Assembly: GCA_016870595.1 (NCBI GenBank)
Contig: VGBI01000021.1
Span: forward strand, 1 to 33,482
Length of the DNA stretch: 33,482 bases
Direction of reading: 5' to 3'
DNA from: Actinomycetota bacterium
GTDB taxonomy: Bacteria > Actinomycetota > Acidimicrobiia > IMCC26256 > PALSA-555
A program made the translations under genes and the position numbers. This document shows positions 1-33,482 of the stretch, piece by piece. Numbering within the stretch: position 1 is the first letter of the stretch; each line of letters begins with the position of its first letter. The notes beneath the pieces are model-generated. The model did not search any database, was not told the origin of the DNA, and saw only the letters and a list, made by a program, of their open reading frames with translations.

Positions 1-101
1 GGTCGCGTCGTCGTGGTCGTGACCGGCGGTCGCGTCGTCGTGGTCGTGACCGGCGGTCGCGTCGTCGTGGTCGTGACCGGCGGTCGCGTCGTCGTGGTCG
101 T
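1..101. repeat. 27-bp tandem repeat, about 3.7 copies (ggtcgcgtcgtcgtggtcgtgaccggc)
   Basis: Identical units at 1-27, 28-54, 55-81 and a partial copy from 82; encodes the 9-aa unit TTTTTRPPV on the minus strand. Confidence 0.95.
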
Positions 102-554
102 CGCGGTCGGGGCGATCGCGCTCGGGGTGAACGGCGCGCTCATCACCGACGGTGCCCCCCGGCCCGTGGTGGTGACCACCCGCAGGCGCAGGTGGAGCGT
201 GACCCCGTTGGGCAGGCCCCCGAAGCGCACCGGCGATGTGGCGTCGTCGGGGCGGGCCGGGATCCACGACGACCACCGGGCCCCGGCACTAGAGGTGAAC
301 GACGCCTCGTAGTTCCGGGCCGTGGTGCCGGCCGGGAGCACCGGCGGGGTGAATGCGACCGACACGTGCTGGTTCCCGGCGGTGAGGCGGAGGCCGGTGG
401 GTGCGCCCACGGTCGCCGCGCCGGCGGGCGCGGCCGTGCCCACTCCCGCCGCGGCCAGGGTCGTCGCCAACACCGCGCCGACCGCGACGAGCCGCCGCAT
501 CCGCCGGCCCGGGCGGGGGTCGGGGGTGGTCCGTGGGGTCCGGGTCGTCCGCAT
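1..554 (-). CDS. Secreted fibronectin type III-like protein with Thr-rich tandem repeat linker (truncated at window edge)
   Basis: Translated by hand from CAT at 552-554: MRTTRTPRTTPDPRPGRRMRRLVAVGAVLATTLAAAGVGTAAPAGAATVGAPTGLRLTAGNQHVSVAFTPP... (signal peptide plus FnIII-like pattern), then (TTTTTRPPV)n. Missing from the ORF track because it runs off the left edge. Confidence 0.75.
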   Translation of the reverse strand, partial: MRTTRTPRTTPDPRPGRRMRRLVAVGAVLATTLAAAGVGTAAPAGAATVGAPTGLRLTAGNQHVSVAFTPPVLPAGTTARNYEASFTSSAGARWSSWIPARPDDATSPVRFGGLPNGVTLHLRLRVVTTTGRGAPSVMSAPFTPSAIAPTATTTTTRPPVTTTTTRPPVTTTTTRPPVTTTTTR

Positions 555-577
555 CAGGAATCCCTTCGACCGGCGAG

Positions 578-597
578 CCCTCCGACTGGAGGGTTTT
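578..597 (+). terminator. Terminator-like hairpin CCCTCC-GACT-GGAGGG-TTTT
   Basis: Perfect 6-bp GC stem with 4-nt loop followed by TTTT on + strand, between two minus-strand genes. Confidence 0.4.
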
Positions 598-618
598 CCG
601 TGGGTCAGATCTGCGGGA

Positions 619-1386
619 TCACGCCCATGGGGGTGGGACCCGGGAGCAGACCACGTTCGCCAGCTCGTACGGAGTGGCGGCCCGGAGGTCGCCGAGGGTG
701 CGCACCGCCCGGCGGGTGCCGTCGGCAGACACAACGTATCGGTGCGGGAAGGCGTCGGTCAGGGTGGCCCAGAACCCCTCGGGGTCGGCGTAGGCGGCGA
801 AGGTGAACTCGAGCACCATCCGCAGCGCGGGGCTGCGCTCGAGGACCCCGGTCATGCCCGCGAGCACCGCGTCCTCGTGGCCCTCGACGTCGATCTTCAC
901 GAGGTCGAGCGCGGCGAGGTCGTGGGCGTCGCAGTAGGCGTCGAGCGTGGTCGTCGCGACGGTCACGGCCTCGCTCGGGCCCGCGGGGTCCAGCCACGGC
1001 CGCCCGGCCGCGACGATCTCGTCGAGCCCGAGCAGCGATGCACCCCCGACCGGCTCGGGCCACTGCACCAGCGTGGCTTCGCCGGCCCGGTCCGAGAGCG
1101 CGACCGCGCTCACGACCGACCGGTCGCCGAGGCCGTTGGCCAGCACGGTGCGCCGCAGCAGGCTCGCGATCCTGGGGTTGGGCTCGAACAGGTGCAGCGG
1201 CCGGGGGCCGGTGAGGTGGTCGGCCATGGTCAGGCTGTGCACCCCGAGGTTGGCGCCCACGTCGAGGAAGGTGTCGGTCGGGCGGGCGAGCTCGGTCAGC
1301 ACCGCGGCGATCTCGGGCTCCCAGACCGTGCCGAGCATGAGGTGCATCGCGATCGAGGTGTCGCGGGTGTCTTGGCGTAGCACCAC
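619..1386 (-). CDS. FkbM family methyltransferase (possible 5' truncation)
   Basis: DTFLDVGANLGVHSL...LHLFEPNP...VKIDVEGHEDAVLAGM are FkbM motifs. Reading frame opens with GTG at 1386 or 1383; immediately upstream, GT1 coding continues in another frame. Confidence 0.75.
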   Translation of the reverse strand: MVLRQDTRDTSIAMHLMLGTVWEPEIAAVLTELARPTDTFLDVGANLGVHSLTMADHLTGPRPLHLFEPNPRIASLLRRTVLANGLGDRSVVSAVALSDRAGEATLVQWPEPVGGASLLGLDEIVAAGRPWLDPAGPSEAVTVATTTLDAYCDAHDLAALDLVKIDVEGHEDAVLAGMTGVLERSPALRMVLEFTFAAYADPEGFWATLTDAFPHRYVVSADGTRRAVRTLGDLRAATPYELANVVCSRVPPPWA

Positions 1387-2462
1387 GCGAGCTCGGGGTC
1401 CGACGGACCGTCGAGCCAGAGCACCTTCCCGGCGGAGGCCGGGGTGTACTCGAGCCGGGCCCGGGTCTCGGCGAACAGCCAGCCGGTGCGCCCGGCCACC
1501 ACCAGCGGCGGCACCTCGGCGCGGGGCAGGTCGCGCAGCATGGTGTCTCACACGTCGAGGAGGAGCCGGTGGTTCTTGCGGGCCTCGATCGTGCCCACCG
1601 TGAGCACGAACCGTCCCGGTGCCGGCGCGTCGGGCTCGGCGAGGCGGGCCGGGCGCACCTGCGGCTCGCGCGCCAGCCCGGCCACGAGCGGCACCTGCAC
1701 CGCGCCGCGCACCTCGAGCCCGGCCTCGGCCGCGAACGCCTCGAGGTCGCGCCACGTCGCGTCGGAGCTCACGATGAGGCGGTCGGCGGTGTCGAGCAGC
1801 GCGGCGCAGTGCGCGCGGAACACCTCGGTGAAGCGGCGGTTGGGCTCCCACGCCGAGAACTCACTGTGGTGCTGCGGGGTCACGAGCGGGGTGAGGTCGT
1901 AGAACACGAGCGCCACGGTCAGGCCCTGCTCGGCCCGCAGCCGGTGCAGCAGCGCCAGGTCCAGGTCGTGGTAGTCGAAGGCGAGCGAGCAGTAGGTGGT
2001 GGCGGGACCCCAGCGGCGGCTCGCGCATTGCCGCGACCCGGCGTGGCGGTCGGCCCGGACCGCCCGGGGGACCCGGCCCACCTCGTGGGCGGCCCGGCGG
2101 GCGTGGTAGCCGAGGCGGCCCACGGTGCGCGCGGTGGCGGGCCGCTCGTCGAGGAGCCGGTCGGTGAGGTGGTGCAGGCGCGAGCCGGGCATGGCGACCG
2201 CACCGGTGCGGCGGGCCTCGCCCCCGTGGGCCCGGGCCAGGAGCGCACGCACTGCGGGCCGGTCGAGCTCGGTGAAGCGGCGGCCCGTGTGGTCGTAGGC
2301 CACGAACACGGTGCCGGGGTCGTCCTCGGCGAGCAGGGCCTCGGCCACCGCGACCATGACCCGGGCGACCCCGACCATGGCCGGGTCGCGCACGAGGGCG
2401 GTGCAGTCGTAGGCGAGGCGGACCGGCGCGACGTCGGGCTCAGGGCGTGACCGGTGTCGCAC
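1372..2462 (-). pseudogene. Group 1 glycosyltransferase remnant (in-frame TGA and 3' truncation)
   Basis: ORF 1548-2462 ends ...FVLTVGTIEARKNHRLLLDV*, and the same frame continues after TGA as DTMLRDLPRAEVPPLVVAGRTGWLFAETRARLEYTPASAGKVLWLDGPSDPELAWCYAK, a GT-B C-terminal domain continuation, then stops matching. The E-x7-E region is missing. Confidence 0.7.
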
Positions 2463-3924
2463 TGCCCGCAGGATAGGCCCGGTCCCGGCGGTGGCGAGGG
2501 AGACGCAGCACGAGCAGCGCCTGGACCAGGGCCAGGCCGATGGTGATCCACATCACCCCGGCGAGCCCGTCGAGGTAGGGCTGGAGGCGGGTGCTGGCGC
2601 CGATCGCGCCGTAGAACGCGACGCCGTACACCGCGATGCCGATCGCGCTCGAGAGCTGCAGCCCGGTGGCCTGCACGCCCGCCGCGCTCCCCGCGTCGGC
2701 GCCGGGCACGTCGGAGAGCACGATCGCGAGCACCGCCGCGATCGCGATGCCGAGGGCGAAGCCGATGAGCATGAACCCGGGCAGGAACGCGAGCACGTTG
2801 ACGGCGCCTGCGCCGGGTCGCAGCGCGAGCAGCACCGTCACGGCGGCCAGGACCGTGCAGCCCGATCCGAACGCGACCGTGAGGCGTCCGAAGCGGCGCA
2901 GCAAGGGTGCGGTCACGAGCGAGCCGGCCATGTTCGCCAGCGGCATCGGGAACGACAGCAGCGCGGCCTCGAACGCGTTGCGGCCGAAGCCGATCTGCAC
3001 GGTCAGGATCAGGTAGAGGGGCACCGCCGCGGCGATGAGCCCGACGAGCAGGGTGATCGCGTTGCCGGCCCGGAACGTGGGGATGACGAACAGCCCGGGG
3101 TTCACCAGCGGCGACCCGCCCCGTCGCACCAGGCGGCGCTCGTGGGCGACGAACGCGCCGAACACCGGCACCGCCGCGGCGAGGACCACGAAGATCCACG
3201 CCGGCCACCCCGCGACGCGCCCCTGGATGAGCGGGAACATCAACAGGAACGCCACCGCCGCCAGGCCGATCGCGCCGGGCACGTCGAGGCGGCCCTCGGC
3301 CTCGGGCTCGAGGTCGGGGATGATGCGGGCGGCCACGAACCACAGCGCCGCCGCGGGCACCACGAAGGGCAGGAACCCCCACCGCCACCCGAGCCCGAGC
3401 GGGTCGGCGGCCATCAGCCCGCCCCCGGTGAGCTGCCCGAGGCTGAACGACGCGCCCGCCGCGGTGAGGTACACGGTGAACGCGCGGGTGCGGGCGTGGC
3501 CCCGGAAGGTGCGCTGGATCACCGCCGAGAGCTGCGGGGTCATGAGCCCGCCCGAGAGCCCCTGGAGCACCCGCGCCGCGAGCAGCACCCCGATGGTCGG
3601 GGCGAGCGCCTGCATCGCCATCGCGACCACGAACCCGGCGTTGCCGAGGAGCAGCAGCCGCCGGGTGCCGTAGAGGTCGCCGAGGCGCCCGGCCATCACC
3701 AGCACCAGCGAGAACGCCAGCGCGAACAGCGACGCGAACCACTGGAGCTGCGCGTTCGACGCCCCGAGCCCCGACTGGATCGACGGCAGCGCCATCGTGG
3801 TCGAGCCGTTGATGAGCACGGTCACGAACTGGATCCCGGTCACCACCACGAAGGCCGGCTGCCACAGCGACGTCGCCGGGCCGGCGTCCGGCACGGTCAT
3901 GGGCTCGGTGGCGTCGCTCGGCAC
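2440..3924 (-). CDS. MFS transporter, DHA2/EmrB-QacA-like
   Basis: 494 aa, many hydrophobic helices, GRLGDLYGTRRLLLLG, LQGLSGGLMTPQLSAVIQRTF; 14-TMS MFS pattern. Confidence 0.85.
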   Translation of the reverse strand: MPSDATEPMTVPDAGPATSLWQPAFVVVTGIQFVTVLINGSTTMALPSIQSGLGASNAQLQWFASLFALAFSLVLVMAGRLGDLYGTRRLLLLGNAGFVVAMAMQALAPTIGVLLAARVLQGLSGGLMTPQLSAVIQRTFRGHARTRAFTVYLTAAGASFSLGQLTGGGLMAADPLGLGWRWGFLPFVVPAAALWFVAARIIPDLEPEAEGRLDVPGAIGLAAVAFLLMFPLIQGRVAGWPAWIFVVLAAAVPVFGAFVAHERRLVRRGGSPLVNPGLFVIPTFRAGNAITLLVGLIAAAVPLYLILTVQIGFGRNAFEAALLSFPMPLANMAGSLVTAPLLRRFGRLTVAFGSGCTVLAAVTVLLALRPGAGAVNVLAFLPGFMLIGFALGIAIAAVLAIVLSDVPGADAGSAAGVQATGLQLSSAIGIAVYGVAFYGAIGASTRLQPYLDGLAGVMWITIGLALVQALLVLRLPRHRRDRAYPAGSATPVTP

Positions 3925-4050
3925 GGTGGGGCTCCCGGGGTCGTCGGCACCCTACGACCCCGTCGCCACGCCCACCCGTCCCGGGGCGGCGCCGGGTTCC
4001 CTATCCTCGGGGCACCCGGGATCGGCCCGGGTCCGTCCGGAAGGATCGCC

Positions 4051-5178
4051 GTGCCCGATGCCCGCCCGGTCGTGGTGGTGGCCGGCCTCGGCGACACCGG
4101 CGTCCTCGTCGCCACCCGCCTGGCCCGCTCCCACCGGGTCGTGGCCGTGGCCACCCGGCCCGGGCTGGTGAGCGGCCAGGAGCTCGGCACCCGCCTGGTC
4201 GACCCCGAGCGGTGGCGGCGCACCTACCTCGTCCCCTACTCCCGGTTCCGTCGCCTCGACCGGGTCGAGCGCCACCACGGGCGCATCACCGCCGCCGACC
4301 TCGACGCGTCCACCGTCGTGGTCGCCCACCCCGACGGCACCACCACCACGCTGCGCTACGACGCGCTCGTCGTGGCCACCGGTGTGACCAACGGCTTCTG
4401 GCGCCACGACCGGGTGGAGGACCTCGCCGCGGCCGAGGCCGGCCTCGACGCCGTGCGGGCCGATCTCGCCTGGGCGCGCACCGTGGCCGTGGTCGGCGGT
4501 GGCGCCACCGGGGTGAGCGTGGCCGCCAACCTCGCCCGGGCCCGCGGCGCCGACGTCCACCTCTACGTGAGCGGCGACGCGCCCCTCCCCGGCTACCACC
4601 CCCGGGTGCGCCGCTGGGCCGCGGGGGTGCTCGCCCGCGACGGGGTCACCGTGCACCCCGGGCACCGGGCGGTGGTCCCGGCCGGCTTCACCGGCGACCG
4701 GCCCACCCACGAACCGGTCGAGTGGTCCACCGGCCAGGATCCCGTCACCGCCGACGTCGTGCTCTGGGCCACCGGCGCGGTGCGCCCCCACAGCGACTTC
4801 CTCCCCGCCGCGGTCCTCGACCCCGACGGCTTCGTGCGGGTCGACGCGCACCTGCGCGTGCCCGGCCACCCGAATGTCTTCGCCGTGGGCGACGTCGCCG
4901 CGAGCGACCCGCTGCGCAGCTCCGCGCGCAACTGGGGCTACCGGGTGGTGGTGACCAACGTGCGCCGCACGCTGGCGCGCGCACCGCGTCGTCTCGCCCG
5001 CTTCCGCGCGCCGGAGTGCCGCTGGGGCTCGGTGCTCGGCCTGCGCGACGACGGCCTCACCGTGGTCCAGCCCCGGGGCGGTCGCTTCCGGCTCCCCCGC
5101 CGAATCGCCGAGCCGCTGCTGTTCCGCGGCTTCGTCGACCGCGTGCTCTACGGCGGTCTGCGGCCCCCCGCTCCCTGA
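4051..5178 (+). CDS. FAD-dependent NAD(P)-type oxidoreductase (NDH-2/AMID-like)
   Basis: GTG start at 4051 with AAGGA upstream; VVVVAGLGDTG, VVATGV, VAVVGGGATGVSVAANLAR, NVFAVGDVAA (FAD motifs). Confidence 0.8.
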   Translation: MPDARPVVVVAGLGDTGVLVATRLARSHRVVAVATRPGLVSGQELGTRLVDPERWRRTYLVPYSRFRRLDRVERHHGRITAADLDASTVVVAHPDGTTTTLRYDALVVATGVTNGFWRHDRVEDLAAAEAGLDAVRADLAWARTVAVVGGGATGVSVAANLARARGADVHLYVSGDAPLPGYHPRVRRWAAGVLARDGVTVHPGHRAVVPAGFTGDRPTHEPVEWSTGQDPVTADVVLWATGAVRPHSDFLPAAVLDPDGFVRVDAHLRVPGHPNVFAVGDVAASDPLRSSARNWGYRVVVTNVRRTLARAPRRLARFRAPECRWGSVLGLRDDGLTVVQPRGGRFRLPRRIAEPLLFRGFVDRVLYGGLRPPAP

Positions 5179-5235
5179 GAGCCCGCTCAGCCGGTGATCC
5201 GTCGCCGTGCGGTGCCCGGTCGTACGGTGACCGCC

Positions 5236-5946
5236 ATGGCCAACGGGTACCGGCGCTCCCGCCATCGTCGCGTCACCCGTGAGGCGGCCCGCAACGCAGC
5301 GCGCGTCGCCGCGGTCGGCGGCCTCGCGCTGGTGCCGCTGGCCTGCGCCAACAACGACGCCGAGATCCTCTCGGGTGCCCGCGACCGGGTCGACCCCACG
5401 TCGGTGGGCACCACCACCCCGTCGGCCACCGCCACCGCCGCCCCGTCGGCGACGACCACCCCGGCCCGGGGGTCCACCACCACGACCACGACCCCGTACG
5501 CCCTGCCCGCCGGCACCGCGCTCAACGTGACCTTCACCCACGCGATGGCCGGCTCGGGCGTGCCGAAGAATCCGTACATCGCGGTGTGGGTCGAGAACTC
5601 GTCGGGGCAGCTGGTCAAGACCGTCAGCCTCTGGTACCAGCAGGGGCGCGGGTCGCAGTGGCTGCGCGACCTGCGGGCGTGGTTCACCAAGAGCGGCGGG
5701 CAGCTCCCGGCGGTGGGCGCCGGGGCGTCGCGCTCGCCCGGGCAGTACACGGTCTCGTGGGACGGCACCGACGCCAACGGTGCGCCGGTCCCGAAGGGCG
5801 ACTACACGATCTGGGTCGAGGCCGCGCGCGAGAAGGGCCCCTACCAGACGACCTCCGGGGCGATCCGGGCGGTCGGCACCCCGATCTCGGTGGTGCTCCC
5901 GAGCAACGGAGAGCTCACCGGACTCTCGGCGAGCACGGTCCTGTGA
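5236..5946 (+). CDS. Secreted DUF2271-like protein with Thr-rich linker
   Basis: N-terminal basic/hydrophobic leader, TTTPSATATAAPSATTTPARGSTTTTTTP linker, then LNVTFTHAMAGSGVPKNPYIAVWVENSSGQLVKTVSLWYQ...QYTVSWDGTDANGAPVPKGDYTIWVEAAREKG (DUF2271-like). Confidence 0.65.
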   Translation: MANGYRRSRHRRVTREAARNAARVAAVGGLALVPLACANNDAEILSGARDRVDPTSVGTTTPSATATAAPSATTTPARGSTTTTTTPYALPAGTALNVTFTHAMAGSGVPKNPYIAVWVENSSGQLVKTVSLWYQQGRGSQWLRDLRAWFTKSGGQLPAVGAGASRSPGQYTVSWDGTDANGAPVPKGDYTIWVEAAREKGPYQTTSGAIRAVGTPISVVLPSNGELTGLSASTVL

Positions 5947-6196
5947 GCACGCCGCCGCTCGGGCTCGGTCAGCGGCCGAAGATCGTCGCTCACGGCGGGG
6001 AACCTACCGGACTCCCCTTCGGGGACGGGGTGAAGCTCGGCCCGTCGGCGGGGGTCGTCAGGACGCCCCGGCCACCTCGGCGAACACGGCCGACGCCCCG
6101 GCGCCGCGCGCGCTGGCCCACCGATCCCGCCGGCGCCAGACTGGTGGCGCCGAGCCCGCCCGGTCCGACCGACCCCGACCGACCCCCGGAGCACTT

Positions 6197-7450
6197 GTGC
6201 CCCCCTCCGTCTCGCCTGCCCGCCCGCCCTCCCACCCCCTCGCCCGGGCCCGCGCCGTGGCCGGTCGGGCGCGCCGGACGGTCCGGCGCACCCGTGCGCG
6301 GGTCGCGGCCCGGGTGTGGCGGCGGGGGCGGCGGATCGTGCGACCGCTCCGGGCGCCCCGCGACCGGGCCCGCGCCCCCTGGGCCCCGGTGGCGGTCGTC
6401 GACGGCGGCGACTTCGCGCCGGCGGCGATGGCCGAGGTGGGTGAGCTCATGCTGTTCGCAGCGGCGAACGGGCGCTTCGCCACCTGTACGGGGGTGGTGT
6501 GGACCCGACCCGACCGCCTGGTCACCGCCTATCTGCTCGGTCGCGCGTTCGTGACCTCGACCTTCCGTGCCGGGGCCGGCGCGCCGGTCGCAACCGTCGG
6601 CATCGAGCGGCGGGCCGTGCTCGCCGACCGCCCCGAGATCGGCTGGATCTGCAACGTGAAGCAGTCGCGCGACGGGCGCTGGCTCGTCTACGGCGACGAC
6701 ACCCACGGCTACGCGGCGGTGCTCCCCGTGGACCCGACCACCGGGGAACCGACGGGCATCGCGGGTACGGTCGCGGTCCCGGGCGACACCTTCCTGCACG
6801 CGCTCGGGTTCTCCCCCGACGGGCGGTACCTCCTCTACAGCAGCATCGGGGTGGCCGGCGGGCTCCGGGTCGTCGCGTGCACCGGTGACCCGACCACCGG
6901 CGCCGTCACCTTCGGACCGGTGGTGTGCACCCCGAACCCGCACTTCCCCGCCGCACTCAAGGCCCTCGACTTCTCCCCCGACGGGCGCTGGATCGCCATG
7001 GCCTACGGCGCCAACGCGGGCGCCGCCTCGGGCCGGCCGCGTTCGGCGAGCTTCGTGGAGGTCCGCCCCTGGGACGCGGCCACCGGGACCCCCGGCCCAC
7101 CGGTCGCCCGCTCGCCCCGGAGCTGGCGGACGGGTGGCATCGAGGACCTGGTCTGGCTCGCGGCCGGCGACCGGCTGCTCGTCACCGACCAGTTCCGCGA
7201 CCAGGCGCTGATCGTGGGCTGCGATCCCGCCACCGGAGCCCTCGGCCCCGTGCTCGGACGCATCGGCTGGGCCACCGGCGGGCTCCACGCCCCGCACGGC
7301 TGCGCGCAGTCGCCCGACGGCCGCTGGCTCGCGATCACGAACTACGGCGACGGGTCGCTGCGGATCTACGACACCGCCGACCCGGCATCGGGAGGCGCGG
7401 CCGGGGATGCGTCGGGTGCGGTCCCCACCGGTGCGGCGAGCACCGTGTAG
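6197..7450 (+). CDS. WD40/lactonase-like beta-propeller protein
   Basis: Repeated LGFSPDGRYLLYSS, LDFSPDGRWIAMAY, AQSPDGRWLAITNYGDGSLRIYD motifs; GTG start at 6197 is a guess. Confidence 0.65.
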   Translation: MPPSVSPARPPSHPLARARAVAGRARRTVRRTRARVAARVWRRGRRIVRPLRAPRDRARAPWAPVAVVDGGDFAPAAMAEVGELMLFAAANGRFATCTGVVWTRPDRLVTAYLLGRAFVTSTFRAGAGAPVATVGIERRAVLADRPEIGWICNVKQSRDGRWLVYGDDTHGYAAVLPVDPTTGEPTGIAGTVAVPGDTFLHALGFSPDGRYLLYSSIGVAGGLRVVACTGDPTTGAVTFGPVVCTPNPHFPAALKALDFSPDGRWIAMAYGANAGAASGRPRSASFVEVRPWDAATGTPGPPVARSPRSWRTGGIEDLVWLAAGDRLLVTDQFRDQALIVGCDPATGALGPVLGRIGWATGGLHAPHGCAQSPDGRWLAITNYGDGSLRIYDTADPASGGAAGDASGAVPTGAASTV

Positions 7451-8373
7451 CGGTCGCGGATCGCGGGGTCGGCCCGCCGCCGCGGTGGGAGCCGCACCGA
7501 GTAGCGGACCAGCCACCCGATCGCGATGCACTCGGCCAGCACCTGGTCCCACTGCTCGCGCCGGGGCCCGCAACGGCCGGTGACAACCGCCTTCAGGGCG
7601 GCCGCCACCCCGAGGAGCCGGTACCGGACGGTGAACGTGGTGGTGGTGCCGTCGCGGCGCGCCGCGATGCGGCGCGCGATGCAGGCGTGACCGCGCTGAT
7701 GGACGAACGACCGGCGCCGGAGCACGCGCCGGTCGGTCGGCAGGTGGTACCGGATCACCGCGTCGTCGGCCCGGACCACGGTCGCACCGTGGTCGAGCTG
7801 CGCGGTCAGCACGAACTCAGCCTCGGTCCCACCCTGGAGGATCTCCTCGTCGAAGCCCCCGACCGCGTCGAACACCGCGCGCTCGACCCCGAAGCAGCCC
7901 CCGAACACGAGGGGGAGGTCGACGCCGTAGAAGCCGCTCGGCGGGTAGACCCTGCCCGACCGGACGTCCTCGACCTGCCCGGTCACGATCAGGTCCGGGC
8001 CCCGTCGCGCGGTCAGGTTCTCCAGCCAGTCGGGCCGCACCTCGTCGTCTCCGTCGCAGAACGCCACGAACGCGCCCCGCGAGAACGCGACCCCGGCGTT
8101 GCGGGAGCCGTTGATGTTCCGGCGATGCCCGGCACGCAGCACCGTGCAGGCCACGTCGGGGTGCGCCAGCGCCCACGCCGCGACCACGGCGCCGGTCCCG
8201 TCGGTCGAGGCGTCGTCGACGAACACGATCTCGGCGCCGGCCGCCCGGACCTGGGGCCCCAGCGCGTCGAGGGTCGCGGTGACCGACGCAGCCACGTTGC
8301 GGGCGGGCACGACCACACTGACCGCAACGGGGGCCTGCCGGTCGCCCGGCTGGGTGGTGTCGGCATCGCTCAT
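7366..8373 (-). CDS. Family 2 glycosyltransferase
   Basis: VSVVVPARNVAASVTATLDAL...IVFVDDASTDGT...NGSRNAGVAFSRGAFVAFCDGDDEV...GGFDEEILQGGTEAEF; ATG at 8373. Confidence 0.85.
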   Translation of the reverse strand: MSDADTTQPGDRQAPVAVSVVVPARNVAASVTATLDALGPQVRAAGAEIVFVDDASTDGTGAVVAAWALAHPDVACTVLRAGHRRNINGSRNAGVAFSRGAFVAFCDGDDEVRPDWLENLTARRGPDLIVTGQVEDVRSGRVYPPSGFYGVDLPLVFGGCFGVERAVFDAVGGFDEEILQGGTEAEFVLTAQLDHGATVVRADDAVIRYHLPTDRRVLRRRSFVHQRGHACIARRIAARRDGTTTTFTVRYRLLGVAAALKAVVTGRCGPRREQWDQVLAECIAIGWLVRYSVRLPPRRRADPAIRDRYTVLAAPVGTAPDASPAAPPDAGSAVS

Positions 8374-8459
8374 TGGGCGATTGTGGCACTGCGGGCCCAC
8401 CCGTCCCGAAGGGTCGAATTCCCCAGACTCACCGGGTGGAGGCACGCGCACGCAGAGGC

Positions 8460-8672
8460 TCAGGGCGGCGGAACGGGTCGCAGACAACCGCGGTCGTCCT
8501 CGAGGATCTCGGCGTCCTCAGCCTCGAGGTGGGCGACGAGCGAGTCGCGCAGGTGGATCGCCGCCGGGGCGAGGTCGGCCAACGCGCGCGCCTCGTGGGC
8601 GAGGGCCTCGTGGATGTCGCACCACGAGCGCAGCGGGCCGGTGATCCGCCGGGGGCTGGGGTCGTCGGCCAT
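8460..8672 (-). CDS. Small hypothetical protein (70 aa)
   Basis: Compact ORF fitting the gap between flanking minus-strand genes; MADDPSPRRITGPLRSWCDIHEALAHEARALADLAPAAIHLRDSL... Confidence 0.4.
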   Translation of the reverse strand: MADDPSPRRITGPLRSWCDIHEALAHEARALADLAPAAIHLRDSLVAHLEAEDAEILEDDRGCLRPVPPP

Positions 8673-8699
8673 GGTCGTCCTCCCGGGTCCGGGGGGAAC

Positions 8700-9896
8700 C
8701 TAGGCGATCGTGGCGGGCGCTCCGGCGTCGGGCTCCGGGCCGGTCAGGGCCATCGCCAGGGTCCGCGCGGCCGTGCCGTTCTCGAAGTATCCCACGGCGA
8801 CGCACTGCCGGTCCGAGACACACGCCGCAGCGTCGAGACTGTTCTCGAGTCCGGCGCCCGGGTTCGGCGTCGCCAGCAACGTCCAGGCGCTGCCGTCCCA
8901 CGCCACGGCCATGGTCTGCCCGGACGAGCCGTCGGCGTACTCGCCCACCATCACACACAGCGACGTCGAATGACACGACACGTGGTTGACGTAGTTCGAT
9001 GCAGTTCCCACGTTGGGGGTCGACTGCAGCGTCCACGTCGACCCGTCCCACACCATCGCCAGGGTCCGGTAGTCGCCCGACATGGCCTCCCCGACCGCCA
9101 CACAGAACGACGTCGACACGCACGACAGACCGTTGAGGTAGTTCGATCCGGCGCCCACGTTGGGGGTCGACTGCAGCATCCACGTCGACCCGTTCCACAC
9201 CATCGCCGTGGTCCGGCGCGCCGTCCCGTCGTAGCCGTCACCGGCCGCGACGCAGAACGACGTCGACACGCACGACACGTCGTAGAGGCCGTTGTCCTGG
9301 CCGGGGCCGAACGAGTTCGGGGTCGCCTGCAGGGTCCAGTCCGATCCGTTCCAGACCATCGACAGGTTCTGGTCGGACGCGCCGTCGTATCCGTTTCCGA
9401 CCGCCAGGCAGTACGACGTCGACACGCACGACACCGCTCTGAGGAAGTTGTCGTTCCCGGCGAAGGCGTTCGGGGTGGTCTCGACCGTCCACACCGACCC
9501 GTCCCAGTGCAGGGCCGACGTCTCGAAGTTCGACCCCGCATCGAAGCGGCCCACCGCGACGCAGAACGACGCCGACACGCACGACACCCCGTAGAGCTTG
9601 TTCGACTGGATCCAGACGTTCGGGGTCGTCTGCGACGCCCAGGTGGAACCGTTCCAGACCAGCGCCAGGTTCTGGTCGTCGACACCGTTCGAGTAGGTAC
9701 CGACCGCGACGCAGAACGACGCCGACACGCACGACACCGACTCGAGGTAGTTCCCCTGGTCGGCGGCCGTGTTCGGCGTGGGGACCACCACCGCCGAATC
9801 GATCGCCGCACCGGTGGGCACGACCATGACCGCTGAGACCGCCAGCGCCGCCAGTGCGCCCGTCACGACCGCACGTGTCTTCAAGATGCGCATCAA
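8700..9896 (-). CDS. Secreted protein with seven Cys-paired SCVSxSFCVAVG repeats (putative beta-propeller)
   Basis: Signal peptide MMRILKTRAVVTGALAALAVSAVMVVPTGAA; seven repeats of about 50 aa, each with a CxxxxxxC motif followed by a WNGSxWxxxxTPN segment. Confidence 0.85.
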   Translation of the reverse strand: MMRILKTRAVVTGALAALAVSAVMVVPTGAAIDSAVVVPTPNTAADQGNYLESVSCVSASFCVAVGTYSNGVDDQNLALVWNGSTWASQTTPNVWIQSNKLYGVSCVSASFCVAVGRFDAGSNFETSALHWDGSVWTVETTPNAFAGNDNFLRAVSCVSTSYCLAVGNGYDGASDQNLSMVWNGSDWTLQATPNSFGPGQDNGLYDVSCVSTSFCVAAGDGYDGTARRTTAMVWNGSTWMLQSTPNVGAGSNYLNGLSCVSTSFCVAVGEAMSGDYRTLAMVWDGSTWTLQSTPNVGTASNYVNHVSCHSTSLCVMVGEYADGSSGQTMAVAWDGSAWTLLATPNPGAGLENSLDAAACVSDRQCVAVGYFENGTAARTLAMALTGPEPDAGAPATIA

Positions 9897-9898
9897 CC

Positions 9899-10038
9899 CT
9901 GTCCTGCCGTCCGCACGGGCAGCGGGGTCTGCCCCGTGTTTGGTTGACGGTGGGTTTGACTGATCATGCTGCTTGACGGCTGATCTGGTCGGCGAAGGCG
10001 AGCTCGAACTCGACGGGGGTGAGCTTGCCGAGAACCCG
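9899..10038 (-). mobile_element. IS3-type transposase C-terminal remnant and element end
   Basis: Minus-strand RVLGKLTPVEFELAFADQISRQAA* resembles the C-terminus of IS3-family integrase-type transposases; followed by GTCAACCAAACACGGGGCAGACCCC, similar to IS3-family right ends. No other transposase portion nearby. Confidence 0.65.
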
Positions 10039-10059
10039 ACCGGCGCCTAGCGTGCCCGA

Positions 10060-10602
10060 ATGTCCGTCCGGGTACCCCGCCCCGCGCCCGCCACCACGGG
10101 CGACTGGTCGCCGGCCCTCCCCGGCCTGGCACGCCTCCGCCTCGACGTCGTGGTCGTGGTCCAGGCGATCGTCACCTCGCTGATGGTCGGCATGATCTGG
10201 ACGGTGCACCTCCTGCACTACGAGCTGTTCCCGCTGGTGGGCACCGACGCATGGGACGCCTACGAATCGGCCCACGTCGATCGCATCGGCAACATCCTGT
10301 TCGGCCCGTGGCTGGTCGAGGGACTGTGCGTGCTCGTGTTGCTGCTGGCTCGTCCCCGGAACCTGCGGATCCTCGCCTTCGTGGGCGCGTTCCTGATGTT
10401 GGGCATCCTCATCGACACCGCAGCGTTCTCCGCACCGGCCCACGGCCGACTCCTGGAGCGTTGGGACCGCACCACCTACGACGACCTGATGGTCATCAAC
10501 CTCATCCGTGCGTGGCTGTGGACGGCCCGGGGCGTCGTGGCGGTCTGGATGCTGTGGCTGGTCGTTGCTCACACCCGCGCACCGCGCGTCGAGGGAGCCT
10601 GA
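10060..10602 (+). CDS. Small integral membrane protein, unknown function
   Basis: 180 aa with about 4 hydrophobic segments (VVVVVQAIVTSLMVGMIWTVHLLHYELF, LVEGLCVLVLLL, ILAFVGAFLMLGILI, VVAVWMLWLVVA). Confidence 0.65.
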   Translation: MSVRVPRPAPATTGDWSPALPGLARLRLDVVVVVQAIVTSLMVGMIWTVHLLHYELFPLVGTDAWDAYESAHVDRIGNILFGPWLVEGLCVLVLLLARPRNLRILAFVGAFLMLGILIDTAAFSAPAHGRLLERWDRTTYDDLMVINLIRAWLWTARGVVAVWMLWLVVAHTRAPRVEGA

Positions 10603-10606
10603 CGCC

Positions 10607-11161
10607 TCAGGCCATCTCGGCGCGGCGGGCCACGACCATCCGGTCGAGCAGTGCCGCGTCGACCGGCCAACCGATCGGCACCGAGAAGGTGTGCGCCTGG
10701 ACCGTGCACCCGTTGAGCAGGGGCGCGTGCGCCTGCAGCACCTCGGTGCTGAAGGGGTTGCAGGTGAGGTGGCGGGTGGCCGCCGACACCCCGAACACGT
10801 ACCCCCCGGTGGCCCGCAGGATCGGCTGGTTCCAGGCGATCACGAGATCGAGGTCCGGATGGCGATCCGTGATCGCGGCGAAGATCGCCCGCGCGGTACC
10901 CGCCTGGTCCGGCGGGAGCGCGTCGAACCAGGCGTCGGGTGACGCCACCCGCCGGGCCGACGGCGAGCCCCGGTGGGTCATCACCACGGCGTTGGCGTGC
11001 GTCCGCGAGAACCCGTGACCGTCGCGCAGCAGCGCCATCTGCGCGTCGTACGACGCCGGACCCGCAGCGGCGAGGAGGTCGAACCAGTGCTGGACCGGCT
11101 GGCCGTGGGCCCGCTCGATCGCCGAGAAGTACCGGGCCCGGTCGCCCGGCTCGCCGCTCAC
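10607..11161 (-). CDS. DUF4287/DUF1801-like protein
   Basis: YFSAIERAHGQPVQHWFDLLAAAG...LLRDGHGFSRTHANAVVMTHRG (DUF4287-like) then DUF1801/DUF5655-like C-terminus; GTG start at 11161. Confidence 0.65.
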   Translation of the reverse strand: MSGEPGDRARYFSAIERAHGQPVQHWFDLLAAAGPASYDAQMALLRDGHGFSRTHANAVVMTHRGSPSARRVASPDAWFDALPPDQAGTARAIFAAITDRHPDLDLVIAWNQPILRATGGYVFGVSAATRHLTCNPFSTEVLQAHAPLLNGCTVQAHTFSVPIGWPVDAALLDRMVVARRAEMA

Positions 11162-11186
11162 GACGGCACGGCGCGAACGGGCGGGG

Positions 11187-11477
11187 TCACCCCCGGTACC
11201 AGCGCAACGGCTTCGCGGCCGCGTCCCGCTGCAGGATCCCCTTGGCCTCGAGGTCGAGCTGCACGGTCTTCTGCCACCAGCCGACCTTCTCCCCACCGGG
11301 CCACAGGTCGTCGGGGAGGAGCGGCCGCACCCGCTCCACCATCTCCGCCGCCGAGAGCCCGGGCGGTTCCCCGGGCGTCACCCGGAGGATGGCGTGCTTC
11401 ATCGCCTCGTACTTGGCCGCGTCGACCTGCGTGGTCCGCCCCGGGACGTTGACGTTCTCAACCGGGACCTTGGCCAC
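11187..11477 (-). CDS. Small conserved hypothetical (DUF6958-like)
   Basis: VAKVPVENVNVPGRTTQVDAAKYEAMKHAILRVTP...LWPGGEKVGWWQKTVQLDLEAKGILQRDAAAKPLRWYRG; AGAGGAG upstream of GTG at 11477. Confidence 0.6.
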   Translation of the reverse strand: MAKVPVENVNVPGRTTQVDAAKYEAMKHAILRVTPGEPPGLSAAEMVERVRPLLPDDLWPGGEKVGWWQKTVQLDLEAKGILQRDAAAKPLRWYRG

Positions 11478-11637
11478 GGCTTCTCCTCTGGCTGCTCCTC
11501 CTGCGTCCGATGAGGCTATCGACGTCGCCGGGCTCACCGAGTCCGGGAGTGCGGTGTATTCCCCGGGCGTCGCACGGTTCCCGTGACCCGAGGCAAGAAG
11601 ACCCCTGTATTCCACGATCCGGCTTCGAGGAGGATCC

Positions 11638-12201
11638 ATGTCCCGACGACACATCCACATCCGACGGGTATCGCTGGTCGCACTGCTCGGGGTCGTCGTG
11701 CTCCTCGCAGGCTGCGGCGGCTCCGACGAATCGGAGCGCAGGACCGGGCCGACCCGGGGAGCGACGGTGCCGGTCCCCGTCATCACGCTCCGGGTGACGA
11801 ACAACACCTCGTCGGTCCTCCAGGGAACGCCCACGTCGCCCGAGGCGGCAAACAACGGTGAGCGCGAGTTCCGAGCCGAGCCCGGCCAGCGTGCCTGTGT
11901 CGAAAGCGTCCCCGAGCGGGGTGTCCATCGGTCCGTCGTTCGAAAGGTGCAGTCGGGTGTCGGTGGTTCGGCGTGGGACCTGTCGTTCACGCGGTACGTG
12001 GAATCGGAGCCTGCCGAGGTCGGCTACACGGTCGGTGCCTGCGGCAGCAAGACGAGGGTCTCCCAAGGTCTCAGAGGTGACCAGCGGAAGGTGACCTTCG
12101 ACGTCGTCTGCGGAGGGAACAACTACCGGTTCACCGGGAACTACACCAACGACGAACAGGCCGGCGAGCTTCTCGCGGAGTACACCTTCGCCGACCGCTG
12201 A
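11638..12201 (+). CDS. Lipoprotein, unknown function
   Basis: GAGGAGG RBS; MSRRHIHIRRVSLVALLGVVVLLAGCGGS with LAGC lipobox; Cys-containing C-terminal domain. Confidence 0.75.
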   Translation: MSRRHIHIRRVSLVALLGVVVLLAGCGGSDESERRTGPTRGATVPVPVITLRVTNNTSSVLQGTPTSPEAANNGEREFRAEPGQRACVESVPERGVHRSVVRKVQSGVGGSAWDLSFTRYVESEPAEVGYTVGACGSKTRVSQGLRGDQRKVTFDVVCGGNNYRFTGNYTNDEQAGELLAEYTFADR

Positions 12202-12332
12202 CGCCGGCGCCACGCCGCCTGACCGGCCCACAATCCCCGCGACTACCGTTGCGACCGCCGGCCCGGCCAGCGCACAACCCACCAAACCCGACCTGTCACC
12301 ACACCTGTCACCGCGCTTGTCGCAGGCCCCCC

Positions 12333-12405
12333 GCCCTCGTAGCTCAGGGGATAGAGCGTCGGTTTCCTAAACCGTGCGTCGCAGGTTCGAATCCTGCCGA
12401 GGGCG
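12333..12405 (+). tRNA. tRNA-Arg (anticodon CCU)
   Basis: GCCCTCG...CGAGGGC acceptor pairing, GCTC/GAGC D-arm, TTCCTAA anticodon loop, GGTTCGAATCC T-arm; no encoded CCA. Confidence 0.95.
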
Positions 12406-12408
12406 CCC

Positions 12409-12954
12409 TCACGAGCTCGGTGAAGCAGTTCCCGCCCGTTGCGCCAGCGTTCGGAGCTGACGTCGCACCATGAGCCCGTCACCCGGTCCGAGGAACCCAC
12501 GCTCGACCAGGAACCCTCCCGGCACCCGGATCCGGGTTCGCATCCTCGTGACGAGTCGGGTGCCGGCCGGATGGGGGCGCAACTCGTAGGCCAGCGTGAA
12601 GCACATCCGACCATCGGGTCGGCCGAACTGCAGCACGAAGGCACGCGGTGGATCGACGACCGCTGCGGTGAACGACGCCGGGCCACCGGGCACGATCGAA
12701 CCGGCGACGACGTCCTGCCACTCGGGGTGCACCACCGTCGCGCTGCGCCGCCCGAGGTTGTCGAGCCAGTCGTAGCTGTACCACCCCGCGCGACCGAACC
12801 CCATCTGGCGGATCCACGGGAACACCTCGGCCGGTGGTGCCGTGATCGTCACGCAACGGGTGGCGACGGTGCGGGCATCGACGCAGAGGTCGTCACCGAC
12901 CACCGCACCTTCGATCTCGTCGGTCGTCGCGCGCCAGTCCCCGAACCACATCAC
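12409..12954 (-). CDS. SRPBCC-like protein
   Basis: VTITAPPAEVFPWIRQMGFGRAGWYSYDWLDNLGRRSA...RLVTRMRTRI. Confidence 0.7.
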   Translation of the reverse strand: MMWFGDWRATTDEIEGAVVGDDLCVDARTVATRCVTITAPPAEVFPWIRQMGFGRAGWYSYDWLDNLGRRSATVVHPEWQDVVAGSIVPGGPASFTAAVVDPPRAFVLQFGRPDGRMCFTLAYELRPHPAGTRLVTRMRTRIRVPGGFLVERGFLGPGDGLMVRRQLRTLAQRAGTASPSS

Positions 12955-12979
12955 GGGTGAGGCTATCCAGCCCTCCCGG

Positions 12980-13702
12980 TCAGATCGTCCGGGCGATCGC
13001 CACGAGGACGTCGACGAGGTCGTCGGGCGCCGAGAAGAACGGGGAGTGCGACGTCGGCAACGTGACCGTTGCCCCCGTGCGCCCCGCGTTGGCCTCCTGC
13101 ACCGGAACGGGGACGGTCCGGTCGTCGGTGCACAGCACGTAGGTGGACGGCACGTCGCGCCACGCGGCCCCCGTCAGCGTCGCGGCGAAGCTCGCGGTGG
13201 ACTGCGGTGAGAGCCGGGCCCGAGCGAACTCCACGTCGGCGTCGGCACAGTCGTGGTAGAAGATCTCACGCACCGCGTGGTCGGCCACCCGGACCGTGGC
13301 GCCGTCGGCGGCGGGCACGAACGCCGTCGTGATCGTCATCGACGCGGCACCCGGATCCACTCCGGCCGACGCGCCACCGATGGTCTCGCCGACGTCGGGG
13401 ACCATCGCGGCCAGGTACACGAGGTGGCCGACGTCGGCACGGCCCGCTGCGGCTTCGGTGATCACCGCGCCGCCGTACGAGTGCCCCACCAGCAGCACCG
13501 GACCGGCGCACCCGTCGAGCACCGCCCGGACGTGGGCGGCGTCGTCGGAGAGGTCGCCGACCGGTCCCGGGTCGCCGACCCCGTGGCCCGGGAGGTCGAC
13601 GACGACCGGCGTGAGCCCGGCACCGGTGAGGCCGGGGACGATCCGGTCCCAGCACCACCCGCCGTGGAACGCGCCGTGGACGAGGACGACGGTGACGGTC
13701 AT
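12980..13702 (-). CDS. Alpha/beta hydrolase
   Basis: VVLVHGAFHGGWCWDRIVPGL, VLLVGHSYGGAVI nucleophile elbow, TSHSPFFSAPDDL. Confidence 0.85.
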   Translation of the reverse strand: MTVTVVLVHGAFHGGWCWDRIVPGLTGAGLTPVVVDLPGHGVGDPGPVGDLSDDAAHVRAVLDGCAGPVLLVGHSYGGAVITEAAAGRADVGHLVYLAAMVPDVGETIGGASAGVDPGAASMTITTAFVPAADGATVRVADHAVREIFYHDCADADVEFARARLSPQSTASFAATLTGAAWRDVPSTYVLCTDDRTVPVPVQEANAGRTGATVTLPTSHSPFFSAPDDLVDVLVAIARTI

Positions 13703-13806
13703 CGCCGGAGTGTAGGGAGGGGCGGGCCCGGCGTGCGGGGCTGCACGGGTGGACGGCACGCCGGGCGGACGGCGCGCCGGAGCCGGGCGTCGGGCAGAAT
13801 GCGGCC

Positions 13807-14604
13807 ATGCGCACACTCGAGGGCAAGGTCGCGGTCATCACCGGCGGGGCGAGCGGGATCGGGCTGGCCCTGGCCCACCGGTTCCAACGGGCGGGCATGC
13901 ACGTCGCCGTCGCCGACATCGAGCCCGGGGCGCTCGACGCAGCGACGGCTGCGCTGGGGGCCGGCGAGGTGCTGGCCGTGCGCACCGACGTCACCGTGCC
14001 CGCCGAGGTCGAGGCCCTGCGCGCCGCGGTGCTCGACCGCTTCGGCGCTGCGCACGTGGTGTGCGCCAACGCAGGGGTCGCGCCCACCGGCTCGATCCTC
14101 ACCACGTCGCTCGAGACCTGGCGCTGGGTGGTCGACGTCAACCTGATGGGGGTCGTGCACACGGTGGCCACCTTCGGACCCGGGCTGGTCGACCAGGGCG
14201 ACGGGCACCTCGTCCTCACGGCGTCGGCGGCCGGGCTCAGCGCGACCGTGGGACTCGGCGCCTACTGCGCGACCAAGCACGCGGTCGTCGGCACCGCCAC
14301 CACCCTGCAGGCCGAGTTGGCCGGTACCGGCGTCGGGGTGTCGGTGCTGTGCCCCGGTCTCGTCAGCACCCGCATCTTCGACAGCGAGCGCAACCGGCCC
14401 GACCCCGGTGTGTCGCACGCTGACCCCGAGACTGCGTCGATGCTCAAGGGCGTGATCGGCGGGGGCGTCGACCCGGCGGTGATCGCCGACGCGGTGCACG
14501 ACGCCGTGGTCGCCGACGAGCTGTTCATCCTCCCGACCACCGACGTGATCGGGTTGATCCAGGCCCGGCTCGACGGCGTCGCCGCTGCGCTGCCGCGCGT
14601 CTAG
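13807..14604 (+). CDS. SDR family oxidoreductase
   Basis: VAVITGGASGIGLALAHRF, CANAG, TASAAG...YCATKHAV catalytic motif. Confidence 0.9.
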   Translation: MRTLEGKVAVITGGASGIGLALAHRFQRAGMHVAVADIEPGALDAATAALGAGEVLAVRTDVTVPAEVEALRAAVLDRFGAAHVVCANAGVAPTGSILTTSLETWRWVVDVNLMGVVHTVATFGPGLVDQGDGHLVLTASAAGLSATVGLGAYCATKHAVVGTATTLQAELAGTGVGVSVLCPGLVSTRIFDSERNRPDPGVSHADPETASMLKGVIGGGVDPAVIADAVHDAVVADELFILPTTDVIGLIQARLDGVAAALPRV

Positions 14605-14665
14605 CCGTTCGCCACACCGGCGTATCGATGCCGCCACCCGGGGATCGGGCGCGCGGCGACCGGGC

Positions 14666-15472
14666 TCAGGCCTCCACGGCCTCCGGGAGGCCGAGGGCTC
14701 CCGCGGCGTCGCGCAACGGTGTGCCCGGGGCCACCGCGTCGAACCCGGGCTTGCCCGGCGCGCCCGGCTTCACCCGCACCACTGCGTCGTCGCCGCAGTA
14801 GCGCACCGACAACGCCCGCCGGGTGGTGGTCCCGAGGTTGCCGCCCGCGGCGTGCAGGGTGCGCACGTGGTGGATGGTGAGGTCGCCGGGCTCGAGATCC
14901 CACCCGAACGCGTCGGGGTCGTCGAGGTCGACGGTCGGGACGAGGTCACCCTCGGTGCCGGGGATGGGATCGTCGGTGACGAAGAACGTGGGTCGGTACC
15001 GTCGGCCGTCGCGGTGGGAGTCCCGCAGGAACCGCAGCGACCCCGAGCGACGCGGCGCCGGGTCGAGCGCCACCCACACCGTCGCCATCTGGCGGCCCTC
15101 GGTGTGGAAGTACCCGTCGTCGGTGTGCCAGCGGGTCGGCACCGGCGACCCCGGCTCCTTCACCAGCACGCTGTCCTCGTAGAGCCAGAGCCGCTCGGAG
15201 CCGAGCACCGCGCGGGTGACCGCGGGGATCGCACCGAGCGTCGCGAACTCACGGAACTCCTCCCGGGTCCGCCAGTGGTCGACCCCGCCGCGGAACCGGG
15301 CCGCCGAGGTGTCGCCCGCCATCGCGCTCAGGTCGGCGAGCTCAGGGCTCACGATCAGCGCATCGACCGCGGCGCGGATGCGCTCGACGCCGGCCGGATC
15401 GACGACGCCCCGCACCACGCAGGCGCCGTCGGCCCAGAACTCCTCGGCGGCCGCCTCGAGCTCGGTCGTCAT
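14666..15472 (-). CDS. Phytanoyl-CoA dioxygenase-like Fe(II)/2OG oxygenase
   Basis: RWHTDDGYFHTEGRQMATVWVALDPAPRRSGSLRFLRDSHRDG...GDLTIHHVRTLHAAGGN...RRALSVRY: HxD...H facial triad pattern. Confidence 0.8.
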   Translation of the reverse strand: MTTELEAAAEEFWADGACVVRGVVDPAGVERIRAAVDALIVSPELADLSAMAGDTSAARFRGGVDHWRTREEFREFATLGAIPAVTRAVLGSERLWLYEDSVLVKEPGSPVPTRWHTDDGYFHTEGRQMATVWVALDPAPRRSGSLRFLRDSHRDGRRYRPTFFVTDDPIPGTEGDLVPTVDLDDPDAFGWDLEPGDLTIHHVRTLHAAGGNLGTTTRRALSVRYCGDDAVVRVKPGAPGKPGFDAVAPGTPLRDAAGALGLPEAVEA

Positions 15473-15539
15473 CGTCGCCTCCCGGTGCGGCCGCGGCGCC
15501 GGCCCGACGGCGCGTACCGTAGCGCGCGACCATCGGGGG

Positions 15540-16217
15540 ATGACGACGCCCGCCGCGCCCGGACCCGACGGGATCGACCTCGGGTGGGCCGAGCGCGCCA
15601 CGCTCGTGTTCTGCCCGGGCTTCCTCGTGGCGCCGCAGGCCTACACCGCGCTCCTCGGGCCGGTGGCCGACCGGGGGTACCGGGTGGTCGTGCCCCGTCT
15701 CGTGCGCCCCGGCCCGCGCCTGCTGCTCGGCGGCGTCCCGATCGCGGCCGAGGCGGCGCGGGCGGCGGCGGTGGTCGCAGCCCTGGCCGGGGCCGACGCC
15801 CGGCCGGTGTGGATCGGCGGCCACTCGCGCGGCGGGGCGGTGGCCTGGACCGTGGCGGCGGGCCCGACCCCCGTGGCCGGCCTGGTCGTGGTGGATCCGG
15901 TGGCCGGCGGCGGCCCCCCGTGGGCCGGTGCGCCCGCACCCCCTCCCCTCCCCGACGGGCGGCCCGCCCTCGTCGTCGGCGCGGCGATCGGCGGACGCTG
16001 CGCACCCGCCGCGCGCAACCACCTGCACTTCGCGGCCGCGGCCCCGCACGCCGAGCACGTGGTGGTGGCCGACTGCGGGCACGCCGACGTGCTCGACGAC
16101 CGGTCCGCCCACCGGGGCCGGCGACTCTGCGGCGGTGGCACCGACCCGGCCCGGGCCCGCGCCACCGTGGCCGAGCGGATCGCCGCGTTCCTCGATGCGG
16201 CCGGGTCGCGGCGCTAG
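15540..16217 (+). CDS. Alpha/beta hydrolase-like (chlorophyllase/dienelactone hydrolase-like)
   Basis: WIGGHSRGGAVAWTVAAG elbow; VVADCGHADVLDD near C-terminus. Confidence 0.65.
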   Translation: MTTPAAPGPDGIDLGWAERATLVFCPGFLVAPQAYTALLGPVADRGYRVVVPRLVRPGPRLLLGGVPIAAEAARAAAVVAALAGADARPVWIGGHSRGGAVAWTVAAGPTPVAGLVVVDPVAGGGPPWAGAPAPPPLPDGRPALVVGAAIGGRCAPAARNHLHFAAAAPHAEHVVVADCGHADVLDDRSAHRGRRLCGGGTDPARARATVAERIAAFLDAAGSRR

Positions 16218-17296
16218 AGGTCGGCGATCGCGACCGGCACGCCGGTCCGGGCGCTGCGGTAGGCCGCCTCGACTAGCTGGTGCGCCGCCAACGCGTCGCG
16301 CACCCCCGGTGACGGTGGTGTCCCCGCCGCGAGCGACCGGGCGAAGGCCCGATGGGCGAGGTACTGGTACACGTAGAACGGCCGGTCGACGTCGACCCCG
16401 TCACGCACGAACGACTCGCGGCACAGCGCCTGGGTGTCGATCCGCTCGGCCGGGCCCGACCGCTCCTTCACCAGGAGCGAGTCCTCGGGCGCGCCCACCA
16501 CGAAGTCGGTGGTCGCCTCGATCGCGGCCTGCTCGAGGAACACCTCGATCCGGCGCTCCTCGCGGTCGATCACCCCGTTGAAGATCGTGAGCAGCGTGCC
16601 CACCACCCCGTTGGCGTGCTCGATCGTGAGCGCGGCGGTGTCCTCGACGTCGTAGCCGAACACGTGCCGGGTGCGGGCGTAGACCCGGGTCACCGGACCG
16701 AACAGCCAGCAGGCGATGTCGCACGAGTGGATCGAGTGCTCGAGCAGCGCGCCGCCGCCCGCCTCGGCCGCACTCGACCGCCACGCCGTGTGGCCCTCCA
16801 TCACGTCGGTGGTGGGCCAGAACTGGTCGTCGCGGATCACGTAGCCCATCGGGCGGCCGTAGCGCGCGTCGGCGACCACGCCGTGTAGGAAGCGCAGGAT
16901 CGGGTGGAACCGCGACTGGAACCCGACCTGGGTGGGGATGCCCGCCCGCTCGACCAGGTCGACGATCTCGGTGACCACGGGGAAGGTCGGGGCGAGCGGC
17001 TTCTCGGTGAAGCACGGCTTGCCCGCCTCGGCCACCGCGGCGATGAGCTCGCGGTGGTGCTTGGTCGGGGCGATCACGAGGACCGCCTCCACGTCGGGGT
17101 CGGCGATCAGGTCGCGCCCGTCGGTGTACCGGCGGGCCACCGGGCCGGCGATCTGCTCCACCCGCTCGATCCCGGCCGGGTCGGGGTCGGCCAGGGCGAC
17201 GAGGCGCACGAGGCCGTCGTCGCCGAGGAGGCGCAGCGACACCGCGTGGGCCCGGCTGATCGACCCGCACCCGATGATCCCGACCGAGAGCGCCAC
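16214..17296 (-). CDS. Gfo/Idh/MocA family oxidoreductase
   Basis: VGIIGCGSISRAHAVSL, KPCFTEKPLAPT, GGALLEHSIHSCDIACWLFG; GTG start at 17296. Confidence 0.85.
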   Translation of the reverse strand: MALSVGIIGCGSISRAHAVSLRLLGDDGLVRLVALADPDPAGIERVEQIAGPVARRYTDGRDLIADPDVEAVLVIAPTKHHRELIAAVAEAGKPCFTEKPLAPTFPVVTEIVDLVERAGIPTQVGFQSRFHPILRFLHGVVADARYGRPMGYVIRDDQFWPTTDVMEGHTAWRSSAAEAGGGALLEHSIHSCDIACWLFGPVTRVYARTRHVFGYDVEDTAALTIEHANGVVGTLLTIFNGVIDREERRIEVFLEQAAIEATTDFVVGAPEDSLLVKERSGPAERIDTQALCRESFVRDGVDVDRPFYVYQYLAHRAFARSLAAGTPPSPGVRDALAAHQLVEAAYRSARTGVPVAIADL

Positions 17297-17342
17297 GAGC
17301 CGGACACTACCGCCGACCGGTCCCCGACCCCGGACCGACCCA

Positions 17343-17425
17343 GGACCAGCGCACGGACCAGTGCACGGGCGGGCGCGCGGACCAGCGCACGGGCGGGCGC
17401 ACGCACCGGCACACGGGCCAGCGCC
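17343..17425. repeat. 24-bp imperfect tandem repeat between divergent genes
   Basis: ggaccagtgcacgggcgggcgcgc (17355-17378) and ggaccagcgcacgggcgggcgcac (17379-17402) flanked by partial copies. Confidence 0.8.
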
Positions 17426-17485
17426 GACCCCGGCGTTCGCTAGCCTCCCCGCGTCCCGGCACCCCCGGCCCCCTGCGAGGTCCCC

Positions 17486-18976
17486 ATGCGTCCCGACCCC
17501 CGCTCCCCCGTCGTCGTCGGCGTCGCCCAGCGGACCTGGCACCCCGGCCCCGAGCCCGCGCCGGCCCCGCTCGTCCTCTGGGAGACGGTGGCCCGCGCCG
17601 CCGCCGACGACGCCGGGCGCAGCAGCCTGCTCGACCGGGTCCAGGGCGTCAACGTCGTCCACTGCGCGACCTGGGAGTACGACGACCCGGCGGCGCGGCT
17701 CGCCGAGCGGCTCGGCGTGTCGGCCGGCCCGCGCGACACGTCGTCGCTGGCGGGCACCGCGCACCAGCAGATGATCGACGCCGCCGCGGCGCGCATCCTC
17801 GCCGGCGAGACCGACGTGGAGCTCGTGGTGGGGGGCGAGGCGCTCTGGACCGTCCGCACGTACGCGCGCGCCGGCGAGACCCCGCCGTGGGACCTCGGCA
17901 CCGCACCGATCGGCCCCCCGATCGACCTGCAGGCCTGGTACCTCCCCACCGAGCTCGCCCACGGGGTGATCCCGGCGTGGCTCACCTTCGCGCTGCTCGA
18001 CGACGCCCGCCGCCACCACCTCGGCATCACCCCGGCCGACCACCGGGCGCAGATGGGTCGCGACCTCGAGGCCATGGCCCGGGTCGCCGCCGCCAGCCCC
18101 CACGCGTGGCGCCCGACCGCGCGGTCGGCGGACGAGATCACCACCCCGGCCCCCGACAACCGCTGGGTCGCCACCCCCTACACGAAGCGCATGGTCGCGG
18201 TCCCCGACGTCGACATGGCCGCCGCCACGATCGTCACCTCGGCGGAGGCCGCCGACCGGCTCGGGATCCCCGAGGACCGGCGGGTGCACCTCCGGGCGTG
18301 GGGCTACGGCCAGGACTCGGCGCACCTCGCGGCGCGCGACGACCTCCACCGGTCGCTCGCGATGCAGACCGTGTTCGCCGACACGTTCCGGCGGGCCGGC
18401 CTCGCGCTCGACGACATCGGGGTGATCGACCTCTACTCGTGCTTCCCGTCGTCGATCGACTTCGCGCGCGACACGCTCGGCCTCGCCGCCGACGACCCGC
18501 GCGGCGTGACCGCCACCGGTGGCCTCCCGTTCCACGGCGCGCCGAGCGCCAACTACGTCGGTCACTCGGTCGCGGCGGTGGTGGAGCGGATCCGGGCCGG
18601 CGCCGGCGCCGGGCTCGTCACCGGGGTCGGCATGCACATGACCAAGCACGTGGCCGCCGTGTACGCCGACACTCCGGGCCCAGTGGTCGCCCCGGACCCG
18701 GCGCTGGAGGCCGGCCTCGCCGCCCGCCCCGAGCGCACGGTCGTCGCCACGGTCGACGGCACGGTCACCGTGGCCGCCCAGACCGTCGTGCACGACCGCA
18801 CCGGCGCGCCGACCACCGCGATCGTCATCGGCACGGGCGCCGACGGCACCCGGGGCTACGCCCGCACCGAGGACCCGGGCGTGATCGCCGACATGCTCGC
18901 GGCGCCCTGGACCGGCCGCGCCGTGGCGGTCGTTCCCGACGGCACCACCAACCGCATCGTCGCTCCGGCGCCCTGA
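17486..18976 (+). CDS. Thiolase-like acetyl-CoA acetyltransferase family protein
   Basis: Thiolase-fold pattern (VVVGVAQRT..., DVELVVGGEALWTVRTY, GLPFHGAPSANYVGHSVAAVVERIR) plus C-terminal extra domain; 496 aa. Confidence 0.75.
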   Translation: MRPDPRSPVVVGVAQRTWHPGPEPAPAPLVLWETVARAAADDAGRSSLLDRVQGVNVVHCATWEYDDPAARLAERLGVSAGPRDTSSLAGTAHQQMIDAAAARILAGETDVELVVGGEALWTVRTYARAGETPPWDLGTAPIGPPIDLQAWYLPTELAHGVIPAWLTFALLDDARRHHLGITPADHRAQMGRDLEAMARVAAASPHAWRPTARSADEITTPAPDNRWVATPYTKRMVAVPDVDMAAATIVTSAEAADRLGIPEDRRVHLRAWGYGQDSAHLAARDDLHRSLAMQTVFADTFRRAGLALDDIGVIDLYSCFPSSIDFARDTLGLAADDPRGVTATGGLPFHGAPSANYVGHSVAAVVERIRAGAGAGLVTGVGMHMTKHVAAVYADTPGPVVAPDPALEAGLAARPERTVVATVDGTVTVAAQTVVHDRTGAPTTAIVIGTGADGTRGYARTEDPGVIADMLAAPWTGRAVAVVPDGTTNRIVAPAP

Positions 18977-18989
18977 GCCGACGCCCGTC

Positions 18990-19007
18990 GGGGCGGGGCG
19001 GGGCGGG
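18990..19007 (+). other. G-quadruplex-capable tract GGGGCGGGGCGGGGCGGG
   Basis: Four G-runs separated by single C, in convergent intergenic gap. Confidence 0.7.
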
Positions 19008-19016
19008 ACGCAGCGC

Positions 19017-19784
19017 TCAGTCGACGCTGTCGTCGACCGGCACCTCGAGCGGCGCGCACCACGTGCCCGGCGCCGGGGTCATCAGCTCCTCGCGCCAGCG
19101 GGTGACCCAGGTGCGGGCCCGCTCGTGCCACGCCTCGACGCGGGGATCGCCGTCGACCCCCGCAACGGCGGGATCGAGCACCCCACGGGCGACGTCGCGG
19201 GCCTTGGCCATCCGCACGTGGTGCTCGGGCTCGGTGGCCCAGACGGTGCACACCTCGGTGTCGTGCATCATCACCTCGTAGAGGCCCACGAGCCGGTGGC
19301 CGTACTCGGCCATGAGCGGCGCCCGCTCGGCCCGCACCGCCGCGAGGTAGTCGAGCGCGCTACCGGGCCGGACCTCGCTGAGCTCGTGCACGAACAGCGA
19401 GCCGCGCACCCCGTCGGCCGCGAGCGTGCCCATCGTCGGGCAGCCGGGCGCCCCGGCCAGCAGCCGGTCGAAGCCGCCGGTGCGGTAGGTGAACGCGACC
19501 TGCCACCAGCTCTCGAGGTGCACGTTGGTCGCCCGCTTCATCCCGAGCCGGTCGACCTTGTGGAACCAGCCGTCCCAGCCGCCCGGCACCTCCCACAGGT
19601 TCACCACCTGGGGCCACCGGCCGGTGATGCCCATCACGTACCACGTGCCGAGGAGCTCGAAGCCGACCTTCTCGTGGCCCGACTGGCCCTTGGTGTGCTC
19701 CATGTAGTCCCACTGGTGCTGGCCCACGATGTCGATGTACTCGTGCAGGAACAGCGGACGCTCGCCGGGGGTCATGCCGCTCAT
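19017..19784 (-). CDS. Conserved hypothetical (NIPSNAP-like dimeric alpha/beta barrel possible)
   Basis: LFLHEYIDIVGQHQWDYMEHTKGQSGHEKVGFELLGTWYVMGITGRWPQVVNLWEVPGGWDGW...; start overlaps upstream stop by ATGA. Confidence 0.55.
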   Translation of the reverse strand: MSGMTPGERPLFLHEYIDIVGQHQWDYMEHTKGQSGHEKVGFELLGTWYVMGITGRWPQVVNLWEVPGGWDGWFHKVDRLGMKRATNVHLESWWQVAFTYRTGGFDRLLAGAPGCPTMGTLAADGVRGSLFVHELSEVRPGSALDYLAAVRAERAPLMAEYGHRLVGLYEVMMHDTEVCTVWATEPEHHVRMAKARDVARGVLDPAVAGVDGDPRVEAWHERARTWVTRWREELMTPAPGTWCAPLEVPVDDSVD

Positions 19785-20362
19785 TGTCGCGGATCGTCGC
19801 CGGGCGCGCCCGGCCCGCTCGACGCCGGGGCTGGCGGCGGCCCGCTCGCGGCGGGCGTGAGGACGAGCACGGGGATCGGGCGTCCGGCGATGCGGGCCCG
19901 GTAGGCGTCGTAGCCCCGGTAGATCGCGGCGGCGGCCCGCATCACCGACTCCCACTCGTCACCGGTGGCCTCGCGCGCGACCACGGCAACACGCCGGTCG
20001 CAGTACTCGACCACCGCGTGCGGATCAGCGGCGAGGTTGAGGTACCACGCCGGCAGGGAGGCCCGCCCGAAGTTGGTGCCGATCAGCGCGAGGTCGTCGC
20101 CGACGGGCACCCCGAGCAACGGCAGCGGACGGGGCTGCCCGGACCGCCGACCGGTCGTGGTGACCGTCACGACCGGGATCCCGGCCGTGACCCCCGCGAG
20201 CGACGTGCGCCCGCGGGTGCGGCGCAGCAGCCAGGCGTCGACGTGGTGCGCGGTCAGCGCGAAGAGCCGCGCGCCGGGACGGGTGGCGGCGAACCGCTGG
20301 GTCGCGGTCTGGACGAGGTTGGGCGGGCGGACCCGGTACCCGAGGTCGGCCTGCAGCCCCAT
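19781..20362 (-). CDS. Nitroreductase family deazaflavin (F420)-dependent oxidoreductase
   Basis: VVTVTTTGRRSGQPRPLPLLGVPVGDDLALIGTNFGRASLPAWYLNLAADPHAVVEY: DDN-like pattern. Confidence 0.85.
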   Translation of the reverse strand: MGLQADLGYRVRPPNLVQTATQRFAATRPGARLFALTAHHVDAWLLRRTRGRTSLAGVTAGIPVVTVTTTGRRSGQPRPLPLLGVPVGDDLALIGTNFGRASLPAWYLNLAADPHAVVEYCDRRVAVVAREATGDEWESVMRAAAAIYRGYDAYRARIAGRPIPVLVLTPAASGPPPAPASSGPGAPGDDPRQ

Positions 20363-20419
20363 GGGGGCATTGTGCCCCACCCGGCGCACGCCGGTGGCCG
20401 CGGGCCTACGATCCGCGCG

Positions 20420-21937
20420 ATGGAACCCGCCCCGCCGCTGTGGACCCTGACCGGGCGTGACCCCGGCGACCTCGCCGTCGACGACGGGCGGCGGTCGCTC
20501 ACGTGGTCGGCCCTCGACGCCGAGACCAACGCCTTCGGCCACGGCCTCGTTGCGCGTGGTCTGGTCCCGGGCGACCACGTGTCGGTCGTCGCCCGCAACC
20601 ACGTGGAGTACCTCGTGGCGGTGATCGGGTCGATGCGGGCCGGGATGGTGGTCACGCCCGTGAAGACGGGCTGGACCCCGTCCGAGATCGGCTACCTCCT
20701 CCAGGACGCGGGCTCACGCGCGGTGGTCACCGACGTTGCGTCGGCGCGCGTAGCCGCGCAGCAGCAGGGCGTCGTGCTCGTGGACCTCGAGCGCGACCAC
20801 GCGGAGTGGATCGCCGCGCAGTCCACCGACCCGCACCCGTACGACCGCTGCGGCTGGCGACTCTCGTACACGTCGGGCACGACCGGACGGCCCAAGGGCG
20901 TGGTGCGGGCCGACTCCGGCACGCGGCCGTTCAGCGACGCCTTCGTCGCGTCGGCCGCGTTCGCGACGGCACTGCAGATCCCGCGCGACGACCCGCACCT
21001 CGTGGTCTCGCGTCTGTTCCATGGCGCGCCCCTCACCTTTGCGTTGTCGGTGCTCGCGGCCGGCACGCCGCTGTTCGTGATGGAGCGTTGGGACGCCGCG
21101 ACCTCCGTCGACCTCCTCGCCGGTGGCGCGGCGTCGACGATCATGGTGCCGACGATGTTCCGGCAGATGCTCGCCCTGCCCGAGGCCACGCGCGCCCGCC
21201 TCCCCGTCCCGACGTTGCGCACGGTGATCCACGGTGGGGAGCCGTGCCCGGTCGGCCTGAAGCGGCGCATGATCGACTGGCTCGGCCCGATCTTCGTCGA
21301 GTACTTCGGGGTCAGCGAGGGCGGCATGACGCTGGCCTCCACCGACGACTGGCTCGCGCGCCCCGGCACGGTCGGGCGCATCCACACCGCCGCCGGGGTC
21401 GTGATCCTCGACGACGACGGGCAGGAGGTCCCCGCCGGCACCGAGGGCGCCGTGTACTTCCGGTCGGGTGGTGCGTCGTTCTCGTACAAGGGCGACCCCG
21501 ACAAGACCGAGTCGGCCCACCGCGGCGACGCCTTCACCGCCGGCGACATCGGGTACGTCGACGCCGACGGCTACCTCTTCCTCTCCGGCCGCCGCGCCGA
21601 CGTGATCGTCTCGGCCGGCGTCAACGTGTACCCGGCCGAGATCGAGACCGAGCTCGAGGTGGTCCCGGGCGTGGCCGACCTGTGCGTGGTCGGCGCGCCC
21701 CACGAGGAGCGGGGCGAGATCCCCGTCGCGGTGGTGGTCGTGGCCGAGGGGTTCGCACCGGACGCGGTCGTGGCCGGCCTCGAGGCCCGAGCCGCCGAGC
21801 ACGTGGCCGGGTACAAGCGGCCGGCGCACTACGTCGTGGAGGACTCCCTGCCCCGCGACGACACCGGCAAGCTGCTGCGGCGCCAGGTGCGCGACCGCAT
21901 GTGGGGCGACGAGTCGCCCTTCGCCGCCCGGGCCTGA
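20420..21937 (+). CDS. AMP-binding acyl-CoA synthetase
   Basis: LSYTSGTTGRPKGVV, YFGVSEGG, YVDADGYLFLSGRRADVIVSAGVNVYPAEIE, DDTGKLLRRQVRD. Confidence 0.9.
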   Translation: MEPAPPLWTLTGRDPGDLAVDDGRRSLTWSALDAETNAFGHGLVARGLVPGDHVSVVARNHVEYLVAVIGSMRAGMVVTPVKTGWTPSEIGYLLQDAGSRAVVTDVASARVAAQQQGVVLVDLERDHAEWIAAQSTDPHPYDRCGWRLSYTSGTTGRPKGVVRADSGTRPFSDAFVASAAFATALQIPRDDPHLVVSRLFHGAPLTFALSVLAAGTPLFVMERWDAATSVDLLAGGAASTIMVPTMFRQMLALPEATRARLPVPTLRTVIHGGEPCPVGLKRRMIDWLGPIFVEYFGVSEGGMTLASTDDWLARPGTVGRIHTAAGVVILDDDGQEVPAGTEGAVYFRSGGASFSYKGDPDKTESAHRGDAFTAGDIGYVDADGYLFLSGRRADVIVSAGVNVYPAEIETELEVVPGVADLCVVGAPHEERGEIPVAVVVVAEGFAPDAVVAGLEARAAEHVAGYKRPAHYVVEDSLPRDDTGKLLRRQVRDRMWGDESPFAARA

Positions 21938-21941
21938 CCCC

Positions 21942-21978
21942 GGGCGGGGGCGGGGCGCGGGCAGGGGCGGGGGCGGGG
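21942..21978 (+). other. G-rich, G4-capable tract upstream of DUF222-HNH gene
   Basis: GGGCGGGGGCGGGGCGCGGGCAGGGGCGGGGGCGGGG: seven G-runs of 3 or more. Confidence 0.7.
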
Positions 21979-23243
21979 TGACTGTCACACCCCTCCGTCA
22001 TGATGACCTCGTGATCGAACATACGTTTGCCCCCGAGCCCGATGACTTCGAGGCCGATGGCTTCGAGCCCGGTGACCCCGGACCTGGCTCCCCCGGCCCC
22101 GACGCCGTCGGGCTCGACTACTCGGGCCTCGTCGACGGGTTCCGCTGCCACACCACGGCGTGGATCCGGGCGGAGCGCGACCGGGTCGTCCGGGACCAGC
22201 GGGCCCTGCGGGTGCGGGAGCTGGCCCTCACCCGGGTGCTCGACGAGCGGGGCCAGATCGACGACTCGCTCGCCCAGGCCGACGGCGTGTCGGTCCGGGT
22301 GGTGCGCGAGACGGTGGCGACCGCCCGGGCGCTCGAGGATCTCCCCACCATCGCCGCGGTCGCGGCCGCCGGTCGCCTGTCGGCCGAGCAGCTGACCCAG
22401 GTCGTGAAGGTGGCCGACCCCTCCGACGAGCACCGCTGGGCCGACGAGGCCCCGTCGTGGTCGCCCCAGGACCTCGCCCAGGAGGCCCGGACCCGGCGCA
22501 CGCCCACGGTCGAGGAGGCCGCCGCCCGCCGCGACGCCCGCGAGCTGCGCTGGTGGTGGAACCGGCGCACCGGGATGCTCGACGGTCGCTTCTCCCTCCC
22601 CGACCTCGACGGCGCACGCTTCGAGACGCTGCTCACCGCCATGACCGACCGGATGCGACCGGCACGCGGCGAGGCCTGGGAGACCCGGGCCCGGCGCGGC
22701 GCCGACGCGCTGATGGTGCTGGTCGACACCCAGGCCGCCCCGGCCTCGACCCGGGGGCACGAGCCCACCCCCGCCGCGCCGGTCCACCTCGTGGTGGAGG
22801 TGCCGCTCCGGGGTCCGGCCACCGTGGCCGGCGTGCCCCTCCCCGACGCGATGGTCGAGCGGCTGCGGGCCCACGCCGTGGTCGAGCCGGTCCTCGTCGA
22901 CGACACCGGCGCCCCGGTCACGGTGGGGCGCTGCGAGTCGGCGCTGTCGGAGAAGACCAAGCGGGTGGTCCGCCAGCGTGACGGCCGCTGCCGGTGGCCC
23001 GGGTGCGACCGCCGCACCGGGCTCGAGGTACACCACCTCTGGCCCCGGTCGTGGGGCGGCGACGACCGCATCGCCAATCTCGCCTCGGTGTGCACGACCC
23101 ACCACCACCGCCTCGCCCCCCAGGGCCCCCGCCTGCTGCTCGGCAACCCCAACCACCCGGCGGGCCTGGTCCTGGTCGACCACGACGACCTCCCCGCCCT
23201 CGCCCAGCTCGCCGCCGAGCGGGCCCGGGCCGACGACGGATGA
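21978..23243 (+). CDS. DUF222 / 13E12-type HNH endonuclease domain protein
   Basis: N-terminal DUF222-like helical region and CRWPGCDRRTGLEVHHLWPRSWGGDDRIANLASVCTTHHHRL HNH motif. Start could be GTG 21978 or GTG 22011. Confidence 0.85.
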   Translation: MTVTPLRHDDLVIEHTFAPEPDDFEADGFEPGDPGPGSPGPDAVGLDYSGLVDGFRCHTTAWIRAERDRVVRDQRALRVRELALTRVLDERGQIDDSLAQADGVSVRVVRETVATARALEDLPTIAAVAAAGRLSAEQLTQVVKVADPSDEHRWADEAPSWSPQDLAQEARTRRTPTVEEAAARRDARELRWWWNRRTGMLDGRFSLPDLDGARFETLLTAMTDRMRPARGEAWETRARRGADALMVLVDTQAAPASTRGHEPTPAAPVHLVVEVPLRGPATVAGVPLPDAMVERLRAHAVVEPVLVDDTGAPVTVGRCESALSEKTKRVVRQRDGRCRWPGCDRRTGLEVHHLWPRSWGGDDRIANLASVCTTHHHRLAPQGPRLLLGNPNHPAGLVLVDHDDLPALAQLAAERARADDG

Positions 23244-23264
23244 GCGCCGGGGCGGCACGCAAGG

Positions 23265-23336
23265 CAGGAGCCGCAGGGGCGACACGGGCGGCAAGGGCGA
23301 CAGGAGCCGCAGGGGCCCAAGGAGCAGCAGGGGCGA
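23265..23336. repeat. 18-bp imperfect tandem repeat, 4 units
   Basis: caggagccgcaggggcga / cacgggcggcaagggcga / caggagccgcaggggccc / aaggagcagcaggggcga in the gap between genes. Confidence 0.85.
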
Positions 23337-23406
23337 TGGATGCGCGGCGGGATCCGGGGCGCGCGCGGACATGCGCGGCGGTCACGGCGGTGCGAGACTG
23401 CCGCCG

Positions 23407-23826
23407 ATGCATCCCGACCTTCCCCGTCCCGCCCCCGGGCCCGTCGAGGCCCCGTTCTGGGAGTGGTGCCGCCGCCACGAGCTGCGCCTCCAGCGCTGCA
23501 GCGACTGCGGCACGTTCCGCTTCCACCCCCGGCCCCGTTGCCACGCGTGCACGTCGGCCGCGGCCGACTGGACGCCGGTGGCCGGCACCGGCACGGTCGC
23601 CTCGTACACCGTGCTGTACCCGCCGGTGCTCCCGGCCTTCGCCGACCGGGTGCCGTACAACGCCGTGGTCGTGCAGCTCGACGAGGGGCCGTTCATGGTG
23701 AGCAACCTCCTCGGGGTCGACAACGAGGACCTCGAGGTCGGGATGCGGGTCGCGGTGACCTTCGTCGACGTCGACGACGAGTACGCGCTGCCCCAGTTCC
23801 GCCCAGTCGGCGCAGAGGCGGCGTGA
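23407..23826 (+). CDS. Zn-ribbon/OB-fold protein (DUF35)
   Basis: RCSDCGTFRFHPRPRCHAC rubredoxin-like zinc ribbon then GTVASYTVLYPPVLPAFADRVPYNAVVVQLDEG OB fold. Confidence 0.85.
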   Translation: MHPDLPRPAPGPVEAPFWEWCRRHELRLQRCSDCGTFRFHPRPRCHACTSAAADWTPVAGTGTVASYTVLYPPVLPAFADRVPYNAVVVQLDEGPFMVSNLLGVDNEDLEVGMRVAVTFVDVDDEYALPQFRPVGAEAA

Positions 23827-25034
23827 GCGCGCCCGACCGGATCGACGTCGTGAGTGGCCGCAGCGCGATCGCCGGGATCGGCGAGACCGTCTACGGCAAG
23901 AACCTGGGGCGCAGCGAGCTCGACCTCGCCTGCGAGGCGATCGTCGCGGCGTGCGCCGACGCCGGCTTTCCGGTGCAGGAGGTCGACGGCATCGTCTCGT
24001 ACCACATCGAGCAGGTGTCGGAGGAGGCGATCGTCCACGCGCTCGGGCTCGAGAACTGCTCGTTCATGGCCCGGACCACGTCGGGGGGCGGTGGGGCCGC
24101 CAGCGTCGTCGGGCTCGCCGCCGTCGCCGTGGCCAGTGGGCAGGCCGAGTCGGTGATCGCGTTCCGGGCCCGCAACCGCTCGAAGGGCGCGTCGTACGGC
24201 GGTGACCCCAACCAGGGCGGACGGCCCTGGGAGAAGGCGGGCCGCGCGGTGAGCGGGGGGAACCAGTGGCACCACCCGTTCGGGGTGGCGTCGCCGACCC
24301 ACGAGATGGCGCTCATCGCCCGTCGGCACATGGCCCTGTTCGGCACCACCGCCGAGCAGTTCGGCACGCAGTCGGTGGCGCAGCGGTTCCACGCGTCGCA
24401 CAACCCGCGCGCCATCATGCGCACGCCGATCACCCTCGACGACTGGCACAACGCCCGGATGATCGCCGACCCGATCCGGCTCGTCGACTGTTCGCTCGAG
24501 AACGACGGCGCCACCGCCATCCTCGTCACCACCCCCGAGCGGGCCCGCGACCTCCCCCAGCCCCCGGTCACGGTGCTCGCCCAGGCCATGGGCGCGGGAC
24601 CGATCCACGTGGCGCTGGCCGACTACTTCCGCACGTCGTCGAGCTTCGACGAGCGCGACTTCGCGGGGCGGCACATCGCCCGTCAGCTGTTCGCGCGGGC
24701 GGGATGCACCCCGGCCGACGTCGACGTCGCGGCGATCTTCGACCACTTCACCATGGCCGTGCCGCTCAGCCTCGAGCAGTACGGCTTCTGCGGTCTCGGC
24801 GAGGGCGGCCCCATGATCGAGTCGGGCGCGACCCGCTGGCCCGACGGGGCCCTGCCCGTGAACACCCACGGCGGCAGCAACGGCGAGGGCTTCATCCACG
24901 GCGCCAACCACGTGCCCGAGGCCGTCCGCCAGATCCGCGGCACGTCGACCTGCCAGGTCGCCGGGGCCGAGGTCGCGCTCGTCACCGGCGCGATCAGCGA
25001 CCCGGCCGGGGCGGTCCTCCTCGGCCGCGGCTGA
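23823..25034 (+). CDS. Thiolase-fold protein (Ltp/SCP2-thiolase-like), paired with DUF35
   Basis: AIAGIGETVYGKNLGRSELDLACEAIVAACADAGF...VNTHGGSNGEGFIHGANHVPEAVRQIRG...CQVAGAEVALVTG; GTG start overlaps DUF35 stop by 4 bp. Confidence 0.85.
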   Translation: MSAPDRIDVVSGRSAIAGIGETVYGKNLGRSELDLACEAIVAACADAGFPVQEVDGIVSYHIEQVSEEAIVHALGLENCSFMARTTSGGGGAASVVGLAAVAVASGQAESVIAFRARNRSKGASYGGDPNQGGRPWEKAGRAVSGGNQWHHPFGVASPTHEMALIARRHMALFGTTAEQFGTQSVAQRFHASHNPRAIMRTPITLDDWHNARMIADPIRLVDCSLENDGATAILVTTPERARDLPQPPVTVLAQAMGAGPIHVALADYFRTSSSFDERDFAGRHIARQLFARAGCTPADVDVAAIFDHFTMAVPLSLEQYGFCGLGEGGPMIESGATRWPDGALPVNTHGGSNGEGFIHGANHVPEAVRQIRGTSTCQVAGAEVALVTGAISDPAGAVLLGRG

Positions 25035-26241
25035 CCCTCCGAAGGAGACACCCCCGATGGCCGACACCCCGTTCGCCGCCGTGCTGTTCGACTTCGGCGG
25101 GGTGTTCACGCAGTCCCCGTTCGAGGTGGTCCGGCTCCACGGCGAGGAGGTGGGCGCCGATCCGGAGCTCATCCTCTCGGTCCTGTTCGGTGCCTACGAC
25201 CGTGACGGGGACCACCCGTGGCACCGGCTCGAGCGGGGCGAGGTCGGCATCGACGCTGCGCTCGCCGAGATCCGGGCCCTGGCCGACGCCGCCGGGCTCG
25301 AGGTCGACCCGTTCGCCGCCTTCGCCAAGTTCGGCACGGGTGGGGCGATGGCCGAGGCGATGGTGGCGCGCACCCGGCGCCTGCGCACCGCGGGCTACCG
25401 CACCGGGCTGGTCACCAACAACGTGCGCGAGTTCGGCGAGGGCTGGCGCAGCCTGATCCCGGTCGATGACCTGTTCGAGGTCGTGATCGACTCGAGTCAC
25501 GCCGGGGTGCGCAAGCCCGATCCCCGAATCTTCGCCCTCGCCACCGATGCCCTCGGGGTCGATCCCCGGCGGTGCGTGTTCCTCGACGACTTCCCCGGGA
25601 ACGTCGCTGCCGCCGAGGCCCTCGGGATGACCGGCATCGTGGTGGGCTCCGACCGCCACGCGGCGATCGCCGCGCTCGACGCACTGCTCGGCGCCGGCTG
25701 ACCCGGACGCCCCGCCGCGGGAGCGCACCGTCCAGGCCGCAGCCACGAGGATCGTCGTGACCACGCCGACGGCGATCGCCGCGCCACCGGCGAGCACCGA
25801 CCGCACGTCGGTCCCGGCGGTGAGGGCGTGCAGCGTCGCGAAGGCGAACAGGCCGTAGCTGGCCAGGTGGACCTGCCGCCACAGCCGGCGCGGGAGGTGC
25901 TTCTGGGCGAGCGAGGTCAGCTCGACCGCGAGCATCACGTAGAAGGCCACGATCCCGAGCGCGACCGCGAGCGGCTTCCACGCCGAGGCCAGGGGCACGA
26001 GCAGTTCGACGGCCCCGAACGACGTGAAGTTGTCGGCCACCAGCGCACCCATGTGCACGAGCACGAACCCGACGGCGAGCCCACCGAGGAAGCGGTGCAC
26101 GCCCAGCAGCCACCACGGGCGCGCCCACCGCTTCAGGATCCGGGTCGCGTGGAGCACGCCCCAGAGCATCGAGGCGAGGAGCAGCCCCCACGCCACGATC
26201 CCGGTGGATCGGGCGACGTACCAGGCCAGGTGTTCGGTCAT
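24994..26241 (-). CDS. Ferric-reductase-like transmembrane (heme b) protein; recognisable domain about 25700-26241
   Basis: MTEHLAWYVARSTGIVAWGLLLASMLWGVLHATRILKRWARPWWLLGVHRFLGGLAVGFVLVHMGALV...HLASYGLFAFATLHALTAGTD. First in-frame stop only at 24994. Confidence 0.7.
   Translation of the reverse strand: MTEHLAWYVARSTGIVAWGLLLASMLWGVLHATRILKRWARPWWLLGVHRFLGGLAVGFVLVHMGALVADNFTSFGAVELLVPLASAWKPLAVALGIVAFYVMLAVELTSLAQKHLPRRLWRQVHLASYGLFAFATLHALTAGTDVRSVLAGGAAIAVGVVTTILVAAAWTVRSRGGASGSAGAEQCVERGDRRVAVGAHHDAGHPEGLGGSDVPGEVVEEHAPPGIDPEGIGGEGEDSGIGLAHPGVTRVDHDLEQVIDRDQAAPALAELAHVVGDQPGAVARGAQAPGARHHRLGHRPTRAELGEGGERVDLEPGGVGQGPDLGERSVDADLAPLEPVPRVVPVTVVGTEQDREDELRIGAHLLAVEPDHLERGLREHPAEVEQHGGERGVGHRGCLLRRVSRGRGGPPRPGR
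25057..25701 (+). CDS. HAD-IA family hydrolase
   Basis: AVLFDFGGVFT, TGLVTNN, SHAGVRKPDPRIF, CVFLDDFPGNVAAAEALGM; GAAGGAG RBS. Confidence 0.9.
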   Translation: MADTPFAAVLFDFGGVFTQSPFEVVRLHGEEVGADPELILSVLFGAYDRDGDHPWHRLERGEVGIDAALAEIRALADAAGLEVDPFAAFAKFGTGGAMAEAMVARTRRLRTAGYRTGLVTNNVREFGEGWRSLIPVDDLFEVVIDSSHAGVRKPDPRIFALATDALGVDPRRCVFLDDFPGNVAAAEALGMTGIVVGSDRHAAIAALDALLGAG

Positions 26242-26281
26242 CGGGGTTCCTCGGGACTCAGGGCGGATTCGGAGGGAACGA

Positions 26282-27214
26282 TCAGGCGGCGGAGGAGGCG
26301 AAGGCGGCGACCGCGCCGACGGGGTGGACCGCGCCGGTGTCGTCGGTGCACCAGCCGGTCACGCCGTGGTGGGCGAGCAACGCGGGCCCGGCGACCGGGC
26401 CGGCGACGAAGGCGGCCTTGGCCAGCACCTCGGCCCACCACGCCCGGCCCGCGAGCACCGTCACCCCGGCGAGGCCGCTCGTGGCGCAGGCGCCGGTGGC
26501 GGGGTCCACGAGATGGTGGCGCGTCCCACCGGGCCCACCCCACGTGCGCTGCGTCGACCAGGTCGAGGCGACCGCCCCACCGTCGAGGCGGGTCTCGGTG
26601 AGGGTCGCCCCGGTGTGGGGATGGTCGATCGCGATGCACCAGCCGTCGGCGTCGGGGGCGTCGCCCTCGACCCGCAGGTCCCCGCCCACGTTCACCAGCA
26701 CGCCCCGGGCCCCGGCCCGCATCAGGGCGTCGGCGACCAGATCGGCGGCGAGGCCCTTGCCGATCCCGCCGGGATCGACGCGCACCCCGGGCGGCAACCG
26801 CACCGCGCCGACGACGTGATCGGTGACGATCCCCGCGCAACCGGGCGCCGGGATCGTCACCGTGACCGGGTGGGGGGCCGTCCGGTCGATCGCGTCGAAG
26901 TCACGGTCGTAGCCGAGGGCGACGACCGCGTCGAGCACGGTGGGGTCGAAGCGCCCGTCGGTGCGGTGCCATCCGTCCACCGCGTGCTCCACGAGACGCA
27001 GGGTGTCGGCGTGCACCACCACCGGGGCGCCGGTCGCGGCGTTGCAGCGCGAGATCTCACTGTCGGGCCGGAACCGGCTCCAGCGTCGTTCGAGCTGCTC
27101 CAGTCGGGCCCGGGCGTACGCGATGCCGTCGGCGGCCGCGTCGGGCGTGTCGGCCACCACGATCACGTGGGCCGTGGTGCCCATGACCCGGAACCCGAGT
27201 TGCGCGTCGGCCAC
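26282..27214 (-). CDS. apbE: FAD:protein FMN transferase (ApbE family)
   Basis: VDPGGIGKGLAADLVADALMRAGARGVLVNVGGDLRVEG, GGAVASTWSTQRTW, HHLVDPATG; GTG start at 27214 just after the upstream stop. Confidence 0.85.
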   Translation of the reverse strand: MADAQLGFRVMGTTAHVIVVADTPDAAADGIAYARARLEQLERRWSRFRPDSEISRCNAATGAPVVVHADTLRLVEHAVDGWHRTDGRFDPTVLDAVVALGYDRDFDAIDRTAPHPVTVTIPAPGCAGIVTDHVVGAVRLPPGVRVDPGGIGKGLAADLVADALMRAGARGVLVNVGGDLRVEGDAPDADGWCIAIDHPHTGATLTETRLDGGAVASTWSTQRTWGGPGGTRHHLVDPATGACATSGLAGVTVLAGRAWWAEVLAKAAFVAGPVAGPALLAHHGVTGWCTDDTGAVHPVGAVAAFASSAA

Positions 27215-27216
27215 GG

Positions 27217-27672
27217 TCAGCTCCCGCGGCTGCGCGTCTGCGGGGCGCGCGACTGGCTGCTCGGGTTGGTCCCGCCGGCGGAGGGGTTGCCCGGAACCGC
27301 CCGGTTGCCGGGCGCGACCCCGGTGCCCGCCCGGTTCCAGGCCCCGCCCATCGGCACCGACCGGGGTGCGGAGGGCCGGGCCCGGCGGTACTCGTCGTCG
27401 CGGTCGTCGCGGTCGTCGTTGCGATCGCGGTCGTCGTCGTGGTCCCGGGCCCGGTCGCTGCGGCTCGCAGCGGTGGCGTCGGTCCCGCCGGTGACGGCGC
27501 CACCGGACCCGGCGATCACCCCGGTGAGGAAGGCGGTGGCGCCGACGGCGACGCCGCCGACCACCCACCTCGAGGTGCGCAGCCCGGCCCGGCGGCGTTC
27601 GCCGGCGGTGGGGGCGTCCGGCACCGCCGGGGCGGCGGGGTCGGTCGGAGGGTGCTCGGTGGGCTCGGTCAC
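27217..27672 (-). CDS. Small single-TM protein with Asp/Arg-rich polyampholytic segment
   Basis: WVVGGVAVGATAFLTGVIAG TM helix then RSDRARDHDDDRDRNDDRDDRDDEYRRARPS and Pro/Ser-rich tail; directly upstream of ApbE. Confidence 0.6.
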   Translation of the reverse strand: MTEPTEHPPTDPAAPAVPDAPTAGERRRAGLRTSRWVVGGVAVGATAFLTGVIAGSGGAVTGGTDATAASRSDRARDHDDDRDRNDDRDDRDDEYRRARPSAPRSVPMGGAWNRAGTGVAPGNRAVPGNPSAGGTNPSSQSRAPQTRSRGS

Positions 27673-27760
27673 GGGCCACTCCCTGGTGATGGGCGCTGCG
27701 TTGCGCCGCTCCCCAGACAACCCGGTCGGGCGCCCCGCGCCAAGCCCACACGCTGAAGGA

Positions 27761-27788
27761 TTCTCAGATCCGGCGCCCGACTCTCAGG
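27761..27788. promoter_or_regulatory. Candidate operator: two TCTCAG direct repeats 20 bp apart
   Basis: ttctcag at 27761 and ctctcag at 27781, upstream of the ApbE operon; spacing of two helical turns. Confidence 0.3.
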
Positions 27789-27861
27789 CACCCCACAGGC
27801 CCCGGGGACCCGCCGGGCCCGACGCCCACACTGCGATCGGATCAGGCCCGGTCGGAGCCGA

Positions 27862-29910
27862 TCAGGCCGGTCGCAGCTCCACCGGGATGGCCGACTGGCA
27901 GACCATCCCGGTGAGCGGATCGACCGCATCGGTCACCGAGGTGAGGCGACTGACGTTGGTCGCAATCCAGCCGTGGGTCAACGACACCACCCCCGGACGC
28001 AGCCGGGGATCGATCCGCACCACGCCGCGCACGCGGCCGTGCGCACCCACGAGGTCGACGGGGTCACCGTCGGCGAGCCCTCCGGCCGCGGCGTCGTCGG
28101 CACCGATGCGCACCCACGGCGGGTCCTCGGGCCGGGCGGCCGACTCGTAGCGGGCCGAGTTCATGCTCCGGAGCTGCCGGCGGGGCACGAGCACGGTGGC
28201 GGGGCGCGCCGCGTCGAGCGACGCGAGCTCGGCGTCGAGCCGCTCCACCAGCGCCGCCGGTGCGAGCCGGAACCGACCGTCGGGCAGCACCTCGTCGTGG
28301 ACCCAGCCGAACTCGGGCGGGGGGCCGGGCAGGCCGCGCGGGCCGGCCGCGACCACGGCGGCGCCGTCGGCCCCGGCCCGGTCGGCGAGGCGCACCAGCA
28401 GCGCGCGTCCGTCGGTGGCGTCGGGGTCGAGCCCGTCGAGGACGTCGAGGTCGAGGCGACGGCCGAGCTCACCGAGGATCCACCACACCGGTCGGCGCTC
28501 GGCGGCGGGCGGGACCACCGCGTCGGTGTACTGCGTGCCGGTCGTGAGCGAGATGCCCTCGACCATCGGGAGGTCGGCCCGCTCCATCTGCGCGGTCGCG
28601 GGCAGCACGTGGGTCGCGAGCCCGACGAGTTCGTGGTCGACGACGTCGGCCACCGCGAGCACGTCGAGCGAGGCCAGCGCGGCCGCGGTGCGGTCGGGGT
28701 CCGGGAACGCGACGAGCGGGTTGCCGCCGAGGATCACCAGGGCGCGCAGGTTGCCCGCCTCGATCTCGTCGACCATCGCCGCGCACGGGTACTGCCCGGC
28801 CCACCGGGGCAGGTCGGGACGGCTCGGCGGCCCGGGCTGGGTCCAGCCCTCGGGGGGTGAGGGCCGGGGCACCCGGCCCCGGAACGGGAAGCACGTCCCG
28901 GGGTTCACCCGCATGCCGCCCGGGCGGTCGAACGACCCGGTGATCGCGAGCAGCACCCAGCGCAGCCACGCGGCGACGAGCCCGTGGGGGTGCATGACCA
29001 CGCCGGTGCCCACGAAGGCGGCGATGCGGCCGGCCCGCCGGATCGCGTCGAGCAGGTCGCGCAGCCCTGCCGCGGGCACGTCGGCGGCGCGCGCCACCCG
29101 ATCGAGCGTGCAGGGCGCGACGACGCGCCGGAGGGTGGCGAGGTCGGCCGGGTCGGTGTGGGTCGCGAGCTCGGCGGCGTCGGCCCCCTCGGCGAGCAGC
29201 TCACGCACGAGCCACGCCAGCACGAGATGGTCGGTCCCGGGCCGGATGGCGAGATGGCCGTCGGCCAGCGCCGCGGTCTCGGTGCGGATCGGGTCGAGCA
29301 CCCACAGCGCGCCCCCGGCCCGGCGGAACTCCCGGATGCGGGTGATCGGATCCGACAGCGCGGTGCCGTAGCCGTGCGAGACCACCGGGTTCGACCCGAA
29401 CACCACGAGCAGGCGCGAGTCCTCGGGGTCCCAGACGGTGGAGCACTGCATCTGCCCGGTGACCAGCTCGGCGGCCCGCAGGATCGCGGCGTTGTCGATG
29501 GTGGCGGGCGTGTAGCGCTGCTTCGTGCGCAGCAGCCCGAGGAAGCGCTCGGCGGTCATCCAGCCGTTGACGTCGTAGGCGAGCCCGGTGGCGAGGTACG
29601 CGCCGACCGCGTCGTTCCCGTGCTCGGCCCGCACCGCGGCGATGCGGGCGGCGAGGTCGTCGAGGACCGTCGGCCACGGGGCGGGGTCGGCGCCGAGCCG
29701 GGGGACGTCGAGCCGGTCGGGCCGGTGGTGGAAGGCCGGGATGGCCCGGCCCTTCGGGCACGTGTAGCCACGCGAGACCGGGTGGTCGGGGTCGCCCCGC
29801 ACCTCGAGCACCTCGCGCCCCCGGGTGGCGACCACGATCCCGCACGCGGCCGCGCAGATCCGACAGAAGCTCAGGTGCTCCTCGGACCCCCCGCGCTCCA
29901 CCGGGCGCAC
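27862..29910 (-). CDS. Molybdopterin-dependent oxidoreductase (MopB, 4Fe-4S)
   Basis: SFCRICAAACGIVV...SRGYTCPKGRA 4Fe-4S motif; GSNPVVSHGYG, DPIRTETAALADGHLAIRPGTD, LGGNPLVAFPD; C-terminal molydopterin-dinucleotide-binding-like region. Confidence 0.9.
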   Translation of the reverse strand: MRPVERGGSEEHLSFCRICAAACGIVVATRGREVLEVRGDPDHPVSRGYTCPKGRAIPAFHHRPDRLDVPRLGADPAPWPTVLDDLAARIAAVRAEHGNDAVGAYLATGLAYDVNGWMTAERFLGLLRTKQRYTPATIDNAAILRAAELVTGQMQCSTVWDPEDSRLLVVFGSNPVVSHGYGTALSDPITRIREFRRAGGALWVLDPIRTETAALADGHLAIRPGTDHLVLAWLVRELLAEGADAAELATHTDPADLATLRRVVAPCTLDRVARAADVPAAGLRDLLDAIRRAGRIAAFVGTGVVMHPHGLVAAWLRWVLLAITGSFDRPGGMRVNPGTCFPFRGRVPRPSPPEGWTQPGPPSRPDLPRWAGQYPCAAMVDEIEAGNLRALVILGGNPLVAFPDPDRTAAALASLDVLAVADVVDHELVGLATHVLPATAQMERADLPMVEGISLTTGTQYTDAVVPPAAERRPVWWILGELGRRLDLDVLDGLDPDATDGRALLVRLADRAGADGAAVVAAGPRGLPGPPPEFGWVHDEVLPDGRFRLAPAALVERLDAELASLDAARPATVLVPRRQLRSMNSARYESAARPEDPPWVRIGADDAAAGGLADGDPVDLVGAHGRVRGVVRIDPRLRPGVVSLTHGWIATNVSRLTSVTDAVDPLTGMVCQSAIPVELRPA

Positions 29911-29959
29911 CGTAGTCCCGGGCGCCGCGCGCCGCGGGCGATCCCCCTAGGCTCCGGGC

Positions 29960-30421
29960 GTGCCCGTCTCGGGGTTCGACCACGCCGCGCTGCCCACCGC
30001 CGACTCCGAGCGCCTGCTCGCGTTCTACAAGGCGCTCGGATTCGCCGTCGAAGGCGAGGAGGCGTGGCGGGCGGGCCGGATGCCCATCTTCTCCATCGTG
30101 TGCGGCGACCAGAAGATCAACGTGCACACCGAGGCGCTCATGGCCCGGCGCGACGACCCGACGTTCCTGCGGGGCCCGACGGCCGAGCCGGGGTGCGGCG
30201 ACTACTGCTTCGTGTGGGACGGCGGGATCGACACCTGCCTCGCGGCGCTGCAGGCCGCCGGGGTGGCGCCGATCGACGGCCCCGTGCCGCGGGTGGGTGG
30301 TCGCAGTGGCGGGACCGCGCTCGGCGTGAGCGTGTACGCACGGGACCCCGACGAGAACCTGCTCGAGTTCATCTCCTACGCCCCCGACGACGTCACCCGG
30401 TACGCGCCGGGTCGGGGCTGA
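29960..30421 (+). CDS. VOC family (glyoxalase/dioxygenase-like) protein
   Basis: GFDHAALPTADSERLLAFYKALGF...VYARDPDENLLEFISY. Confidence 0.85.
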   Translation: MPVSGFDHAALPTADSERLLAFYKALGFAVEGEEAWRAGRMPIFSIVCGDQKINVHTEALMARRDDPTFLRGPTAEPGCGDYCFVWDGGIDTCLAALQAAGVAPIDGPVPRVGGRSGGTALGVSVYARDPDENLLEFISYAPDDVTRYAPGRG

Positions 30422-30425
30422 CGCC

Positions 30426-31343
30426 GTGCCCACCGCGTTCGTCACCGGGGCCAGTCGCGGCATCGGGCGGGCCTGCGCCGAGGCCCTGGCCCGGGCCGGC
30501 TTCGACGTGGCGGTCTCGGCCCGGACCGTCACGCCCGGCGAGGCTCGCGAGCACTCCTCGACCGTGGCCCGCTCCGACACGTCGCCGCTCCCCGGCTCGC
30601 TCCAGGAGACCGCGGCGCTGGTGGAGGCGGCCGGACGCACGGCCCTGCTCGTCCCTGCCGACCTCACCGACGCCGCGTCGCTCGGCGCCGCGGCCACCCT
30701 GGTGCTCGAGCGGTGGGGCACCGTCGACATCGTGGTGCACAACGGCCGCTACATCGGGCCCGGGCACATGGACCGCCTGCTCGACACCCCGATCGAGCTC
30801 ATCGAGAAGCAGATCTTCGCCAACGCGATCGCGCCGCTGATCCTGAACCAGCGCTTCCTCCCCGCGATGGTCGCAGCGGGCGGCGGGACCATCGTGAACA
30901 TCACGTCGTCGTCGGGCTACGGCGATCCCACCAAGCCCGCGGGTGCGGGCGGCTGGGGCGTCGGCTACCCGATGTCGAAGGCGGCCGCGCACCGCATCAC
31001 CGGCGTGCTCCAGGTCGAGCACGGGCACCAGGGCATCCGGGCCTACAACGTGCAGCCCGGCTTCATCAACACCGAGCGCATGGCCCAGGACATGGGCGAG
31101 TTCGGCTTCGAGCTGATCGGCGCGCCCCCCGAGGTGGTGGGTGCGGTGATCGCCTGGGTCGCCACCGACCCCGACGCCGAGGCCTACGCCGGTCGCACGA
31201 TCGAGGCGCAGTACCTCTGCCACGAGCGGGGCCTGCTCCCGGGCTGGGCGGGACCCCGGCCCAACACCAGCGCGATCGCCTACGACCGGTCGGCGGCCAC
31301 GCTCGAGGCGCTCGAGGCGAGGCTGCGCGCGTCGGGGACCTGA
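30426..31343 (+). CDS. SDR family oxidoreductase
   Basis: AFVTGASRGIGRACAEALARAGF, VHNG, NITSSSG...YPMSKAA catalytic motif. Confidence 0.9.
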   Translation: MPTAFVTGASRGIGRACAEALARAGFDVAVSARTVTPGEAREHSSTVARSDTSPLPGSLQETAALVEAAGRTALLVPADLTDAASLGAAATLVLERWGTVDIVVHNGRYIGPGHMDRLLDTPIELIEKQIFANAIAPLILNQRFLPAMVAAGGGTIVNITSSSGYGDPTKPAGAGGWGVGYPMSKAAAHRITGVLQVEHGHQGIRAYNVQPGFINTERMAQDMGEFGFELIGAPPEVVGAVIAWVATDPDAEAYAGRTIEAQYLCHERGLLPGWAGPRPNTSAIAYDRSAATLEALEARLRASGT

Positions 31344-32278
31344 GCGGACGGGTCGGCCGCAGGGGGCCCGACCGCCGACGCTCCTGCCGCCACCCGCGCG
31401 TCCACCACCACCACCGGGTCAGCGGACCGGGCGCCGGACTCGGTCGGCGGGTCCATGAGGTTGTCGGTGACCGCCTGGGCGAGGCCGAGGACGAGGAACA
31501 CCGTCACCAGCCGCTTGGCCCCGACGCCGAGCGCCAGCGGACCGGGTCGCTCGGGCACCGCGGGCCCGCCCCCGGTGACCGGGGGGCCGTCGCCGTAGAG
31601 CGCCCGGGGGTACTGCGGGGTGAGCAGCATGAGGTAGCCCCACACGCGCGTCTGGAAGCGCAGCACCGCGCCCAGCGCCTGGGCCGACATGCCCGGCATC
31701 CGGCCCTGCACGAGCACGACGACCCACAGGACCAGCAGCGCGAGCGCCACACCGCTGCCGAGCCAGTTGACCACGACCAGCACCGGCAGCGCGAGCACGA
31801 TGCGGAACAGCACCGCCCACCGGTTGAGCCGCTCGCCGGGTGGGACCGCCACCGCGACCGGGTAGTCGTCGGCGGCGAGATCGAACGGGGGGTAGTCGTC
31901 GCGCAGGAGGTAGAGGTACGCGAGCAGGCGCGTGTGGTAGCGCAGGACGTGGGTGAGGAACCGGGCCATGTCGTCGGGCAGTCGGCCGGTGCACAGCGCG
32001 ACGAACCACCCGGCGATCACCACGAACACCGCCCCGATGGTCACGAGGGTGATCCAGACCAGGTGCGGGATCGCGAGCACGATCCGGAACGCGACGGTCC
32101 AGCGGTTCTGGGCCCGGTCGGGGCCGAAGCCCGTCTCGATCGTCGCGGGCACGTCGGGGATCCCGGCCGGGTCCTCGAGCTGCTCGCCGTCGCGGGCGAC
32201 CCATTCCGTGTACCGGTCGCCGTCCCACCACCGATACTCGAACCGGGCGAGCGGGTCGCTGCGCCATTCGCCGCTCAC
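31280..32278 (-). CDS. DUF4389 membrane protein with N-terminal DUF2510-like segment
   Basis: WRSDPLARFEYRWWDGDRYTEWVARDG then RWTVAFRIVLAIPHLVW... and RWAVLFRIVLALPVLVVV repeats with TM helices. Confidence 0.8.
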   Translation of the reverse strand: MSGEWRSDPLARFEYRWWDGDRYTEWVARDGEQLEDPAGIPDVPATIETGFGPDRAQNRWTVAFRIVLAIPHLVWITLVTIGAVFVVIAGWFVALCTGRLPDDMARFLTHVLRYHTRLLAYLYLLRDDYPPFDLAADDYPVAVAVPPGERLNRWAVLFRIVLALPVLVVVNWLGSGVALALLVLWVVVLVQGRMPGMSAQALGAVLRFQTRVWGYLMLLTPQYPRALYGDGPPVTGGGPAVPERPGPLALGVGAKRLVTVFLVLGLAQAVTDNLMDPPTESGARSADPVVVVDARVAAGASAVGPPAADPSAQVPDARSLASSASSVAADRS

Positions 32279-32309
32279 GGCGCCGACCGGGGTCGGTCGG
32301 GCGCCCCCG

Positions 32310-33479
32310 TCACGGGAGCGTGACCGGGGGCAGCGGGTGGCGGAACAGCCGGGCTGCGTTCTCGTGGGTGAGCATCCGCAGCTCCTCCACCGGCAGGTGG
32401 CCCCAGTACTTCTCGATCTCGCGCTGGGTGTTCGGCCACGTGCCGTCGCCGTGGGGGAAGTCGGTCTCCACCATGATGTTCTCGACCCCGATGCGGTAGC
32501 GGGTGTCGATGGTCGACGGGTCGTCGAGGGTGCAGAACCAGAAGTTGCGGCGCAGCACGTCGGCGGGCCGGTTGTCGTGGTCGTAGCCGTTGGAGAGGTA
32601 GCCCGAGCGGTCGACGAGGTTGTCGAGCCGGTCGAGCAGCATGGCGACCCAGCCGATCCCGCCCTCCGACATCGCGATCTTGAGCCCGGGGTAGCGCAGC
32701 ATCCAGCCCGACCACAGCCACTCGGCCGCGGCGGTGAGCGACAGCTGGCCGAACAGCGTGGCCGAGAGGCCCATCGTCGGCGCGTCGGGCGCGATGTCGG
32801 CCATGCCCGACGACCCGACGTGCAGCGAGATCACGGTGTCGGTCTCGACGCACGCCCGCATGATCGGGTCCCAGAAGTCGGAGAAGATCGACGGGAAGCC
32901 GATCTTGTGCGGCCGCTCGGGCAGGCTCACGCTCACGAAGCCCCGCTCGGCGTTGCGGCGGATCTCGGCCGCGGCGAGCTCGGCGTCGGCGAGGTAGGTG
33001 ATCCCGAGCGGGATGAAGCGCTCGGGGTACTGCTGCCACCACTCGTCGTGGACCCAGTCGTTGTAGGCCCGGGTGACCGCGTACCCGAGGTTGCGGTCCT
33101 GGGCCGCCGAGTAGACCCGACCGCAGAACCCGGTGATCATCGACGGGAAGTTCAGCGACGCCCAGATGCCACCCACGTCCATGTCGCGCACGCGGGCGTG
33201 GGGGTCGTAGCAGCTCGGGCGCATCTGGTCGAAGCGGAACGGCTCGACCCGCACCGACTCGGGCCGGCGACCGGCCACCGCGTTCATGCCGGCCTGGTAG
33301 TGGTTGTTGCCCTCGAACTCCCAGACCTCGTGGCCGTGCTGGTTGACCACGATCCGGGGGGCCCGCTCCTGGAGCTTGGCGGGGAGCCGCCCCTCGAACA
33401 TGTCGCGGGGCTCCACGAGGTGGTCGTCGACCGAGATGACCGTGTACTTCACCACCGCCGGCTCGGGCTCGGGAGGCAC
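32310..33479 (-). CDS. Amidohydrolase family protein
   Basis: YTVISVDDHLVEPRDMFEGRLP, MSEGGIGWVAMLLDRLD, MVETDFPHGDGTWPNT, ENAARLF; start near window edge so the N-terminus is uncertain. Confidence 0.85.
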   Translation of the reverse strand: MPPEPEPAVVKYTVISVDDHLVEPRDMFEGRLPAKLQERAPRIVVNQHGHEVWEFEGNNHYQAGMNAVAGRRPESVRVEPFRFDQMRPSCYDPHARVRDMDVGGIWASLNFPSMITGFCGRVYSAAQDRNLGYAVTRAYNDWVHDEWWQQYPERFIPLGITYLADAELAAAEIRRNAERGFVSVSLPERPHKIGFPSIFSDFWDPIMRACVETDTVISLHVGSSGMADIAPDAPTMGLSATLFGQLSLTAAAEWLWSGWMLRYPGLKIAMSEGGIGWVAMLLDRLDNLVDRSGYLSNGYDHDNRPADVLRRNFWFCTLDDPSTIDTRYRIGVENIMVETDFPHGDGTWPNTQREIEKYWGHLPVEELRMLTHENAARLFRHPLPPVTLP

Positions 33480-33482
33480 AGC

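Follow-up and report, generated by a model that had tools for sequence, protein, structure and literature searches.

Of 178 convergent overlaps longer than 60 bp, Palleja et al. (2008, PMC2478687) classed 124 as 3' extensions produced by a frameshift or by mutation of the stop codon, and left the other 54 as possibly real; most of these were conserved in very close species only. In E. coli, the phases seen in convergent overlaps fit well with what stop-codon mutation predicts (PMC2174442). Codon usage has been named as the primary source of long antisense ORFs, and ORFs lengthen as GC content increases (PMC3454372); Merino et al. (1994), as cited in PMC3454372, related such ORFs to codon usage in GC-rich genomes.

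The locus analysed here lies in a window of 33,482 nucleotides (the whole stretch of DNA considered, contig VGBI01000021.1), where a ferric-reductase-like gene (FRD) reads without a stop through a convergent HAD-family hydrolase gene. As in the 3'-extension overlaps (group iii of PMC2478687), FRD is longer at its 3' end than its orthologues, and the convergent HAD neighbour is of normal length. It differs from that group in the great length of the overlap (645 bp in HAD and a further 41 bp in a thiolase gene), and in that a close relative, genome G003, has the same loss in a different frame. Like the antisense ORFs of GC-rich genomes (PMC3454372), the FRD tail is open since the sense gene lacks TTA, CTA and TCA codons; in contrast to those free-standing ORFs, it is joined to a real upstream gene. 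The parts of the locus are:

25702..26241, minus strand: FRD-like membrane domain, residues 1-180, predicted multi-helix (Pfam, alignment A1, structural model, dN/dS)
24994..25701, minus strand: FRD C-terminal extension, 235 codons plus TGA, lying antisense to the whole HAD gene, in register, and overlapping the thiolase gene by 41 bp
25057..25701, plus strand: HAD-IA family hydrolase gene, convergent neighbour (Pfam PF00702, E 1.3e-17)
23823..25034, plus strand: thiolase-like gene (Pfam Thiolase_C_1), with a start deduced from the GTGA that overlaps the upstream ORF
26282..27184, minus strand: ApbE-family gene upstream of FRD (Pfam PF02424, E 5.8e-54), limit placed where the Pfam match begins
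26247..26252, minus strand: GAGGAA, ribosome-binding-site-like, 5 nt before ATG 26241, read from the sequence
25699..25706, minus strand: junction at which G003 has 193 bp extra, with CGGG (4 bp) common to both ends (blastn of both loci, G003 linker sequence)

The FRD frame runs on the minus strand from ATG 26241 to the TGA at 24996-24994, leaving 415 codons open for a product of 415 aa. The original prediction had described a frame from 26241 to 24994 passing antisense through all of HAD (25057-25701), and every coordinate checked was correct. Its heme-membrane part of about 180 aa, said to end near 25700, was recognisable to about residue 180 (25702), and the tail of about 235 aa proved to cover HAD and the final 41 bp (24994-25034) of the thiolase ORF, which ends at 25034. 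Downstream of 25702, the first minus-strand stops in the three frames were found at 25499, 25414 and 24996, with zero stops in all three frames between 25702 and 25500. A small frameshift restoring a nearby stop, already dismissed in the original prediction, is ruled out, as other-frame stops begin 200-290 bp into HAD. The HAD product itself is a Pfam Hydrolase/HAD_2 match of 214 aa, and its closest homologues in other genomes match over the full length of HAD, at about 206-214 aa, which is consistent with a HAD of normal length. Further upstream, an ORF at 27217-27720 of the minus strand overlaps the ApbE ORF on its 5' side in a different frame; its product would have a possible membrane segment with a D/R-rich stretch after it, and the ORF may be the real gene upstream of ApbE.

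Residues 13-135 of the FRD product matched Pfam PF01794 (Ferric_reduct) with an E value of 5.4e-5 and 23.7 bits, under the gathering score of 28, and its orthologue in genome G001 (75% identical) reached 30 bits, above the cut-off. On this similarity, the ferric-reductase-like label given originally appears reasonable but weak. Like the membrane proteins of PF01794, FRD is multi-helix with conserved H63, H125 and H138, putative heme ligands; it departs from them in its sub-threshold score and in its tail, which lies outside the family. H63, H125 and H138 were invariant in alignment A1, and H49 was present in every row covering it. A profile search of solved structures returned nothing.

The normal C-terminus, for which an alignment of orthologues had been proposed originally, was assessed on 42 distinct FRD homologues from the order and a public genome collection. 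Their length past residue 165 had a median of 34 aa, with most between 14 and 85 aa, and exceeded 100 aa in only four: this FRD (250), G003 (148), locus L077 (131) and locus L014 (215), the last being distantly related and different in its C-terminal region. In the same genus, stops were found 29 codons past the matched region in G001 and 10 codons past it in G002 (62% identical); both are too divergent downstream for the ancestral stop to be placed. One further homologue, L016 (G004:C289), carries a single in-frame TGA inside the membrane domain and is possibly a pseudogene or a sequence error. The original prediction had left a choice between a lost stop and a real convergent overlap. Stop loss is supported by the stops present in nearly all homologues, G001 and G002 included, and the overlap is physically real as assembled; as a meaningful coding region the overlap is not supported, given the change of frame between two species, the lack of constraint and an openness that follows from HAD codon usage.

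The closest relative, G003, comes from a separate assembly (record CAIUKV010000114, LaPlata-b_bin-0363), and its FRD is 94% identical. By blastn, its gene order is that of this genome (ApbE-FRD-HAD-thiolase), colinear at 91-93%, with a syntenic HAD that is 93% identical. Its linker between FRD and HAD is 193 bp longer than here and contains no stop in any forward frame, and its FRD frame enters HAD in a different register, ending within HAD at 313 aa. As 193 is not divisible by three, the two tails share no frame; as a protein region, the tail is therefore not conserved. The missing stop, which the original prediction had allowed might be peculiar to this assembly, is thus not unique to it, G003 also lacking any stop before HAD. 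The CGGG common to both ends of the 193 bp is compatible with a short deletion here and does not fix the direction of change. The linker carries an 18-bp tandem repeat (L037:2396-2461) that is absent from the window. Searches with the linker elsewhere in the genomes gave only short GC-rich matches, indicating that it is not a dispersed repeat, and a search for the junction DNA as a repeat within this genome gave only weak short matches.

Adjacency of FRD to HAD homologues was checked in three genomes: this one (G000), G003 and G001. In G001, FRD and HAD are separated by a cytochrome P450 gene. A relocated G001-type P450 was sought in G000, where none of the 21 P450 matches was closer than 38% identity; no relocated orthologue was identified there, and the gene may have been gained in G001 or lost in G000/G003. 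Between the P450 gene and HAD, G001 also carries a 33-bp repeat (CCCGACGATGCGCTTCTCACCGTCGATACCGGT) present three times head to tail at L038:4241-4346, with an inverted copy at 4368-4390, an arrangement resembling a small intergenic repeat element.

The FRD tail is exactly codon-in-register with HAD, its translation being that of the in-register reverse complement of HAD, and hence only TTA, CTA or TCA codons of HAD could stop the tail frame. Across the window, a set of 24 coding ORFs chosen mechanically contained 19 such codons in 9569 (0.2%), and the window codon usage gives an expected probability of about 0.65 that the frame stays open over 214 codons. The in-register antisense frame was fully open in 12 of 23 window genes, and open for at least 200 codons from the 3' end in 17 of 23, rates that are approximate because the genes were picked mechanically and a few calls are possibly wrong. 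In the other two antisense registers of the window genes, the median distance to a stop was 35 codons. Twenty HAD homologues of the order were compared: the six with at least 70% GC, this HAD and that of G003 among them, were all open in register, and low-GC homologues were often closed, one at 53% GC having seven stops. Codon usage of HAD thus explains the openness of the tail with no need for the FRD gene in the explanation, and the one unusual point is the absence from this FRD of the stop present in its homologues. An FRD homologue in another family of the order (L077, genome G027, locus at 78% GC) overlaps a convergent gene in register by 354 bp (2023-2376), at the 3' end of an rluA-like pseudouridine synthase gene (PF00849, E 3.4e-30). 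It is an independent case with a different neighbour, as expected if composition is the cause and there is no special link between FRD and HAD. Two other long antisense frames, of the chance kind found at this GC, are present in the window: a 708-aa ORF over the ApbE gene (26024-28150, plus strand) and a 596-aa ORF over the thiolase gene (23382-25172, minus strand).

A Pfam search of the tail gave no family match. GC by codon position in the tail (0.93/0.51/0.75) is the mirror image of that in HAD (0.76/0.48/0.94). In an AlphaFold2 model of the full 415-residue product, built with nine sequences, residues 1-178 were helical throughout with block pLDDT mostly 78-90, and the tail had pLDDT mostly 35-50 with a few uncertain helices, suggesting that it is probably disordered.

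Substitution rates were calculated by NG86, a simple method, on one genome pair (this genome and G003) in which the FRD frames differ, so the following values are weak when taken alone: dN/dS was 0.18 for the FRD domain, 0.17 for HAD, about 0.07 for thiolase and about 0.2 for ApbE. The value for the FRD domain indicates that FRD is not a decaying pseudogene. The dS of HAD was 0.20, inside the 0.15-0.26 range of its neighbours, and therefore gives no sign of a second constraint on HAD. Of the 45 differences in HAD, 33 fall on its third positions, which are the first positions of the tail frame. Residues changed in 40 of 214 positions of the tail frame (19%), compared to 10 of 180 in the FRD domain (5.6%). 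These comparisons agree with the change of tail frame between the species.

The reading that we consider very probable is that the lineage to which this genome and G003 belong lost the stop neutrally, so that FRD acquired an unselected C-terminal extension. It could be held against this reading that the stop is missing in both species, which is also readable as retention. An error of assembly or sequencing, by which either the 193 bp present in G003 went missing here or a base error struck the native stop of a gene that really ends near 25700, is improbable. The genome is a 165-contig draft, apparently a metagenome assembly, and the junction has a 4-bp microhomology, which speak for such an error. 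However, G003 is likewise stop-free in all frames from the FRD domain to HAD, a linker like that of G003 would shift the frame and give no stop before HAD, and the flanking genes are colinear with it; since the stop is also absent from a separately assembled genome, a single mistake of assembly is not the simplest explanation.

That the antisense tail is instead a functional, selected overlapping coding region, an overprinted domain, is very hard to credit. Its open frame would, going by the code, be translated together with the membrane domain, and long convergent overlaps are the one class with some accepted real cases (PMC2478687). Nevertheless, functional overlapping genes are recognised by a conserved frame and by constraint beyond that of the sense gene, and here both frame and length differ in G003, the synonymous divergence of HAD is not reduced, openness is expected by chance, and the tail has no family match and is predicted to be disordered. 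An equally slim chance attaches to a version in which the membrane heme protein recruited the antisense strand of the hydrolase gene as a useful C-terminal region, the tail being replaced between sister species. A role at the RNA level, with antisense RNA from the convergent FRD and HAD transcripts coupling the expression of the two genes and ribosomes kept on the transcript by the missing stop, would suit convergent genes that lack spacing and the finding of no intrinsic-terminator-like site in 24900-26400, but such a scan is weak in DNA this GC-rich, where almost none is expected by chance, and the P450 gene between FRD and HAD in G001 shows that the pairing is not conserved. We regard this role too as highly unlikely.

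Under neutral stop loss, the native stop of FRD would have been lost beside the convergent HAD gene in the lineage leading to this genome and G003; in DNA of about 75% GC, with a HAD gene free of TTA, CTA and TCA, the FRD frame would then run antisense through HAD until it meets the next stop past that gene. Translation to the end would yield an ordinary heme-membrane domain with a 235-residue tail, probably disordered and unselected. We infer that the loss happened once, in the common ancestor with G003, that the tail is translated, and that the variability of FRD C-termini allows it to be tolerated. The low dN/dS of the FRD domain despite the tail shows tolerance, not the absence of any effect.

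The FRD/HAD overlap is true but ordinary, a known and largely accidental outcome of GC-rich DNA, whose genes have hardly any stop codons on the opposite strand, and the tail is without sign of function. Its meaning is mainly one of caution in annotation: in actinobacterial DNA of 73-78% GC, loss of a stop next to a convergent gene can let the frame cross the whole neighbour, and long overlaps and proteins with odd tails are therefore to be expected in such DNA. Two sister species show the effect here, each in its own frame, a third lineage (L077) shows it independently, and the locus offers a small natural example of a tolerated C-terminal extension.
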